DNA from: Cytophagales bacterium
GTDB lineage: Bacteria > Bacteroidota > Bacteroidia > Cytophagales > Thermoflexibacteraceae
Assembly (NCBI GenBank): GCA_947457925.1
Contig: CANGYA010000001.1
Location: forward strand, 1-64,000
Length of the DNA: 64,000 nt
Direction of reading: 5' to 3'
Numbering within the stretch: position 1 is the first letter of the stretch; the number at the start of each line of letters is the position of its first letter. The notes beneath the pieces were generated by a model that did no database searches, was not told the DNA's origin, and saw nothing but the letters and a program-made list of their open reading frames with translations. Position numbers and translations under genes: made by a program. This document shows positions 1-64,000 of the stretch, piece after piece.

Positions 1-244
1 GAATAAAGAAACGGCAATAGTGCCTATCACAGTAAAATGATTACGGCTATAGCTGCCAAATCTGGACGGAGTGGCAAATTTTTTTTTAGCCATACAAAAA
101 AGTTGTTGTTGTTTGAGGCTGAAAATTTATCTAAAAAATTAGATATTTTACAATATGAGTGACATTTTTGATGAGTACGATAAAATGTGCCTAACGGCAC
201 AAAAGTAAAAATGTTACTCATAGTAACAATAGCCCGTACCTTTT

Positions 245-361
245 TCAGTTAATTTTGCCCAAATTAAGTAATTTTTCATAGCTTGGGTGCATTTTGCGGT
301 TTGCCGCTGTGATTGCATTTCTATCTAAGTCTAAGATTGTAATAATAGTTTCTAAGTAATT
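245..361 (-). pseudogene. Transposase C-terminal remnant (copy B)
   Basis: Read on the minus strand, this encodes the last 38 or so codons of a transposase: NYLETIITILDLDRNAITA, then ANRKMHPSYEKLLNLGKIN and a stop. It aligns almost base for base, in inverted orientation, with 28100-28215, and the similarity continues about 20 bases past the stop codon. The remnant is cut off near 353-361, where a different repeat (also at 61765-61786) begins. The final residues resemble the end of IS4-like DDE transposases (an L-D-L-D motif shortly before the terminus). That family assignment is inferred; the two-copy match is seen directly. Confidence 0.7.
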
Positions 362-392
362 GGAAAAAATAAATGTACCACAGACTTTAGTC
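353..392. repeat. Dispersed repeat, ACTTTAGTC family
   Basis: Two joined repeat pieces. Bases 353-374 are the exact reverse complement of 61765-61786 (22 of 22). Bases 375-392 (GTACCACAGACTTTAGTC) match 61700-61717 exactly. The core ACTTTAGTC is shared with the palindromic repeats at 6100, 57651 and 59742. Confidence 0.7.
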
Positions 393-586
393 CAATGCTA
401 TTAAGCTAATAAAAGTATTTTTAGCTCCACTACCACCTAAAAATATTTTTGTTTGAAGGCAAGTAGCCAACTTAATAGCTTCTTGAAATGTTTTAACAAG
501 CTATTGAAGCAACTGAACTTTCTTTTGCCCAAGATAATTTTTAGTAGAAAAACCGTAGGGTTCAACAAGGTTTTCACAAAAAGCAC

Positions 587-594
587 TACTTTTG
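587..594 (+). promoter_or_regulatory. -7 element upstream of fabF
   Basis: TACTTTTG fits the Bacteroidota -7 consensus TAnnTTTG and lies 28 bases before the fabF start. No good TTTG is present at the usual -33 distance, so support rests on the -7 motif and its position. Confidence 0.45.
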
Positions 595-622
595 CCCTCA
601 AATTTACGATTCAACACATTTT

Positions 623-1879
623 ATGAAAACAGCACGTAGAGTAGTTGTTACAGGGTTGGGTGCATTGACACCTATTGGCAATACCGTAGAAGAATACTGG
701 GACGGATTGGTGCAAGGAAAGAGTGGTGCAGCCTCTGTCAAAAAATTTGATACCACCCACTACAAAACAAAATTTGCCTGCGAAGTCAAAAACCTTAATG
801 TTGAAGACTTTATTGACAGGAAAGAGGCACGCCGTATAGACCCTTTCACACAATACGCAATCATTGCAGCAGACCAAGCAATGAAAGATGCAGGTTTTGA
901 TTTAGAAAAAACAAATAGAGATAGATTTGGTGTCATCATGGCATCAGGGATTGGTGGGCTTAAAACCCTCCAAGAGGAAGTAGAAGGTTTTGCAAACAAT
1001 AACAGAATACCTCGTTTCAATCCGTTTTTTGTGCCAAAAATGATTGTAGATATTTGTTCGGGTCATGTATCTATCAAATATGGTTTGAGAGGTCCAAACT
1101 TTGTTACCGTATCTGCGTGTGCATCTTCTAATAATGCGATGGTAGATGCCTTTAACTATATTCGTTGGGGAATTTCAGATGTAATTTTGACGGGTGGCTG
1201 CGAATCTTCTGTTACAGAAGTAGGTTTGGGCGGATTCATTGCCCTCAAAGCTATGTCTGAACGGAATGACTCGCCAGAAACAGCTTCAAGACCTTATGAC
1301 AAAGACAGAGATGGTTTTGTGATGGGCGAAGGTGCAGGTATTTTGATTTTTGAAGAATTGGAACACGCCAAAGCCAGAGGTGCTAAGATTTACGCAGAGA
1401 TAATTGGTGGTGGTCTTTCGGCTGATGCTTATCACATGACAGCCCCACACCCAGAAGGTTATGGTGCTTATTTGGTAATGAAAAATGCGTTGGAAGATGC
1501 AGGTATTGGCATAGAAGACGTAGATTATATCAATACACATGGTACTTCTACGCCTATTGGCGACCCTTCGGAAATTAAAGCCGTACAACAGCTATTTGGT
1601 GAACACGCCTATAAATTGAACATCAGTTCTACCAAGTCTATGACAGGACACTTGTTAGGGGCTGCGGGTTCTATAGAAGCTATTGCGGGTATTTGTGCTA
1701 TTCAACGCCAAATTATCCCTCCAACTATCAACCACTTTACGCCAGATGAACAGTTTGATAGCCGTTTGAATTTCACATTCAACAAGGCTCAACAACGCAA
1801 AGTTGATGTAGTATTGAGCAATACTTTTGGCTTTGGTGGACATAATTGTGCTGTTGTTTTGAAAAGATATATCGACTAA
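623..1879 (+). CDS. fabF: 3-oxoacyl-[ACP] synthase II (FabF)
   Basis: Condensing enzyme of type II fatty-acid synthesis, joining malonyl-ACP to a growing acyl-ACP in the cytoplasm. The 418 residues span the whole thiolase fold at the family's usual length. The catalytic triad is visible: Cys166 in SACASSN, His306 in NTHGTSTP and His343 in TGHLLGAAG, with Lys338 just before the second histidine and the late GFGGHN glycine motif. The start gives the expected RRVVVTGLGALTP beginning. acpP and rnc, frequent neighbours of fabF, are not seen; the gene appears monocistronic, with a hairpin directly after it. Confidence 0.96.
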   Translation: MKTARRVVVTGLGALTPIGNTVEEYWDGLVQGKSGAASVKKFDTTHYKTKFACEVKNLNVEDFIDRKEARRIDPFTQYAIIAADQAMKDAGFDLEKTNRDRFGVIMASGIGGLKTLQEEVEGFANNNRIPRFNPFFVPKMIVDICSGHVSIKYGLRGPNFVTVSACASSNNAMVDAFNYIRWGISDVILTGGCESSVTEVGLGGFIALKAMSERNDSPETASRPYDKDRDGFVMGEGAGILIFEELEHAKARGAKIYAEIIGGGLSADAYHMTAPHPEGYGAYLVMKNALEDAGIGIEDVDYINTHGTSTPIGDPSEIKAVQQLFGEHAYKLNISSTKSMTGHLLGAAGSIEAIAGICAIQRQIIPPTINHFTPDEQFDSRLNFTFNKAQQRKVDVVLSNTFGFGGHNCAVVLKRYID

Positions 1880-1898
1880 TCCTATTTATATATTTACT

Positions 1899-1933
1899 TA
1901 CACCCTAAGAGTTTTAGAAATTCTTAGGGTGTA
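1899..1933 (+). terminator. Hairpin terminator after fabF
   Basis: A perfect 12-bp stem (TACACCCTAAGA, 1899-1910, with 1922-1933) and an 11-nt loop directly follow fabF. The following T-run is weak (GTTTGTT), so termination may be partial and the next gene, 20 bases on, may be read through. Confidence 0.6.
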
Positions 1934-1953
1934 GTTTGTTAAATCTACCCTCC

Positions 1954-2643
1954 ATGTTCAAAATCTCTCAACTTACGGTTAGTTATGGGCAACACCTTGT
2001 ACTCAATCACTTAGATTGGGAACTCCCTAAAGGACAAATTCATGGTTTAGTAGGGCTAAATGGTGCAGGAAAAACTACGTTATTCAATACTTTATTTGGA
2101 ATTATCAAAGCCCAAAAAGGTACAATTAGCTTTGATAACCAGCCTTTTACCAAAAATCATTTGGGCTATTTAGAAACACAAAACTATTTTTATAGCTACC
2201 TTACAGGCAGAGAACATCTCCGCATTTTTCAGTTCAATAACCCACAATTTGATAGTAACCATTGGAACAGTTTGTTTAATTTGCCTCTTGATGACTTGGT
2301 AGAAACGTATTCTACAGGTATGAAAAAGAAGTTGGCATTTATGGCTTTATTGTGCCAAAACAAGCCTTTTTTGTTGTTAGATGAACCCTTCAATGCCTTA
2401 GATTTGGAAACTAACCAACAGTTACGCCTCATCATCAAAGCCTTAGCAGACAAAGGAAAAACGGTGTTGGTTACTTCGCATATCATGGAATCTTTGACTT
2501 TGTTGTGTGATACGATTAGCTATTTGGAAAACGGCAAAATTGTTTTTTGTGAAACCAAAGAAAACTTCGCCAACATAGAACAGCGTATTTTTCACCAACA
2601 AAGCAATTTGCAAGAAAAAATTAATTCATTGATTAACAGTTAA
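1954..2643 (+). CDS. ABC transporter ATP-binding protein
   Basis: Stand-alone ABC ATPase of 229 residues, most like the ATPases of two-component exporters of the NatA/CcmA type. Walker A is GLNGAGKTT, the signature is a divergent YSTGMKKKL, Walker B is FLLLDEPFNALD, and a switch histidine sits in VTSHIME. I chose ATG 1954 because the reading frame before it adds only six residues from a TTG and the ATPase fold begins at MFKISQL. No permease gene adjoins it in either direction, so the membrane partner must be elsewhere. The substrate cannot be told. Confidence 0.88.
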   Translation: MFKISQLTVSYGQHLVLNHLDWELPKGQIHGLVGLNGAGKTTLFNTLFGIIKAQKGTISFDNQPFTKNHLGYLETQNYFYSYLTGREHLRIFQFNNPQFDSNHWNSLFNLPLDDLVETYSTGMKKKLAFMALLCQNKPFLLLDEPFNALDLETNQQLRLIIKALADKGKTVLVTSHIMESLTLLCDTISYLENGKIVFCETKENFANIEQRIFHQQSNLQEKINSLINS

Positions 2644-2675
2644 TTGCTATAAAAATAGAGTATTTCTATAAAAGT

Positions 2676-2715
2676 CTAATACTGTAAGGGCTTTTTAGCT
2701 CTTGCAGTGTATTAG
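2676..2715 (+). terminator. Imperfect hairpin after the ABC ATPase
   Basis: CTAATACTGTAAG can pair with CTTGCAGTGTATTAG around an inner GGCT/AGCT, with a few mismatches, 32 bases past the stop codon. A second, perfect 9-bp stem (TTTCCGTAG at 2717-2725 with 2740-2748) follows at once. Neither has a long T-run. Confidence 0.4.
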
Positions 2716-2791
2716 ATTTCCGTAGTTATTTCTTTAGTGCTACGGAAAATGGGAGGGAAAGGGCAGACATTTTTAAACAAATCAAATTGAT

Positions 2792-3364
2792 ATGCTAAAC
2801 CAATTTACATTAATGGGTTGCTTACCAACTGAAGCAGGTTCTTTGTTTTGTATAAGTTCTGCTGTGAATGTAAATTATTGGGGAGGTACTATTCTCCCAA
2901 ATAATAATAGTGATTATGAAGCTCTTTGCGAATTATCTGAAAATGTGTTGCAACACTTTAAAAATTATTTACTTAAAGATTTTTTTATATTTTTTAGCCA
3001 TAGCGGAGATACATTTATTTATACATTGCAAAAAAACTTTATTATTTTACAAATAGACTACTGTTTAGACGAAAATATTGTACCAATAAATCTTTCATTA
3101 AGTGATATTACTCAAGATAATAAGATTAGTTTGGAATTGCATACAGCGATGCCAATAACTATTTTTCCAGCTACTTTGTCTAAGTATGATATACCTCTCT
3201 ACAATGGAGTAGGCATTTACCCTAATCTATTTGATAGAGTTTGTGATGTGGCGTATTTAGGAGAGTTTAGTCCTGTAGATTGTTGGGAAATATATCCAAT
3301 TACGTACAGTCCTGATTATAATAATAGACTTAGTGGGTATTTGTTCAATAAAAAAAATACCTAA
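2792..3364 (+). CDS. Uncharacterised 190-aa protein
   Basis: I do not recognise this family. The frame is open for 190 codons, starts with a plausible ATG and is distinctly AT-rich with many Ile, Asn, Tyr and Phe. There is no signal peptide or membrane segment. Several cysteines (CLPTEAG, CISS, CEL, CLDE, CDV, CWEIY) are scattered without a metal-site spacing. The style, a small acidic soluble protein standing alone after a non-coding gap, resembles the immunity or toxin-neutralising orphans common in Bacteroidota, but no such partner is visible, so no function is assigned. Confidence 0.6.
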   Translation: MLNQFTLMGCLPTEAGSLFCISSAVNVNYWGGTILPNNNSDYEALCELSENVLQHFKNYLLKDFFIFFSHSGDTFIYTLQKNFIILQIDYCLDENIVPINLSLSDITQDNKISLELHTAMPITIFPATLSKYDIPLYNGVGIYPNLFDRVCDVAYLGEFSPVDCWEIYPITYSPDYNNRLSGYLFNKKNT

Positions 3365-3467
3365 CAACTTTGTTTTATGTATTGTCAAGTAGTTAATATT
3401 TTGATGACCATGAGGTATTAACCTATCTTTCGTGTTGCATTTCGTATAATATATTTTTAATCAATTA

Positions 3468-3577
3468 GAAGATGTTTAGGATTAAAAGACAAGTTATTGA
3501 TTAACAAGAAGTTATTAACAAAACTATTTTATAAGTTGATGTTTTCCAATGATACAAGTACAATCCTAAACAACTTC
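3468..3577. repeat. Inverted repeat, GTTTAGGATT ends
   Basis: GAAGATGTTTAGGATT (3468-3483) is the inverted copy, with one mismatch, of AATCCTAAACAACTTC (3562-3577), with 78 AT-rich bases between. A third copy of the arm, GAAGTTGTTTAGGATT, is at 50574-50589. This looks like a miniature or internally deleted mobile element; no coding sequence lies inside. Confidence 0.55.
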
Positions 3578-3595
3578 AGTATAAAAAGATATATT

Positions 3596-4015
3596 TTATA
3601 CACTTTTCATTCTCAAATAGTCTTGCAACAAAATCGTTGCACTTACCTTGTCTATATTGCCTTCTTTAGTATCTAAATCTTTGCGTTTAGCTCCTTGTAA
3701 TTTAAGGGCTTGTATTGCCATGACCGAAGAAAATCTTTCATCTATCAGTTCAACGGTTTGTGCAGGGAACATTTTTTTCAGGGTTCTTTGCAAACCGATA
3801 ATAGCAGGTTTTAGTAAAGCCTCCTCACCATTGAGTTTTTTGGGCATACCAATTACAAAACCTTCTACTTCTTCTTTTTGTGCATAACTTTGTAAGTATA
3901 TCAATAAATCTTTGGTATGAATAGTATCTAAGGGCGTTGCAATCAGTTGCAAAGGGTCTGTAACCGCCAAACCTGTGCGTTTTGTACCATAATCAATAGC
4001 AAGAATACGAGGCAT
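3596..4015 (-). CDS. ruvX: Putative pre-16S rRNA nuclease / Holliday junction resolvase-like RuvX (YqgF)
   Basis: RNase H-fold protein of the YqgF/RuvX family, implicated in 16S rRNA 5'-end processing and in Holliday junction resolution. The 139 residues are the normal size. The first strand ILAIDYGTKRTGLAVTDP carries the catalytic Asp8, the central IDERFSSVMA carries the conserved Glu, and the C-terminal DKVSATILLQDYL carries the last acidic residue. It stands alone on the minus strand. A perfect -7 box (TACCTTTG on its strand, 4033-4040) lies 17 bases upstream, implying a very short leader. Confidence 0.93.
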   Translation of the reverse strand: MPRILAIDYGTKRTGLAVTDPLQLIATPLDTIHTKDLLIYLQSYAQKEEVEGFVIGMPKKLNGEEALLKPAIIGLQRTLKKMFPAQTVELIDERFSSVMAIQALKLQGAKRKDLDTKEGNIDKVSATILLQDYLRMKSV

Positions 4016-4032
4016 AAATGAATAAATTTACG

Positions 4033-4040
4033 CAAAGGTA
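4033..4040 (-). promoter_or_regulatory. -7 element upstream of ruvX
   Basis: On the minus strand this reads TACCTTTG, matching TAnnTTTG exactly, 17 bases before the ruvX ATG. A TTTG on the same strand at 4067-4070 is 26 bases away, longer than the usual 19-21. Confidence 0.5.
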
Positions 4041-4073
4041 GGTAAATTTGCCTTATAGACTCTTAGCAAAGCT

Positions 4074-4112
4074 AAAAAAGTACCCCGCAAGGGGTTTTAA
4101 AATCCTTGCGGG
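4074..4112 (-). terminator. Rho-independent terminator, minus strand
   Basis: CCCGCAAGG (4084-4092) pairs perfectly with CCTTGCGGG (4104-4112). Read on the minus strand the hairpin is followed closely by TACTTTTTTA (TTTTTT at 4074-4079), which suits termination of transcripts arriving from the gene at 4480-5076. Confidence 0.6.
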
Positions 4113-4153
4113 CTTAGTGTTAAAATACCTCTACATTGTGTTTATACTCTTAT

Positions 4154-4217
4154 CTTTTGCTTGCCACAATAACCACTAAGGCGTATTGGGTGCGTCATGG
4201 TGTTCGTAGTGATACTC
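4154..4217 (-). pseudogene. Truncated duplicate of the crtW 3' end
   Basis: These 64 bases match 5397-5460, the last part of the carotenoid ketolase gene, at 62 positions. On the minus strand the fragment still reads YHYEHHDAPNTP, but the next codon is TAG where the intact gene has TGG (Trp). A second change turns the preceding Gly into Glu. Nothing of the rest of the gene is present, so this is a dead tail fragment. Confidence 0.85.
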
Positions 4218-4479
4218 TGTTGTTCTTAGTCTTGTGTTGTGCAGCGAGTTAGGCTTTAGCCGTCCTCTCCGCACTTTTTTATAGCAAATCTTCAGATTTG
4301 TGGGTTATATTTCCCTGCACATCAAACTTACTAAAAAACCAATACTCCACAAGGTTTTAATACATTCTTGTTGCTTCTTATAACGTGTTTTAATCAACTG
4401 ATAATCAAATAGTTTAAAAAACACATTATTGATACTTTTTTAGATTTTTTCTATTAATGCTACGGATAACTGGGTATTT

Positions 4480-5076
4480 TTATCTTTTGTATTGGTCAAT
4501 AATATATTGTAAAATACCTAAAAGTTTGGGTAGCTCGTTTAAAAAATATCTTTCTTTATCTATAAAAATAGTATTTCCCTCTAATTTCAGAAATACCCAA
4601 TCATACGCATTAGTAACAACTCCATAAATAGTTTCAAAGGGTTCATCATTCTCTTGATTGAAAAGCCTTGCTGCATACATTTCGGCTGCACATTGAGCAA
4701 AACCTTCTTCGGGGTCTTTATTTTTAGATTCAAATAGGCAAAAAATAGGACTTTGCGGTACAATAGTTCTTGCTTTTGCTGAAATCAAAAAATCAGGTGT
4801 CCCACTCAATTCTTTATGTTTTTCTATATTCAGAGCATAGCCCGAAAAAATAGTAATAAAGGGATTTTTTATTCTTAGTTCTCGTAGAATTGGAAAAATA
4901 ATAGCCTCTGATTTTGCTTTTTCTGAATATAAAGGCAAAAGTTTAGCATCTTCTATATCTTGTTGCAATCGTGAAGTAGGAGCAACAGTAACAATAGATT
5001 CAAATAAGATTGCGTCTTCTTGCTCAATGCCATACTCTTTTCGAAGTTTTGGAAAAGTAAAATCCGAATATGCCAT
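4480..5076 (-). CDS. PD-(D/E)XK nuclease-fold-like protein A
   Basis: Soluble 198-residue protein with the layout of the PD-(D/E)XK fold: GTPDFLISA supplies an Asp, a strand CLFESKNKD gives the E-x-K pair, and the following helix GFAQCAAEMYAARLF has the conserved small and polar residues. The C-terminal half (IYGVVTNAYDWVFLKL, then a helix LPKLLGILQYIID) matches the ends of the proteins at 16322 and 55956. The N-terminus MAYSDF also resembles MAFSDF of the third copy. Nuclease activity is not proven; many such proteins are of unknown role. It appears monocistronic, with a -7 box at 5113-5120. Confidence 0.7.
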   Translation of the reverse strand: MAYSDFTFPKLRKEYGIEQEDAILFESIVTVAPTSRLQQDIEDAKLLPLYSEKAKSEAIIFPILRELRIKNPFITIFSGYALNIEKHKELSGTPDFLISAKARTIVPQSPIFCLFESKNKDPEEGFAQCAAEMYAARLFNQENDEPFETIYGVVTNAYDWVFLKLEGNTIFIDKERYFLNELPKLLGILQYIIDQYKR

Positions 5077-5379
5077 AGTTTTATTTGTTTAGTTTTCTAA
5101 GAAAGATATTCACAAAGATAGACATTTACAAGTATAAAATTGTATTTCACAGCAAACCCAAAAGGCAAATCATCACGTTTTTCGCAGTATTCCACCCACA
5201 CGTCAAAATGTCCAAAGAAACGACTTTAAAACAAACTACGCCAAACGGAGAGTAAGGGAAATTACTACAAAGCAAGTTTGTACGCAAAAATACGTTATTT
5301 GTATTTTTTTAGTTTATTGTGGGTGTTAAGCACAAACAGCCTACAAATTCCTTAGAACTTGTAGGTTTTTGATAACAGT
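5077..5379. other. Intergenic stretch between crtW and protein A
   Basis: No gene seen. The only structure is a hairpin at about 5345-5366 (CTACAAATTC with GAACTTGTAG, one mismatch) followed by TTTTTG on the plus strand. It lies just past the crtW stop codon, so it may limit read-through there, but the T-run favours the opposite strand. Confidence 0.4.
5113..5120 (-). promoter_or_regulatory. -7 element upstream of PD-(D/E)XK gene A
   Basis: Reads TATCTTTG on the minus strand, an exact TAnnTTTG match, 36 bases before the start codon. No well-placed -33 TTTG was found. Confidence 0.4.
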
Positions 5380-6060
5380 TTATTCATTGTTCTTTTCTTT
5401 TGCTTGCCACAATAACCACCAAGGCGTATTGGGTGCGTCATGGTGTTCGTAGTGATACCCAAAAAAATAGCAACTCAAAAAAGCCCACAAATGATTTTTA
5501 GCTTGACTACGTGCATGGTGTACGTTATCTGGAGGGTTGCGGTGAGGCAAGTACGTGCCAAAATAAAACAATTGTAATGTAGCCAAAATAGACGGCAGTA
5601 TCCAAAACAAAATGATATTGTTCTGCGGAAAAAGCAATTTGAGCAGATTAAAAGTAACCGCCATTGCCAGCAACTGTTTCCATGTAATATATTCTTTGGC
5701 AAAATGATAGTACCAAACCACAAAACTACCTTCGTGATAATCAGGGTCTTTGTCTGTTGCCACAAAACGGTGGTGTTCGTGGTGTTTTGGTAATAATATC
5801 GTGTAAGAATTAAATGCAAACAACAAAGCAGCCAACCTACCAATACCATGATTAAGCTGTCGATGACTACTTACTACGTGGTGCATGGCATCATGAGCCG
5901 TAATGAACAAACCCGTATAAAGGTGTGTTTGTACCAAAACCAATAGATAAGTAAAGGGCGAAGAAAAACTTACCTCAAAAACAGCCAATAAGTAATACAA
6001 AGACGCAGCCCACAAAATTATAACGAAACAAGCTATGCCCACACCTAATAAATTCTTCAT
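5380..6060 (-). CDS. crtW: Beta-carotene ketolase (CrtW type)
   Basis: Membrane di-iron oxygenase that adds keto groups to carotenoid rings (echinenone, canthaxanthin type products). The histidine clusters typical of CrtW are all visible: FITAHDAMHH near residue 55, HHEHHRF near 95, and YHYEHHDAPNTPWWLLW near the end, preceded by FGTYLPHR. Four or more hydrophobic helices fit the membrane fold, and 226 residues is normal for the short CrtW family. No other carotenoid genes adjoin it. A plain fatty-acid desaturase is the main alternative, but the HDAMH, LPHR and terminal PWW motifs favour the ketolase. Confidence 0.85.
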   Translation of the reverse strand: MKNLLGVGIACFVIILWAASLYYLLAVFEVSFSSPFTYLLVLVQTHLYTGLFITAHDAMHHVVSSHRQLNHGIGRLAALLFAFNSYTILLPKHHEHHRFVATDKDPDYHEGSFVVWYYHFAKEYITWKQLLAMAVTFNLLKLLFPQNNIILFWILPSILATLQLFYFGTYLPHRNPPDNVHHARSQAKNHLWAFLSCYFFGYHYEHHDAPNTPWWLLWQAKEKNNE

Positions 6061-6099
6061 GCTAAATTGATTTTTAAAATAAAGGGGTCATTAGTATTT

Positions 6100-6170
6100 T
6101 GTAGCATAGACTTTAGTCTGTGCCTTTTATTAATCAAATAATTACTACACAGACTAAAGTCTATGCTACA
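6100..6170. repeat. Palindromic repeat, ACTTTAGTC family
   Basis: TGTAGCATAGACTTTAGTCT... (6100-6122) is perfectly repeated in inverted form at 6148-6170, giving 23 bp arms around 25 bases. A single degenerate arm of the same subtype (TGTAGCATAG, then CAGTCTGTGCCTTTT) is at 42511-42537. Confidence 0.85.
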
Positions 6171-6234
6171 GGTTTTATAACTGTAGATTTGCCTTTAGGC
6201 GAATATAGAATAAAGTTTATAAATAATTTTTGCT

Positions 6235-6290
6235 ATAGCCCCACCCCACCCTGCGAAACGTCGCACCGCCCACAGGGAGGGCTAAAAAGG
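6235..6290. repeat. 56-bp dispersed repeat, copy 1
   Basis: The reverse complement of 49507-49562, identical at 54 of 56 positions. It is GC-rich against its surroundings and contains the core CGAAACGTCGCACC, which can fold into a short GCGA/TCGC hairpin. Confidence 0.85.
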
Positions 6291-6494
6291 AGTTATTCAT
6301 AAACTCTAATAAATAAACTACCGTTGAATAAAAAGGTTACTAACAACCTACACCAAAAAAAATTACGTAACTTTTCTCTCAAAATACGTATTTTTCATTA
6401 CATTTACTTTTACGATTTACACACCTTTTTTGCCCCATATTCCCGTATTTTTATTCAAAAAGTGCTATTCAAAAATCAATTCAAACCCATTTTT

Positions 6495-9400
6495 ATGAAA
6501 TTTCCACTCACTAAACTAACCAATCAACATTACCTTTTGCCATTGGCGAAGGTGCTGCTACTTGCCTTGCTGTTTGGTTGCAACAAGACAAGTAGTATTT
6601 TAGGCGACAAAGATACTGTTACTTTGGCATCTAAAAACTTTGGGGAAGAAATAGACTTACAACAAAATCTATCTTTCTCATTTTCAGACGATATAGCCCA
6701 CGACACTTTGTTAGACAAGTGGCAAAACACGCCTTACATTGAGTTTTCGCCTGCGGTGGCGGGTAAATTCAAGTGGGTGTCTAACAGTGAATTGGTGTTT
6801 TCGCCAGAAGGCGGATTTGTGCCAAGTACAGACTATACTGCCACATTGACCAACAAATTGTTTGCTGCACCACAAAACCCCGAAGCCAAATTTGAGTTGG
6901 AAGGCGAAAAAACTATCAAATTTCATACGCCTTATCTCTCTATGCTTAGTGCAAATGCCAACTGGGTAATGAACACACAAGGCGAATTGCAAGTGCAGTT
7001 GAATTTAAAATTTAACTACCCTGTTTTTGCTCAAGAAGTAGCCAAAAGAACTTTGCTCAAATTGGGCGAAAACCGTTTGGATTTCACAATGGCAGAACAA
7101 GGCGAAACGACACAAGTAGAATTGATTTTGAGTAAACCGTCGATGACAGGCTTAGAAGGCAAAGTAATAGATGTTTTGATAGAAAAAGGTTTGACAACCA
7201 CTAAAAGTACGTACACCGCAGGCGAAATGAAATTTGAGGCGGAAGTAGTAAATCCCAAAGATTTTCGTGTGGTACAAGTACAAAGTGAATATGCTACCGA
7301 AGGTTTCGCTATTCATGTTTATACCAACCAAATGGTGTCTAATAACGAAGCACAAATCAAGAATTTCATTACCCTTGAACCTGCCGTTGAGAAATTAAAG
7401 ATAGAAAAATTAGATGTGGGCTTTTTGGTAAAAGGTAAGTTTTCTAACTCTGAAAGCTACAAAATGGTCATTTCCAAGAATTTGCAAGGGGTGGCGGGTA
7501 GCACAATGGACGAAGATTTTGAGCAAGTGGTAGCTTTTGGCGAATTAGAGCCTCGCATTGCGTTTACAAGTTCAAAAGCCTTTTATTTGAGCAATAAAGG
7601 TAATAAAAATTTATTGGTACAAATTCATGGCTTAAACAAAGTCAATGTTACGATTTACAAGATTTTCCAAAACAATTTACAGTCTTTTTTACGCAGCAAA
7701 GTAGGTTTTAGCAACTATGACAATGATATGTACGAAGATGGCATGACCAACTACGGCAATATTTTGTCTGACCACACCTATAATGTCGACGATTTGCCAA
7801 AAGCAGAAAATGGTTACGTGATTAACATGAACATCATTGACAACCTAACAGACTACAAAGGCGTGTATGTGGTGGCGGTAAAATCTACGACTGACCGTTG
7901 GAAAAAAGCTGTTAAGTTGGTGGCTTTGTCGGACATTGGTTTGATAGCCAAAGAAAATGAAGATGAAATTCTGGTGTTTGCTAATTCTATTCTCACTGCC
8001 CAAACTTTGAAAGATGTTACCATTTCATTGGTGAGTGATAACAACCAAGAAGTTTTGACTGCCAAAACAGACGGGGACGGCGTGGCGAAATTCACGAATT
8101 TGAAGAAAAAACGCAAAATGGGCTTTCGCGTAACAATGGCAACGGCACATACGGGCAATGATTTGACTTTCTTGCATTTCTACCAAACAGCCGTAAATAT
8201 GAGCCGTTTTGAAACAGGTGGTGTCCGTTTTGCAAAAAGTTGGCATACAAACAGTTATAGTAGTTATGAAGGGGACTATTACGAAGGCGAATACGAAGAA
8301 AACTATGACAGTGGCGAAAGTACGTACACACCACCTTCTACTGACCAAAATGTGTCTGGTTATCAGGCATTTATCTACGGTGATAGAGAATTGTACCGCC
8401 CCGATGAAACGGCTTATGTAAAAACTATTGTAAGAGATAAAAACTACAAACCTTTGGCAAAAGTGCCTGTAAAAGTTCGGGTGGTGTTGCCAAATGGTAA
8501 AGAATTGATAGAACAAAAAGGTACGTTAAGTGAACAAGGTAGTTTTGAAACACAAATCAAATTGCCAAATGCTTCGGTTACAGGTACTTATACCGTAGAA
8601 GTTTATACTTCTAATAATGTGTTTTTGAACTCAAAATCTATTAGTGTAGAAGAATTTTTGCCAGACCGTATCAAAGTTACGACCAATTTGGACAAAGAAA
8701 GCTATAAAAATGGCGACAAAGTAACGGTTAATTCTTTGGCGATGAACTTGTTTGGTACGCCTGCTGGCAATAGAAAGTATGAAGTAAACGGCACGATTAA
8801 CCGTAAAAATTTGACTATCAAAGGTTTAGAAGATTACGACTTTACGCTGTACGGTGGTGTGCCTAACATTGGTTCTTTGCCATTGCAAGAGGGCGAAACA
8901 GACGAAAACGGTAAATTAACTGTTAATTATGAATTGCCTCCTGTGAAATTTGCAGGTTTGTTGGAAGGAAATATTTACGTTACGGTTTTTGATGAAACGG
9001 GCAGACCTGTAGGCAACAAACGCAGTTTTGAGTTTGAAACCCAAGATATTTATTATGGTGTCAAAGATTTTGACTATTATAATTCTACTCGTACCCCTAT
9101 CAATATTAGCGTAGTGGCAGTAAACCGCAAAGGACAAGCTGCTGTTGGGGCAAAGGCAAGAGTACAAATTATCAGAAATGAGTGGCAAAGTGTTTTGGAA
9201 AGAGATTATTACAACTCTTACCGTTATGTTTCTCGCAAAAAAGAGGTTATCGTACAAGACCAAGTAATTACGCTGCAAGGCAAAGCTACTAATTATCCTT
9301 TTGTGGCGAATAGGTCTGGTGATTATGAAGTACGTGTAACTTCGCCAGATAATATTCAAACCTATGTAAAACGCAATTTTTACGCCTATACTTGGGGACG

Positions 9401-12053
9401 TACCGACAATACGTCTTTTGAAGTGGACAAAGATGGTGAGGTGAAAATTGTGGCGGATAAAGAAAAATACAACATTGGTGAAAAAGCCAAATTTTTGTTC
9501 AAAACACCGTTTGCAGGTAAATTATTGGTTACAGTAGAACAAGGCAATGTATTCAAATATTTCTTTAAAGATACAGACAAAAAGGCTGTAGAAGTGGAAA
9601 TTCCAATGGAAAACGAATATGTGCCTAATGTCTATATTACGGCAACTTTGATAAAACCCGCCTCTGATGTGGCTATTCCTTTGACCGTAGCACATGGTTT
9701 TCAGTCTGTTACAGTAGAAAATCCTGCAAATGTGATACCTGTTGAGATTAAAGCCGTTGAAAAATCAAGGTCAAATATTACTCAAGAAATAACGGTGCAG
9801 TGTGGCAAACAAGAGGCGGGCATAGAAGTTACGTTGGCGGTAGTTGATGAAGGCATTTTGTTGAAAAAACGGTACGAAAACCCTAATCCTTACGCCTTTT
9901 TCTTCCAAAAAAGAGCCTTAGAAGTCAATGCTTATGATTTGTACCCTCGTTTATTCCCAGAAATTAAGACTTTGCCTAAACAATACGGTGCAGATTATTA
10001 CGATTTAGATGGTCGTTTGAACCCTTTGGCAAATAAAAGAGTAAAAATGTTGTCGTTTTGGTCGGGAACTTTGCGAACAGACGGCAACGGACAAGTGAAG
10101 TACAAAGTGCCTTTACCGCAGTTTTCGGGTAGTGTGCGAATTGTGGCGGTGGCTGCTAAAAATACTGCCTTTGGTTCGTCTGCTAAAAATATGATTGTGG
10201 CAGACCCATTGATTGTAAGTACAGGTTTGCCTCGTTTCTTGTCGCCAAATGACTTGACTACTGTACCCGTTACGATTACGAACACGACCAACAAAGCCAC
10301 TACAGGCTTGGCAGTGCTAACGACTTCGGGGGCTGTAGAAATTGTGGGCGAAAAGAACGTAAGTATTCAAGTTCCTGCCAATGGCGAAAAACAAGTGTTT
10401 TTCCAAGTAAAAGCAAAACCTGAAATTGGTTTGGCAAAAATAGACGTAAACGTAACCGCAAACGGCGAAAAATTTGCCCAAAACATAGACATTACCGTAA
10501 GACCTTCGACTTCTTTGTTGAAAACGGCTAAATCTGGGGCTATTCAAGGGGCTGCGTCTTTGGACATGAAAGAAGATTATTTACAAACTTCTTTGAAAGG
10601 TAAATTAGTCTTGTCAAAATCTCCTGTAGTGGAATTTGCGAAGAATTTGGCGTATTTAGTCGGTTATCCTTACGGTTGTGTGGAACAAACGACTTCTACA
10701 GCTTTCCCTCAAATTTACTTTGGTGAAATAGCCAAACAAATTGGTGATGAAAAATTGCAAAACCTCAACGCAAGCTACAACGTGCAACAAGCTATTAACA
10801 AACTCCAAACTATGCAGTTATACAACGGTAGTTTGTCGTATTGGGAAGGTGGCTCGTATGAATCATGGTGGGGTTCTGTGTATGCTGCTCACTTCTTGAC
10901 AGAAGCACAAAAAGCTGGTTATGAAGTAGATAGTAAAGTATTGAATAAATTGTATTCATTCTTAGATACAAAATTGGCTCGTAAGGTTACACAAGATTAT
11001 TATTTCTGGGCAGACAACGAAAGTCGTATTTACAAACCGTATGCACCGCAAGAAGTGGCGTACAGTATGTATGTATTGGCATTGGCGGGACAAGCTAATA
11101 AAGCTACTATGAACTATTACAAAGCTAATTTGTCTTTGTTGTTGCCAGATAGTCAATATTTGTTGGCAATGTCTTATTTGTTAATTGGCGACAGTGGGGC
11201 TTCTCGCAGTGTCTTACCTGCTAAATACGAAGCTGCGGGGCGTATGATTACGCAGTTTGACGGCAGTTTTTCGTCTGATATTCGGAACGAAGCTATAGCC
11301 TTAAATGCTTTGATTGATACTGACCCGAAAAATCCACAAGTGGAAATTATGGCAAGGCACTTGTCGCAACAAATGAAAAATAGTCGTTACCTCAATACCC
11401 AAGAGAATGCCTTTGGTTTGTTGGCTTTGGGCAAATTGGCGAAGAAAAATGCAGGTAGTAACACCACTGCCACCATAACGGCAGACGGTAAAACGTATAA
11501 TTTTACGGGGGCAGCCTTGACTTTACGCAAAGAAGTATTGGGCAAAAACGTAGAAATTAAGACGCAAGGCGGTACGTTGTACTATTACTACGAAATGGAA
11601 GGTTTGAATGCCACAGGCAGGTACGTAGAAGAAGACAATTTCTTGACTGTGCGTAGAAGTTTCTATGACCGCAACGGCACGAAAGTTAATGGTACAAACT
11701 TTAAACAAGGCGAATTAGTCGTAGTACGCATAGACCTAAGTGCCAAAGATGCCGAAGTGCCGAATGTAGTCGTTACAGATATGTTACCCGCAGGTTTTGA
11801 GATAGAAAATCCACGTTTGGGCAATGTACCGGGTATAGAGTGGATAAAAGACAGTGCCAACGCCGAATACACAGATTTTCGTGATGACCGTATCAATATT
11901 TTCACTACTGCCACCAAAACTACTAAGTCGTATTATTACGTGGTGCGTTGTGTGTCTAAAGGTACGTTTAAAATGGGACCTGTAAGTGCAGATGCTATGT
12001 ATAATGGCGAATACCATAGCTACAATGGGGCTGGGGAGGTTGTGGTGCAGTAG
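6495..12053 (+). CDS. Bacterial alpha-2-macroglobulin family lipoprotein
   Basis: Giant (1852-residue) protease-trap-like protein expected in the periplasm, anchored by lipid. I chose ATG 6495 because it yields a lipoprotein signal (KVLLLALLFGC); the longer frame only adds AT-rich noise. MG-type beta domains fill the N-terminal half, with the MG2-like segment YGDRELYRPDETAYVK near residue 690 after an acidic Tyr/Glu-rich linker. The A2M domain follows (PLPQFSGSVRIVAVA), then the thioester motif YGCVEQTT with Cys1395 and Gln1398, and the alpha-helical thioester domain. The intact C-x-E-Q suggests it can bind attacking proteases covalently. The usual partner, penicillin-binding protein 1C, is not adjacent. 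Confidence 0.93.
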   Translation: MKFPLTKLTNQHYLLPLAKVLLLALLFGCNKTSSILGDKDTVTLASKNFGEEIDLQQNLSFSFSDDIAHDTLLDKWQNTPYIEFSPAVAGKFKWVSNSELVFSPEGGFVPSTDYTATLTNKLFAAPQNPEAKFELEGEKTIKFHTPYLSMLSANANWVMNTQGELQVQLNLKFNYPVFAQEVAKRTLLKLGENRLDFTMAEQGETTQVELILSKPSMTGLEGKVIDVLIEKGLTTTKSTYTAGEMKFEAEVVNPKDFRVVQVQSEYATEGFAIHVYTNQMVSNNEAQIKNFITLEPAVEKLKIEKLDVGFLVKGKFSNSESYKMVISKNLQGVAGSTMDEDFEQVVAFGELEPRIAFTSSKAFYLSNKGNKNLLVQIHGLNKVNVTIYKIFQNNLQSFLRSKVGFSNYDNDMYEDGMTNYGNILSDHTYNVDDLPKAENGYVINMNIIDNLTDYKGVYVVAVKSTTDRWKKAVKLVALSDIGLIAKENEDEILVFANSILTAQTLKDVTISLVSDNNQEVLTAKTDGDGVAKFTNLKKKRKMGFRVTMATAHTGNDLTFLHFYQTAVNMSRFETGGVRFAKSWHTNSYSSYEGDYYEGEYEENYDSGESTYTPPSTDQNVSGYQAFIYGDRELYRPDETAYVKTIVRDKNYKPLAKVPVKVRVVLPNGKELIEQKGTLSEQGSFETQIKLPNASVTGTYTVEVYTSNNVFLNSKSISVEEFLPDRIKVTTNLDKESYKNGDKVTVNSLAMNLFGTPAGNRKYEVNGTINRKNLTIKGLEDYDFTLYGGVPNIGSLPLQEGETDENGKLTVNYELPPVKFAGLLEGNIYVTVFDETGRPVGNKRSFEFETQDIYYGVKDFDYYNSTRTPINISVVAVNRKGQAAVGAKARVQIIRNEWQSVLERDYYNSYRYVSRKKEVIVQDQVITLQGKATNYPFVANRSGDYEVRVTSPDNIQTYVKRNFYAYTWGRTDNTSFEVDKDGEVKIVADKEKYNIGEKAKFLFKTPFAGKLLVTVEQGNVFKYFFKDTDKKAVEVEIPMENEYVPNVYITATLIKPASDVAIPLTVAHGFQSVTVENPANVIPVEIKAVEKSRSNITQEITVQCGKQEAGIEVTLAVVDEGILLKKRYENPNPYAFFFQKRALEVNAYDLYPRLFPEIKTLPKQYGADYYDLDGRLNPLANKRVKMLSFWSGTLRTDGNGQVKYKVPLPQFSGSVRIVAVAAKNTAFGSSAKNMIVADPLIVSTGLPRFLSPNDLTTVPVTITNTTNKATTGLAVLTTSGAVEIVGEKNVSIQVPANGEKQVFFQVKAKPEIGLAKIDVNVTANGEKFAQNIDITVRPSTSLLKTAKSGAIQGAASLDMKEDYLQTSLKGKLVLSKSPVVEFAKNLAYLVGYPYGCVEQTTSTAFPQIYFGEIAKQIGDEKLQNLNASYNVQQAINKLQTMQLYNGSLSYWEGGSYESWWGSVYAAHFLTEAQKAGYEVDSKVLNKLYSFLDTKLARKVTQDYYFWADNESRIYKPYAPQEVAYSMYVLALAGQANKATMNYYKANLSLLLPDSQYLLAMSYLLIGDSGASRSVLPAKYEAAGRMITQFDGSFSSDIRNEAIALNALIDTDPKNPQVEIMARHLSQQMKNSRYLNTQENAFGLLALGKLAKKNAGSNTTATITADGKTYNFTGAALTLRKEVLGKNVEIKTQGGTLYYYYEMEGLNATGRYVEEDNFLTVRRSFYDRNGTKVNGTNFKQGELVVVRIDLSAKDAEVPNVVVTDMLPAGFEIENPRLGNVPGIEWIKDSANAEYTDFRDDRINIFTTATKTTKSYYYVVRCVSKGTFKMGPVSADAMYNGEYHSYNGAGEVVVQ

Positions 12054-12062
12054 AAAATGAAA

Positions 12063-12095
12063 CCCCCTCACTTTTTTGTTTGGAGAGTGAGGGGG
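12063..12095. terminator. Bidirectional hairpin between convergent genes
   Basis: CCCCCTCACT pairs perfectly with AGTGAGGGGG around 13 bases, 10 bases after the macroglobulin stop and 27 bases from the end of the convergent response-regulator gene. T-runs are short on both sides. Confidence 0.6.
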
Positions 12096-12121
12096 AAGTT
12101 TTGGGAATTGAAGTTAAGTTT

Positions 12122-13132
12122 TTAAGGTATTCTTGATTTTACAGGCTTATAATATTCTTTTGTATTCTTCCATTTTTCAGGATATTTTTTTAGAACATAC
12201 GCCAAGATATTTGAATTATCTTTACAGTATTGAGATAAGTCATTTCCTGTTTCTTCTCTTGTTTTACGTTTTTTAGCATATTTACTAAATTCTTCTCCTG
12301 AAATCTTTAAATTGACTAAAAATGTTTCCATCAAAGGTTTATAATCCTCAATCATACTTTCTCCAAGAGCTTTTTTGACTGTAAATTTGCTGTTGATAAG
12401 TTTTTCATAGTATTTAATTTCGTCTTCAATATCCTCTCTATCTTGTTTTAAAGTAACTATAGACAGTTTTTGTTCAGCATTCACTTTCAAGTCATTAAAT
12501 TGTTCTTTCAAGTTAGCTATAAACTTTTCTATAATATCTCGCCAAGCTACGATAATTGTACCTTCTAAAACTTTTCCTTTATCTAGCGAGGCTTCTAATA
12601 TTTTTTCTATAACATCTAGTCTGAACGTCATAGCAAAAACTTTTTCATTAGACGGTAGCCATATTTGTGCCTCACGCAATTCTCTTTTCACTTTTACCGC
12701 AGGTAATGACAATATTTTTTCTATTGTTTTTTCAATATTTTCAGTGCTATTAAAGTCATTCTTATCTACATAATAACAAAAACCAGCTTCCGAAAAAGCC
12801 TCAACAGCCTTATCATATTCTCTAAAAACTGACAGAATAGAGGTTACAATAATAGAAGAATAGGGTTTTAGTGATATTTCTTTGCCTAAGCCTATTCCAT
12901 TTGTTAGTGGCATATCATAATCAATAAAAACAATGTCAATAACTTTTGCATTATTTTCTATGTATAACAAAGCTTCGTTTTTCTTATTAGGACAGTGAAA
13001 AGTCGTAATTGTATGAGGTAAAAGTTTTTTAGTTTCTAAATTAGCCCAAAGTTTTTCTAATGTTTTTTTTGTAGATGCAAGTGCATCTTTATTGTCATCA
13101 ATGATAACAAAGTGCATAGCTTTTCTTTCCAT
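12122..13132 (-). CDS. Response regulator with unrecognised output domain
   Basis: The N-terminal 150 residues are a receiver domain: the acidic pair in VIIDDN, the phospho-acceptor Asp71 in VFIDYDMPLTNG, a Ser/Thr strand end IIVTS, and the late Lys in YVDKND. Residues 160-336 are helical and charged and show no helix-turn-helix or enzymatic motif, so it may signal through protein contact rather than DNA. It is the last gene of a seven-gene minus-strand cluster, five bases after the histidine kinase gene, which is presumably its partner. ATG 13117 is a possible alternative start and fits the receiver fold (MHFVIIDD) better. Confidence 0.85.
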   Translation of the reverse strand: MERKAMHFVIIDDNKDALASTKKTLEKLWANLETKKLLPHTITTFHCPNKKNEALLYIENNAKVIDIVFIDYDMPLTNGIGLGKEISLKPYSSIIVTSILSVFREYDKAVEAFSEAGFCYYVDKNDFNSTENIEKTIEKILSLPAVKVKRELREAQIWLPSNEKVFAMTFRLDVIEKILEASLDKGKVLEGTIIVAWRDIIEKFIANLKEQFNDLKVNAEQKLSIVTLKQDREDIEDEIKYYEKLINSKFTVKKALGESMIEDYKPLMETFLVNLKISGEEFSKYAKKRKTREETGNDLSQYCKDNSNILAYVLKKYPEKWKNTKEYYKPVKSRIP

Positions 13133-13137
13133 AGCTT

Positions 13138-14517
13138 TTATTGTTTTAAGTGAACTGTTGCTACAAAATATTTTTCATCTTCTATTTTTGTAAATTCAGG
13201 TACAATTTCCCAATTAATAGCTTCTTCTACATTACTATTATTTGAACTATCTATTAAATCCTTTACAATCCACAACCCTCCACCTTGTTTTACAGCCTCA
13301 TTAGTTTCTTTATTCAAATAAGCAATAGCTGCTTCTGCCTTCTCTAAGTACATAGGTTCAAAGGAATTTTTGAAAGAAATTAATAATCTTTCATTTTCAA
13401 TAAAAATAGTAACTATAAGTTTATCATCTGTGCACTTGAAGGCATTATTCCAAAAATTCCAAAGAAAAATAAATTTTTTGGCTATGATTTTTTCATTGGG
13501 TGTATAGTTAAGTGCGTGATTTATTGCATCGCTATCGCCAATTATCTCAAAATTAATCGTATTATCTGTTATAACTTGTAACTCAGCTAATAGTCTTACA
13601 AGTTCTATTACCGTTAGCCACCTCTCTTTATTTTTGTCATACAAAATACTGTTATTTTTATCATGATAATTATAGATAGCACGACTACATAATTCTGAAA
13701 CTTTAAACAGTTTATCTAAATCCTCTAAATTCTTTAAAGCTTCTTCTTCCTCTTCAAACAATATATTATCCCTTACATTACTTAATGTGCGAGTTACATT
13801 TGCAAAGAGATTAAAAATTGTGTGTTTGTAGGCGAGGATGAGGTTTTGGAAAGCTGAGAGACGTTGATTTACAGCATTTAACAATGACTCTGATAATTCA
13901 ATCTGTTCCCATTTATTTAGTAAATCAAATGCACTTACTTCCATCACATAAGTAAGACATAAACTGTGCAGTTGGCTAATTACAAACTTAAATTTATAAG
14001 TATTCACCTCACTTAAAACACTATCAAAAGTCATATAGACTGCAAAAAAGTTTTTAGGAATGCCTGTTGTATGTGCTTCTGCAAATGGTATTGTAAACCA
14101 TACTGCATATTTTCCTAATTTATGGTTCTCTAAAAATGGGCACCAATAGTTATAAAAAGCATTCTCAGGAGTTATAGTTTGCTGCATTTTTTCCGACATA
14201 CTTAAACACCTTTGAACAATTTTCTGTGATAACATAGTTTGTTTAGGAATATCTTCTTGAATATTCAATGGTGAGTAAAAACAAGATAATTCATTATTAT
14301 CAGGCATCATGATAGATGTCATAGAACCATAACTATCCAAAAAAAGCTTTATTTTTTCAGCATATTGCTCACTACAATAACTATCGATATATTCGTTACG
14401 GATACCTTTTTCAATGTACTCATAAATAATTTCTATCTGATAGGTCGGCTTTATTTTAAGCTCTTTAAAAATTAAAGCATCAATTTTAGGTATCAGATTA
14501 GTAGATAGTAAATTCAT
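13138..14517 (-). CDS. Soluble histidine kinase-like sensor
   Basis: A 459-residue protein without membrane segments. The N-terminal 200 residues are an unrecognised, probably ligand-sensing region with a PAS/GAF-like mix of strands (YAVWFTIPF, KNFFAVYMTF). A helical dimerisation segment follows with a candidate phospho-acceptor His232 in AYKHTIFNL, then a divergent HATPase: N-box FLWNFWNNAF near 350-360 and G-box QGGGLWIVKDLI near 411-422. A clear D-x-G-x-G box is absent, so the kinase is divergent. Its start overlaps the methyltransferase stop by four bases (ATGA), and the response regulator follows after five bases. Confidence 0.78.
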   Translation of the reverse strand: MNLLSTNLIPKIDALIFKELKIKPTYQIEIIYEYIEKGIRNEYIDSYCSEQYAEKIKLFLDSYGSMTSIMMPDNNELSCFYSPLNIQEDIPKQTMLSQKIVQRCLSMSEKMQQTITPENAFYNYWCPFLENHKLGKYAVWFTIPFAEAHTTGIPKNFFAVYMTFDSVLSEVNTYKFKFVISQLHSLCLTYVMEVSAFDLLNKWEQIELSESLLNAVNQRLSAFQNLILAYKHTIFNLFANVTRTLSNVRDNILFEEEEEALKNLEDLDKLFKVSELCSRAIYNYHDKNNSILYDKNKERWLTVIELVRLLAELQVITDNTINFEIIGDSDAINHALNYTPNEKIIAKKFIFLWNFWNNAFKCTDDKLIVTIFIENERLLISFKNSFEPMYLEKAEAAIAYLNKETNEAVKQGGGLWIVKDLIDSSNNSNVEEAINWEIVPEFTKIEDEKYFVATVHLKQ

Positions 14518-15284
14518 TTTTCTATTTTTTTAACATAGGATATGATTTGGAAAACAGGAGCATCTGCTTTTGTACTTTTTTTATTAAAATCCACATTAAC
14601 TTTATAAATACCAAATCCGTATTTTTTTGCATATAAGTTGTAATCAGATATACTATATAAAATTCTGAAATATTCAGATTTTGAGTGTCGGTTTTTAGTA
14701 ATAAATTTCTTTGAAATGTAAACAGGTTTGTCTGATTTTCTGTAATAGTTTGCTATTTGTTGCAAATCTAAATCATCAAGAGCATACCTAATTATTTCAG
14801 TGGTGGGGTCTAGTCCTACAATAATAATAATAGCATTATCATTCATTTTTGATGATATTTTTCTGAAAAAACCATCTAAATCTGTAATTTCAATCAAACT
14901 TAAACAACATATAGCTATGTCAATATTGCTTAGATTATCAAAATTATCTTTTTCAATATCTATCTGCAAAAATTTAAAATTTATGGTTTCATTGTGCCTA
15001 ATTTGCAAATGTTCAATAAAAGTTTCATTATAGTCAATTCCAGAATAACTAAAAGATAATTTATTAGCTAACAAAGCATCTAATAACCAACCAGACCCAC
15101 AACCTATATCAACAATATGAGGAATATGATTAAAATTAGGCAGTATTTTTGTAATTTTTTGCAACAAAAAATTACTTAACCCAAACCTATAAAAATCTTG
15201 TTCTAACCAATAAGAAGCATTATCAGACCAAGATTTTTTATTGAGTTCGTAGAAGTCAGTAGGATTTTCGAGTATTTTAATCAT
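14514..15284 (-). CDS. Class I SAM-dependent methyltransferase
   Basis: A 256-residue soluble enzyme with motif I VDIGCGSGWLLDALL near residues 58-72, an acidic motif II at GIDYN, and the strand-4 region DIAICCLSLIEI. The length and organisation are those of small-molecule or protein methyltransferases of the Methyltransf_11/25 type; the substrate is not predictable. It sits between the substrate-binding lipoprotein (eight bases upstream) and the histidine kinase (four-base overlap), so it is firmly part of the same transcript. Confidence 0.85.
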   Translation of the reverse strand: MIKILENPTDFYELNKKSWSDNASYWLEQDFYRFGLSNFLLQKITKILPNFNHIPHIVDIGCGSGWLLDALLANKLSFSYSGIDYNETFIEHLQIRHNETINFKFLQIDIEKDNFDNLSNIDIAICCLSLIEITDLDGFFRKISSKMNDNAIIIIVGLDPTTEIIRYALDDLDLQQIANYYRKSDKPVYISKKFITKNRHSKSEYFRILYSISDYNLYAKKYGFGIYKVNVDFNKKSTKADAPVFQIISYVKKIEK

Positions 15285-15292
15285 TATAAAAA

Positions 15293-16297
15293 TTATTTTT
15301 GTTTGTGATACGTATCTACAAATAAGTTATTGACAGAATTATTAATGTCATTATTTTTTAGTATTGATAGGCTTTGTAACACCTTCCCCATCTCTTCCCA
15401 TTCCTTCATACTTGCATACAAAACCTTTCCGTCTTGTCCTTTAAAATAGTCCATACCTTTTTGTAGAGATAATAGTTCACGTTTTTCATCAATGTTTTTG
15501 TCATAGGCTTTCAAATATTGAATAGCTTTTTCGGGATTTTGAAAAGATTTTAACCAACCATCAGCCAGTGCATTTACAAAACCTTGCACAACTTCGGGCT
15601 TTTCTGTAACCATTTTACGAGTAGTAAAATAAACAGTTCCCAAAAAATGAATATCATAATTTTTAGGCTCAATAATAGTGTATTTAATACCTTGCATATC
15701 CAAAGAAACAGGTTCATCATAAATAAATGCAGGTCTAATTTGGTATTGATTAGCTATAAAAGTAGCCAAATCAAAAGGAGCTTCTATTTCTTTAATTTTA
15801 GCCTTGTTTAGTTTTTGTTTTTCTACTAAGGCTTTGTAAATGTATTCTGTATTTGTACCTGTTAAGATACCTACTGTTTTTCCTTCAAAATCTTTTGGTG
15901 TTTTTACATTCAATTCTTCTTTGGCAATAAAACAAGTGGGAGAATTATAATTGATTACACCGACTACAACCAAATCTGCACCTTTTGAATTTGCCACTAA
16001 GATTTTGTCTGCACTTGCCACACCAAAATCAGAAGAACCACCCATTACCAATTTTACAGGGTCTATATTATCTGAACCTGCTACTAAATTTATATCTAAT
16101 TTATAGGTGCTATCTGTTTCATTCATTGCAAATAGCTCACCTGCATAACCTGCATTAGGAAACCACTCTTGCACAAGTGAAACCTTAGTCAATTCCTTTT
16201 GTGTTTCAGTAGTATTTGTATTCTCTGTTTTTTGTCCTTTATCACAACTTGCCAATAAAACAAGCATAGAAAGCATTAGGATAGTTATTTTTTTCAT
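15293..16297 (-). CDS. ABC transporter substrate-binding lipoprotein (NMT1/SsuA-like)
   Basis: Periplasmic solute receptor with a lipoprotein signal (MLVLLASC, Cys18). The mature part begins QEWFPNAGYAGELFAMN and has the GGSSDFGVASADKILVA segment and the GKTVGILTGTNTEYIYKALVE hinge region (quoted as reading across residues 140-165), all typical of the NMT1/THI5-like and aliphatic-sulfonate receptors. The W-x-PN start is closest to pyrimidine/thiamine-precursor receptors. No TPP riboswitch is visible upstream of the cluster, so a thiamine role lacks regulatory support. It works with the permease and ATPase encoded upstream. Confidence 0.88.
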   Translation of the reverse strand: MKKITILMLSMLVLLASCDKGQKTENTNTTETQKELTKVSLVQEWFPNAGYAGELFAMNETDSTYKLDINLVAGSDNIDPVKLVMGGSSDFGVASADKILVANSKGADLVVVGVINYNSPTCFIAKEELNVKTPKDFEGKTVGILTGTNTEYIYKALVEKQKLNKAKIKEIEAPFDLATFIANQYQIRPAFIYDEPVSLDMQGIKYTIIEPKNYDIHFLGTVYFTTRKMVTEKPEVVQGFVNALADGWLKSFQNPEKAIQYLKAYDKNIDEKRELLSLQKGMDYFKGQDGKVLYASMKEWEEMGKVLQSLSILKNNDINNSVNNLFVDTYHKQK

Positions 16298-16321
16298 TGT
16301 TTTTTTAAGTTTTAGTTTGTG

Positions 16322-16972
16322 TTATCTATTCAAAATTAAAGTTTTCAAATACTGCAACATATACACAATTTTGGTAAGGTCATCAGGATTAGTGGCTAAA
16401 TATTGCTTAGAAACACAATATTCTTTACCGTTGAGTACGGTAAAAGTCCAGCTTTCACCTATCAACCAAGCCCCGTAAATGGGTTTGTTATCCTTATTTT
16501 CTTCTTGTGCCAACAACATTGCAATTAAGGCTTGTGCCTCAGCATCTATTCTATCACCTTTACTTTTTTTAAATTCTTGTAAGAAAAAATAAGGAAATTT
16601 GGGTCTCCCTCCTAAAGTTGGTGTGGCAATCATACAATCGCAAATAATAGAAAACTCATAGCCTTGTAAAATACCACTCAAAGGTCTTTCATAAAAAAGT
16701 TTGATTTTATGAGGTACTTCAACATGGCTTGCTCGAAAAACCACACTAATAAAATTCATTTTCAATTCCTCTTCATTCCATTCATTTTGGTTGATAATTA
16801 GGTCTTGACGTGCTTCTTCCAATACTTCTTGATAGTTAGGGCTAATTGTACCTGTAGCTTGTTCCCATTCCAATAAGTATTTACAATTTCTCAGCGTATG
16901 AATCTCCAAAGCTTCTTTCACATTCGCTACATCCGTCAATGAAATCGTATTTTTTTCTTTTTCGGGTTCCAT
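16322..16972 (-). CDS. PD-(D/E)XK nuclease-fold-like protein B
   Basis: A 216-residue soluble protein that shares its core with the proteins at 4480 and 55956: an Asp strand (IICDCMIA), then YFFLQEFKKSKGD with the E-x-K pair, a helix AEAQALIAMLLAQE, and the tail IYGAWLIGESWTFTVL followed by a final helix DLTKIVYMLQYLKTL. I prefer ATG 16972, 13 bases after the permease stop; the longer form from 17005 would overlap the permease by 20 bases. It lies inside the ABC importer operon between the permease and the receptor, an odd place for a nuclease-fold protein. Activity is unproven. Confidence 0.72.
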   Translation of the reverse strand: MEPEKEKNTISLTDVANVKEALEIHTLRNCKYLLEWEQATGTISPNYQEVLEEARQDLIINQNEWNEEELKMNFISVVFRASHVEVPHKIKLFYERPLSGILQGYEFSIICDCMIATPTLGGRPKFPYFFLQEFKKSKGDRIDAEAQALIAMLLAQEENKDNKPIYGAWLIGESWTFTVLNGKEYCVSKQYLATNPDDLTKIVYMLQYLKTLILNR

Positions 16973-16985
16973 ATAGTTTTTTATT

Positions 16986-17726
16986 TTACAAATACCATTT
17001 ACCAATTTTCTTTTCTACGCCATAAATCAAAACATACATCAAGCCACCCAACAAAGCAGAAAGTACAAGGCTACACATCATTAATTCTGGTTCAAGTCTT
17101 TTTGCAGCCAAAAATAGGTTTTTACCTAAACCAATTTCTGCCCCATTAAACTCTGCCACAATAGCCCCAATAACCGCCAAGGTTGAAGAAACTTTTAGCC
17201 CTGTCATAATACTTGGCATTGCCAAAGGAAAATAAACATGAACTATTTTTTGTTGGGTATTTGCATTATAAATATACATCAACTCGTGTATATTTTTGTT
17301 GATTAGCTTTACACCATTAGAAAAGTTTACGAATATAGGAAAAAAGCATAACAAAACAGCCATAAAAATCTTTGCAGTTGCCCCTGCCCCAAATAAAATA
17401 ATAAATAAAGGTGCTAAGGTAATTAACGGTATTACTTGACTTACGACCATAACAGGTAATATAAATTCCATAAATTTTGGAAAATAAAAGCAAATTATCA
17501 TAGTGCCAAAACTAAAAACTGTTGCTATCAATAAGCCTAAAAATGCTTCATAAAAAGTTACCCACGTTGATTCACTCAATGCAACATAATTTTCTGCAAA
17601 ATAAGCCATTATCAAACTTGGACTACTTATCAATACTCTCACTATGTTGTTTTGGGCTGCATATTCCCAAAAAAATAGTAAACAACAAGTAAAAATTAAG
17701 TATATGGTAATTTGTATCTTTTTCAT
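16986..17726 (-). CDS. ABC transporter permease (SsuC/TauC-like)
   Basis: Integral membrane subunit of 246 residues with about six hydrophobic helices. The EAA loop before the fifth helix is recognisable around MYIYNANTQQKIVHVYFPLAMPSIMTGLKV (residues about 150-180; short form IYNAN...FPLAMPSIMTGLK), typical of nitrate/sulfonate/taurine-type permeases. Its start overlaps the ATPase stop by four bases, so the two are translationally coupled. It forms the channel for the solute delivered by the lipoprotein at 15293. Confidence 0.9.
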   Translation of the reverse strand: MKKIQITIYLIFTCCLLFFWEYAAQNNIVRVLISSPSLIMAYFAENYVALSESTWVTFYEAFLGLLIATVFSFGTMIICFYFPKFMEFILPVMVVSQVIPLITLAPLFIILFGAGATAKIFMAVLLCFFPIFVNFSNGVKLINKNIHELMYIYNANTQQKIVHVYFPLAMPSIMTGLKVSSTLAVIGAIVAEFNGAEIGLGKNLFLAAKRLEPELMMCSLVLSALLGGLMYVLIYGVEKKIGKWYL

Positions 17727-19051
17727 TCACTGTAAAATTTATTTAAAAGCCTTTTTGCTACTTCTTGCATAAAAGGATATTGTTCGTAATGAGGATTATT
17801 AACTATTTCCTCAAAAAATAATTTGACTTCTGTTTTATCTACGTTTTCTCTTTCAGGTAAAAGACATAAGTATATCCATTTTTTTGTTGGTGGAAAATTA
17901 ACATTTGAAATTCTATTTTTTATACCATCAAATATTGATTCAAAAAAAACATCTTTTCTTGCATACTGATAATATTTTTCATTTATCATAAATGAAAATA
18001 TTTTTTCGTGCCACTCTTTACTAAGAAGTTGATAGTTTAAAATATCCCAAATTAGTTCATACTTTGCGGAATTGTCCACTAAATCCCATAAGGCAATAAA
18101 TCTTTTATGAAATTCAATTTTGTGAGAGAATTTTCTAACTAAAAGACATTTACTTTGTAGTAGTTTAGTATTTATTGGAGATAAAGAACATAATTCTTCA
18201 ATTTCAACTAATATTTCATAAGCCCTTTGTTCTGTAATTTCTTCTCTCAAATTATCTATTAAAGGTGCGTCATTCATTATCAAATTTTGTATTTCTAAAT
18301 ATTCATTTTGCAAATCCTTGATAGCATCAGTTTCAAAAACTCTTGGCAAAGGTTTATTGATAAGAATTTCTTTCAAAATTTTGCCTTCTTTTCCAAAAAC
18401 TAAAATATGGTTAGATAATAATAAGGCTTCTTGAATATCATGTGTAACAATAACAACCATTGGCGAATAGGACTCCCGCAAAACTTCTAATTCTCTGTAT
18501 AACAAAAATTTCCAACGAATATCTAAAGCCCCAAAAGGTTCGTCAAGCAATAAGAGTTGCGGTTTTGTTACAAAAGTTCTTGCTAAGGCTACTCTTGTTT
18601 TCATTCCGCCAGAAAGCTGTGCAGGCAAATAATCTGCAAACTCTTTCAAACCTACCATTTCTATTAAATTATCTATTTCCGCAATTTTACTAGTGTTATT
18701 TTCACTTGTCTTATTTTGGTTATTTGCTTTGATAAATTTTAAAGGCAGAGCAATATTTTCTTTTACAGTCAAATTTGGAAACAAAGTAGGTTCTTGAAAC
18801 ATAAACCCTGTTTTTCCTGCCTTTGTAAATTCTGTGGGAGTTTCATTTTGAATTTTGATATTTCCCTCAAAAGTATTTGTTGCATTGCCTTGTACTAAAC
18901 CACACAATAAACGAAGAAACGTAGATTTACCACAACCCGAAGCACCAACAATAGCAATAATTTTTGCTTCCTTGCTGCTAAAACTAATGTTGTTTAGGAC
19001 TTTCTTAGTTTTGGTAAATCCAAAGTTAATATTTTTGACTTCTAAGTTCAT
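17723..19051 (-). CDS. ABC importer ATPase with extra C-terminal domain
   Basis: First gene of the seven-gene cluster. From ATG 19051 it encodes 442 residues. Residues 1-260 are a complete SsuB/TauB-type ATPase: Walker A GASGCGKST at 36-44, signature LSGGMKTRVALA, Walker B LLLLDEPFGALD, and switch VTHD. Such ATPases usually end near residue 260, but here about 180 more residues follow, helix-rich and aromatic (for example LWDLVDNSAKYELIWDIL), with no motif I know. An upstream in-frame ATG at 19093 adds 14 residues that do not fit the family. The extension could be a regulatory or docking domain for the cluster's signalling proteins. Confidence 0.88.
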   Translation of the reverse strand: MNLEVKNINFGFTKTKKVLNNISFSSKEAKIIAIVGASGCGKSTFLRLLCGLVQGNATNTFEGNIKIQNETPTEFTKAGKTGFMFQEPTLFPNLTVKENIALPLKFIKANNQNKTSENNTSKIAEIDNLIEMVGLKEFADYLPAQLSGGMKTRVALARTFVTKPQLLLLDEPFGALDIRWKFLLYRELEVLRESYSPMVVIVTHDIQEALLLSNHILVFGKEGKILKEILINKPLPRVFETDAIKDLQNEYLEIQNLIMNDAPLIDNLREEITEQRAYEILVEIEELCSLSPINTKLLQSKCLLVRKFSHKIEFHKRFIALWDLVDNSAKYELIWDILNYQLLSKEWHEKIFSFMINEKYYQYARKDVFFESIFDGIKNRISNVNFPPTKKWIYLCLLPERENVDKTEVKLFFEEIVNNPHYEQYPFMQEVAKRLLNKFYSE

Positions 19052-19227
19052 TGTGCTTCGTTTCTCTTGCAATATTAAGACAGCTATTTTCATTATGCAA
19101 ATTTCCCAAAATTTCGATATAATCTTATACGTAACCTTTCCCCTAACTTTATGCTAAGTTATTGATAACCATTGACTTTTGTTTCCTTATTATGCTAATT
19201 GCAAATATAAAAACAAAGGAGGGCTAT
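19052..19227. promoter_or_regulatory. Divergent control region, ABC cluster and DUF3102 gene
   Basis: The 176 bases between the divergent starts must hold both promoters. It contains one copy of the TATAATCTTATA repeat (19118-19129) but no TPP riboswitch, no clear TAnnTTTG box and no obvious long operator. Confidence 0.35.
19216..19222 (+). promoter_or_regulatory. Strong Shine-Dalgarno site
   Basis: AAGGAGG stands five bases before ATG 19228. It is essentially the full complement of the 16S rRNA 3' end and decides the start of the next gene against the upstream in-frame ATG 19162. I see no other gene in the window with such a site. Confidence 0.75.
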
Positions 19228-19767
19228 ATGTGTATCAATGACATCACTACCGAAATCATCGCATTGCAACAGCAAATACAAGAAGCCGAAGAACAAAGTT
19301 TACAGAAGGCATTACGTATAGGCGAATTGTTAAGCTATATCAAAGAAAATGTACCACATGGAGAATTTGGTAATGTGGTGCAACAAATGAATATGCAAGT
19401 CAGGACGGCACAACGCTATAAAGAATTGTATGCACATAAAGATGCTCTTATCGCAAATACGACAGCAATGTCGCATTTGGGTTTACAAGAAGCCTACAAA
19501 ATAGTAGATAAGGAGAAAAAGAAGCAAAAAGCAACTAATAACAAACCAAGTGCCTCTAAAAAAATAACAGTTGCCACTGCCACTATCAAAGAACTAACCG
19601 TTTTTCAAGCTACCGAACAAAAAGTATTTGTAGGCTTTGAAATGGCTGCCGAAGAATTAGAATATTTCCTTCAGTTCATTAAAGACAAAAGTTTTAAAAG
19701 AACCTTAGAAGATAGAGTAAAAAAGTTTTATGAGCAAAATAGGCTTTTAATTACAAATAAAAACTAA
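19228..19767 (+). CDS. DUF3102-like protein
   Basis: A 179-residue soluble protein. The N-terminal half, a coiled coil (IIALQQQIQEAEEQSLQKAL) followed by IGELLSYIKENVPHGEFGN and VRTAQRYKELY, resembles DUF3102, a family known mainly from phages, plasmids and genomic islands; the tail from residue 120 is Lys-rich and helical. ATG 19228 is chosen because a strong Shine-Dalgarno precedes it. Gene content and translation signal both look foreign to this genome, and alkB follows 63 bases later on the same strand. Role unknown; a DNA-associated or regulatory function is only a guess. Confidence 0.72.
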   Translation: MCINDITTEIIALQQQIQEAEEQSLQKALRIGELLSYIKENVPHGEFGNVVQQMNMQVRTAQRYKELYAHKDALIANTTAMSHLGLQEAYKIVDKEKKKQKATNNKPSASKKITVATATIKELTVFQATEQKVFVGFEMAAEELEYFLQFIKDKSFKRTLEDRVKKFYEQNRLLITNKN

Positions 19768-19830
19768 GTATTATTTGAACCAGTACAAGCCCTTGTAAAT
19801 ATTTTAGGTCATCTATCATTAAAAATATCT

Positions 19831-20409
19831 ATGCAACATCTCAAGCTACCCCATGCCTTATTGTCCTACGAAGAAAAATTTTGGGACACTGCCACCGCCA
19901 ACGAAATTTTTGGTGTGTTACTAACAGAAATTAGTTGGGAACACCAACCTATTAAACTGTTTGGCAAGACACATCTGCAACCTCGCCTCACAGCTTGGTA
20001 TGGAGATTTTGCTTATACCTATTCAGGGCTGACCTTGCAGCCTAAAAATTGGCATTCTCTTTTGTTGAAAATCAAGACACAGATAGAACAGGCTACCGGG
20101 TTTGCTTTTAATGCAGTGCTACTGAACCAATACAGAGATGGTAAGGATTATATGGGGTGGCACGCAGACGATGAGCATGGCTTGGGCAAAAACCCCGTCA
20201 TAGCTTCTGCAAGTTTTGGCACTACGCGGAGGTTTCTGCTCCGCAAGAATGATGACCACAGCCAAAAACAGGAGTTGCCTCTTTCACATGGTTCTCTCTT
20301 GGTAATGGCAGGTGAAACACAAAGCCACTACCAACACAGCATACCCAAAGCCATGAAAGTAGAAGGGGTGCGAATTAATCTTACTTTTCGGAAAGAAGGA
20401 AAGGCGTAA
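19831..20409 (+). CDS. alkB: AlkB-type 2-oxoglutarate/Fe(II) dioxygenase
   Basis: Repairs alkylated DNA bases by oxidative demethylation. The 192 residues include the substrate-contact tract NQYRDGKDYMGWHADDE with the H-x-D iron ligands, the FGTTRRFLLRK strand, the distal iron histidine in HYQHSIPK, and the closing RINLTFRK with the 2-oxoglutarate-binding arginines. Length and order match the AlkB/ALKBH2-like branch found in many Bacteroidota. It may be cotranscribed with the DUF3102 gene upstream and ends just before a long inverted repeat. Confidence 0.92.
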   Translation: MQHLKLPHALLSYEEKFWDTATANEIFGVLLTEISWEHQPIKLFGKTHLQPRLTAWYGDFAYTYSGLTLQPKNWHSLLLKIKTQIEQATGFAFNAVLLNQYRDGKDYMGWHADDEHGLGKNPVIASASFGTTRRFLLRKNDDHSQKQELPLSHGSLLVMAGETQSHYQHSIPKAMKVEGVRINLTFRKEGKA

Positions 20410-20415
20410 AAGCAG

Positions 20416-20474
20416 CGTATAATCTTATATAAAATATTCTTTTTAAAGCTAAATATTACATATAAGATTATACG
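20416..20474. repeat. Inverted repeat, TATAATCTTATA family
   Basis: CGTATAATCTTATAT (20416-20430) is perfectly inverted at 20460-20474, and an inner AATATT/AATATT pair extends the structure. It starts seven bases after the alkB stop codon and could end that transcript. Single arms of the same sequence occur at 19116-19131, 22028-22041 and 28348-28361. Confidence 0.75.
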
Positions 20475-20752
20475 ACTTAATTAAGACACAAGGCAGCTAA
20501 TAATTTTTATTCTCGTTATATTGGGCTAAAAACCACTGAAAACAAGCCATTTAGGCATTAAAAAACCAGTAAATTTTAATTTTTTCGGTTAAAATCCCTC
20601 AAAATAGTTTGATTATTAAAAATAGTTAAAAAATAAATTGAAATTTATTTGTTTTTATTACATCAATTTATTTGTTTTGTATTATCAAACGCAAGGCTAA
20701 AAAGTAGGCTTGTCAGAGCAAAAATTTGGCTCAGTGTATTGGTAAAAAAAAC

Positions 20753-20807
20753 AGAGGTGCAAAATTGCCTTGACGTCTGCGACAACTGAAAAGCAATTAG
20801 CACCTCT
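20753..20807 (+). promoter_or_regulatory. Structured leader hairpin
   Basis: AGAGGTGC (20753-20760) pairs with GCACCTCT (20800-20807), and after a small bulge AATTGC (20763-20768) pairs with GCAATT (20793-20798), leaving a 24-base loop. It lies 110 bases before the CHAP-like lipoprotein gene. It could be a regulatory leader or small RNA; it matches no riboswitch I know. Confidence 0.45.
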
Positions 20808-20916
20808 TCACCCAAAGTAGTTCTTACCTTGAAGTGCTTGCAATTTACAAAAATTGTTTGAATGGATAGGTAAAGGCAAAAGTATTTCATCTTTTCACCC
20901 CAAAAACCATTTAAAC

Positions 20917-21864
20917 ATGGACAACAAATTAAAAATCAGAACACTCATCTTAGCAGGTGCTATGATGACAGCAACCATGACGGGTTGCTACAAAGAGAAT
21001 CAAGTGCAGCCTATTTCAGAACACGAGTTACCTTTTGCAGAGAAGACAGCAAAGTCTGCACAAACTCTCAATACAGCCTATAGAAATGGTGAATTGGTAA
21101 GGACACAAAATAATGTGCTTATCAATCAAGCTAACACTATGGCTGTTTTTAAAGTAAGTACATTAACAATGCGTAGTGATTTTACTTTCTTTCCCACTGT
21201 GTTTGTGGCATCAGGGGCAGTCAATATGTATGCTATCTATAAAGTTAATGGGCAGACGACCTTTATCCAAACAACTCGCAGTAATGTAACTGCTGGAAAT
21301 GAGGCACAACCATTTGTATTGCGTAGGGCTTCTTTGCCAGCAATGATTGATGGTAATGAAGTTCAGATTTTAGTTACAAGAGCTACTAATGTAAGTGCTG
21401 CAACTATACACTTCAGACTTTATAGAGACTACACCAATAATCCTATTGGGTGGACTTCTAACACGCCAGACAATCAATTAAATGGTACAAGTTGTGTGTC
21501 ATATATTCGTGGAAAGATTACCACTTTAGCAAGTGCGTCTGTAGTGCCACTTAATTCTTACACACAAAAGAAAGCTATTCTTAATGTTAGAGATGATGCA
21601 GGGCAACTCACAAAAAATATAAAATTTGCACGTAAAGGCATGGCAATTGTTGCTCCAGCAGCAGCACCATGGACTGCAAATGGACACATTGCCTACATAG
21701 AAGAAATACACTCTGATGGAACAATCACGGTCAAAGAAGGTAACAGTGGAGGCAATTTTACCATACGAAGACGTTTCCCTGATGGTAGTGTATATACAGA
21801 CCCTGTTTCTGGTCGAAGATTTTCAGGGCTAAACATTGATGGTTTTTATCACCCTGGACTATAA
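20917..21864 (+). CDS. Lipoprotein with CHAP-like C-terminal domain
   Basis: A 315-residue exported lipoprotein: signal peptide ending MTATMTGC (Cys24). Residues 60-175 look like a beta-rich domain with no family I know. Residues 185-315 resemble a CHAP (NlpC/P60-fold) domain: Cys193 in NGTSCVSYIRGK, a KGMAIVAP strand, His257 in GHIAYIEEI, and VKEGN with a possible third catalytic residue near 274-276. CHAP enzymes cut peptidoglycan peptides or amides, so a cell-wall hydrolase or toxin-like role is possible. ATG 20917 is preferred because it places the signal peptide at the start. A strong terminator follows. Confidence 0.75.
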   Translation: MDNKLKIRTLILAGAMMTATMTGCYKENQVQPISEHELPFAEKTAKSAQTLNTAYRNGELVRTQNNVLINQANTMAVFKVSTLTMRSDFTFFPTVFVASGAVNMYAIYKVNGQTTFIQTTRSNVTAGNEAQPFVLRRASLPAMIDGNEVQILVTRATNVSAATIHFRLYRDYTNNPIGWTSNTPDNQLNGTSCVSYIRGKITTLASASVVPLNSYTQKKAILNVRDDAGQLTKNIKFARKGMAIVAPAAAPWTANGHIAYIEEIHSDGTITVKEGNSGGNFTIRRRFPDGSVYTDPVSGRRFSGLNIDGFYHPGL

Positions 21865-21963
21865 GCTAATCTATGTTTCAAGAAAGTGAAACTTTTTTAG
21901 GTTGTAATCTGGAAATGGCTACCAACTTCTTCAGATAACCAAAAAGTTCATGCTACATAACAC

Positions 21964-21995
21964 ACCTCTTGCTGCCAACAGCAAGAGGTTTTTTT
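21964..21995 (+). terminator. Rho-independent terminator
   Basis: ACCTCTTGCTG pairs perfectly with CAGCAAGAGGT around the loop CCAA and is followed by seven T's. It ends the CHAP-like lipoprotein transcript. Confidence 0.9.
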
Positions 21996-22027
21996 ATTTT
22001 TTTATGCTAAAAATTACATAATAGCAT

Positions 22028-22041
22028 ATATAAGATTATAT
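22028..22041. repeat. TATAATCTTATA repeat arm
   Basis: ATATAAGATTATAT, a single arm of the family described at 20416-20474, in the AT-rich gap before the PID-CTERM-like gene. Confidence 0.5.
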
Positions 22042-22151
22042 GTAAAAATATTAATAAATATATACTATTTAGTTGTTTAATATTAAAATAATTACAATTA
22101 TGTGTTAATAATACCAAATTATATGTTAATTTTATTTCGGTAAAATAACTA

Positions 22152-22487
22152 ATGAAACTAAAACTTACATTATCTATGAAAGCATTTATTTTAAGCACTG
22201 CTCTACTCTTAGCTTTTTTCTTGACTGCCGAAGCTGCTAATCCTTGCGATTGTAACGACCCAGACTATGACCCTCTTTTATGTGCTGCATTGAATCCCCT
22301 TATCCCAGAGTGTCAAGACGGTAATTCGTTCACAGATTGTGCTGGCTGTTTTCAAAAAGTAACAGGCGGTGGAATTCCCACTAATAACGGTGCTGTTTCA
22401 GAGAGTGTCCCCGTAGGCGACCATCTATGGCTATTGATTTTAATAGGTATGGGTTTAAGCTATGCTTACAGTCGAAAAGAAGTGTAG
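22152..22487 (+). CDS. Small exported protein with PID-CTERM-like tail
   Basis: A 111-residue protein with an N-terminal signal (ILSTALLLAFFLTAEA), a short Cys-rich middle (CDCNDPDYD, CAALN, ECQDG, DCAGC) and a C-terminal anchor PVGDHLWLLILIGMGLSYAY followed by SRKEV. A Pro-Val/Ile-Asp/Gly start, one hydrophobic helix and a basic end are the layout of the PID-CTERM sorting signal of Bacteroidota. ATG 22176 is an alternative start giving a tidier signal peptide. The gene is followed 61 bases on by a large T9SS-exported protein, a neighbour type often seen with PID-CTERM proteins. Function unknown; the six cysteines suggest a disulfide-held core. Confidence 0.72.
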   Translation: MKLKLTLSMKAFILSTALLLAFFLTAEAANPCDCNDPDYDPLLCAALNPLIPECQDGNSFTDCAGCFQKVTGGGIPTNNGAVSESVPVGDHLWLLILIGMGLSYAYSRKEV

Positions 22488-22548
22488 TGTTACTATGAAT
22501 TATTGTTTTTCTACTATTTATAATTATTATCTTTAAATTTTTTTTCTT

Positions 22549-25500
22549 ATGAAAAAAGAAATCAATCTTTTAAAAAGCACAAGCCTTGCATTTATAATGA
22601 CTGCTGGCTTTTTTTCAAGCAGTGTGTTTGCACAAGGAAGTGGAGGTCCCGTACCTCCGAATTGCTTACCACAATACACTGTAATCAATAACAATATTTG
22701 TGGTAACGCAGATATTATAAGTAAAACACTTAATACTTCCTGCCAAGTAAGCACACAAGATTTTTTGTTCAAATATCTTTCTGGCAGTAACCCTGTGCTA
22801 CGAGCAGAGGTAGTTACTTTGCCTAACGCAAGCAATGGACAAAAAACAACTGTAAGGCTAAAAAAATGTGATGGAACAGCATTATCTTCGGCTGGTAGAG
22901 CTTGGGTTCACGACCCAATGGGTTATTACTATGGTTGCAAAAATTTTGCATCAGGCTCAACCTTTGTGGACATAGAAATACCAGCTTTGAATTATTCCGC
23001 AGGGCAGGATACACAGTTTCGTGTCTTATTGGAAAGTACAACAGATGCACAACGGTTTACCTCTCAAACCTTTGCCATCAATTTTAATGCTAAGCCTTGT
23101 AAGACTTATCCACAACAGAATCAACAAGATGTACCAATAGTGGGCGTAAATCTTGTGTGGAATGCCTTAATTACACCCGTACCAGCTTCTTGGAAGTACA
23201 GAGTGTATTGGAGAAAGAAAGGGACTGCAAATTATACAGAAGAACCATTTATAGTAGGGGCTAACAACAATAGTTTCTCCTTGCCTACTCTTGAATATAA
23301 CACAGAGTATGAGTATAATGTCGTTTCGTTTTTTGGAAGTGTTCCTACACCACACTTGGCAGAAACTTTTACGTTCAGGACTATGCAAGACCCTACGCCT
23401 CCACCACCGCCACCATGCTATCCCGAAGTTCAAAACAGAGAACATTGGAATTGGAATGATACCTTGGCTACCTATAATATAATGCAATGTGGACATTTGT
23501 ATGACAGAGTAGATAATATAGATGACCCTTCTTGGGTTACAGAGGTTAATTTTGATGCAAGTACACAAAATGTAGAGATTAAAATGAAGCCAAATAAAAC
23601 CCTCAATTATAGGTATGCTTCATTCAGATTTTGGACAACAGAAGGGCGAGGGTTTACTTGGCAAGTAGTCCAGAAACCAATGGAATTTGCCGATATTATC
23701 ATCAAAAGAGTGGATACCACAACAATCTGCGATAACATCACCATTCAACAAATCGAAACTAATTTGACGGAGCTAACTAACGACTATTTTATTACAGTAG
23801 TTGCAGTAACAGAAGAAGAACCTAACGGAATTGTAGTTGTTACAGATTACGCAGGAAATATGCTGGCTAATGGTTTTCAGTTGGAGTTACCAGCCAATTC
23901 GCAACGGTTTAGCAACGTCAAAAAATTGCGTTTTATTTTACAGGCAAATTATGGAGGCTTTGCAGGTGGTTCTTATTTGCAAGTTAGCGAAGATGACTAC
24001 TTCTTTGCAGGAGTACCTCACCCTGTTTTATCACACCAAACAACCTTAGAGGCTTGCGAAAACGGAACTTATCAATGCAGGTTTTTGTCTGCAAACAATT
24101 CAGGCAATTACAAATATGCGGTGTATGATAGTAAAGGCGATTTGCTTGACGAAATTAGCGAATATTTTACTTTTCCTGTTGGTACAGCCCCGATAGACTT
24201 AGTAGTAAAGGTGATAGATAAAGACTGCAATAAATTTTCTGATGCGTATAATTTCACAATTACACCAATCTCAAAACCTAATGTAAGCATAGCTTCTAAT
24301 ACCAACCAAAGCATTGTAAACCAGCTAATTACAGTAACTTTAACGGCAAATCAAGCACAATACGTAAACACACCGCCAATGATTTTTGTAAGTATCAACA
24401 ACGGAGCTTATCTTGAATTGCAGATACCTGTTATTAATAATTCCTTTGTTTACACACCAACAGTTATAGGTACTTATACATTCAGAACAAGCTACAGAGG
24501 CAATTTAGGTTGTTGGGGCGAGGCTATTTCTGACGAGATAACAGTAGAAAATGCGGTTGTTTCCACTTCTGATGTGTATGTAAGTGCAGCCACAGGTAAT
24601 GATTTAACAGGAAATGGAACTTTACAAAGCCCTTATAAGACCATTGGCAAAGGGTTAAGTATCATCACCACAGGGGCAGCTTTACATTTTGCAGGTCATT
24701 TCAACGAAGAAGCAACTATTACTAAAAATATTAGCTTAATCGGAGATGGTGAAGATACATCAAGCATAGGCATTTTGCGAATTGTGTCAGGGCAAGAAGT
24801 GTCTATTTTAGGTAATTTTGGTATCACAAACAGGTTAGAAGTTGAAAATGGAGCTTTAGTGTCCAACATGGGAAATTCAATCTGGCTAAAATCTGATGCT
24901 ACTAAAACAGCTACTGCCCGTATAGAAGGCACAATTACAGATGCTATTGCAGCCGAAAGATACTTTACGACACCTTTTTCTGGTGCTTTATTTGGTAGCC
25001 CAATGGCAGAGCAAGCCTTTGCAGATTTGCCTTTTGCTACTCAGCCCAAAGAATTTAAAGAGAATGTGGTTACAACTTCTTTAAATAATGGCTATTTAAC
25101 AACAGCAGATATAATGGCAGCAGTAGGTAAAGGTTACAGAGTAGTTTATATGGCAGGTACACAAAAAGTTATTGTTTGGGGTAATCCAAACAATGACCCA
25201 AGCTATTCACAAATTATCTCACGCACACATACGGGATTTGCATCGGCTGGTGGGTATAACCTTGTGTCTAATATGTATTTCATGCCTTTAGATTTTGATA
25301 GCATCAATCAAAGTAATTTAGGGCAAATCAACGGAATAGCTTATTTCTTTGAAGCAACTTCTCCAACGGCTGGAGTCTTCAAGACTTATAACTCGATTAC
25401 GAAAGTTTCGGTAGGGGGTGCAAGCAAAGCAATACCTACTTTCCAAGCTTTTTTTGTGCGTAGAACTGTTGTAGGAACTGCAAACTTTACAATAGGTAAA

Positions 25501-26208
25501 AATAATTGGTTGTTAAATGGAAATAACACACAATACTTCAGAGCAGAAAACCTTGCAAAACCACAAATGGATTTATTGCGTATGCAAGCAAAATCTGGTA
25601 ATGACAGTTCAGATGTTGTTGTTCACACTTGGCAAGGTGCAGGCAAAGCCTATGATGCTGGTATAGACCAAGAGTTACCCAATCAAGAGGGTTTTGAGGC
25701 TGCCAATTTACTGTATATGCCTGAAAAGAAAAGTGGAGAAAACTTATTAGTAAATGCTTTGGACAAATTGGAAGGTGCTTTTGATTTGGTAATAAGCTCA
25801 ACAGGAAAAATTGTTTTGAGAGTTACTGAAAGGTTGGGCAGTAATACTAAAGTAGCTTTGTTTGACAAGCAAACAGGACAAACAATAGATTTAAGTTTTG
25901 GAAATTCTCATGAAATTGAGAATTTGGGTAACAAAGACAGGTTTATTTTGTTAATTGGTGATGTAGTTGATAGTTATTTAGTTGATAGGGAAGTGCTTAT
26001 TTATCCAAACCCAACAAAAGACGAGATAACAGTAAGCAGTAATCATTTCAAAGTCAATAGTTTAGAAGTGATTGATATGCTTGGACGGACTTTATTAACC
26101 ACTCAACAATCTATTCTAAGTGTAAAAACATTAAACACTGGTAGCTATATTTTGAGAATTAAAAGTACAACAGGCGAAGTAATTACAAAAAAATTCATCA
26201 AAGAGTAA
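22549..26208 (+). CDS. Large T9SS type A-secreted surface protein
   Basis: A 1219-residue exported protein. A signal peptide (SLAFIMTAGFFSSSVFAQG) is followed by a fibronectin-like module around 190-280 (PVPASWKYRVYWRKKG, ending before a PPPPPP linker), an Ig-like region, a DUF1565-like parallel-beta segment near 680-760 (DVYVSAATGNDLTGNGTLQS, then YKTIGKGL), a long beta-rich part, and a classic T9SS type A sorting domain in the last 75 residues (VLIYPNPTKDEITVSS, ending with SYILRIKS and KKFIKE). It should cross the outer membrane by T9SS and have its tail removed. Adhesive or structural role likely; no enzyme motif was found. Confidence 0.88.
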   Translation: MKKEINLLKSTSLAFIMTAGFFSSSVFAQGSGGPVPPNCLPQYTVINNNICGNADIISKTLNTSCQVSTQDFLFKYLSGSNPVLRAEVVTLPNASNGQKTTVRLKKCDGTALSSAGRAWVHDPMGYYYGCKNFASGSTFVDIEIPALNYSAGQDTQFRVLLESTTDAQRFTSQTFAINFNAKPCKTYPQQNQQDVPIVGVNLVWNALITPVPASWKYRVYWRKKGTANYTEEPFIVGANNNSFSLPTLEYNTEYEYNVVSFFGSVPTPHLAETFTFRTMQDPTPPPPPPCYPEVQNREHWNWNDTLATYNIMQCGHLYDRVDNIDDPSWVTEVNFDASTQNVEIKMKPNKTLNYRYASFRFWTTEGRGFTWQVVQKPMEFADIIIKRVDTTTICDNITIQQIETNLTELTNDYFITVVAVTEEEPNGIVVVTDYAGNMLANGFQLELPANSQRFSNVKKLRFILQANYGGFAGGSYLQVSEDDYFFAGVPHPVLSHQTTLEACENGTYQCRFLSANNSGNYKYAVYDSKGDLLDEISEYFTFPVGTAPIDLVVKVIDKDCNKFSDAYNFTITPISKPNVSIASNTNQSIVNQLITVTLTANQAQYVNTPPMIFVSINNGAYLELQIPVINNSFVYTPTVIGTYTFRTSYRGNLGCWGEAISDEITVENAVVSTSDVYVSAATGNDLTGNGTLQSPYKTIGKGLSIITTGAALHFAGHFNEEATITKNISLIGDGEDTSSIGILRIVSGQEVSILGNFGITNRLEVENGALVSNMGNSIWLKSDATKTATARIEGTITDAIAAERYFTTPFSGALFGSPMAEQAFADLPFATQPKEFKENVVTTSLNNGYLTTADIMAAVGKGYRVVYMAGTQKVIVWGNPNNDPSYSQIISRTHTGFASAGGYNLVSNMYFMPLDFDSINQSNLGQINGIAYFFEATSPTAGVFKTYNSITKVSVGGASKAIPTFQAFFVRRTVVGTANFTIGKNNWLLNGNNTQYFRAENLAKPQMDLLRMQAKSGNDSSDVVVHTWQGAGKAYDAGIDQELPNQEGFEAANLLYMPEKKSGENLLVNALDKLEGAFDLVISSTGKIVLRVTERLGSNTKVALFDKQTGQTIDLSFGNSHEIENLGNKDRFILLIGDVVDSYLVDREVLIYPNPTKDEITVSSNHFKVNSLEVIDMLGRTLLTTQQSILSVKTLNTGSYILRIKSTTGEVITKKFIKE

Positions 26209-26215
26209 AAAGCAC

Positions 26216-26244
26216 AAAGAGTTTGGTAGCCCACCAAACTCTTT
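26216..26244 (+). terminator. Hairpin terminator after T9SS protein gene
   Basis: AAAGAGTTTGGT pairs perfectly with ACCAAACTCTTT around five bases, followed by ATTGTTTC, eight bases after the stop codon. Confidence 0.75.
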
Positions 26245-26327
26245 ATTGTTTCTATCAAAAAGCACCAACATAAACAGATAATTGAATAATTTGTGTACTT
26301 TCGCAAAAAGAAAACACAAATACCACA

Positions 26328-27746
26328 ATGACCAAGACTACCACTTCCACACAACACAAACAGTGGCTTATCGGGCTTTTTATTGCGTTTACCTTGCTTG
26401 TATTCTTGCAAGTAGCACAAGTCAATCAACTTTTTTCTTTGCCTGCTGCCCTCTCTATGGGACTTCGTTGGATTTTTGTCCTTGCCCTTATTGCCTACGC
26501 CTACGTCAATAAAAAAGACCTCACCACTTGGATTGTCGTCAGTATGTTTGTTGGTACGGCTATTGGTTATGACTTCCCCGACTTTGCACAAGGGCTGGAG
26601 GTAGTCAGCAAGTCATTTATGAAACTGATAAAATGTATCATTGCACCCCTGTTAATTGGTACATTGGTTGTGGGTATTGCAGGACATTCAGACATCAAGC
26701 AAGTGGGACGTATGGGTTGGAAATCCTTAGTCTATTTCGAAATCGTAACGACTATTGCCTTGTTTGTAGGCTTGTTAGCTATCAATTTTTCGGAGGCAGG
26801 TGTAGGTATAGACCTTTCTTCGGCAGCCCAAAACGAAGGCGTATTGGCAAAAGTACAGCCCAAAAACTGGAAAGAAATTGTATTACATACTTTCCCTGAA
26901 AACATAGCAAAATCTATTGCCGAAGGCGAAGTATTACAAATAGTGGTATTCAGTATCATTTTCGCTATTGGTTTGGCAATGGTGAAAGAAGAACACCACA
27001 AACACACCATGATAAGCTGGTTAGAAAGTTTGTCTGAAATCATGTTCAAATTTACGGGAGTTATCATGGTTTTTGCACCGTTTGCTGTAGGTGCTGCCAT
27101 TGCGGTTACTATGAGCAAAATGGGAGCAGGCGTATTTATCAACTTGGGCAAATTGCTATTGACTTTGTATGCAGCTCTTATTATTTTCGTTACTTGTGTG
27201 TTGTTGCCTATTGCTTTGCTATTAAAAGTTCCTATCAAAAAATTCATAGATGCGGTAAGTGAGCCTGTTTCTTTGGCTTTTTCTACAGCAAGTTCTGAGG
27301 CAGCTCTGCCCAAAGCCATGAAAGCTATGGAAAGTATTGGTGTCCCTCGTAAAATTGTGTCATTTGTCATGCCTACGGGATACAGCTTTAACTTAGACGG
27401 TACGACCTTGTATTTGGCATTAGCTTCTATCTTCGTGGCACAAGCAGCTTATGGTGAGAATTGGCAACAAGAATTTCCTTTAGAAAAACAAATGCTAATT
27501 GTCTTTACCCTCATGCTCACAAGTAAAGGCGTTGCGGGTGTGCCTCGTGTATCTTTGGTAATTTTATCGGCAACAGCAAGTTCTTTCGGTTTACCGCCAG
27601 AGCCTATCATGGTAATTTTAGGTATAGATGCCCTGATGGACATGGCTCGTACTTCTGTAAACGTATTGGGTAACTGTTTGGCTACAGTCGTTATTGCAAA
27701 GTGGGAAGGCGAATTTGGGAAAGAGCCAGTAGCAGAAGAAGAATAA
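26328..27746 (+). CDS. Dicarboxylate/amino acid:cation symporter (DAACS)
   Basis: Sodium- or proton-coupled uptake carrier for glutamate, aspartate or C4-dicarboxylates, in the inner membrane. The 472 residues hold eight helices plus the two re-entrant loops: the Ser-rich HP1 STASSEAALPKAMKAM, the cation-site helix PTGYSFNLDGTTLYLALA, the HP2 region GVPRVSLVILSAT, and the last helix NVLGNCLATVVIAKWEGE. These match GltP/GltT/DctA; substrate choice cannot be made from sequence alone. The N-terminal 80 residues are slightly longer than usual. It appears monocistronic. Confidence 0.93.
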   Translation: MTKTTTSTQHKQWLIGLFIAFTLLVFLQVAQVNQLFSLPAALSMGLRWIFVLALIAYAYVNKKDLTTWIVVSMFVGTAIGYDFPDFAQGLEVVSKSFMKLIKCIIAPLLIGTLVVGIAGHSDIKQVGRMGWKSLVYFEIVTTIALFVGLLAINFSEAGVGIDLSSAAQNEGVLAKVQPKNWKEIVLHTFPENIAKSIAEGEVLQIVVFSIIFAIGLAMVKEEHHKHTMISWLESLSEIMFKFTGVIMVFAPFAVGAAIAVTMSKMGAGVFINLGKLLLTLYAALIIFVTCVLLPIALLLKVPIKKFIDAVSEPVSLAFSTASSEAALPKAMKAMESIGVPRKIVSFVMPTGYSFNLDGTTLYLALASIFVAQAAYGENWQQEFPLEKQMLIVFTLMLTSKGVAGVPRVSLVILSATASSFGLPPEPIMVILGIDALMDMARTSVNVLGNCLATVVIAKWEGEFGKEPVAEEE

Positions 27747-27943
27747 ACAGTTGGTTGTGGTAAAAAATGTATGATTTCTAATTTATTGATAATGAATTAT
27801 TTAAGGGAACACAGATGACACGGATTACGCAGATACTCACTGTTTTTTTTATTTATCTATGAATATTTGCCAAATTTCTGTTATCCATTTGCTATAAAAT
27901 ATTGATAATCAAATGTTTAATTATCATACATTTCTTACCACTA

Positions 27944-27974
27944 CCAAATGGTGCGACATTTCGCCAACATTTGG
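27944..27974. repeat. Palindrome with 56-bp-repeat core
   Basis: CCAAATG (27944-27950) and CATTTGG (27968-27974) flank GGTGCGACATTTCGCC, which differs by one base from the core GGTGCGACGTTTCGC of the repeats at 6235 and 49507. It marks the left edge of the transposase remnant. Confidence 0.5.
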
Positions 27975-28215
27975 GACTTACAGAGTCGCAAACACGAAAA
28001 GAACAACGGATAGATTTTCATTTTAATAGTGTAGCTATAGCTTACAACTTATTAGCAAGAAACAAAACCTTTTCTCTGTATGACATCAAAGCTGATTATA
28101 CCAACCAGAACTACTTAGCAACTATTATTACAAACTTAGACTTAGATAGAAATGCAATCACAGCGGCGAACCGTTAAAATACACTCAAACTATGAAAAAT
28201 TACTCAATTTGGGCA
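27965..28215 (+). pseudogene. Transposase C-terminal remnant (copy A)
   Basis: The frame reads HLGLTESQTRKEQRIDFHFN, then SVAIAYNLLARN and IITNLDLDRNAITAANR, resembling the C-terminal end of IS4-like DDE transposases (the region around the last helices, F-H-F-N and L-D-L-D). Compared with copy B (245-361, inverted) it has one extra base after AACCG, which turns the next codon into a stop at 28174-28176; the lost tail (YEKLLNLGKIN) is still readable in the shifted frame to 28215. All of the catalytic core is missing. The insertion sequence is dead. Confidence 0.72.
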
Positions 28216-28347
28216 AAATTAACTGAAAAATGTACGAACTATTATTTTCAAAACTTTCAAAAAAAGTTGAAAATACTCGAAAACTATGCTTATTTTGTAT
28301 AACAAAAGTCCATTACAAACAATTTTAGTAGCAAAACTTATAAACAA

Positions 28348-28361
28348 CGTATAATCTTATA
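28348..28361. repeat. TATAATCTTATA repeat arm
   Basis: CGTATAATCTTATA, identical to the first 14 bases of the inverted repeat at 20416-20430, just upstream of the respiratory operon promoter. Confidence 0.5.
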
Positions 28362-28380
28362 AAACAAAACACCAAAATCA

Positions 28381-28411
28381 TTTGGAAAAATTCTATAGGT
28401 GCTTAGTTTTG
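28381..28411 (+). promoter_or_regulatory. Promoter of the ACIII/cox operon
   Basis: TTTG (28381-28384), a 19-base spacer and TAGTTTTG (28404-28411) fit the Bacteroidota housekeeping promoter (TTTG, 19-21 bases, TAnnTTTG). Transcription would begin near 28418, giving a leader of about 118 bases before actA. Confidence 0.6.
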
Positions 28412-28437
28412 CAGACTATTTTGCAACTTTAACAATT

Positions 28438-28521
28438 ATGAACAGTGAAAACCGTTTTGTAAAGGTTAAAAAACTGCAAAGTTCCTACAAATTGATTTTA
28501 TTTGTGCAATTAATCCTTTGA
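28438..28521 (+). CDS. Possible 27-codon leader peptide
   Basis: An ATG at 28438 opens a 27-residue frame (MNSENRFVKVKKLQ..., ending FVQLIL) that stops 14 bases before the actA start and lies wholly inside the predicted leader. It is basic at the front and hydrophobic at the end. It may be a chance frame; no attenuator-type codon run is seen. Confidence 0.25.
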   Translation: MNSENRFVKVKKLQSSYKLILFVQLIL

Positions 28522-28535
28522 AAACTGATACATAT

Positions 28536-29876
28536 ATGCGTCATTTCCAATTCTACACAAAGTCCTTTCGATTGGCGGTGGCGTTTGCTTTAGGTATCAT
28601 GTTGTGGTCGCCTGACCTTTTGGCTCAGGATAATAAAGACAAACAGCCACAACAGACTACCCAGCAAACCCCCGATGGGCAGCAAGCCCCACAAGGAGAC
28701 CCTCAACAGCAACCTGCTCCACCTGCTGGTGGCTTAGCTTTGTCGACAGACCAAGCTGTAATAGATGCTGGTAAAGGCTTGTTTGAGTCTAACTGTAAAC
28801 AATGTCATGGTATCAACGAAGTAGTTGTAGGTCCTGCCTTAGCTAAGGTATATGACCGTAAAAACTTAGCTTGGATTGTTAATTTCGTAAAATATCCACA
28901 AAAGACTATAGAAAGTGGTGATGCCTATGCAAAAGCATTGTACGACAAGTACAAACAATTCATGCCCAACCACGATTTCTTGTCTGACCAACAAATTGTA
29001 TCTATCGTTTCTTATGTAAAGAAAGCCGAAAGTGAAGTTCCTACTACTGGTACAACACCTGTAAATGGTGTTACGCCTGTGAAAGAAAAAGGCGTAAGCT
29101 CTGGTTTATTAACAGCTATTATTCTTGGTCTTACTTTTATGTTAGTAATTACAGTAGGAGCATTGTTTATGATGGCTGCTACTTTGACTAAATACTTGAA
29201 GCAATCTAAGGGCTTGAGTACAGAAGATTTGGACGTATTGGAGCCAGAGTGGACAATCGGAGATGTATTACGTAGCCGTGCATTCATTACCATAGTTGCC
29301 TTCTTGTTCTTAGGTTTAGTTACGAAAGCTGGTTTAGAAGGTTTACTTTCTGTAGGTGTGCAACAAGGTTATGCACCTACTCAACCTATTCCATTCTCTC
29401 ATAAATTGCACGCAGGGCAGTACGAAATAGCTTGTCAATACTGTCATATAGGCGTAGAAAAAGGCAAATCAGCCAATATTCCTTCTGCTAATATCTGTAT
29501 GAATTGTCATAACTCAATCAAGACTACGGGACCTTGGATGCAGAAAATTTATGAACACGTATTGAATGACGAGCCTATCCAATGGGTAAGAGTTCATAAC
29601 TTGCCAGATTTGGCGTATTTCAACCATGCACAGCACGTTAAAGTAGCTGGCTTGGCTTGCGAAAACTGCCATGGTGATATTAAAGAAATGGAAGTAGTAC
29701 AACAAGCCTCATTATTGACAATGGGCTGGTGTATAGACTGCCACCGCAAAACAGATGTGAATCATAAAGGCAATGCCTACTACGATAAGTTAGTAAAACT
29801 TCACGCCAAAGATTCTAAGAAGCCGATGAAAGTTGAAGACATTGGCGGTTTGGAGTGTAGCAAATGCCACTATTAA
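28536..29876 (+). CDS. actA: ACIII multihaem cytochrome c subunit ActA
   Basis: Electron-carrying subunit of alternative complex III, the menaquinol:cytochrome c oxidoreductase that replaces bc1 in Bacteroidota. ATG 28536 gives a signal peptide, a Pro/Gln-rich linker (residues 35-65), a cytochrome c-like domain with CKQCH near 88-92, one membrane helix near 190-215, and the classical multihaem part with CQYCH, CMNCH, CENCH, CIDCH and a final CSKCH. That is six C-x-x-C-H sites, one more than the five of the pentahaem ActA core, because of the N-terminal monohaem domain. First gene of the operon; a perfect hairpin separates it from actB. Confidence 0.92.
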   Translation: MRHFQFYTKSFRLAVAFALGIMLWSPDLLAQDNKDKQPQQTTQQTPDGQQAPQGDPQQQPAPPAGGLALSTDQAVIDAGKGLFESNCKQCHGINEVVVGPALAKVYDRKNLAWIVNFVKYPQKTIESGDAYAKALYDKYKQFMPNHDFLSDQQIVSIVSYVKKAESEVPTTGTTPVNGVTPVKEKGVSSGLLTAIILGLTFMLVITVGALFMMAATLTKYLKQSKGLSTEDLDVLEPEWTIGDVLRSRAFITIVAFLFLGLVTKAGLEGLLSVGVQQGYAPTQPIPFSHKLHAGQYEIACQYCHIGVEKGKSANIPSANICMNCHNSIKTTGPWMQKIYEHVLNDEPIQWVRVHNLPDLAYFNHAQHVKVAGLACENCHGDIKEMEVVQQASLLTMGWCIDCHRKTDVNHKGNAYYDKLVKLHAKDSKKPMKVEDIGGLECSKCHY

Positions 29877-29891
29877 TATGAACTCAACCAA

Positions 29892-29919
29892 AAACCTATT
29901 GGACTTGTCCAATAGGTTT
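29892..29919 (+). promoter_or_regulatory. Intercistronic hairpin actA-actB
   Basis: AAACCTATTGGAC pairs perfectly with GTCCAATAGGTTT over 13 bp around only TT. No T-run follows, so it is more likely an mRNA stability or processing element than a full terminator. Confidence 0.6.
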
Positions 29920-29968
29920 ACCTGCTTAACTTAATAAAAATTTTCACGTTGGCATACAAAATAAAAAT

Positions 29969-32900
29969 ATGGAAGAAAACAACAAAATATATTGGAAAGG
30001 CATCGAGCAATTAACAAATGACCCGGAATTCGTAAAGTATGCCGAAAAAGAATTCCCAGAGTATTTGAAGATTAAAGATGCGTATGGTGATAACACCGAA
30101 GAAAATGAAACAAGCACAACTCGCCGCGACTTCTTGAAGTTGATGGGCTTCAGTGTGGCTGCTGTTTCGTTGGCTGCTTGTGAGGCTTCTGTCAAGCACG
30201 CAATTCCGTACTTGAACAAACCTGAAACAATAGACCCAAGTATTCCAAACTACTACGCTTCTACTTATATAGAAAATGGCGAGGCATTGCCTGTAGTAGT
30301 GAAAACTCGTGAAGGTCGTCCTATTTTCGTAGAAGGTAATGTTTTGTCTAAATTCACTAAAGGTGGTACAAATGCAAGAGTGAGTGCATCTGTATTAGGT
30401 CTTTATGATATAGAAAAGGCAAAAAATCCTTCTGTAAAAGACGGAGGTGGTCGTAAAGAGGTAAGTTGGGAAACTATTGATGCAGAAATTATCAATAAAT
30501 TGAAGGGTGCTTCGCAAATTCGTATTGTAGCTAATACGATTGTCAGCCCTTCTACTAAAAAAGTAATTGCGGAGTTTGCTACTAAATACGGTGCGGACAA
30601 AGTGAAATTGGTACAATATGACTCTATCTCTCGTTATGCGATTGTAGAGGCTCATAAACGTACAAAAGGAAAAGCTGTATTGCCTTCTTATGACTTCAGC
30701 AAAGCAAAAACTGTAGTATCTATTGGTGCAGACTTTTTGGCTTCTTGGGTATCTGATGTAGAGCATACAAAACAATTCTCTCAAACTCGTAAAATTGGTA
30801 AAATTGGTAATGACAGCAAAGATATGTCTCGTTTGTTTGTATTCGAGTCTATCATGAGCCTTACAGGTTCTTCTGCCGATTATCGCACACCTATAAAACC
30901 TTCACAAACAGCGAATGTAGTAGCTAAATTATTCAATTTGGTAGCTGCAAAGACAGGTAAAACTGCGATTAGTGTAGAAGGTGCAGAAGTAAAATACTTG
31001 TCAAAAGCTGCTGATGAATTAGTAGCTAATGCAGGAAAATCTTTGGTAGTTGCTGGTTCTAATGACCCTAATATTCAGGTATTAGTCAATGGTATCAACG
31101 AAATGTTGGGCAACTATGGTCAGACGATTGACACAGAAGTAGCTTATTCTTACCAAAGACAAGGGAATGACGCAGACATGGCAAACTTCATTCAAGAAGT
31201 AGCTAATGGCAGCGTAAATGCCGTTGTTTTCTATAACTGTAACCCTGTATATGACCACCCATTAGGTTCTACGTTGGCTGCTGCTTTGCCAAAAGTAAGT
31301 TTAACAGTAGCTACAGGCGATAGAATAGATGAAACTTCTACTTTGTGCCAATACCATACTCCAGATACACACTATCTTGAATCTTGGGGAGATGCCGAAA
31401 TTAAAAGAGGTTTATTCAGCTTAATGCAACCTACAATCGGTAAAATTTTCAATACACGCCAAGTACAAGAAAGTTTATTGAAGTGGTCAGAGTCTTCTGC
31501 GTCTTACAAAGGAATTATTGAAGAATATTGGAAAACAGTATTGATGCCTTTGCAAACAAAAGAAGCTACTTTTGAAGAATTTTGGTTCAGAAGTTTACAT
31601 AATGGCGTATTTGAGCCAACATTACCAGCTGCTTATGTTTCTGAACATGATAAAAATGCAGCTCCAGCTACCCCTGTTACTGCATTTGACTATAATAGTG
31701 CTACGGCTGAATTTGGCAAATACAAAGAAGCTAAATTTGAGTTGGTTATCATGGAGAACACCGTATTAGGTTCTGGTTCACAAGCCAACAACCCGTATTT
31801 ACAAGAAACTCCAGAGCCTATTTCTAAGGTATGTTGGGGTAACTTCGTAGCTGTTTCTCAAGCAGATGCTAAAGAATTGAACTTAGTACATTACGAAGGT
31901 CTAACACCAAGAGCTAAGGTAAATGTAGGTGGCAAAGACCTTACACTACAAGTAGTCGTACAACCCGGACAACCTAAAGGCGTAATAGCTATTTCTTTGG
32001 GTTATGGTCGTGCAGAATACGTAGGTAAAGTAGCTAAAGAAGCAAGTGGCGTAAATATGTATCCGTTCTTACAAGTAGATGGTGCAGTTCGCAACTTACG
32101 TTTTGATGTTACGATTGCTGATGCAGGTGAGGGCAGAAATAAAATTGCTCAAACACAAACTCACCAAACTTTCATGGGTAGAGAAACTATTATCCAAGAA
32201 AGTGTATTGGCGAAATATCAAAAAGACGAAGCAGCAGGTAGATATCTACCGAAAATTTCTACAGCAAAAGGCAAAGTAAGCCCTCAAAGTTTATCTGCAT
32301 GGGATATTAAGAGTGATGGTTATGGTGATAAGCATGGCGAAAACCATAAACCAATGGATAAAGAAACAGAGGAAGCTAACAAAAATCTATTTAGTAATAG
32401 ACATCCGTTGGGTTCAACTGCCGATGTTCACACTTACAAAAACCACCATTGGGGTTTAGTAATTGACTTGAACTCTTGTACAGGTTGCTCTGCCTGTGTG
32501 GTAGCTTGCCACGTTGAAAATAACGTACCAATCGTAGGTACTACCGAGATTATTCGCCGCCGTGAAATGCATTGGATGCGTATAGACCGTTATTATAGTT
32601 CAATAGTTCCTACTACAAGCAAAGACTATGATGCTTTGGAACAAGCTGCTGAAAATCCAGAAGTTGTTTTCCAACCAATGATGTGCCAGCACTGTAACAA
32701 CGCACCTTGCGAAACGGTATGTCCTGTTGCAGCTACTACACACAGCTCCGAAGGTTTGAACCAAATGGCATACAACCGTTGTATCGGTACGAAATATTGT
32801 GCTAACAACTGTCCGTATAAAGTTCGCCGTTTCAACTGGTTCAAGTATTTCAACAATACAGAGTTTGATTACCACATGAATACAGATTTGGGTAAAATGG

Positions 32901-33229
32901 TATTGAACCCAGATGTAACTGTACGTTCAAGAGGTGTAATGGAAAAATGTTCTATGTGCGTGCAACGTATTCAAGCAGGTAAGTTGAAAGCTAAAATGGA
33001 GCAAAGACCTTTGCAAGATGGCGAAATCGTAACGGCTTGTATGTCTGCGTGTCCTGCTGATGCTATTATCTTCGGTGATTTGAACAATCCTGAAAGTCGT
33101 ATCTCTAAGGTGCTTGATTATGAGTATGATAAACGTGCTTACAATGTGTTGGCAGAAATCAATACTCGTCCTAACGTATGGTATTTGACAAAAATCAGAA
33201 ACAAAGACGAGGAGAAAACTCAAGCATAA
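29969..33229 (+). CDS. actB: ACIII iron-sulfur/molybdopterin-like subunit ActB
   Basis: Large periplasmic subunit (1086 residues) that carries electrons from quinol oxidation by ActC to the haems. A twin-arginine signal TRRDFLKLMGFSVAAV ends at SLAAC, which is also a lipobox. Residues 70-780 are the molybdopterin-oxidoreductase-like half, which in characterised ACIII has no cofactor. The C-terminal 300 residues are a four-cluster ferredoxin domain: CTGCSACVVAC, CQHCNNAPCETVC, CIGTKYCANNC and CSMCVQR, plus ACMSACP. All cluster cysteines are present. Follows actA by 92 bases. Confidence 0.95.
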   Translation: MEENNKIYWKGIEQLTNDPEFVKYAEKEFPEYLKIKDAYGDNTEENETSTTRRDFLKLMGFSVAAVSLAACEASVKHAIPYLNKPETIDPSIPNYYASTYIENGEALPVVVKTREGRPIFVEGNVLSKFTKGGTNARVSASVLGLYDIEKAKNPSVKDGGGRKEVSWETIDAEIINKLKGASQIRIVANTIVSPSTKKVIAEFATKYGADKVKLVQYDSISRYAIVEAHKRTKGKAVLPSYDFSKAKTVVSIGADFLASWVSDVEHTKQFSQTRKIGKIGNDSKDMSRLFVFESIMSLTGSSADYRTPIKPSQTANVVAKLFNLVAAKTGKTAISVEGAEVKYLSKAADELVANAGKSLVVAGSNDPNIQVLVNGINEMLGNYGQTIDTEVAYSYQRQGNDADMANFIQEVANGSVNAVVFYNCNPVYDHPLGSTLAAALPKVSLTVATGDRIDETSTLCQYHTPDTHYLESWGDAEIKRGLFSLMQPTIGKIFNTRQVQESLLKWSESSASYKGIIEEYWKTVLMPLQTKEATFEEFWFRSLHNGVFEPTLPAAYVSEHDKNAAPATPVTAFDYNSATAEFGKYKEAKFELVIMENTVLGSGSQANNPYLQETPEPISKVCWGNFVAVSQADAKELNLVHYEGLTPRAKVNVGGKDLTLQVVVQPGQPKGVIAISLGYGRAEYVGKVAKEASGVNMYPFLQVDGAVRNLRFDVTIADAGEGRNKIAQTQTHQTFMGRETIIQESVLAKYQKDEAAGRYLPKISTAKGKVSPQSLSAWDIKSDGYGDKHGENHKPMDKETEEANKNLFSNRHPLGSTADVHTYKNHHWGLVIDLNSCTGCSACVVACHVENNVPIVGTTEIIRRREMHWMRIDRYYSSIVPTTSKDYDALEQAAENPEVVFQPMMCQHCNNAPCETVCPVAATTHSSEGLNQMAYNRCIGTKYCANNCPYKVRRFNWFKYFNNTEFDYHMNTDLGKMVLNPDVTVRSRGVMEKCSMCVQRIQAGKLKAKMEQRPLQDGEIVTACMSACPADAIIFGDLNNPESRISKVLDYEYDKRAYNVLAEINTRPNVWYLTKIRNKDEEKTQA

Positions 33230-33237
33230 TTATACTG

Positions 33238-33279
33238 ACCTTACAAGGTAGCAAGCCACCGCCCAATAGCTTGTAAGGT
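33238..33279 (+). promoter_or_regulatory. Intercistronic hairpin actB-actC
   Basis: ACCTTACAAG (33238-33247) pairs perfectly with CTTGTAAGGT (33270-33279) around 22 bases, nine bases after the actB stop. No strong T-run. Confidence 0.5.
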
Positions 33280-33321
33280 TTACTTCAATCATATTTGAAA
33301 ATCAAAAACTAACTATAAAAT

Positions 33322-34758
33322 ATGCAAGTTGTATCAGAAGTAAGAGAACCCTTAATTACGGGTGGTAAGACTATCAAGGATATCACTGACGATATTAGCA
33401 AGAGAGTAGAGGAGTCTCCAACGCCAAGTTGGATGATATGTTTTGCTTTCTCTGTATTAATGTTAATTGCAGGTGGTATTTTCTTGGGAGATTTGTTTTG
33501 GACAGGCATTGGTCGTTGGGGCTTAAACAAGTCTGTGGAGTGGGCATGGGACATTACCAACTTCGTTTGGTGGGTAGGTATTGGTCACGCAGGTACGTTG
33601 ATTTCTGCCGTATTGTTGTTGTTCCGTCAAAAATGGCGTACATCTATTAACCGTGCAGCAGAGGCGATGACTATTTTTGCCGTATTTTGTGCGGGTAGCT
33701 TTATCTTAATGCACGTTGGTCGTACTTGGTTGGCTTATTGGTGTTTACCTTTGCCAAATACTTATGGTTCTTTGTGGGTAAACTTTAACTCACCGTTGGT
33801 ATGGGACGTATTTGCAATTAGTACCTATTTATCTGTATCTTTGGTATTCTGGTATGTAGGTCTTATTCCAGATTTTGGTACAATTAGAGATAGAGCTGTA
33901 ACTCCTTGGAGCAGATTAATTTATGGTATGTTGAGTTTTGGTTGGGACGGTGCTGCAAAAACATGGATGCACTATGAAGCTGTTTCATTAATTTTGGCAG
34001 GTATGTCCACTCCTCTCGTATTGTCAGTACACACTATCGTAAGTTTTGACTTTGCGACATCTGTGATACCCGGTTGGCACACTACTATCTTCCCGCCCTA
34101 TTTCGTTGCTGGTGCTATCTTCTCGGGCTTTGCGATGGTATTGACTCTGATGCTAGTAGTGCGTAAAGTGTATAAATTAGAAGACTATATCACAATGGAA
34201 CACATCGAGATGATGAACATTATCATTATCGTAACAGGTTCTATCGTTGGTATTGCTTATACAACAGAGTTTTTCGTAGCATGGTATTCGGGTGTTGAAT
34301 ATGAACAATATGCGTTTATCAACAGAGCTACGGGACCTTATGCTTGGGCTTATTGGTCTATGATGACTTGTAACGTATTTTCTCCACAATTATTCTGGAT
34401 AAAGAAAATCCGTACTAGTATCATGTGGACATTCGTTTTGTCTATTGTTGTAAATATTGGAATGTGGTTCGAGAGATTTGTAATTATCGTAACCTCATTG
34501 CATAGAGATTATTTGCCGTCAAGTTGGGTATATTTCTCTCCAACTCTATGGGATGTTATGTGTTATGTATTTAGCTTTGGGCTATTCTTCACTTGTTTCT
34601 TCTTGTTTGCAAAATACTTCCCTGTTATCAACATGGCAGAAGTGAAGTCTGTTTGGAAAGAATCTAATCCAAGAGTGTACCGTGCAAGAAGAACAGTATC
34701 TGATGAAGAAATTCCTGCGTCAGACAAGATAGCTATTCAAAAAGAATTAGTACATTAA
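33322..34758 (+). CDS. actC: ACIII quinol-oxidising membrane subunit ActC (NrfD/PsrC family)
   Basis: A 478-residue membrane protein with about ten helices, of the NrfD/PolyferredoxinD family, where menaquinol is oxidised next to the ActB clusters. Recognisable conserved parts are WWVGIGHAGTLISAVL near residue 88, NRAAEAMT, and GTIRDRAVTPWSR between helices, with HYEAVSLILAGMSTPLVLSVH containing His residues expected near the quinone site. Length and position, between actB and actD, are standard. Confidence 0.95.
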   Translation: MQVVSEVREPLITGGKTIKDITDDISKRVEESPTPSWMICFAFSVLMLIAGGIFLGDLFWTGIGRWGLNKSVEWAWDITNFVWWVGIGHAGTLISAVLLLFRQKWRTSINRAAEAMTIFAVFCAGSFILMHVGRTWLAYWCLPLPNTYGSLWVNFNSPLVWDVFAISTYLSVSLVFWYVGLIPDFGTIRDRAVTPWSRLIYGMLSFGWDGAAKTWMHYEAVSLILAGMSTPLVLSVHTIVSFDFATSVIPGWHTTIFPPYFVAGAIFSGFAMVLTLMLVVRKVYKLEDYITMEHIEMMNIIIIVTGSIVGIAYTTEFFVAWYSGVEYEQYAFINRATGPYAWAYWSMMTCNVFSPQLFWIKKIRTSIMWTFVLSIVVNIGMWFERFVIIVTSLHRDYLPSSWVYFSPTLWDVMCYVFSFGLFFTCFFLFAKYFPVINMAEVKSVWKESNPRVYRARRTVSDEEIPASDKIAIQKELVH

Positions 34759-34771
34759 TCTGTAAAAGATG

Positions 34772-34806
34772 CTCAAACCTATAAGGTATTTACTTATAGG
34801 TTTGAG
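34772..34806 (+). promoter_or_regulatory. Intercistronic hairpin actC-actD
   Basis: CTCAAACCTATAAG pairs perfectly with CTTATAGGTTTGAG over 14 bp around a 7-base loop, 13 bases after actC. Followed by ATAACTTCTTTTTATATTTT, so partial termination is possible. Confidence 0.6.
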
Positions 34807-34866
34807 ATAACTTCTTTTTATATTTTCTCATAGACAAAATATAGTTTTGTAAAGAAATTAATCAAG

Positions 34867-35478
34867 ATGGAAAAAAATAAACACTTTTTAGTAGGCATAT
34901 TTGAAGACCAAGATGAGTTGATGCACGCCGTTGAGCATATTCGCCATGAGGGTGTAAAAATTCATGAGGTTTATACGCCTTATCCTATTCACGGCTTAGA
35001 ACACGCCTTAGGATATAAAAGGTCATATATGCCAAGAGCTGCGTTTTTGTTTGGTTTAACAGGCGGCTCTTTGGCTTTGACTTTGGAAACATGGACAATG
35101 GCTTTTAATTGGCCTATGATTATTGGTGGTAAATCTCATTGGGCATTTCCTGACTTTGTACCTGTTACTTTTGAAGGCACTGTTTTAATTGCTGCCTTTG
35201 GTATGGTAGGTACATTCTTGGTAGAGTCTGCGTTACACCCTTTAAAAGCACCTCGTTTATTTGACCGCAGAGCTACTGACGACAAACTCGTAATGGCTAT
35301 TGATTTGGGTAATAATTCTTTGAATGAAGACCAAATTAAGGCGGTATTGAAAGATGCACACGCAAAAGAAGTGTACCGCAAAGATTTTACAGACGAAGAC
35401 AACAAAGAGTCTTTTGTAAAATATTTAGTAGATTTATTCACTAAAGGCGTAACAAGCTCAAGCCGTAAATTGGGATAA
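34867..35478 (+). CDS. actD: ACIII subunit ActD (DUF3341)
   Basis: A 203-residue DUF3341 protein: a cytoplasmic ferredoxin-like front (LVGIFEDQDELMHAVEHIR), the conserved VYTPYPIHGLEHALGY, two membrane helices (about 57-75 and 97-118) flanking GGKSHWAFPDFVPVTFE, and a soluble charged tail. ActD is a peripheral membrane subunit of alternative complex III with a structural role. Lies between actC and actE as usual. Confidence 0.94.
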   Translation: MEKNKHFLVGIFEDQDELMHAVEHIRHEGVKIHEVYTPYPIHGLEHALGYKRSYMPRAAFLFGLTGGSLALTLETWTMAFNWPMIIGGKSHWAFPDFVPVTFEGTVLIAAFGMVGTFLVESALHPLKAPRLFDRRATDDKLVMAIDLGNNSLNEDQIKAVLKDAHAKEVYRKDFTDEDNKESFVKYLVDLFTKGVTSSSRKLG

Positions 35479-35537
35479 TCTCAATCAACAGTGCATTATT
35501 GAGTATTATTTTCTAACAAGTCAAAATCTTCACGAAT

Positions 35538-36188
35538 ATGTTGAAATTAACTAAAAATATATTCTTTGCTGTTGGGTTAGGTGTTGCGTTAGTAGGTTGT
35601 CAGGCAGGAGGTGAAAGTGCGGGTACAGAGTTTGCCCCGCAAATGTACACTTCTGTTTCGTATGAACCTTTGACGCAAGTAACAAACCCTAATGCAAGTG
35701 ATTATAACTCAAACCCTTACAATAACTACGGTGGTAAAAAAGCAATGAATATGCGTCTGCCCGTAGAAGGAACAGTAAAACGTCAAAACTTTAGAGGAGC
35801 AAACGGAGGTAATCCTTTCGTTACAGACACTACAAAGTTGTTGATTTATGATTTGCACAAAGACAGTATTGCTTTGGCAGGTCGTATTTTGAAAAACCCA
35901 TTACCATTGAATGACGCAGTAGTGGAAGAAGGTAAGCATCTTTACACAAACTTCTGTTCACCTTGTCATGGTGAAGGCGGTAAGGGAGATGGCAAAGTAG
36001 GTGCTATGTATAAAGGTGTTGCCAATTTAGTTGGTGGTGCTGTGCTTAACGCATCAGAAGGGCATATCTTCCACGTTATTACACATGGAAGAAATCGTAT
36101 GTGGTCGCATAAAAGCCAAATTAATCCAGAAGAAAGATGGAAAATTGTGCATTATGTGAAAAACAGCTTACAAAAAGGCTCTAATTAG
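35538..36188 (+). CDS. actE: ACIII monohaem cytochrome c lipoprotein ActE
   Basis: A 216-residue lipoprotein (lipobox ALVGC, Cys at about 21) with one haem site CSPCHGEGGKGDGKVG near residues 141-156 and a distal methionine candidate in RNRMWSHKSQI. It passes electrons from ActA towards the oxidase. The start is fixed by the signal peptide. It follows actD by 59 bases and precedes actF by 46. Confidence 0.94.
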   Translation: MLKLTKNIFFAVGLGVALVGCQAGGESAGTEFAPQMYTSVSYEPLTQVTNPNASDYNSNPYNNYGGKKAMNMRLPVEGTVKRQNFRGANGGNPFVTDTTKLLIYDLHKDSIALAGRILKNPLPLNDAVVEEGKHLYTNFCSPCHGEGGKGDGKVGAMYKGVANLVGGAVLNASEGHIFHVITHGRNRMWSHKSQINPEERWKIVHYVKNSLQKGSN

Positions 36189-36234
36189 TGGTATATCACC
36201 CTAATTTTCATTTATTCTTAATGATTTAACTACT

Positions 36235-37542
36235 ATGGCAGCACATTCAGAGGTTCATTATAACTTAGATGAAAGATACGTTTTTTCTGATAAAGCAAAG
36301 AAAAACATCTTTATAGTTTTGATACTTGGTATCGTATTTTTCGCAATTGGTGTGGCTACACTTGCCCTTGGTGGCGGTGGTGGCGAGCATCACGCATTAG
36401 CTTTTGGCGACCCTAATGCTTCTGTTTCAGCAGAAGGACATCATGGAGTTTCTTGGCTTACTCGTTTAAAAGCAGATTTGTGGATAAACAATGTATTCTT
36501 TTTAGGAATTACTGTAATAGGTGTGTTTTTTACTTCTATCCAATATGCAGCTCATGCAGGTTGGTCAGCAGCATTAAAACGAGTTCCAGAAGCATTTGGT
36601 TCATTTTTACCAATTATGTTGGTATTAATGTTAGCTGTATTTGTATGGGCAGGTCATGACCTTTACCACTGGACACACGAATCTTTGTATGACCCTAACC
36701 ACGCAGACTATGATGAGGTAATGGTGGGTAAAAGACCTTTCTTAAATACTACATTCTTCTTAGCCACGTTAGTAATTTTTATCGGTGGCTGGTATGCTTT
36801 CTGGCTTTTTATTCGTAAAAACTCATTAGCAGAAGATATAGAAGGAGGTACGCATCGTTTCTGGAAAATCAAGACATTGGCTACACTATTCATTATTTTC
36901 TTAGCTATCACATCTTCTATTGGTGCTTGGATGTGGGTAATGTCCATTGACTCACACTGGTTTTCTACTATGTTTGGCTGGTATATGTTCGCAAGTTGGC
37001 ACGTATCTGGTTTAGCTACTATTACTTTAACTGTACTCTATTTGAAAGGAGATGGTTATTTGAAAATGGTAAATGAAAACCACTTACACGACTTAGGTAA
37101 ATTTGTATTTGCTTTCAGTATTTTCTGGACGTATGTTTGGTTTGCTCAATTCTTGTTGATTTACTATGCAAACATTCCAGAGGAAACTTACTACTACATA
37201 GAAAGATTTACAAGTGCTACTTATTTCCCTACATTTATTATGAATGTTCTCTTGAATTTTATTCTTCCTTTCTTTGGTTTGATGACAAGAGATGCAAAAC
37301 GTAAAGAAATTATTTTGAAAGTGGTTTGTTTTGGTGTGTTGATTGGACATTGGATAGACTTTTTCTTAATGATTACACCGGGTGTGGTGAAAGAACAAGG
37401 TGGCTTTGGTTTCATGGAATTAGGTTTAATTATGATTTATGTGGCAGCTTTTGCTTTTGTTATTGCAAATGCTTTGTCAAAAGCTCCATTGGTTGCTAAA
37501 AATCACCCAATGTTGAAAGAAAGTTTGAACCACCATATTTAA
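36235..37542 (+). CDS. actF: ACIII membrane subunit ActF
   Basis: A 435-residue membrane protein of about ten helices, structurally related to ActC but without a quinone site in characterised complexes. Conserved features are the GVSWLTRLKADLWINNVFFLGIT front (residues about 66-88), WMWVMSIDSHWFSTMFGWYMFAS in the middle (short form SIDSHWFSTMFGWY), and YFPTFIMNVLLNFILPF. Two perfect hairpins lie between its stop codon and coxB. Confidence 0.94.
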   Translation: MAAHSEVHYNLDERYVFSDKAKKNIFIVLILGIVFFAIGVATLALGGGGGEHHALAFGDPNASVSAEGHHGVSWLTRLKADLWINNVFFLGITVIGVFFTSIQYAAHAGWSAALKRVPEAFGSFLPIMLVLMLAVFVWAGHDLYHWTHESLYDPNHADYDEVMVGKRPFLNTTFFLATLVIFIGGWYAFWLFIRKNSLAEDIEGGTHRFWKIKTLATLFIIFLAITSSIGAWMWVMSIDSHWFSTMFGWYMFASWHVSGLATITLTVLYLKGDGYLKMVNENHLHDLGKFVFAFSIFWTYVWFAQFLLIYYANIPEETYYYIERFTSATYFPTFIMNVLLNFILPFFGLMTRDAKRKEIILKVVCFGVLIGHWIDFFLMITPGVVKEQGGFGFMELGLIMIYVAAFAFVIANALSKAPLVAKNHPMLKESLNHHI

Positions 37543-37550
37543 ACGATACG

Positions 37551-37586
37551 CATACATCTTACAAACGATGCTTTGTAAGATGTATG
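37551..37586 (+). promoter_or_regulatory. Intercistronic hairpin 1, actF-coxB
   Basis: CATACATCTTACAAA pairs perfectly with TTTGTAAGATGTATG over 15 bp around six bases, eight bases after the actF stop. Confidence 0.65.
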
Positions 37587-37600
37587 AACTTTATTAATAA

Positions 37601-37628
37601 AAAACTTTCAAAATTTTTTGAAAGTTTT
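37601..37628 (+). promoter_or_regulatory. Intercistronic hairpin 2, actF-coxB
   Basis: AAAACTTTCAAAA pairs perfectly with TTTTGAAAGTTTT around TT. Only AAAC follows, so it is not a classical terminator; with the neighbouring hairpin it may lower or protect the coxBA part of the message. Confidence 0.5.
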
Positions 37629-37677
37629 AAACACTCAATTCTAACAAGTTGTATATTAGCTAAAAATATTCAATAAT

Positions 37678-38733
37678 ATGAATTCTTTACTTCTGATTAC
37701 GGGTGGCATTCTGTTTATCATCGCATTGGCTTTGGTTTACAGAATCATGTTATTGGTACAAGTAGCAAAGGGGCAAGCAGGAAAAACTAATCGTGTGGGT
37801 AACAGCAATGCGATAAATGGTTTCCTATTTATTGCTTTCTTTGTGGTTGGTTTCGGTTTAATCTTCTGGTATTCTGGGCGTGCAGCAGAAAACTTTTTGC
37901 CAGAGGCAGCATCTGCACATGGGGCAATAACAGACAAGTTGTTTTGGATTACAACAGCCGTAGTATTTGCTGTATTTTTCTTAACTCACGTTATCTTATT
38001 TTTTGCTCCTTTCAAATACAGATACAGCGAAGACCGCAAGGCTTTTTGGTATCCTCACAACAATAAATTGGAGGTTATTTGGACTGTTATTCCTGCGATT
38101 GTCTTGACTATCTTAATTGTTTCTGGTTGGAAAGTTTGGTCTGATGTAATGACTACAGCTCCAAAAGACAGAGTTGAAGTAGAAATTATGGGCAAACAAT
38201 TTAACTGGCAAGTAAGATATGCTGGTAAAGACAAGGTAATTGGCAAGTATGACTTCCGTAAGATTGATGCTACTAACTCTTTCGGTATGGATTTCGTGAA
38301 TGACAAGGCAAATATGGACGACTTCACGCCTAATGAAATTCACATTCCAAAAGGTCAAAACGTATTGTTAAAAATACGTGCAAGAGATGTGTTACACAGT
38401 GTATTTTTACCTCATTTCAGAGTAAAAATGGACGCAGTACCTGGTATGCCTACATCTTTTTGGTTTGTTCCAACGATTTCTACTGCCGAAATGAGAGCAA
38501 AATTAGCTGCTGAAGGTAAGCCTAATGCAGAGAAGTTTGACTACGAGTTAGCTTGTACCGAAATTTGTGGACAAGGACACTTTGCTATGCGTCTGAAAGT
38601 AATTGTTGATGAACCTGCCGAGTATGAAAGATGGGTAGCTTCTCAAAAGTCTTTCTATGACCTTAACAAAGAGTATGTAGATAAGGTAGTGGCAGATGCA
38701 GCTCAAAAAGAAAAAACAGTAGCTTCTAATTAA
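37678..38733 (+). CDS. coxB: Cytochrome c oxidase subunit II
   Basis: Carries the CuA centre that accepts electrons from cytochrome c and passes them to subunit I. Three hydrophobic segments precede a cupredoxin domain. All CuA ligands are present: a histidine in RDVLHSVFLPHF, then Cys293, Glu295, Cys297, His301 and Met304 in CTEICGQGHFAM. No C-terminal cytochrome c domain is present, so this is aa3-like rather than caa3. It is 351 residues long and sits directly after the ACIII genes, consistent with an ACIII-aa3 supercomplex. Confidence 0.96.
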   Translation: MNSLLLITGGILFIIALALVYRIMLLVQVAKGQAGKTNRVGNSNAINGFLFIAFFVVGFGLIFWYSGRAAENFLPEAASAHGAITDKLFWITTAVVFAVFFLTHVILFFAPFKYRYSEDRKAFWYPHNNKLEVIWTVIPAIVLTILIVSGWKVWSDVMTTAPKDRVEVEIMGKQFNWQVRYAGKDKVIGKYDFRKIDATNSFGMDFVNDKANMDDFTPNEIHIPKGQNVLLKIRARDVLHSVFLPHFRVKMDAVPGMPTSFWFVPTISTAEMRAKLAAEGKPNAEKFDYELACTEICGQGHFAMRLKVIVDEPAEYERWVASQKSFYDLNKEYVDKVVADAAQKEKTVASN

Positions 38734-38781
38734 TCTAAGTCTTTTGGCTTTAAAAATCTAAAAACACAAATATAAACTATC

Positions 38782-40635
38782 ATGGCGACAACTGCACACG
38801 ACATTCATGCTCATACGCATGACGCACATGGACATGATGAACACCATGAACATCATGACACATTTCTGACAAAGTATGTCTTTACACAAGACCACAAAAT
38901 GATTGCTAAGCAATTCTTGGTAACAGGTTTATTGTGGGCTTTCATTGGTGGAGCTATGTCAGGCTTGTTCCGTTTGCAATTAGGTTTTCCTGAAGCTGAT
39001 TTAACATGGCTAAAACCATTGTTAGGCGGTTGGATAACCGAAAAAGGCAAAATTGACCAAGAATTTTATCTGGCATTAGTAACAATGCACGGTACAATCA
39101 TGGTATTCTTCGTACTAACGGCTGGTTTGAGTGGTACTTTTAGTAACTTCTTGATACCATTACAAATTGGCGCAAGAGATATGGCTTCTGGTTTCTTGAA
39201 TATGCTCTCTTATTGGTTTTTCTTCATTTCAAGTATGTTGATGTTTACTTCTATTTTTATATCAACAGGGCCTGCAAGTGGAGGTTGGGTTATTTACCCA
39301 CCATTGAGTGCATTACCGCAAGCTATGTCTGGTTCTGGTTTAGGTATGACATTATGGTTATGTAGTATGGCTATCTTTATTGTTTCATCTTTATTAGGTA
39401 GTATCAACTACATTACTACAGTTATCAACTTACGTACAGTAGGTATGTCATTCACAAAGTTGCCTTTGACAATTTGGGCATTTTTCATTACAGCTATCAT
39501 TGGTGTATTATCTTTTCCTGTATTGTTTTCGGCAGCATTGTTATTGATTTTTGACCGTCATTTTGGTACAAGTTTCTATTTGTCTGAAATTTATATTGGT
39601 GGCGAGGCTTTATCAAATGTAGGTGGTAGCCCTATTTTGTTCCAGCACTTGTTCTGGTTCTTAGGACACCCAGAAGTATATATCGTATTGTTACCAGCTT
39701 TAGGTATTACTTCTGAAATTATTGCTACTAACTCTCGTAAACCTATCTTTGGTTACAAAGCCATGATTGGTTCTATGTTAGGTATTGCTTTCTTGTCATT
39801 TATCGTATGGGCGCACCACATGTATATGTCAGGTATGAATCCGTTTTTAGGTTCAATTTTCATGTTCTTGACATTGATTATTGCTGTACCATCAGCTGTA
39901 AAAGCATTTAACTACATTACTACATTGTGGAGAGGTAATATTGTATTCACCCCTGCTATGTTGTTCTCTATTGGTTTGGTGTCTTTATTCATCTCTGGTG
40001 GTGTAACGGGTATTCACTTGGGCAATGCAGCCTTAGATATTCAATTACATGATACTTATTTTGTTGTGGCGCACTTCCACTTGGTAATGGGTGCTGCTTC
40101 ATTCTTTGGCATGATGGCAGGTGTTTATCATTGGTTTCCAAAAATGTATGGTAGAATGTTAGATGAGAAAATGGGTTATATTCACTTCTGGTTTACTTTT
40201 GTTGGTGTGTATATGGTATTCTTCCCAATGCACTACATTGGTATTGCAGGTTTCCCAAGACGTTATTATTCTTGGACAAATTTCGATGCCTTCAACAGTT
40301 TTGCAGATTTGAATATGTTTATTAGTATTGCTGCTTTGATAGCATTAGCTGCTCAGTTAATTTTCGCATTCAACTTCTTCTATTCTATGTTCAGAGGTCG
40401 TTTAGCTCCTCTTAACCCATGGAACTCAAATACGTTGGAATGGACTACACCTCGTTTCCCCGGTCATGGTAACTGGGAAGGTGCTATTCCTTATGTATAT
40501 CGTTGGGCTTATGATTATTCTAAGCCGGGTGCAAAAGAGGACTTTATTCCTCAAACTGTACCTCTTGCTCAAACGCCTGAGTCAAACAATGAACATGATA
40601 AACATGATTTAGAGTTTGAAAAAGAACTAGTATAA
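38782..40635 (+). CDS. coxA: Cytochrome c oxidase subunit I
   Basis: Haem-copper oxygen-reducing subunit, 617 residues with 12 or more helices. Copper-B and haem ligands are visible: VTMHGTIMVF (low-spin haem), WFLGHPEVYIVLLP with the cross-linked His-Tyr pair, VWAHHMYMSG, and HDTYFVVAHFHLVMG. The first 28 residues are strikingly His-rich (HDIHAHTHDAHGHDEHHEHH), an unusual potential metal-binding tail. Subunit III and assembly genes are not in the window, and a strong terminator closes the operon right after coxA. Confidence 0.96.
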   Translation: MATTAHDIHAHTHDAHGHDEHHEHHDTFLTKYVFTQDHKMIAKQFLVTGLLWAFIGGAMSGLFRLQLGFPEADLTWLKPLLGGWITEKGKIDQEFYLALVTMHGTIMVFFVLTAGLSGTFSNFLIPLQIGARDMASGFLNMLSYWFFFISSMLMFTSIFISTGPASGGWVIYPPLSALPQAMSGSGLGMTLWLCSMAIFIVSSLLGSINYITTVINLRTVGMSFTKLPLTIWAFFITAIIGVLSFPVLFSAALLLIFDRHFGTSFYLSEIYIGGEALSNVGGSPILFQHLFWFLGHPEVYIVLLPALGITSEIIATNSRKPIFGYKAMIGSMLGIAFLSFIVWAHHMYMSGMNPFLGSIFMFLTLIIAVPSAVKAFNYITTLWRGNIVFTPAMLFSIGLVSLFISGGVTGIHLGNAALDIQLHDTYFVVAHFHLVMGAASFFGMMAGVYHWFPKMYGRMLDEKMGYIHFWFTFVGVYMVFFPMHYIGIAGFPRRYYSWTNFDAFNSFADLNMFISIAALIALAAQLIFAFNFFYSMFRGRLAPLNPWNSNTLEWTTPRFPGHGNWEGAIPYVYRWAYDYSKPGAKEDFIPQTVPLAQTPESNNEHDKHDLEFEKELV

Positions 40636-40640
40636 ATAAC

Positions 40641-40670
40641 AAAAAAGGAAGTCAAATGACTTCCTTTTTT
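40641..40670. terminator. Bidirectional terminator after coxA
   Basis: AAAAAAGGAAGTCA pairs with TGACTTCCTTTTTT around AA, five bases after the coxA stop and three before the end of the convergent Rof-like gene. A-run and T-run flank it, so it serves both strands. Confidence 0.93.
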
Positions 40671-40672
40671 GT

Positions 40673-40945
40673 TTACCCACAAGAGTTCTTAAAATAATCT
40701 TCATAGTTGGGGTTAATAGTTTGCTGTATCTTTGTAATACGGTCTAATCTTATTTTATCCCCATTAGCTAATAATACATATTCTTCTTTCCCTGCCGTAG
40801 TAATGAAGTCTTTTATGATACTGCTACTACTTAAAAGTTCATTCAATTCAGATAGGTATAAAATTTTTACACAAGTACCTTTGGTAGCGTAGTCTTGTAA
40901 AATATCATAGAAATTACAACTAATAGGTCTATAATGATTATTCAT
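40673..40945 (-). CDS. Rof-like (Rho-binding antiterminator) protein
   Basis: A 90-residue protein. HYRPISCNFYDILQDYATKG at the start and EYVLLANGDKIRLDRITKIQ near residues 55-75 line up with E. coli Rof/YaeO (YQPINCDDYDNLELAC and the EYLVVEAAGETRELRLDKIT stretch). Rof binds Rho and blocks its contact with RNA. The alignment is from memory and the middle is variable, so the family call is likely but Rho inhibition here is inferred. It is alone and ends against the coxA terminator. Confidence 0.72.
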   Translation of the reverse strand: MNNHYRPISCNFYDILQDYATKGTCVKILYLSELNELLSSSSIIKDFITTAGKEEYVLLANGDKIRLDRITKIQQTINPNYEDYFKNSCG

Positions 40946-41039
40946 ATTGTCAAATTGTTTAGAATGTATGATTAAACATATTGACTTTTACGTAAAATAA
41001 CTATTATAGTTGAGTTGATACCTTTATCACTAATTTGTT

Positions 41040-42014
41040 ATGCAACCTCTTGTTTCTATTATCTGTTTGTGTTACAATCATGATGCCTATGTCAAAATTG
41101 CATTAGAGTCGGTAAAGGCACAGACATATAGACATATAGAACTTATTATTGTAGATGACGGAAGTACAGACAATAGTGTAGATGTTATTCAAACATGGTT
41201 ATTAGAATATCAAAGACAAAATAGTAATAGATTTACTACAATGCCTTTATTTATTCACTTGCCCCAAAATATAGGTAATTGTAAAGCCTTTAATCAGGCA
41301 TTACAATATGCCAAAGGTAAATATATCATTGATTTGGCTGCTGATGATGTTTTACTACCTGAAAGAGTAGCTGCACAAGTAACATTTTTTGAAAAACAAT
41401 CTGAAAAAGTAGGCGTAATTTATGCCAATGCAGCTTTTATAGATGAAAACGGCAAAGAATTAGGCTATTATACACCCCCCAATATTGTACTACCACAAGG
41501 CAATATTTACGAAGCTATTGTAGCTCGTACTTTTATTTGCACGCCTACTATGATGATGCGAAAATCTGTCTTGAATTTTTTAGATGGTTATGATGAAAAT
41601 TTGAGCTATGAAGATTATGATTTTTGGGTAAGGTCTGCCCGCCACTACGAATATGCCTACCAAAATATTGTGCATACACATAAAAGAGTTTTAAAAACTT
41701 CTTGGGGTACAAAATTTTATGCCACACAAAACAACCCACATCTGGCAAGTAGTTTATTGATTTTTGCCAAAATCCGCCAAATGAACCGAAATAGTGCTGA
41801 AGATGCAGCCTTAGCTCAACGGATTCGATATCATTTACGCTTATGTTGTTATACCCACCATTTTCATTTAGTCGCAGCACACGCCCAACTATTGTCCGAG
41901 TTAGGGTGTTTGACTTGGAAAGATAGTTTTTGGGTAGTTGGTGCAAAATTACAACTGCCTTTTAATAACCTATACCGTTGGTATTTTCTATGGAAGCATA
42001 GGTGGGCAAAGTGA
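41040..42014 (+). CDS. Family 2 glycosyltransferase
   Basis: A 324-residue GT-A fold enzyme expected to move a sugar from a nucleotide donor to a surface glycan. It has the opening VSIICLCYNHDAYVKIAL, the first nucleotide-binding acid pair VDDGSTD, the second metal-binding AADDVLLPE (in place of DxD) and the later DYDFWVR with the likely catalytic acid. No membrane helix. It has no glycan-gene neighbours, which is unusual; donor and acceptor are unknown. Confidence 0.88.
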   Translation: MQPLVSIICLCYNHDAYVKIALESVKAQTYRHIELIIVDDGSTDNSVDVIQTWLLEYQRQNSNRFTTMPLFIHLPQNIGNCKAFNQALQYAKGKYIIDLAADDVLLPERVAAQVTFFEKQSEKVGVIYANAAFIDENGKELGYYTPPNIVLPQGNIYEAIVARTFICTPTMMMRKSVLNFLDGYDENLSYEDYDFWVRSARHYEYAYQNIVHTHKRVLKTSWGTKFYATQNNPHLASSLLIFAKIRQMNRNSAEDAALAQRIRYHLRLCCYTHHFHLVAAHAQLLSELGCLTWKDSFWVVGAKLQLPFNNLYRWYFLWKHRWAK

Positions 42015-42226
42015 AACGTAAAGCCCAACTTTAATCAAAAATGCAGTTGTTTTCTGTCATTTTGTCAGCTATTTGTGTCATTGTATTGCCATTTTACTGT
42101 CAAAAACGGGGGTGTTACTGCCAAATAAGTGCTTGGCATACAAAATGATACTTGTTACACGAAACCGTAGAGGTTTTAACATTTAACTGTTTAATTTCAT
42201 TCATAAACCATAAATCCAATACAACA

Positions 42227-42505
42227 ATGGCAAACATCAATATTAAACCATTGGCAGACAGAGTAGTCGTAGAACCTGCAGCAGCAGAAGAAAAAACAGC
42301 AAGTGGCTTGTTCATTCCCGACACTGCGAAAGAAAAACCACAGAGAGGTAAAATTGTAGCAATAGGTGCTGGCAAAAAAGACGAGCCTTTGACTGTAAAA
42401 GTTAATGATACTGTATTGTATGGCAAATATGCTGGTACAGAAATCACAGTTGATGGCAAAGAGTATTTGATTATGCGTGAATCAGATATTTTTGCAATTA
42501 TCTAA
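42227..42505 (+). CDS. groES: Co-chaperonin GroES
   Basis: The 92-residue lid of the GroEL chaperonin. From ATG 42227 it reads [18 protein letters not shown], then the mobile loop [18 protein letters not shown] and [23 protein letters not shown], all standard. A longer frame from 42152 has 25 unrelated residues in front. groEL follows after about 100 bases. No CIRCE-type inverted repeat is seen upstream, so HrcA control is not supported. Confidence 0.97.
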
Positions 42506-42510
42506 ACTCC

Positions 42511-42537
42511 TGTAGCATAGTTCAGTCTGTGCCTTTT
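42511..42537. repeat. Partial repeat, ACTTTAGTC family
   Basis: TGTAGCATAG followed by TTCAGTCTGTGCCTTTT, a two-base-deleted copy of 6100-6128, in the gap between groES and groEL. Only one arm is present. Confidence 0.55.
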
Positions 42538-42610
42538 CTAAACAAAACACACCCTAACGGGTAGGTTACAATCTCAAAATTTTCTAATTAATAATTTTCT
42601 AATTAAAAAT

Positions 42611-44248
42611 ATGGCAGCTAAAAAAATTGTTTTCGATACAGAAGCAATCAATAAATTGAAAAAAGGCGTTGATACATTAGCAGACGCAGTAAAATCTACT
42701 TTGGGACCAAAAGGTCGTAATGTAATTATCGACAAAAAATTTGGTGCTCCTTCAGTTACCAAAGACGGTGTAACTGTAGCCAAAGAAATTGAATTGAAAG
42801 ACAGCATCGAGAACATGGGTGCGCAGTTAATTAAAGAAGTAGCTTCTAAAACGGCTGATGCAGCAGGCGATGGCACTACTACAGCAACTGTTTTGGCACA
42901 AGCAATTTTTGCAAATGGTATCAAGACTGTAGCAGCAGGTGCAAATCCGATGGACATTAAGAGAGGTATTGACAAGGCTGTAATTGAGGTAGTTAAAAAC
43001 TTAAAAGCACAGTCAAGAAGTATTACCAACTCTAATGAAATTGGTCAAGTGGCTACTATTTCTGCAAATAGTGATACAGAAATTGGTCAAATGATTGCAA
43101 AAGCAATGGACGAAGTAGGTAAAGATGGCGTTATCACTGTAGAAGAAGCAAAAGGTACTGACACTGAATTGAAAGTGGTGAAAGGTATGCAATTCGACAG
43201 AGGTTATTTGTCGCCTTACTTTGTTACAAACACAGATAAAATGGAAGCAGAATTAGAAAATGCTTTCTTATTAATCTGCGATAAGAAAATCTCATCAATG
43301 AAAGAATTGTTACCTGTATTAGAAGCAGTAGCTCAAACAGGTCGTCCATTGGTAATCATCTCTGAAGAAGTAGATGGTGAAGCATTGGCTACATTGGTAG
43401 TAAATAAATTACGTGGTGCGTTGAAAGTGGCTGCTGTTAAGGCTCCGGGCTTTGGCGACCGCAGAAAAGCAATGTTAGAAGATATTGCAGTATTGACAGG
43501 CGGTACTGTAGTTTCTGAAGAAAGAGGTTACAAATTAGAAAATGCAACTATCCAATACTTGGGTAGAGCGGAAAAAGTGATTGTTGATAAAGACAACACG
43601 ACTATTGTGAAAGGTGCTGGTGAGCAAAAGAATGTTGATGCTCGTATCGCCGAAATCAAATCACAAATGGAAAGAACTACATCTGACTATGACCGTGAGA
43701 AATTACAAGAAAGATTGGCTAAATTGTCTGGTGGCGTGGCTATCTTGTATATCGGTGCAGCTACAGAAGTAGAAATGAAAGAGAAAAAAGATAGAGTAGA
43801 TGACGCATTACACGCAACTCGTGCTGCGGTACAAGAAGGTATCATTGCAGGTGGTGGTGTAGCTCTTATCCGTGCTATCAAAGCTGTAGAAAACTTGAAA
43901 GGCGACAACGCTGACCAAACTACAGGTATTCAAATCGTAAGAGTAGCTATTGAAGCTCCTTTGCGTACTATCGTAGCTAACGCAGGTGGCGAAGGTTCTG
44001 TAGTAGTAAACAGAGTGAAAAATGGTAAAGATGATTACGGTTACAATGCAAGAGAAGACAAATTTGAGCCTATGTTTGCAGCAGGTATCATCGACCCTAC
44101 GAAAGTAACTCGTTTGGCTTTGGAAAATGCAGCTTCTATCGCAGGTTTATTATTGACTACTGCGTGTGTAGTAGCAGAAGAACCAGAAGAAAATGCAGCT
44201 CCATCTATGCCAGCAGGTGGCATGGGCGGAATGGGTGGCATGATGTAA
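42611..44248 (+). CDS. groEL: Chaperonin GroEL
   Basis: The 545-residue ATP-driven folding chamber. Landmarks are [18 protein letters not shown], the ATP-site [11 protein letters not shown] near residue 87, [16 protein letters not shown] in the apical domain, GGGVALIRA, and the Gly/Met-rich tail [10 protein letters not shown]. Two 15-base tandem copies of TTTTCTAATTAAnAA lie directly before the start codon. A strong terminator follows. Confidence 0.98.
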
Positions 44249-44294
44249 TAACACCTCTCCTTATTCTGTTAAGAATAGAAGGTTAGATAAATAT

Positions 44295-44332
44295 AAAAAA
44301 CAGCTACTTCTAACGAGGTAGCTGTTTTTTTA
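44295..44332 (+). terminator. Terminator after groEL
   Basis: CAGCTAC pairs with GTAGCTG around TTCTAACGAG, with flanking A-run and seven T's that extend the stem. Confidence 0.9.
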
Positions 44333-44399
44333 TTACAATGGATTAGCTAAATATTGTTCGGATAAAGAAAAATGTAGCCTATATTTTTTAAGCCACGAC

Positions 44400-45311
44400 C
44401 TATTGATAACCCAATCTATCCAATAAGTTTTTCTTATTTCGCCAATCTGGTTCAACTTTTACATATTGTTCCAAAAATACTTTTTTGCCAAAGAACTTCT
44501 CCATGTTCTTACGAGCCTCGATACCTACTTTTTTCAGCTTTTCGCCTTGATGCCCTATCAAAATACCTTTCTGTGTAGGTCTTTCTACCAAAATTTCGGC
44601 TCTTACCTTCAAAATAGTAGGCTCATCTTTAAAAGACGTAATGATGACTTCGCAGCAATACGGAATTTCTTTGGTGTAATTCACAAATATTTGTTCACGA
44701 ATCATCTCTGCCGCAAAAAATCTTTCAGGTTTATCTGTGATTGCCTCCTTGTCATAATAAGCGGGGTGTTCAGGCAAATATTTGATGATAAGGTCAAATA
44801 TTTGAGCCGTATTCGTACCTTGTAAGGCGGATACAGGCAAAATTTCGGCTATTTCTAACTGGTCTTTGAGAGTTTCTTGCCAAAATTGTTTCTGTTCCTC
44901 TACTTTTTCTGGAGCTACCAAATCAATTTTGTTGATTAACAAAATGATTTTGGCGGTAGCTTTTTTGAGGGGTCTTACAATTTCTTCTACCGAAGGTGAG
45001 TCAAACATATCTGTAACCAACAAAATTACATCTGCATCTTCTATAGACGTATGCACAAAGTCCATCATGGCTTTGTGGAGTTCGTAGGCAGGTTGCATAA
45101 TACCGGGCGTATCTGAATAGACAATCTGAAAATCATCTCCATTCAAAATTCCCATGATGCGGTGGCGAGTTGTCTGTGCCTTAGACGAAATAATAGACAG
45201 CTTTTCTCCAATCATTTGGTTCATCAAAGTAGATTTCCCCACATTTGGCTTCCCTACGATATTCACAAACCCTGCTTTGTGGGGTGTTGTAACTTCTTGA
45301 TTATCAGGCAT
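44400..45311 (-). CDS. era: Ribosome-assembly GTPase Era
   Basis: A 303-residue GTPase that binds 16S rRNA during 30S assembly. The G domain has GKPNVGKSTLMNQMIG, the switch-II DTPGI and NKID; the C-terminal KH domain has GILIGHQGEKLKKVG. ATG 45311 starts the standard N-terminus (HKAGFVNIVGKPN); the frame running to 45380 adds AT-rich noise that overlaps the promoter. Transcribed divergently from the initiator tRNA gene with overlapping promoters. Confidence 0.96.
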   Translation of the reverse strand: MPDNQEVTTPHKAGFVNIVGKPNVGKSTLMNQMIGEKLSIISSKAQTTRHRIMGILNGDDFQIVYSDTPGIMQPAYELHKAMMDFVHTSIEDADVILLVTDMFDSPSVEEIVRPLKKATAKIILLINKIDLVAPEKVEEQKQFWQETLKDQLEIAEILPVSALQGTNTAQIFDLIIKYLPEHPAYYDKEAITDKPERFFAAEMIREQIFVNYTKEIPYCCEVIITSFKDEPTILKVRAEILVERPTQKGILIGHQGEKLKKVGIEARKNMEKFFGKKVFLEQYVKVEPDWRNKKNLLDRLGYQ

Positions 45312-45358
45312 ATAAATAATTTGTAAAATAAAACAGCAATATTTTTTAAAAAAGTTTA

Positions 45359-45389
45359 CAAATATACTTGTTTTTCTCAAATAAACAAA
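45359..45389 (-). promoter_or_regulatory. Promoter of era
   Basis: On the minus strand TTTG (45386-45389), a 19-base spacer and TATATTTG (45359-45366) match the Bacteroidota promoter exactly, 48 bases before the era start. Confidence 0.65.
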
Positions 45390-45398
45390 CGACCTTTG
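45368..45398 (+). promoter_or_regulatory. Promoter of the initiator tRNA
   Basis: TTG (45368-45370), 20 bases, then GACCTTTG (45391-45398), one base from TAnnTTTG, with the tRNA starting 23 bases later. It overlaps the era promoter on the other strand almost completely. Confidence 0.55.
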
Positions 45399-45420
45399 CA
45401 GGGCAATTTTGAAACAACAT

Positions 45421-45493
45421 CGCGGGATGGAGCAGTTGGTAGCTCGTTGGGCTCATAACCCAAAGGCCGGAGGTTCGAGTCCTCCTCCCGCTA
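45421..45493 (+). tRNA. Initiator tRNA-Met (CAT anticodon)
   Basis: Cloverleaf of 73 nt without an encoded CCA. The anticodon loop CTCATAA is closed by three G:C pairs (GGG/CCC), the T arm is GGAGG-TTCGAGT-CCTCC, and the D arm is GAGC...GCTC. The acceptor stem pairs GCGGGA with TCCCGC, leaving C1 opposite T72 unpaired. A mismatch at 1:72 and the three G:C pairs are the marks of an initiator tRNA, and the 5' part is nearly identical to E. coli tRNA-fMet. Confidence 0.95.
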
Positions 45494-45583
45494 CTAATGA
45501 TAAAAGAGCATACGGTTTGTAAACTGTATGCTCTTTTTTATGACTTTACTCCTCATCTTTTTTCCTCGTCTATTCAATCTCTC

Positions 45584-46642
45584 ATGGTGTATGATTATTT
45601 GGTAATTGGTCAGGGGCTTGGTGGTAGTGCTTTAGCTTACCAACTGACACAGGCAGGGCAAAAAGTATTGGTCATAGACAACCAATATGCAAATAGTGCC
45701 AGTCGAGTGGCAGCAGGCTTGTTCAATCCGATTACGGGTAATGAAATGAAAAAAACATGGTGGGCAGACCGTCTATTTCCCTATCTTTTGGCTTTTTATC
45801 AAGAAGTAGAACAGACAGTAGGGCAGCAGTTTTTGTTTCAATTACCTATTTACAAACCGTTTGAGAGTATAGAGCAACAAAATCATTGTTTGGCAGAAAG
45901 TATAGAAGGTATTTACCAAAATTATCTGAATCCTCAAACAGCTACTCAACGCTATGACACAACGGTTTTTCAGCCTTTTGGCGGCGTAGAAATTTTGCGG
46001 GCAGGTTATGTGGACACACAAGTCTATTTGGAAAGCCTTAAAGAGTGGTTGGTGGCTCAAAATGCCTATTGGGAGGAAGATTTTAACGAAAACCTCTTAA
46101 CAATAACGCCAGATACGGTTGTGTACAAAGAAATAAAAGCTAAAAACATTGTTTTCTGTCGGGGTCGTGGAGATGCTAACTCTATTTTTTGGTCTTGGTT
46201 GCCCTTCAAGCACGCTAAAGGAGATATTTTGCAAGTAACTTTTACAGACGGAAAGTACGAAAATATTATTAACAAGGGCTGTTGGATTATTCCAAGAAAA
46301 GACGGCACTTATAGAGTGGGTTCGAATTATGATTGGACAGACCTTACTGATGTACCCTCCGAGAAAGCCCACAAAGAAATTACGGATAAACTGAATAAAT
46401 TAACTAAATTGTCTTACCATATTATAGGGCAGCAGGCGGGAGTTCGTCCTACCAATACAGACCGCCGTCCTTTTATTGGCAGACACCCTAAGTATAGTAA
46501 TTTGTTGATTTTTAATGGATTAGGCACAAAAGGTGTTTCTTTAAGCCCTTATTTTGCGAATCATTTGGTGGCTTATCTATTAAAACAAGCCCCCTTAGAG
46601 GCAAGTGTTGCAGTGGAAAGACATATTCGTTACTATTCTTAA
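45584..46642 (+). CDS. FAD-dependent oxidoreductase (DAO family)
   Basis: A 352-residue flavoprotein. The N-terminus YDYLVIGQGLGGSALAYQL is a Rossmann FAD site, VIDNQYANSASRVAAGLFNP follows, and the C-terminal QQAGVRPTNTDRRPFIGRHP with GTKGVSLSPYFANHL is typical of the D-amino-acid/glycine oxidase fold. The substrate is unknown; no thiamine or amino-acid genes are adjacent. ATG 45584 is used since the longer frame (from 45497) overlaps the region just after the tRNA and lacks similarity. Confidence 0.88.
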   Translation: MVYDYLVIGQGLGGSALAYQLTQAGQKVLVIDNQYANSASRVAAGLFNPITGNEMKKTWWADRLFPYLLAFYQEVEQTVGQQFLFQLPIYKPFESIEQQNHCLAESIEGIYQNYLNPQTATQRYDTTVFQPFGGVEILRAGYVDTQVYLESLKEWLVAQNAYWEEDFNENLLTITPDTVVYKEIKAKNIVFCRGRGDANSIFWSWLPFKHAKGDILQVTFTDGKYENIINKGCWIIPRKDGTYRVGSNYDWTDLTDVPSEKAHKEITDKLNKLTKLSYHIIGQQAGVRPTNTDRRPFIGRHPKYSNLLIFNGLGTKGVSLSPYFANHLVAYLLKQAPLEASVAVERHIRYYS

Positions 46643-46774
46643 TCTTCTGGTGGTCGTTTCGTCTATTTTTGTAATTATCAATCAATTAAAAAAAAATGGT
46701 ATATATTTTTTTTTACACCTCATTTTATTATATTACCATTCTTTATAAGTCATATAATTCATTTTTTTTCAATT

Positions 46775-46808
46775 TTTGTATAAAACTTACAAAGTTTATA
46801 TAACTTTG
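46775..46808 (+). promoter_or_regulatory. Promoter of siaC-like gene
   Basis: TTTG (46775-46778), 22 bases, then TAACTTTG (46801-46808), 36 bases before the start codon. The spacer is one base longer than usual. Confidence 0.5.
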
Positions 46809-46843
46809 AAAACCATTAATATAGACAGAAACTACAAAAATAT

Positions 46844-47233
46844 ATGGAAAATATAGTCCTTGAAGCAAATATGGAGCAATTTACGCCCTTTGTATATTTT
46901 AATTCACGAACAGGGGTTTGCGAAATTTCGGGTGAATCTTACTTAGAAAAAACTTATGCTTTTTATGACCCTTTATATGTTTGGTTAAACGAATATACTA
47001 CCACTGTTCGTAAACCACTTACAATGAACTTCAAACTTCGCTATATGAATACAAGTAGTTCGAAGTGTATTTTGATGATGTTAAAAATCTTGAAGGATTA
47101 CCAACAACAAGGCGGACAAGTGGCAGTGAATTGGTATATTAAGAAAGAAGATGAGGTGATGTTGGAAGAAGTAGAGGATTTGAAGGAAGAAGCAGAAATG
47201 CAAATTAATCTTATACAAGTAGATGCCTTGTAG
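46844..47233 (+). CDS. siaC: SiaC-family regulatory phosphoprotein (DUF1987)
   Basis: A 129-residue protein of the DUF1987/SiaC family. In Pseudomonas, SiaC is switched by phosphorylation (SiaB kinase, SiaA phosphatase) and controls a diguanylate cyclase. Conserved features are TPFVYFNSRTGVCEISGESY near the front, FYDPLYVWLNEY, and the core NFKLRYMNTSSSKCILMMLK with its Ser/Thr cluster, the likely phospho-site. The tail is acidic. siaA and siaB are not adjacent, so pathway and target here are unknown. Confidence 0.88.
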   Translation: MENIVLEANMEQFTPFVYFNSRTGVCEISGESYLEKTYAFYDPLYVWLNEYTTTVRKPLTMNFKLRYMNTSSSKCILMMLKILKDYQQQGGQVAVNWYIKKEDEVMLEEVEDLKEEAEMQINLIQVDAL

Positions 47234-47238
47234 CCGTT

Positions 47239-47282
47239 AAAAAAGCACAATCTTAATTGTTTGATTAAGATTGTGCTTTTTC
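47239..47282 (+). terminator. Terminator after siaC
   Basis: AAAAAGCACAATCTTAAT pairs with ATTAAGATTGTGCTTTTT around six bases, six bases after the stop codon, with the T-run built into the stem. Confidence 0.88.
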
Positions 47283-47495
47283 ATTTGTGCTTTATCACGC
47301 CTTCAAAAATATTTTGGTAGTACCCTATGAAAATGCTGTAAAGATTTTTAAGCCCTAAGATTAATTTTTTTGGCAATAAATATCGAAAGCACAATATTTC
47401 TTAGTAATTATGCACGTAAAGGCGTAGCAGTCTTGTTACGTGATAGTATTCATCTATTTTTATAGCAAAATTATATTCTACTCACTTATACAAAC

Positions 47496-48377
47496 ATGGC
47501 AGTATTAGTTAATAAAAATTCTCGTGTAATTGTGCAAGGTTTCACAGGCTCGGAAGGTTCTTTCCATGCTCAACAAATGATAGAGTACGGCACAAAGGTA
47601 GTAGGTGGCGTAACCCCCGGCAAAGGTGGTAGCAAACACTTAGACAGATATGTTTTTAATACGGTGGCAGATGCCGTAGAAAAAGAAGGTGCAGACGTAT
47701 CTATTATTTTCGTTCCGCCAGCATTTGCAGCAGATGCTATCATGGAGGCAGCAGATGCAGGTATCAAGGTAATTATCACAATTACAGAGGGTATTCCTGT
47801 AAAAGATATGATGTATGCCAAAGAATTTATCAAAGGCAAAAATTGCCGTTTGATAGGACCTAATTGCCCCGGCGTAATTACTGCCGAAGAATGTAAAGTA
47901 GGTATCATGCCGGGCTTTATCTTCAAAAAAGGTACGATTGGTTTGGTGTCTAAGTCGGGTACTTTGACGTATGAAGCTGTTGACCAATTAACTAAGGCTG
48001 GTTTGGGACAAACTACAGCTATTGGTATCGGTGGCGACCCTATCATTGGTACAACGACCAAAGAAGCCGTAGAATTATTGATGGATGACCCTGAAACAGA
48101 GGGTATTGTGATGATTGGCGAAATTGGCGGTAGTTATGAAGCAGACGCAGCTCGTTGGATTAAAGAACATGGCAACAAAAAGCCTGTGGTTGGTTTCATT
48201 GCAGGACAAACTGCACCTCCGGGCAAACGTATGGGACACGCAGGGGCTATTGTAGGTGGTTCTGATGATACAGCAGCAGCCAAAATGAAAATCATGCGTG
48301 AGTGTGGTTTGCACGTAGTAGATTCTCCTGCACACATTGGCGAAACAATGTTAAGAGTATTGAGAGGCGGTAAATAA
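47496..48377 (+). CDS. sucD: Succinyl-CoA synthetase alpha subunit
   Basis: Citric-acid-cycle enzyme subunit that binds CoA and is phosphorylated on histidine. The 293 residues include the CoA-binding [22 protein letters not shown]-like [21 protein letters not shown], and the active-site His248 in [11 protein letters not shown]. The beta subunit gene is not adjacent. Stand-alone transcription unit with its own terminator. Confidence 0.97.
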
Positions 48378-48396
48378 TAAGCCTTTTGATAAAAAA

Positions 48397-48438
48397 AAGT
48401 CTTTGGCAAAGATATTTTCTTTGTCAAAGGCTTTTTTT
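48397..48438 (+). terminator. Terminator after sucD
   Basis: AAGTCTTTGGCAAAG pairs with CTTTGTCAAAGGCTT (G:T wobbles included) around seven bases, followed by TTTTT. Confidence 0.82.
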
Positions 48439-48499
48439 TATGGGTACAAAATCGTATTTTTCTTTGCAGTATAGTTATTTCCACCAATTCATCAAAACT

Positions 48500-49060
48500 A
48501 TGTCAATCACCTTACAAAAAGGCAACAGTGTCAATTTGAGTAAAAAAGAACCCGGGCTTAAAAAGATTATGATAGGTTTGGGTTGGGAGTTTCGCACAAG
48601 TAGCCAAGTAGATTTAGATGCCTCTGTATTTATGCTCAACGCAGTAAGCAAAGTACCCCAAGATGAATACTTTGTATTTTACAACAATCTACGTTCTCCA
48701 GACGGGGCGGTGCAACACACAGGCGACAACCGCACAGGCGTAGGCGATGATGACGATGAAATGATTTTGGCAAATTTGTCTTTGGTACAAGGTGCTATTA
48801 CAGATTTGGTGTTTATTGTGTCCATTCATGAGGCTTTTCAACGCAGACATAGTTTTGGATTATTGAAAGATGCCTACATTAGATTGGTAGATGTGGAGTC
48901 TAAACGAGAAATTTTGCGGTATGATTTAGATGCAGAGTTTACGGCTTATACAGATGTAGAGTTTGGACGTTTGCAAAGAGTAAATGAGGAGTGGTATTTC
49001 CGAGCTTCGGGGATTGGTGGTAGCTTGGGTTTACAAGGATATGTAGATAAATATGTGTAA
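48500..49060 (+). CDS. TerD-family stress protein
   Basis: A 186-residue protein of the TerD/TerZ/CABP family, linked to tellurite, phage and envelope stress; these bind calcium. It shows LGWEFRTSSQVDLDASVFML, the acidic GDDDDEMI calcium loop following NRTGV, and the C-terminal EFGRLQRVNEEWYF. ATG 48500 gives the usual SITLQKGNSVNLSKK start; the frame from 48386 runs through the sucD terminator and is rejected. No other ter genes are adjacent. Confidence 0.92.
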   Translation: MSITLQKGNSVNLSKKEPGLKKIMIGLGWEFRTSSQVDLDASVFMLNAVSKVPQDEYFVFYNNLRSPDGAVQHTGDNRTGVGDDDDEMILANLSLVQGAITDLVFIVSIHEAFQRRHSFGLLKDAYIRLVDVESKREILRYDLDAEFTAYTDVEFGRLQRVNEEWYFRASGIGGSLGLQGYVDKYV

Positions 49061-49093
49061 ATCACCGTATCATAGTATAGTATGTCAAACTAT

Positions 49094-49140
49094 AATTTTT
49101 GAAACTATAAGACTTTCAAAACCTTATAGTTTCAAAAATT
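49094..49140. terminator. Bidirectional terminator
   Basis: A perfect 18-bp stem (AATTTTTGAAACTATAAG with its complement at 49123-49140) around 11 bases, between the convergent terD-like gene and the small membrane protein. Confidence 0.85.
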
Positions 49141-49148
49141 AATTGTTT

Positions 49149-49457
49149 TTATCGTTGAAAGAAGTTAAACAGTTCTGCAAACTTATCGTTGGGTTGCACC
49201 ACAACCACCATTAGCCCCAAAGCCAACAACAAAACTACCACCGCCAACCAATGTAAGGTATCTTGTTCTTGTTGGATAAAAACCCTGAACAAAGCCCACA
49301 AAAATAATACGGGTGTGCCAAAGACACTGAGAATCAACAAAATTTCATAGATAAACTTAAAAACAACCCATTTAAGGGCAAACAAACGTATGGCTATTAA
49401 CACGAGGTTGAGTGCAAAGGCACTTAGCCCTTGATAAAAAACATGGTTGATTTTCAT
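49149..49457 (-). CDS. Small membrane protein
   Basis: A 102-residue protein with three hydrophobic helices (about 10-30, 35-60, 70-92) and a short polar end (QPNDKFAELFNFFQR). No family recognised. ATG 49457 is the likely start; an in-frame ATG 21 bases further upstream is possible. Single-gene unit. The frame is well placed against the shared terminator, which supports its being real. Confidence 0.6.
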   Translation of the reverse strand: MKINHVFYQGLSAFALNLVLIAIRLFALKWVVFKFIYEILLILSVFGTPVLFLWALFRVFIQQEQDTLHWLAVVVLLLALGLMVVVVQPNDKFAELFNFFQR

Positions 49458-49506
49458 GATTATAGAGATTGTGAGCAAATCTAATGAATAGAGTTGATGA
49501 ATAATG

Positions 49507-49562
49507 CCTTTTTAGCCCTCCTTGTGGGCGGTGCGACGTTTCGCAGGGTTGGGTGGGGCTAT
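49507..49562. repeat. 56-bp dispersed repeat, copy 2
   Basis: The reverse complement of 6235-6290 with two differences. Begins CCTTTTTAGCCCTCC and ends GGGTGGGGCTAT. It stands alone in a gap between genes, 43 kb from copy 1. Confidence 0.85.
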
Positions 49563-49692
49563 CACAAAATCACATTCATCAACCCTAAGATAGAAAAATT
49601 TACAAAATACACTGCGGACAAACTCTATATTTTATTAGGCAAGCATAGCTTTTTGTGTAACTTGCCAATCATTTTTACATATATCAACAACC

Positions 49693-50469
49693 ATGAACTA
49701 TATCGTTTCTTTTGAAAATGGCATTAAGACATTTTCGTTTAACCAACCCAAAAAGAAAAACCCTGTAGGGATAGATGCCTTTGAAGGATTGTTGGCTTGT
49801 TTGGCAGAAAGCCAGCAAGATGGCACAAAGGTTTTGGTACTGAAGGGCGAAGGCGGTAATTTTTGTGCAGGGGCAGACCTTACGGCAGGCATGGCGGATA
49901 GCCGTTTTGCAGACGTTGCTAATTTCTTGCGGAATTATGCCAACCCTACGATTTTAGGGCTACGCAAAGCTCCGTTCCCTGTCATTGCCCAAGTGCAAGG
50001 CATTTGTGTAGGCATTGGGTTTAGTTTGGCATTGGCTTGTGATATGGTGCTGGCAGACAAAACAGCCGTATTTAGCCAAATTTTTGCTAAAATAGGTTTG
50101 GCTACAGACGGAGGCAGTGGCTACTTATTGCCTAAAACGGTAGGCTACCACAAGGCTTTTGAAATAGCTACTTCGGCAAGTATGATTTTGGCGGAGGAAG
50201 CCCAAAAGTTAGGCTTGGTCAATCATTTGTTTGAAAATCAGGAGGAATTGAACACGCAAGTTAGCCAAATAGCTCAATATTTTGTTACTGCTCCTTCATT
50301 GGCTATTGCTGCTATCAAAGAGAATCTCAACGAAGGTTTTATAGAACATTTGGCAGCTACCTTAGAAAAAGAGGCGGTGAATCAGGGAAAATGTTTCCAA
50401 ACGCAAGACTTTATGGAAGGTGTAACGGCATTTTTTGAAAAGAGAAAGGCGAATTTTACAGGTAAATAA
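49693..50469 (+). CDS. Enoyl-CoA hydratase/isomerase (crotonase family)
   Basis: A 258-residue acyl-CoA enzyme. The oxyanion-hole signatures are GGNFCAGADLT and the GICVGIGFSLALACD segment. At the position of the second hydratase glutamate it has KIGLATDGGSGYLLPK, that is Asp in place of Glu, as in PaaG-type isomerases (KLGLVPD-GGS). An isomerase acting on unsaturated or ring-opened acyl-CoA is therefore likelier than a plain hydratase. Monocistronic. Confidence 0.88.
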   Translation: MNYIVSFENGIKTFSFNQPKKKNPVGIDAFEGLLACLAESQQDGTKVLVLKGEGGNFCAGADLTAGMADSRFADVANFLRNYANPTILGLRKAPFPVIAQVQGICVGIGFSLALACDMVLADKTAVFSQIFAKIGLATDGGSGYLLPKTVGYHKAFEIATSASMILAEEAQKLGLVNHLFENQEELNTQVSQIAQYFVTAPSLAIAAIKENLNEGFIEHLAATLEKEAVNQGKCFQTQDFMEGVTAFFEKRKANFTGK

Positions 50470-50498
50470 GTAGCAAGAAGTAATTTTTAATTAGTAAA

Positions 50499-50547
50499 TT
50501 TTTAGTTAATAAATAGACCTTAACAACGTCTATTTATTAACTAAAAA
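50499..50547. terminator. Long hairpin after the crotonase gene
   Basis: TTTTTAGTTAATAAATAGAC (50499-50518) and its perfect inverted copy (50528-50547) around nine bases, 30 bases past the stop codon. The stem is very AT-rich; it may end transcription or be a repeat. Confidence 0.6.
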
Positions 50548-50573
50548 TAGTACGTTAGCACTTAATTATCTAC

Positions 50574-50589
50574 GAAGTTGTTTAGGATT
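50574..50589. repeat. GTTTAGGATT repeat arm
   Basis: GAAGTTGTTTAGGATT, the exact inverted copy of 3562-3577. Confidence 0.55.
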
Positions 50590-50964
50590 GTAAAAAATTT
50601 CCAATCAAAGGTGTATTTCGTAGGTGTCCAATCTAAAATTAGCTTTTGAAGTTGTTTGCCAAAGAAAGTAACTTTTTCACAACTCCTACGTAGTGATAAT
50701 AACTTGTACTCAGACCTTCAACAAAATCCCTCAATTACTTGACTAAAACGGTTATTTTGATACAGACGTATGAAATAAATAGAAAAAAAATTCTTTTTCT
50801 GTAAAAAAATACCGAAATTAACACCACTGAAACGTATGTACGAATTTCTGGGGCGGAGTACACCTCATCACAAGCTAATAGCTTGTTTTTGAAGCAGTTG
50901 TAGTTACTTCCAATTTCTTTGTTTTTTGGTACATTCTATATAGACAAGTTAACTCCAAAGCACT

Positions 50965-52305
50965 ATGCAATATAAATATTTGGCTTTATTAGGTGTGATG
51001 TTACTACCTTTTGCGTCTGCGGTAGAAGAAGTAATTGCTTTCCGTACACCTACGACCTTGTGTCAAACCACTGAAGTTGCTTACCCTTATACTACAAAAG
51101 GTAAGTACGGTTTTACAGGAAAAAATGGTAGTGTGGTGGTAAATCCTAAGTATGACTACGCTGATAGTTTACGAGAAGATATGTCGTTAGTTGTTCTCAA
51201 AAACAAGTGGGGATTTGTGGATAAGTTTGGTAATGAAACTGTGCAACTTTCGTATGAAGAAGCTCATACTTTCAGCGAAAATTTGGCTGCGGTGAGCCTC
51301 AACAAGAAGTGGGGATTTGTGGATACACAAGGCAAAAAAATAATTCCTCTGAAATACGACTATGTAGGAACATTCCGCAATGGTTTAGCTCCTGTAAAGT
51401 CGAATGGCAAATACGGCTATGTAAACAAACAAGGAAATATAGTGATAGCTGCCAAGTATGATGAAGCACAAAATTTTAGTGAAGGCATGGCATTGGTGAG
51501 CAAAGACGGAATGTATGGCTATATAGACAAAACAGGAAAAGTAATTGCGACTTTCAAATATGATTTCGGTGGTGATTTCAAAGACGGTATTGCCGTTGTA
51601 GCTACAATGAATGCCGAAACAATGGAAAGTAAATATGGCTTTATCAATAAATTAGGCAAAGAAATTACACCTCTTAAATACGAAAATGCCTTAGGATTTT
51701 CAGAAGGTTATGCCTTAGTATCTGTTAATGGCAAATATGGTTTCATAGACAAATCGGGCAAAGAAGTAATAGGCTTAAAATATGACTATGCTGCAAGTTT
51801 CCACAATGGTTTAGCTCCTGTTAGTATCAATGGCAAATATGGATTCATAGACACCAAAGGCAACCAAGCTATTCCTATTAAATATGATGAAGTTTCAGGT
51901 TTTAGCGAAGGATTAGCCAGAGTAAAACAAGGCACTAAGTTTGGCTTTGTGAATAAAGAAGGTGCAGAAATTATACCTCTCAAATACACATTGGCTCACA
52001 ATTTTAGCGAAGGTATGGCAGTTGTGGCTACAGGTGGTAAATTAGAAGGCAATAACTTGTCGGGCGGTAAATTTGGCTACATAGATTTAAATGGAAAAGA
52101 AATTGTGCCTACCAAATATGACCAAGCCGAACCGTTTGCAGAGGGTTTGGCAGTAGTGAAACAAGGAAACAAGTTTGGCTACATAGACAAACAAGGCAAC
52201 GAGGTCATTCCTTGCAAATTTGAAGGGGCTGGCTCTTTTAACAATGGAGTTGCAGCTGTTATTGTCAATAATTTAGAAAAGAAAATAGACAAAGAAGGTA
52301 AATAA
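50965..52305 (+). CDS. WG-repeat exported protein
   Basis: A 446-residue protein with a signal peptide (LALLGVMLLPFASA) followed by about eleven WG/KWG repeats of 35-40 residues, each built on K-[YWF]-G-[FY]-[IV]-[DN]-x-x-G-x-x-I-x-x-x-K-Y followed by F-x-x-G-L/M-A. The repeats probably form a closed or solenoid beta structure; the family is widespread in Bacteroidota and of unknown role, likely protein binding on the cell surface or in the periplasm. No T9SS tail is present. Ends at a bidirectional terminator. Confidence 0.9.
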   Translation: MQYKYLALLGVMLLPFASAVEEVIAFRTPTTLCQTTEVAYPYTTKGKYGFTGKNGSVVVNPKYDYADSLREDMSLVVLKNKWGFVDKFGNETVQLSYEEAHTFSENLAAVSLNKKWGFVDTQGKKIIPLKYDYVGTFRNGLAPVKSNGKYGYVNKQGNIVIAAKYDEAQNFSEGMALVSKDGMYGYIDKTGKVIATFKYDFGGDFKDGIAVVATMNAETMESKYGFINKLGKEITPLKYENALGFSEGYALVSVNGKYGFIDKSGKEVIGLKYDYAASFHNGLAPVSINGKYGFIDTKGNQAIPIKYDEVSGFSEGLARVKQGTKFGFVNKEGAEIIPLKYTLAHNFSEGMAVVATGGKLEGNNLSGGKFGYIDLNGKEIVPTKYDQAEPFAEGLAVVKQGNKFGYIDKQGNEVIPCKFEGAGSFNNGVAAVIVNNLEKKIDKEGK

Positions 52306-52323
52306 CAAGACAAGTACATCATC

Positions 52324-52357
52324 AAAACACCCCTTTTATTCGTAAAAGGGGTGTTTT
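52324..52357. terminator. Bidirectional terminator with TTCG loop
   Basis: AAAACACCCCTTTTA and TAAAAGGGGTGTTTT form a perfect 15-bp stem closed by TTCG, between two convergent genes. A- and T-runs flank it on both sides. Confidence 0.95.
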
Positions 52358-52361
52358 TGTT

Positions 52362-54224
52362 TTAATCCAATGTAAATTCTTCTTTCCAATTATCTTTTTC
52401 TTGCCAAGAAGGTTGTTCTGTTTTGACAAACAAGAAATTACCTATCACCAAATACATAATTTCTGTACGCATAAAGCAACGGTAGGCATCGTCAGGCGTG
52501 CAGACAATAGGTTCTCCTCTTACATTAAAACTTGTGTTTACAATAACTCCATAGCCTGTCCGTTTTTTAAACGTACTAATCAACTCATGGTAACGTGGGT
52601 TAGTTTCTTTGTGAACTGTTTGGATACGTGCCGAAAAATCTATGTGTGTGATAGCTGGCATATCTGACCGTAAATAATACAACTTTTCTTTTAATGGCAA
52701 CGCATGATAATTTGCAGGCAATGTTTTGCGTCTTGCAGCCACTACAGGTTGTACTAATAACATATAGGGTGAAGGAGTCTTTTGTTCAAAATACTCCGCC
52801 ACGTCCTCTGCCAACACCGAAGGAGCAAAAGGGCGGAAAGATTCTCTATATTTTACTTCTACATTCAACTTCCGTTGCATAGCAGGATTACGGCTGTCGC
52901 CCAAAATACTGCGGTTGCCCAATGCTCTTGCCCCGAACTCCATACGCCCTTGCACCCAACCTACACAATGCCCCTCATCTAAAAATTGGGCTGTTTTTTC
53001 ACACAACTCACTAAAATTCTCAAAGTAATGGTACTTTGCCTTGTACTTTTTCGCCATGAGTTTTACGTCCAAGTCCGTAAACTCTGTACCCAAATACGAA
53101 CCTTTGAGGCTGTCTAAGGTCTTAGCAACTTTCCTTTCTTTGCCAAAATAAATATGATAGGCAGCTTGGGCAGCTCCCAAAGCTCCACCTGCATCACCTG
53201 CGGCGGGTTGTATGAAAATATCTTTGAAAATATTTTGTTGCAACAATTTACCATTTGCCACACAATTCAACGCCACACCACCAGCCATACAGAGGTACTC
53301 TGCCCCCGTCAATTTTTTAGCTTCTTTTGCCATCAAAATCATGACCTCTTCGGTAATAGCCTGAATTGCCAAACCCAAATTGCAATGCGTCTGCGTCATT
53401 TCGTCCTCCGAATTTCTACGCGGAAAGCCAAATAATTTTTCCCATGCCTTGTCTTTTGCCATGCGTAAACCTGTTGCATAATCGAAATATTCTTGGTTGA
53501 GCCACACCGAACCATCAGGTTTTATTGCTACCAACTTTTCTTTAATTATTTGGATAAACCGTTGCACTTCTTCCGATTCGGGATTGCCATACGGAGCTAA
53601 GCCCATGAGTTTGTACTCTCCCGAATTTACTTTGAAACCTAAAAAATAAGTAAAAGCAGAATACAACAAGCCCAAAGAGTGCGGAAATTTCAGTTCTTTC
53701 AAGATAGAAATATTTTTACCTTCGCCCAAACAGATAGAAGCCGTAGCCCATTCGCCTACACCGTCTATGGTCAAGATAGCAGCCCTCTCGAAAGGTGCAG
53801 GATAAAAGGCACTTGCAGCATGAGAAAGATGATGTTCGGGGAATAATAATTTCAGTTTTTTCGTATCATATTGACCTACTTTTGACAGTTCTTCTCGCAA
53901 AAGTCTTTTCAAAAACATTTTTTCTTTCAACCAAACGGGAATGGCAGTAATAAAAGAACTCAAACCTTTTGGGGCAAAGGCATAGTAAGTTTCTAATAAC
54001 CTTTCCAATTTTAGCAAAGGTTTGTCATAAAAAGCCACTGCGTCCAATTGGTCTATGCTTACGCCTGCATACTGTAAGCAAAATTTTACGGCATTGGCAG
54101 GGAAATTAGGGTCATGTTTTTTGCGAGTAAATCTTTCTTCTTGGGCTGCTGCTATGATTTCGCCATTTTGAATGATAGCCGCCGCCGAGTCGTGATAAAA
54201 TGCCGAAATACCGAGAATTGTCAT
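52362..54224 (-). CDS. Carbamoyltransferase (NodU/TobZ family)
   Basis: A 620-residue enzyme that transfers a carbamoyl group from carbamoyl phosphate, through carbamoyl-AMP, to a hydroxyl of a sugar or natural product. The N-terminal part begins ILGISAFYHDSAAAIIQNGE and has the metal-site LFPEHHLSHAASAFYPAPF; the C-terminal YrdC-like part has GRMEFGARALGNRSILGD, and ends with GYGVIVNTSFNVRGEPIVC. No glycan or polyketide genes adjoin it, so the acceptor is unknown. Confidence 0.93.
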   Translation of the reverse strand: MTILGISAFYHDSAAAIIQNGEIIAAAQEERFTRKKHDPNFPANAVKFCLQYAGVSIDQLDAVAFYDKPLLKLERLLETYYAFAPKGLSSFITAIPVWLKEKMFLKRLLREELSKVGQYDTKKLKLLFPEHHLSHAASAFYPAPFERAAILTIDGVGEWATASICLGEGKNISILKELKFPHSLGLLYSAFTYFLGFKVNSGEYKLMGLAPYGNPESEEVQRFIQIIKEKLVAIKPDGSVWLNQEYFDYATGLRMAKDKAWEKLFGFPRRNSEDEMTQTHCNLGLAIQAITEEVMILMAKEAKKLTGAEYLCMAGGVALNCVANGKLLQQNIFKDIFIQPAAGDAGGALGAAQAAYHIYFGKERKVAKTLDSLKGSYLGTEFTDLDVKLMAKKYKAKYHYFENFSELCEKTAQFLDEGHCVGWVQGRMEFGARALGNRSILGDSRNPAMQRKLNVEVKYRESFRPFAPSVLAEDVAEYFEQKTPSPYMLLVQPVVAARRKTLPANYHALPLKEKLYYLRSDMPAITHIDFSARIQTVHKETNPRYHELISTFKKRTGYGVIVNTSFNVRGEPIVCTPDDAYRCFMRTEIMYLVIGNFLFVKTEQPSWQEKDNWKEEFTLD

Positions 54225-54530
54225 AGGTCATGTATAATTGTGCCAAAATAACTAATTCAAAATAGCTATTTACAAGACTTTATCAATTTTAAGTTTTTAT
54301 CAGAAAAAACTTTTCAGGAAAGTGTTTTTCAGTAAACAATTATTTTTATCAATCCGTTTCAAAAACAAGTAGTTGCTACGAATTAGTTTAGATTATTTTA
54401 AAAAATAAAAATATTACCAATAGTTTGATAATCAATAACTTAAAATAATTTTTAATTAAAAATTTACTACTTAATAATTGTGCGTTAGCACTCACGCAAC
54501 TCATTTTTCATCAACTAAAATATTTTGAAT
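54225..54530. other. Intergenic stretch
   Basis: AT-rich, without a gene. It must hold divergent promoters for the carbamoyltransferase and the 54531 gene, but no exact TAnnTTTG box was found. A 22-base sequence at 54471-54492 is repeated at 57779-57800. Confidence 0.45.
54471..54492. repeat. Short repeat, copy 1
   Basis: TTAATAATTGTGCGTTAGCA (first 20 bases), identical to 57779-57800 except for one base; both copies lie just upstream of a gene (38 and 6 bases before the start). TACGTTAGCACTTAAT at 50550 is a partial relative. Confidence 0.45.
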
Positions 54531-55004
54531 ATGGCAACTCCAAGTATTAATCTCATCTCTGCCCTCCGCAATACGGCTGCTCATCTGAAAAAAGGGGCAA
54601 AGTACCAATGGGGACACATGGGACAGTGCAACTGTGGCAACCTTGCTCAAGAGCTTATCCAAGTGTCTGCTGCCGAAATTCACCAACACGCCTTGTTGTC
54701 GAGGTCTGGTGATTGGTCTGAACAAACTGCCGAATACTGCCCTACAAGTAATCTTCCTTTAGACCTGATGATTACCAAAATGTTGGCAGAAGGTTTGACG
54801 ATTGACGACCTGAAAAACCTTGAAAAATTGTCTGATAAGGCGGTTTTACGCAGGATTCCCCGTTATTTATCGCACAACTCAAGAGAAGACGTAGTGTTAT
54901 ACATAGAAACTTGGGCGAAAATGTTAGAAGAAGAATTATTGGAAACCATAGAGTTACCAGTATTTGCGACTACCACCCATGCTCCTGTTTTAGTAACAGT
55001 CTAA
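54531..55004 (+). CDS. Conserved-looking protein with CNCGN motif
   Basis: A 157-residue soluble protein of unknown function. The front half is well ordered: LISALRNTAAHLKKGAKYQW, then HMGQCNCGNLAQEL with a CNC motif, EIHQHAL and a later SEQTAEYCPTSNLPLD, together offering three cysteines and several histidines for a possible metal site. The second half is helical (DLMITKMLAEGLTIDDLKNL). It looks like the compact conserved hypotheticals found across Bacteroidota. The next gene, etfB, is 194 bases away and has its own -7 box. Confidence 0.72.
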   Translation: MATPSINLISALRNTAAHLKKGAKYQWGHMGQCNCGNLAQELIQVSAAEIHQHALLSRSGDWSEQTAEYCPTSNLPLDLMITKMLAEGLTIDDLKNLEKLSDKAVLRRIPRYLSHNSREDVVLYIETWAKMLEEELLETIELPVFATTTHAPVLVTV

Positions 55005-55134
55005 TACTTTTTCTATATTTTACTATGATTCTTTGCCCCAAACCGTACATTTGTGGGCAAATTTTTTTGGCAGTTTTTGCTTTGAAAACACCGAAAAAAA
55101 AGTAAAAAATACTATGCTTGCATAATAATTTTTG

Positions 55135-55142
55135 TATCTTTG
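55135..55142 (+). promoter_or_regulatory. -7 element upstream of etfB
   Basis: TATCTTTG matches TAnnTTTG exactly, 56 bases before the etfB start. A TTG at 55118-55120 is only 14 bases upstream, so the -33 box is not resolved. Confidence 0.5.
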
Positions 55143-55198
55143 TGCAAACAAAAGAGTAATCAATTCGTTAATCCTTCAACTCATAAAATCATACAACA

Positions 55199-55930
55199 AT
55201 GAAAATTTTAGTGTGTATTAGTCACGTACCTGACACCAACGCCAAAGTCCCTTTTAAAGACGGACAACCCGACTTGGCAGGCGTAACTTTTGTGATAGGT
55301 CCTTATGACGATTTTGCATTGGCAAGAGCCGTAGAGATTAGAGATGAAACTAAAGGTAAATTGACCGTATTGAATGTAGGGGGTGCAGATACCGAACCTA
55401 CTATCCGTAAGGCATTAGCCATTGGTGCTGATGACGCTATTCGTGTGAATGCGAACCCAACTGATGCGTACTTTGTGGCTCAACAAATCGTGGAAATTGC
55501 GAAGGCAGAAAACTACGACTTGATTATGATGGGACGTGAAACCAGCGACTACAACGGTGGACAAGTACACGGCATGGTAGCTACGATGTTGGGTATTCCT
55601 TGTGTTACACCTGTGATGAGCCTTAAAGTAGAAGGTGGCAAGGCAGTAATGAGCAAAGAAATTGAAGGGGGCAAAGAAGTAGTAGAGGCAGCATTGCCAT
55701 TGGTATTGGGTTGCCAAGAGCCTATTGCAGAGTGGAAAATCCCTAATATGAGAGGTATCATGGCTGCAAAAACTAAGCCTTTGAAAGTGGTTGAGGCAGT
55801 TGGTACGGCTACTCGTACTTCGGTGGTAGCCTATGAAGCTCCTGCGGGCAGAGGTAACTGCAAAATGATTGACAAAGACAATATTGCAGAGTTGGTGAAC
55901 TTGCTAAGAGCAGAGGCGAAAGTAATTTAA
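55199..55930 (+). CDS. etfB: Electron transfer flavoprotein beta subunit
   Basis: Binds AMP and helps hold FAD in the ETF heterodimer, which takes electrons from acyl-CoA dehydrogenases. The 243 residues show the standard start ILVCISHVPDTNAKVPF, VIGPYDDFALARAVEIRD, GADDAIRV, the conserved GRETSDYNGGQVHGMVA and the closing K-P-L segment. Its partner etfA lies 676 bases downstream, with an unrelated gene in between. Confidence 0.96.
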   Translation: MKILVCISHVPDTNAKVPFKDGQPDLAGVTFVIGPYDDFALARAVEIRDETKGKLTVLNVGGADTEPTIRKALAIGADDAIRVNANPTDAYFVAQQIVEIAKAENYDLIMMGRETSDYNGGQVHGMVATMLGIPCVTPVMSLKVEGGKAVMSKEIEGGKEVVEAALPLVLGCQEPIAEWKIPNMRGIMAAKTKPLKVVEAVGTATRTSVVAYEAPAGRGNCKMIDKDNIAELVNLLRAEAKVI

Positions 55931-55955
55931 TAGTGGCTAACTAAATCTTGTGTTT

Positions 55956-56579
55956 ATGGCATTCAGTGATTTTAAAACCATATTTGATGTAGCCAATAGC
56001 TACCAAACTACACTGACAAAGAGGTTTCTTTTTCAAGGAGTTGTACCTATGAAACTATCTTCTGAGTTTATGGAAGATTTGTCTTATTGCTTAGATATGA
56101 AAAAGCCCAACCCCAGCGAAATAGCCTTATCAGAAAACCTTATTTCTCCTATTATAAGGTATGTAGGTAGGCAACACCGCAATATTGTGATTTGGAGCAG
56201 AGAATATGATTTAAAAGTAGATGATAAATTATTTGGAACACCAGATTATTTATTTTCATACACCGAACAGCCTGATACAATTTCTAATACTATGCCTTTG
56301 GTATGCGTTTCCGAAGCCAAAGTAGATAATTTTACGATGGCATGGGGGCAAACCTTAGCCGAAATGGTAGCTTGCCAACAACTTTATCCCTCAATGATTA
56401 TCTATGGCTTTGCAAGTAATGGTGAGGTTTGGCAGTTTGGAATGTTGGATAAAAATGTATTTATCCAAGATAAAAATAGTTATAGTATAGCCACACAAGC
56501 CGAACAAATTGCGGGTTTGCTGAATCACATTTTTACACAAGCTGTTCAAGAAGCAAAAAAATATTTAGGTAAAAATTAG
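55956..56579 (+). CDS. PD-(D/E)XK nuclease-fold-like protein C
   Basis: A 207-residue soluble protein sandwiched between etfB (25 bases) and etfA (27 bases) on the same strand. It starts MAFSDF like protein A (MAYSDF), and carries GTPDYLFSY, then VCVSEAKVDNFTMAWGQTLAEMVACQ, giving the Asp...E-x-K spacing of the PD-(D/E)XK fold, and the tail IIYGFASNGEVWQFGML shared in style with A and B. The region between the Asp and E-x-K strands is longer than in A. ATG 55956 is preferred to GTG 55950. Role in or near electron transfer is not implied; it is probably an insertion. Confidence 0.75.
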   Translation: MAFSDFKTIFDVANSYQTTLTKRFLFQGVVPMKLSSEFMEDLSYCLDMKKPNPSEIALSENLISPIIRYVGRQHRNIVIWSREYDLKVDDKLFGTPDYLFSYTEQPDTISNTMPLVCVSEAKVDNFTMAWGQTLAEMVACQQLYPSMIIYGFASNGEVWQFGMLDKNVFIQDKNSYSIATQAEQIAGLLNHIFTQAVQEAKKYLGKN

Positions 56580-56606
56580 TTTTACTTTTAAAAATACAAT
56601 ATCAAT

Positions 56607-57557
56607 ATGTCTGTATTAGTATATGTGGAAACCGAAGGTGGTTCTCCTAAAAAATCTTCCTTAGAGGCAGTAGCTTACGGTGCAGAAGTAGGCAAAAGCC
56701 TTGGTAAAAAAGTAGTGGCTGTAGTGGCAGAAAACTCTGCTGCTCAATTAGCTGCATTAGGCAACTATGGAGCTACTGAAGTATTGCAAGTACAAAATGC
56801 TCCTGCCTTACAAAGTGATGTAGTGGCGGAAATTGTGGTACAAGCTGCGAAAAAAGTAGGTGCAGAGGTAGTGGTATTACCAAAATCTACGTTGATAGAT
56901 GCGGTAGCTCCTATCGTAGGCGTAAAATTAGAGGCTTCTGTGGCTTCTAACGTTATTGCATTGCCTACTTTGTCTAATGGTTTTGTGGTACGCAAAGGCG
57001 TATTTACAGGCAAAGGCTTTGCAGATGTGCAGTTATCTAATGCCGTAAAAGTATTGACAGTGAAGAAAAATGCCGTAGCTGCTACGCCAAGCAATGCGAC
57101 TGCAACGGTAAGCACATTGGACGTAACTGTGGCTGCAAGTGCTGTAGCTGTAAAAGAAACGCACAAACAATCTGGTGATATTTCTTTGCCAGAGGCAGAC
57201 ATTGTTGTTTCGGCAGGTCGTGGTTTGAAGGGACCAGAACATTGGAGCATGGTAGAAGACTTGGCGAAAATGTTAGGTGCTGCTACAGCTTGTTCTAAGC
57301 CTGTATCTGATATGGATTGGAGACCACACCACGAACACGTAGGACAAACGGGTATCAAAGTTAGCCCTAACTTATACATTGCTTTGGGTATTTCGGGGGC
57401 TATCCAGCACTTGGCAGGCGTGAACTCGTCTAAGGTGATCGTGGTAGTAAACAAAGACCCAGAGGCTCCGTTCTTCAAATCTGCGGATTATGGTATCGTA
57501 GGAGATGTGTTTGAGGTAGTGCCAAAATTGCACGAGGCTTTCAAGCAAATTTTGTAA
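56607..57557 (+). CDS. etfA: Electron transfer flavoprotein alpha subunit
   Basis: FAD-binding partner of EtfB, 316 residues. The C-terminal half has the FAD signature: VVSAGRGLKGPEHW, GAATACSKPVSD, HEHVGQTGIKVSPNLYIALG, and ISGAIQHLAGV. Electrons leave through an ETF:quinone oxidoreductase not seen in the window. A perfect terminator follows. Confidence 0.96.
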   Translation: MSVLVYVETEGGSPKKSSLEAVAYGAEVGKSLGKKVVAVVAENSAAQLAALGNYGATEVLQVQNAPALQSDVVAEIVVQAAKKVGAEVVVLPKSTLIDAVAPIVGVKLEASVASNVIALPTLSNGFVVRKGVFTGKGFADVQLSNAVKVLTVKKNAVAATPSNATATVSTLDVTVAASAVAVKETHKQSGDISLPEADIVVSAGRGLKGPEHWSMVEDLAKMLGAATACSKPVSDMDWRPHHEHVGQTGIKVSPNLYIALGISGAIQHLAGVNSSKVIVVVNKDPEAPFFKSADYGIVGDVFEVVPKLHEAFKQIL

Positions 57558-57565
57558 AATGAATT

Positions 57566-57603
57566 ACAAACCCTTTCTTTTGAAGTTAAAAGAAAGGGTT
57601 TGT
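57566..57603 (+). terminator. Terminator after etfA
   Basis: ACAAACCCTTTCTTTT and AAAAGAAAGGGTTTGT form a perfect 16-bp stem around six bases, followed by ATTTTTAA. Confidence 0.92.
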
Positions 57604-57650
57604 ATTTTTAATTAAAAAGTTACTTATTAGCATAAATAGCGTAATACCCA

Positions 57651-57758
57651 CTGTAGAACGGACTTTAGTCCGTTTTTTGTATATTTTCACCAACAAATTT
57701 GTTTTATATCCAAATCCTTACTTTCATTGTTAAAAACGGACTAAAGTCCGTTCTACAG
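57651..57758. repeat. Palindromic repeat pair, ACTTTAGTC family
   Basis: CTGTAGAACGGACTTTAGTC and the six following bases (57651-57676) are perfectly inverted at 57733-57758. The arms are 26 bp with 56 bases between. Each arm also contains its own internal palindrome ACGGACTTTAGTCCGT. Confidence 0.9.
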
Positions 57759-57778
57759 ATACTGCCAACTCGCATTAA

Positions 57779-57800
57779 TTAATAATTGTGCCTTAGCACT
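57779..57800. repeat. Short repeat, copy 2
   Basis: One base different from 54471-54492. It ends six bases before the recF start codon. Confidence 0.45.
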
Positions 57801-57806
57801 TATGTT

Positions 57807-58889
57807 ATGCTTTTACTCCAAAAACTAACTTTATTGAACTTCAAAAACTATGAAGAAGTTACTTTTACTTTTTCATCACAACTAAACTGTATAGTAGGAG
57901 AAAACGGTGTGGGTAAAACTAACTTATTAGATGCCATTCATTTTTTGTGTCTTACTAAAAGTGCATTTTCGCACATAGATACGCAACATATACGGTACGA
58001 AAACCCTTTTTTTATGCTACAAGGGTGGTTTGAAAAAGAAAATAAAAGCTACCAAATAGACTGTAGTGTGCAGAAAGAAAAAGGTAAAATTTTGAAAATC
58101 AACAAGAAAGAATACGATAAATTAGCCGAACATATCGGGCAGTTTCCTTGTATTTTGATGATGCCCTACGATACGGACTTGATAAGAGAAGGCAGTGAGT
58201 TACGCAGAAAATTTTTTGACAATGTAATTTCACAAATAGATAAAATTTATTTGCAAGATTTAATGAAATATAATCATTTATTGAAACAAAGAAATGCTTT
58301 ACTAACACAATTTGCCGAAGGAAACTACATAGACAAAGATTTGCTGCAAAGTTATGATGTACCATTAATGCTACTGAACATAGAGTTATGTCAAAAACGC
58401 AAAGATTTTTTAAAAGATTTTGTGCCTTTGTTACAACAATACTATCATTTTTTGAGTGAAGGGAAAGAAGTCATTAGTTTAGAATATGAAACGAATGTTA
58501 GCCTTACAGACTTTTCAAGTGCTTTCCAAACTTGTTTTGCCAAAGATTTGGCTGCTCAACGCACTACGTTGGGCATACACAAAGACGACTACGCATTTAA
58601 GTTTAATGACTTGGCTGTAGCAAAATTTGGCTCACAAGGGCAGCAAAAAACTTATGTCATTGCCTTGCGGTTGGCACAAGCTGCTGTGATAGAACAACTT
58701 ACAGGACAAAAACCTTTGTTGCTATTAGATGATATTTTTGACAAATTAGATGAAAACCGTATCCGAAAATTATTGGCAAAGATAGATGACGGAGAATTTG
58801 GGCAGGTTTTTATTACAGATGCACGCCCAGAAAGAACCCAAAGCCTTTTGCAAGCACTACGGAGAGAAGTCAAAATGATTAGCTTGTAA
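57807..58889 (+). CDS. recF: DNA replication/repair protein RecF
   Basis: SMC-like ATPase that helps load RecA at gaps. The 360 residues include the N-terminal QKLTLLNFKNYEEVTF, Walker A GENGVGKTNLLDAI, GSELRRKFFDNVISQID, the signature GSQGQQKTYVIALRLAQA and Walker B LLLDDIFDKLD. ATG 57807 gives the canonical short N-terminus; the longer frame begins at a TTG inside a repeat. dnaA, dnaN and gyrB are not adjacent, as is common in Bacteroidota. Confidence 0.95.
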   Translation: MLLLQKLTLLNFKNYEEVTFTFSSQLNCIVGENGVGKTNLLDAIHFLCLTKSAFSHIDTQHIRYENPFFMLQGWFEKENKSYQIDCSVQKEKGKILKINKKEYDKLAEHIGQFPCILMMPYDTDLIREGSELRRKFFDNVISQIDKIYLQDLMKYNHLLKQRNALLTQFAEGNYIDKDLLQSYDVPLMLLNIELCQKRKDFLKDFVPLLQQYYHFLSEGKEVISLEYETNVSLTDFSSAFQTCFAKDLAAQRTTLGIHKDDYAFKFNDLAVAKFGSQGQQKTYVIALRLAQAAVIEQLTGQKPLLLLDDIFDKLDENRIRKLLAKIDDGEFGQVFITDARPERTQSLLQALRREVKMISL

Positions 58890-59060
58890 ATCAAAAATTT
58901 AGTTGTAAAAGATTTGCTTTAGTATTTGACTTTTAGGCGTAAAAAAATAGCTTTGTAGTTTAAACCCTTAATGACACAAAAAAGTAGTGAATCCTTACTT
59001 TTGCGGTTTTATAGCGGCACTTTCATATTTTTTATTAGACTTTTAACAGATTCAGGAAAT

Positions 59061-59645
59061 ATGTTGAACATTGTTCTTTTCGGTCCTCCGGGTGCAGGGA
59101 AAGGCACTCAAAGCCAAAAACTAATTGACAAATACCACCTCGTACATCTTTCTACAGGCGACTTGCTAAGGTCGCAAATTGCCGAAAAGACCGAATTGGG
59201 GCTAAAAGCACAAGAGTACATGAACAAAGGCGAATTAGTGCCTGATGCGGTAGTAATTGGCATGATTGCTGACAAAATCAAGTCTAATAGCAACGCCAAA
59301 GGCTTTATTTTTGATGGTTTTCCTCGTACAGTTGCCCAAGCAGCAGCCTTAGACACGATGCTCAAAGAAAACGGTACGGCGATTTCGGGTATGGTGGCTT
59401 TGGAAGTAGATGAAGAAGAATTGACAAAAAGAATTATTTTGCGTGGGCAAACTGCCGTTCCGCCTCGTCCAGACGACCAAGACGAAACGTTGGTACGCAA
59501 AAGAGTAAGTGAATATAATACAAAGACAAAACCTGTGGCAGATTTCTACGCAGGACAGGGCAAATTTGCCTCTATTTACGGCATTGGCGAAATAGAAGAA
59601 ATTTTTGGACAAATCTGCAATGTAGTGGATAAATTGCCAAAATAA
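59061..59645 (+). CDS. adk: Adenylate kinase
   Basis: Interconverts ATP+AMP and two ADP. From ATG 59061 it has 194 residues: P-loop FGPPGAGKGTQ, STGDLLR, the AMP-site DGFPRTVAQA, and a short LID (RGQTAVPPRPDDQDETLVRKR). The short, zinc-free LID is normal for the ~190-residue form. An upstream extension of the frame from 58971 is rejected. A strong terminator follows. Confidence 0.97.
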   Translation: MLNIVLFGPPGAGKGTQSQKLIDKYHLVHLSTGDLLRSQIAEKTELGLKAQEYMNKGELVPDAVVIGMIADKIKSNSNAKGFIFDGFPRTVAQAAALDTMLKENGTAISGMVALEVDEEELTKRIILRGQTAVPPRPDDQDETLVRKRVSEYNTKTKPVADFYAGQGKFASIYGIGEIEEIFGQICNVVDKLPK

Positions 59646-59669
59646 GTGCAAAATTGTAAGTGTTAGCAA

Positions 59670-59710
59670 CTAAAAAAGGTGTCATTTTCCACAAATGACA
59701 CCTTTTTTAG
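59670..59710 (+). terminator. Terminator after adk
   Basis: CTAAAAAAGGTGTCATTT and AAATGACACCTTTTTTAG form a perfect 18-bp stem around five bases. Confidence 0.93.
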
Positions 59711-59741
59711 CATTTTTATACTAAAAATTAAATGGTTTTCT

Positions 59742-59801
59742 TGTAGAACGGACTTTAGTCCGTTTGTGTATTGTGTCAAACGGACTAAAGTCCGTTCTAC
59801 A
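59742..59801. repeat. Palindromic repeat pair, ACTTTAGTC family
   Basis: TGTAGAACGGACTTTAGTCC plus five more bases (59742-59766), perfectly inverted at 59777-59801, with a 10-base spacer. Arms are the same subtype as at 57651 but with a shorter spacer. Confidence 0.9.
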
Positions 59802-59810
59802 GTATAAAAC

Positions 59811-60752
59811 CTACCTCACCAACAACTTCTGCATTTCCACGCTATCTGGCGTAGTGATTTTGTAAAAGTACATAGGTTGGTTCAAATCCGAAACATCAAT
59901 CGTAACTTGGTAGCTGCCCACCGCCTTTTTTTCATCTACCAACGTTTTGATAGTTTTTCCATTCGCATCTAACAATTCTATCAATACATTGCCTGCCGTT
60001 TTTACTTCGTAGGCAATATTGCTTTGCGAATTGGCGGGGTTCGGAAATACATTGCTTGGCGTAGCAGGCGTATTTTCTTTATTTTCTTCTTGTATCAAAC
60101 TTTTAATCACACTTTCGTTTTCATTAGGCGACATCAACAAAAACGCAGCAGGTTTCAAGCCCTTCAAATGCTGTTTCAATAGCCCTTTTCCGCCATGTCC
60201 ACCATGTTTTCCGCCATGATGTTTATGTTTGCCATGATGACGGTGGTGCGTGCTATCAGGTTGTGCTTGTTTATATTTTTCGTGAATAGCTTGTATGTCT
60301 TTTTTCCACTGTTCTTTTTGCGTGTCCAAAGGATTGAGCAAAGCATTGATTTCGGCTTCGTATTTGGCAGCTATTAATTGAGCCTCTTGCATAATTACGT
60401 GGATTTCACCATGTAAATTTTTTAGTTCGGTGCGTTGTGCCTCCGACAACTCTCCTTTTTGGCGAATGTCCTTCATTTCTTTTCGCCAATCTTTCTTTTC
60501 GCCCTTCAAGGCTTTTAATTTATTGCGGAGTGCCTCAATTTTCGTTCTGTCTTCTGCACTTAGTTTGGTTTCTAACATTGCCCTTTTTTCTTTCAAAACG
60601 GGCATTACTTGTGCGTCTATGTACGACAACATTTCCTGACGCATTGCCTTGTTGCGAGGTTTATCTTTATCTGGTGGCGTGGCTTGTGTTACACTAACCG
60701 CCAATAGGTACAAACCAATGAATAAAAGAGTAATTAATGATTTGGTTTTCAT
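59811..60752 (-). CDS. T9SS-tailed protein with Spy-like coiled coil and His-rich tract
   Basis: A 313-residue exported protein. After a signal peptide (LITLLFIGLYLLAVSVTQA) residues 25-165 form charged helices (AMLETKLSAEDRTKIEALRN, ELSEAQRTELKNL) like the Spy/CpxP or Heavy-metal-resistance group. A tract near 168-190 is extremely His/Gly/Lys-rich (HHRHHGKHKHHGGKHGGHGG), a likely metal-binding stretch. The last 80 residues are a T9SS type A sorting domain (NVFPNPANSQSNIAYEV, ending LLVR). It should be secreted or surface-bound. A metal-sensing or chaperone role is inferred only. Confidence 0.82.
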   Translation of the reverse strand: MKTKSLITLLFIGLYLLAVSVTQATPPDKDKPRNKAMRQEMLSYIDAQVMPVLKEKRAMLETKLSAEDRTKIEALRNKLKALKGEKKDWRKEMKDIRQKGELSEAQRTELKNLHGEIHVIMQEAQLIAAKYEAEINALLNPLDTQKEQWKKDIQAIHEKYKQAQPDSTHHRHHGKHKHHGGKHGGHGGKGLLKQHLKGLKPAAFLLMSPNENESVIKSLIQEENKENTPATPSNVFPNPANSQSNIAYEVKTAGNVLIELLDANGKTIKTLVDEKKAVGSYQVTIDVSDLNQPMYFYKITTPDSVEMQKLLVR

Positions 60753-60903
60753 GTTCTTACGTTTTTAAAGTGAATGTTTGTTAGTAAGATGATAGTTATT
60801 GAAAAAGGTTTAAGACATTGGTAAAATTTATAGGTAAAAAGATTTTTTTTGAAAAAAATGACTTATTGTAAACTTTTTCTAAACGAGTTTAGTTATAGGC
60901 TTG

Positions 60904-60927
60904 AAATACTTGTATATACAAGTATTT
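60904..60927. promoter_or_regulatory. Perfect 24-bp palindrome, probable operator of yceI
   Basis: A fully symmetric sequence whose inner 18 bases are TACTTGTATATACAAGTA, extended by AAA/TTT on each side, 28 bases before the yceI start codon. Two-fold symmetry of this size without a loop fits a dimeric repressor of the MarR or TetR kind rather than a hairpin. Confidence 0.65.
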
Positions 60928-60955
60928 TTTTCTAAAAAAACACTTTTTTACAAAA

Positions 60956-61555
60956 ATGAAAAAACAACATATTTTCTCATCAATGTTGGCATTAGTTGCC
61001 GTTATAGCTTTTGCTTTTAACTTCAATACAAAAGCAGTTTACAATGTGGACAGCAAAGCCTCAAAACTTACTTGGAAAGGCGAAAAAGTAACTGGTTTCC
61101 ACGCTGGCGAAATCAAATTGTCAAAAGGTTCTTTCACAGTAGAAAACGGTAAATTGACAGGTGGTTCATTTGAAATAGACATGAACAGCATCACTTGTAC
61201 AGATTTGCAAGGCGAATATGCAGACAAATTGGTAGGACACTTAAAAAATGATGACTTTTTTGGTACAGCTAAATATCCTACAAGCAAATTTGTAGTTACA
61301 AAAGCAGTATGGCAAGGTGGCAACAACTACAAAGTAACGGGTAACATGACTATCAAAGATGTTACGAAAGAAGCTAAATTCAACGCAGTAGTAACTGTAA
61401 CAGGCAACGAATTGAAAGGCGAAGTAAAAGACTTAGTAATTGACAGGTCTGAATACGGTATCAAATATGGTTCTGGTAGCTTTTTCGATAACTTAGGCGA
61501 CAAAACTATCTACGATAACTTTACATTGAATTTGACGATTGTAGCAAAACAATAA
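60956..61555 (+). CDS. yceI: YceI-family lipocalin-like periplasmic protein
   Basis: A 199-residue exported protein. A signal peptide (MLALVAVIAFAFNFNTKA) is followed by YNVDSKASKLTWKGEKVTGF, HAGEIKLSKGSF, GSFEIDMNSI, HLKNDDFFGTAKYPTSKF, and GNMTIKDVTKEAKFN, the full YceI barrel, which binds isoprenoid-like or other amphiphiles. The family's role is in stress or lipid handling. The palindrome just upstream suggests tight repression by a regulator not in the window. Confidence 0.93.
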   Translation: MKKQHIFSSMLALVAVIAFAFNFNTKAVYNVDSKASKLTWKGEKVTGFHAGEIKLSKGSFTVENGKLTGGSFEIDMNSITCTDLQGEYADKLVGHLKNDDFFGTAKYPTSKFVVTKAVWQGGNNYKVTGNMTIKDVTKEAKFNAVVTVTGNELKGEVKDLVIDRSEYGIKYGSGSFFDNLGDKTIYDNFTLNLTIVAKQ

Positions 61556-61581
61556 TTTTATTTCCAGCTATGACTTACCTC

Positions 61582-61615
61582 AAACCTGATGATAGCAATA
61601 TCGTCAGGTTTTTTT
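61582..61615 (+). terminator. Terminator after yceI
   Basis: AAACCTGATGAT pairs with ATCGTCAGGTTT (one G:T) around six bases, followed by TTTTG. Confidence 0.88.
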
Positions 61616-61699
61616 GTTTCGCAGATTCAATCTAATACCAATTATAGTTGGTATAATTTATTTTTTCTAAGTACGCATAACTAATTAATTGATAATATT

Positions 61700-61786
61700 G
61701 TACCACAGACTTTAGTCTGTGAGTCTTTGATTATCAAGAGATTACAGACTAAATTTTCTGGTGCATTTATTTTTTCCAATTACTTA
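61700..61786. repeat. Degenerate repeat, ACTTTAGTC family
   Basis: GTACCACAGACTTTAGTCTG (61700 on) faces a decayed inverted arm (61742-61764), and the flank 61765-61786 is the exact inverted copy of 353-374. This is the only repeat in the window that links the left and right ends. Confidence 0.65.
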
Positions 61787-61831
61787 TGAAGCTCAATCCT
61801 AACATTACTGTATAATTTTAGGTTTTTATGC

Positions 61832-64000
61832 TTACTTCCGCATCACCGCCACACTGCCCGTTAAATCTTTACGAACAATGTTGCCTTTGCGGTCTTTGCT
61901 CCAATAGACAATGACATATTGGTAATTGTCCACAGGTACGTGGCTACCGTTGTAAGTGCCGTCCCAGCCGTCTTCTTCTTTGAATACACCGTCCCAACCT
62001 TCATTATTTTCGGGGTCAATGAATTTATCAAAGATAATGTCGCCCCATTTGTGGTAAATCTGAATAGAAATCCCTACCAAATCACTTGTTAAAGGTGCAA
62101 AAGTATCGTTAAGTTTATCTCCATTGGGCGAAAAAGCCGTTGGCATTTTTACCCTTGCCGTACAGTTTACTTTGACCGTAATCGTATCTTCTGTTACACA
62201 GTTGCCTGTTTGGGTTTGTAAGCTGACAATGTAGGTAGTATCTAAACGGCTTACGTCCAAAGGGGCTAAGTTATCACTGCCCACTGTGCCTGTGCGTAGT
62301 GGTGTGCTGCTGCCCTTCATTTGCCATGTATAAAGGTACGTTTCGCCTGCCTCTCTGTTCGTCAATTCGGCAGCCAAACGGTGCGTATAAGTGCGGTAAG
62401 GCGGATTTTCTATTTCATTATTCACCGAAAAACACAACAAAGTATCCCGATTCAAATTGATTTGAGGCGTATTTTTGTAAATCACTTCACAAGTTTGTTG
62501 GTATTCGCAGTTGGCTACTTTTACGGTAACGGTATAAATGCCTGCCTTGAAAATCGGAATCGTAGGGCTTTGGTAGCCGTTATTCCACGAATAAGTGGCA
62601 GGTAAATTACTTGGGTTCGTGGCATCTAAAACTGTTCTTTCTCTTTCACACAACAACAAACGAGGAGGCAGTTTTTTGATAGGAATGATTTTTACGCATA
62701 CCGTATCCGTATCCATACAACCATTTTCATTAAAAACTTTGACCACAAAACAACTATCCGACACAATCGTTACATTGGTGTTGGCTGTCGTAGCTCCATG
62801 CGACCATTCATAACGTATGCCTCCTGAAGCATTGAAGGTTACAACATCTCCACTACACACTTGCATATTCTTTTGCGTGTGAGCTACGGCTACAGGCAAC
62901 GCATGAACAAAAATACGCAGACTATCACGCACCACTTCGCAAGAATTGCCCCATGAGGCAGCCACCCAATACGTTTTCCAACCACTTTCTTGGTGTATTA
63001 CCCTAAAAGTATTGGTATTGGTTGCACCTATTACCAAACGACTTTTGTCTTGTAAACTATCAAATTGCCATTGGTATTGGCTACCACCTGTTACTTTGAG
63101 CAACATTGTATCGCCTACGCAAACTGTAGTAGGGGCTTGTATTTTCGGTTGTGCTTTTCGTTCTATACTTACTTTAATTGTATCTCTGTTGCTGCAACCT
63201 GTGAATATATCTTTTACCTCCAATTCTACCGCAACTGTTGGGTAATTGCCTGATGCCGAAGGTGTTAAGCCTAATGTACTGCTGTTTAGGGCTTGTTGGG
63301 CTGCTGTGCCTAAAATTTGGTTGTTAGCTAAATTTTTCCAACTGTAACGTACCGTTGTAGGGTGCATAGCATCAAAACCATTGCCTAACAAACTATTTGT
63401 TTCACAAAATTTGGTGTCTTTGCTAATGCCTTCGCCTTTAATTTTGGCTACTAAAGACGGGTTCACCTGCACCACAAACCGCAAACGAGTGGCTGCACAC
63501 AACGTATTTGCCGTACCTACGGTTACGGTATAAGTAAATGTACCTGCGGTGGTAGGGCGAATAGTTACTTTGGCGGTAGCTGGCAAGGCGGCGGCGTTGG
63601 GTTCGGTGCTTGTCCATTGGTAAGTCGTGCCACCTGTTGCTTCCACCGTAAAGGTTTCGCCCAAACAAATTTGTTGGGGGGCAGCCGTTTTGAATTGGGC
63701 AGTAGCTTTTTCTACAAACTGTACTGCTATCGTATCATTGCTCACACAACCCGAAGGCGGAATGACACGCACCACATAACGGTTGAGCAAATAGTTTTTG
63801 GCTATGTTATACGTCAAAGGCAATGTAGGCGTAGTAGCTAACACCACATTTTCGCCAACTTTTCGCCATTCATAACGGAAAGTAGCCAAGTGGGTAGCTT
63901 GTTGAGCATTGAGCAATACGGTGCTGTCTTGGCACGCCACAATTTTCTTTTCGGCATTGGTAGGCGAAATTTTTACCGCAGGAAAATCTGCAATGAATAC
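61832..64000 (-). CDS. Large gliding-type (CHU_C, T9SS type B) surface protein, 5' part outside window
   Basis: The frame stays open to the right edge, so the start lies outside the window; at least 722 C-terminal residues are present. Repeated Ig/PKD-like beta modules of about 90 residues carry paired motifs (ICLGETFTVEATGGTTYQW, VCVGDTMLLKVTGGSQYQW, VCSGDVVTFNASGGIRYEW). The C-terminus MPTAFSPNGDKLNDTFAP, followed by IQIYHKWGDIIFDK and YNGSHVPVDNYQYVI, is the gliding motility-associated CHU_C domain used by T9SS. Such proteins are adhesins or cell-surface fibres. A GTG at 63940 is only an internal codon. Confidence 0.92.
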   Translation of the reverse strand, partial: VFIADFPAVKISPTNAEKKIVACQDSTVLLNAQQATHLATFRYEWRKVGENVVLATTPTLPLTYNIAKNYLLNRYVVRVIPPSGCVSNDTIAVQFVEKATAQFKTAAPQQICLGETFTVEATGGTTYQWTSTEPNAAALPATAKVTIRPTTAGTFTYTVTVGTANTLCAATRLRFVVQVNPSLVAKIKGEGISKDTKFCETNSLLGNGFDAMHPTTVRYSWKNLANNQILGTAAQQALNSSTLGLTPSASGNYPTVAVELEVKDIFTGCSNRDTIKVSIERKAQPKIQAPTTVCVGDTMLLKVTGGSQYQWQFDSLQDKSRLVIGATNTNTFRVIHQESGWKTYWVAASWGNSCEVVRDSLRIFVHALPVAVAHTQKNMQVCSGDVVTFNASGGIRYEWSHGATTANTNVTIVSDSCFVVKVFNENGCMDTDTVCVKIIPIKKLPPRLLLCERERTVLDATNPSNLPATYSWNNGYQSPTIPIFKAGIYTVTVKVANCEYQQTCEVIYKNTPQINLNRDTLLCFSVNNEIENPPYRTYTHRLAAELTNREAGETYLYTWQMKGSSTPLRTGTVGSDNLAPLDVSRLDTTYIVSLQTQTGNCVTEDTITVKVNCTARVKMPTAFSPNGDKLNDTFAPLTSDLVGISIQIYHKWGDIIFDKFIDPENNEGWDGVFKEEDGWDGTYNGSHVPVDNYQYVIVYWSKDRKGNIVRKDLTGSVAVMRK

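Follow-up and report, generated by a model that had tools for sequence, protein, structure and literature searches.

Seven minus-strand open reading frames at 12122–19093 of the window (the whole stretch of 64,000 nucleotides that was analyzed) encode one ABC importer, one methyltransferase, one soluble kinase/receiver pair and one PD-(D/E)XK-like protein, and this combination of genes is new. In our best reading, to which we give about an even chance, they form a horizontally acquired, AT-rich importer/methyltransferase operon regulated by the soluble kinase/receiver pair, and the PD-(D/E)XK-like gene is uninvolved in transport.

The sequence-only reading had described seven tightly packed genes, and all of them were confirmed in the ORF listing. 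The ATPase/permease and methyltransferase/kinase junctions are ATGA overlaps of 4 bases; at the remaining junctions, 5 to 24 bases separate the genes. At 29.8% GC, open frames of these lengths have chance probabilities of ∼1e-8 to 1e-17. One bidirectional intrinsic terminator (12060–12100) separates the regulator gene from the alpha-2-macroglobulin-like gene that converges on it; the terminator contains one 10-bp stem, with an MFE of −18.2 kcal/mol and a z of −4.34, and T-rich sequence follows the hairpin. One weak minus-strand terminator-like site was observed at 16445–16423, within the nuclease-like gene; the chance expectation over the region is 2.6 such sites. Promoter-like matches in the cluster are no more frequent than in shuffled sequence, therefore no internal promoter can be claimed. 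Taken together, the spacing and the terminator indicate that the seven genes are likely expressed from a single transcript.

By its domain content, the importer is an ordinary NitT/TauT-class ABC system, composed of one NMT1 receptor, one BPD_transp_1 permease and one complete ATPase. Pfam agrees with the domain calls of the sequence-only reading for these three proteins, the class I methyltransferase and the receiver, and its view that the importer part is ordinary by itself also holds. The ATPase gene is located at 17723–19051 (minus strand; ABC_tran E 7.5e-32) when read from the ATG at 19051; the ORF runs to 19093, and the alternative start gives 17723–19093. The Walker A, LSGGM signature, Walker B and H-loop motifs are all intact. 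The ATPase carries one C-terminal extension of ∼190 residues (encoded at 17723–18307), which is unclassified and has zero matches in Pfam, PDB, PHROG and plasmids. SaoA and PhnT2 are the best NCBIfam models of the ATPase, both far under their cut-offs; the Sao (SaoA/SaoP) importer is likewise not supported, with scores of 169.8 bits against a cut-off of 360 and 83.1 bits against 295. The single permease (16986–17726, minus strand; BPD_transp_1 E 4.7e-23) contains seven hydrophobic segments and, as the product of a lone permease gene, would function as a homodimer.

The receptor (15293–16297, minus strand) is one NMT1/ThiY-type substrate-binding lipoprotein with an LLASC lipobox; its NMT1 match (E 5.6e-38) scores 131.4 bits, compared to the Pfam cut-off of 20.5. 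A phmmer search of the PDB returned 4nmy (E 1e-19) and 3ix1 (E 7e-11), and no other structure at E 0.01. 3ix1 is a binder of N-formyl-4-amino-5-aminomethyl-2-methylpyrimidine (FAMP). Judged by sequence, the receptor is thus nearest, among solved structures, to the ThiY-type binders of pyrimidine precursors, and the substrate is plausibly a small heterocyclic, thiamine-pyrimidine-like compound. The receptor has distant relatives only, ∼20–28% identical to it where aligned; at E 1e-10 they occur in 29 of 395 Bacteroidota genomes (its own genome counted), with a best identity of 27%. Plasmid-borne relatives sit in ordinary importer operons. One further relative (L092, G279:C9) adjoins an apparent nonribosomal peptide cluster, which, as read from the ORFs, contains a 2299-residue protein, a thioesterase-like protein and ABC genes.

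Like the ThiXYZ or NMT1-THI5 (NitT/TauT) importers (3ix1, 4nmy), the cluster encodes one permease, one ATPase and one receptor, which is homologous to theirs over most of its length, and the class is the same. Different from them, the ATPase bears the 190-residue C-terminal extension, the operon adds methyltransferase and two-component genes, and no riboswitch was found; the Rfam search of the window matched only one tRNA. Control by TPP riboswitches is common in the ThiY (FAMP/HMP-binding) subfamily, although not strictly defining. In line with such a substrate, no match to thiC was found in this genome, which is 96.9% complete. A same-genus relative also lacks thiC, yet it has no such importer; therefore, the absence of thiC alone does not point to the importer. 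Across the 13 genomes compared, its own included, thiC is missing in 11, which suggests that dependence on outside thiamine or its precursors is wide in the group.

The methyltransferase (14514–15284, minus strand) is a class I SAM enzyme with a GCGSG motif (Methyltransf_25 E 2.5e-10). BioC and UbiG models match under their cut-offs, and the best matches are of small-molecule type. The nearest separate importer found elsewhere is that of the Chloroherpetonaceae MAG PL23b_bin.36 (JANQGG010000015.1, locus L106). Like the cluster, the L106 cassette runs ATPase-permease-receptor-methyltransferase on a single strand, and its genes overlap or lie a short distance apart. Different from the cluster, it lacks the kinase, the regulator, the nuclease-like gene and the extension of the ATPase, and the methyltransferase it encodes is distant in sequence. 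The L106 receptor is 27% identical over residues 6–322; shuffle Z values against the window proteins are 21 for the receptor, 13 for the ATPase core, 5.5 for the permease and 4.1 for the methyltransferase. The last value comes from full-length alignment of the two methyltransferases; BLASTP between them gave an E of 0.05. Since these two enzymes are only distantly alike, the shared order could be a coincidence, and this one instance is suggestive of an association between importer and methyltransferase. In Herpetosiphon, one neighbouring gene carries a methyltransferase annotation; its product showed no alignment with the cluster enzyme, and the gene lies on the opposite strand.

The kinase-like protein (13138–14517, minus strand) has no Pfam match. 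Aligned with eight Bacteroidota histidine kinases, its KHTIFN coincides with the H-box, His232 being the candidate phosphoacceptor, its WNFWNNAFK with the N-box and its GGGLWIV with the G2 box; the D-box is degenerate. The hhalign score of this alignment is 30.5, compared to a maximum of 21.9 in 100 shuffles, 11.7 for the reversed sequence and at most 18.2 for the six other cluster proteins. Residues 352–427 form the scored core, so it is the ATPase domain that is supported; the H-box comes from the wider, low-threshold alignment only. This profile comparison supports a real but diverged ATPase domain in the kinase. No homologue was detected in about 730 genomes (mostly Bacteroidota), viral contigs and plasmids, where the overlapping samples comprised 13 family, 395 Bacteroidota and 385 class genomes; a scan for peptide patterns in 84,980 species gave none either.

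The response regulator (12122–13132, minus strand) is composed of one receiver domain and one C-terminal part of ∼195 residues. The Response_reg match (E 6.9e-7) scores 29.9 bits, slightly below the cut-off of 30.2; the catalytic residues are canonical, with D12/D13 in IIDDN, D71 in FIDYDMP, T97 in IIVTSI and K124 in YYVDKNDF. As the sequence-only reading had proposed, the kinase and the regulator have no membrane segments, and the output part of the regulator lacks a known DNA-binding domain, its C-terminus matching no family. Searches with the regulator found receiver domains only, and nothing on plasmids. Single-sequence structure predictions, with mean pLDDT of 32 for the kinase and 40 for the regulator, were set aside. 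The two proteins are probably an orphan soluble two-component pair that regulates the operon, and the only link between the pair and the importer is operon position. A more specific version is a phosphorelay-gated ABC importer, in which the phosphorylated regulator would use its C-terminal part to contact the ATPase extension and so switch uptake on or off, depending on how much of the imported (or methylated) molecule is present; this we consider unlikely.

In several other Bacteroidota, NMT1/ThiY-type receptor domains are fused to histidine kinases (loci L061, L063–L066 and L069), so that importer-type receptors are reused there as sensors. Like the cluster, L063, L065 and L069 couple the same receptor family to one histidine kinase; different from the cluster, where the proteins are separate, receptor and kinase are parts of one polypeptide. 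Some Bacteroidota receptor relatives also adjoin genes for receiver and kinase proteins. Together with the fusions, these neighbours indicate that linkage of this receptor family to phosphorelays is not unusual in the phylum.

The PD-(D/E)XK-like gene (16322–16972 from its ATG start, minus strand) sits between the permease and receptor genes; PADLOC model PDLC01472 (E 6e-12 to 7e-12) agrees with the earlier fold call. Its family has 24 matches in the same genome, spread over many contigs and some in tandem, and the best paralogue is 42% identical. In their flanks, the copies have little sequence in common except for overlapping tandem loci and short repeats. Two related genes are present in the window, at 4480–5076 (minus strand) and 55950–56579 (plus strand), and one of them stands between genes resembling etfB and etfA. 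With 24 dispersed copies, the gene says little about the function of the cluster and is most likely a passenger.

These results bear on the proposal that import, methylation, phosphorelay and nuclease-fold protein act jointly as one seven-part system. The tight packing and the one strong terminator that closes the cluster are in line with it; however, the nuclease-like gene has 24 copies scattered over the genome, itself included, and the only related cassette, L106, is without three of the four extra genes. We therefore consider one joint system very unlikely. As for the coupled system of the sequence-only reading, the methyltransferase part gains one weak independent instance from L106, whereas the nuclease-fold gene drops out as a multicopy element and the kinase and regulator find no counterpart there. 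The ABC genes without the extra genes were thus seen for three of the four, in a single relative, and the search for the same gene order recovered ATPase-permease-receptor-methyltransferase but not the kinase, regulator or nuclease-like gene.

The kinase/receiver pair, the methyltransferase and the PD-(D/E)XK protein might also be read as an anti-phage module of a defence or conflict island. HEF_HK (PF19191)/Response_reg_2 (PF19192) pairs are tied to restriction-modification systems and paraMORC-type ATPases (PMC8011034). Like in these pairs, kinase-like and receiver-like genes are adjacent in the cluster, and the PD-(D/E)XK match derives from a PADLOC model; however, neither domain matches the cluster proteins. 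HEF_HK has no match in the genome, Response_reg_2 gave no match in the Pfam searches, the kinase and the regulator have no PADLOC match, and the methyltransferase resembles small-molecule enzymes. For the HEF_HK class, this explanation is largely refuted, and overall we regard a defence role as highly improbable.

The GC content of the cluster is 29.8%, 7 points lower than that of the window (36.7%). In 12 same-family genomes, the kinase was not found and the receptor had no close match. In five relatives, none of the seven cluster proteins was found in the stretches inspected downstream of the alpha-2-macroglobulin gene that flanks the cluster, and the DNA at this position differs among the relatives examined. 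The right-hand neighbours of the cluster are likewise missing from the inspected stretches around that gene, which precludes an exact empty-site comparison. From the low GC content, the lack of close matches in the family and the absence beside the macroglobulin gene in relatives, we infer that the cluster was acquired horizontally at a variable site. One DUF3102-like gene (19162–19767, plus strand), divergent from the cluster and 33.7% in GC, was not found in seven relatives and may have been acquired along with it.

The same setting leaves room for accidental neighbours, that is, an importer cassette (perhaps with the methyltransferase) that came to lie beside a soluble two-component pair unrelated to it, at a low-GC, variable site of insertion downstream of the macroglobulin gene, so that the two share one transcript by position only. 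In addition to the low GC content and the variable DNA downstream of the macroglobulin gene, the member of the multicopy nuclease-like family inside the operon and the L106 cassette without kinase and regulator fit this explanation. However, the ATGA overlap between methyltransferase and kinase, the single strand and the evenly low GC content suggest that the genes have been moving as a group for some time. We consider accidental association possible, but less probable than the regulated importer/methyltransferase operon.

In the regulated operon, the lipoprotein would capture the ligand, as expected from its homology, and homodimers of the permease and the ATPase, in keeping with established knowledge of the family, would import it. 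The methyltransferase may then modify the ligand or one of its derivatives in the cytoplasm. The soluble kinase and the receiver protein would most likely respond to a signal in the cytoplasm, and their effect on the operon or the importer would most likely run through protein contacts rather than through a recognised DNA-binding domain; the PD-(D/E)XK gene, a member of a dispersed family, would have no part in transport. If the pair does not govern the importer, the cluster is an example of tight operon packing that misleads, with a multicopy gene inside. If it does, an importer of the vitamin-precursor type would be under the control of a two-component system that senses the cytoplasm and has no obvious DNA-binding output, and the pairing of importer and methyltransferase would suggest an undescribed salvage or modification pathway.
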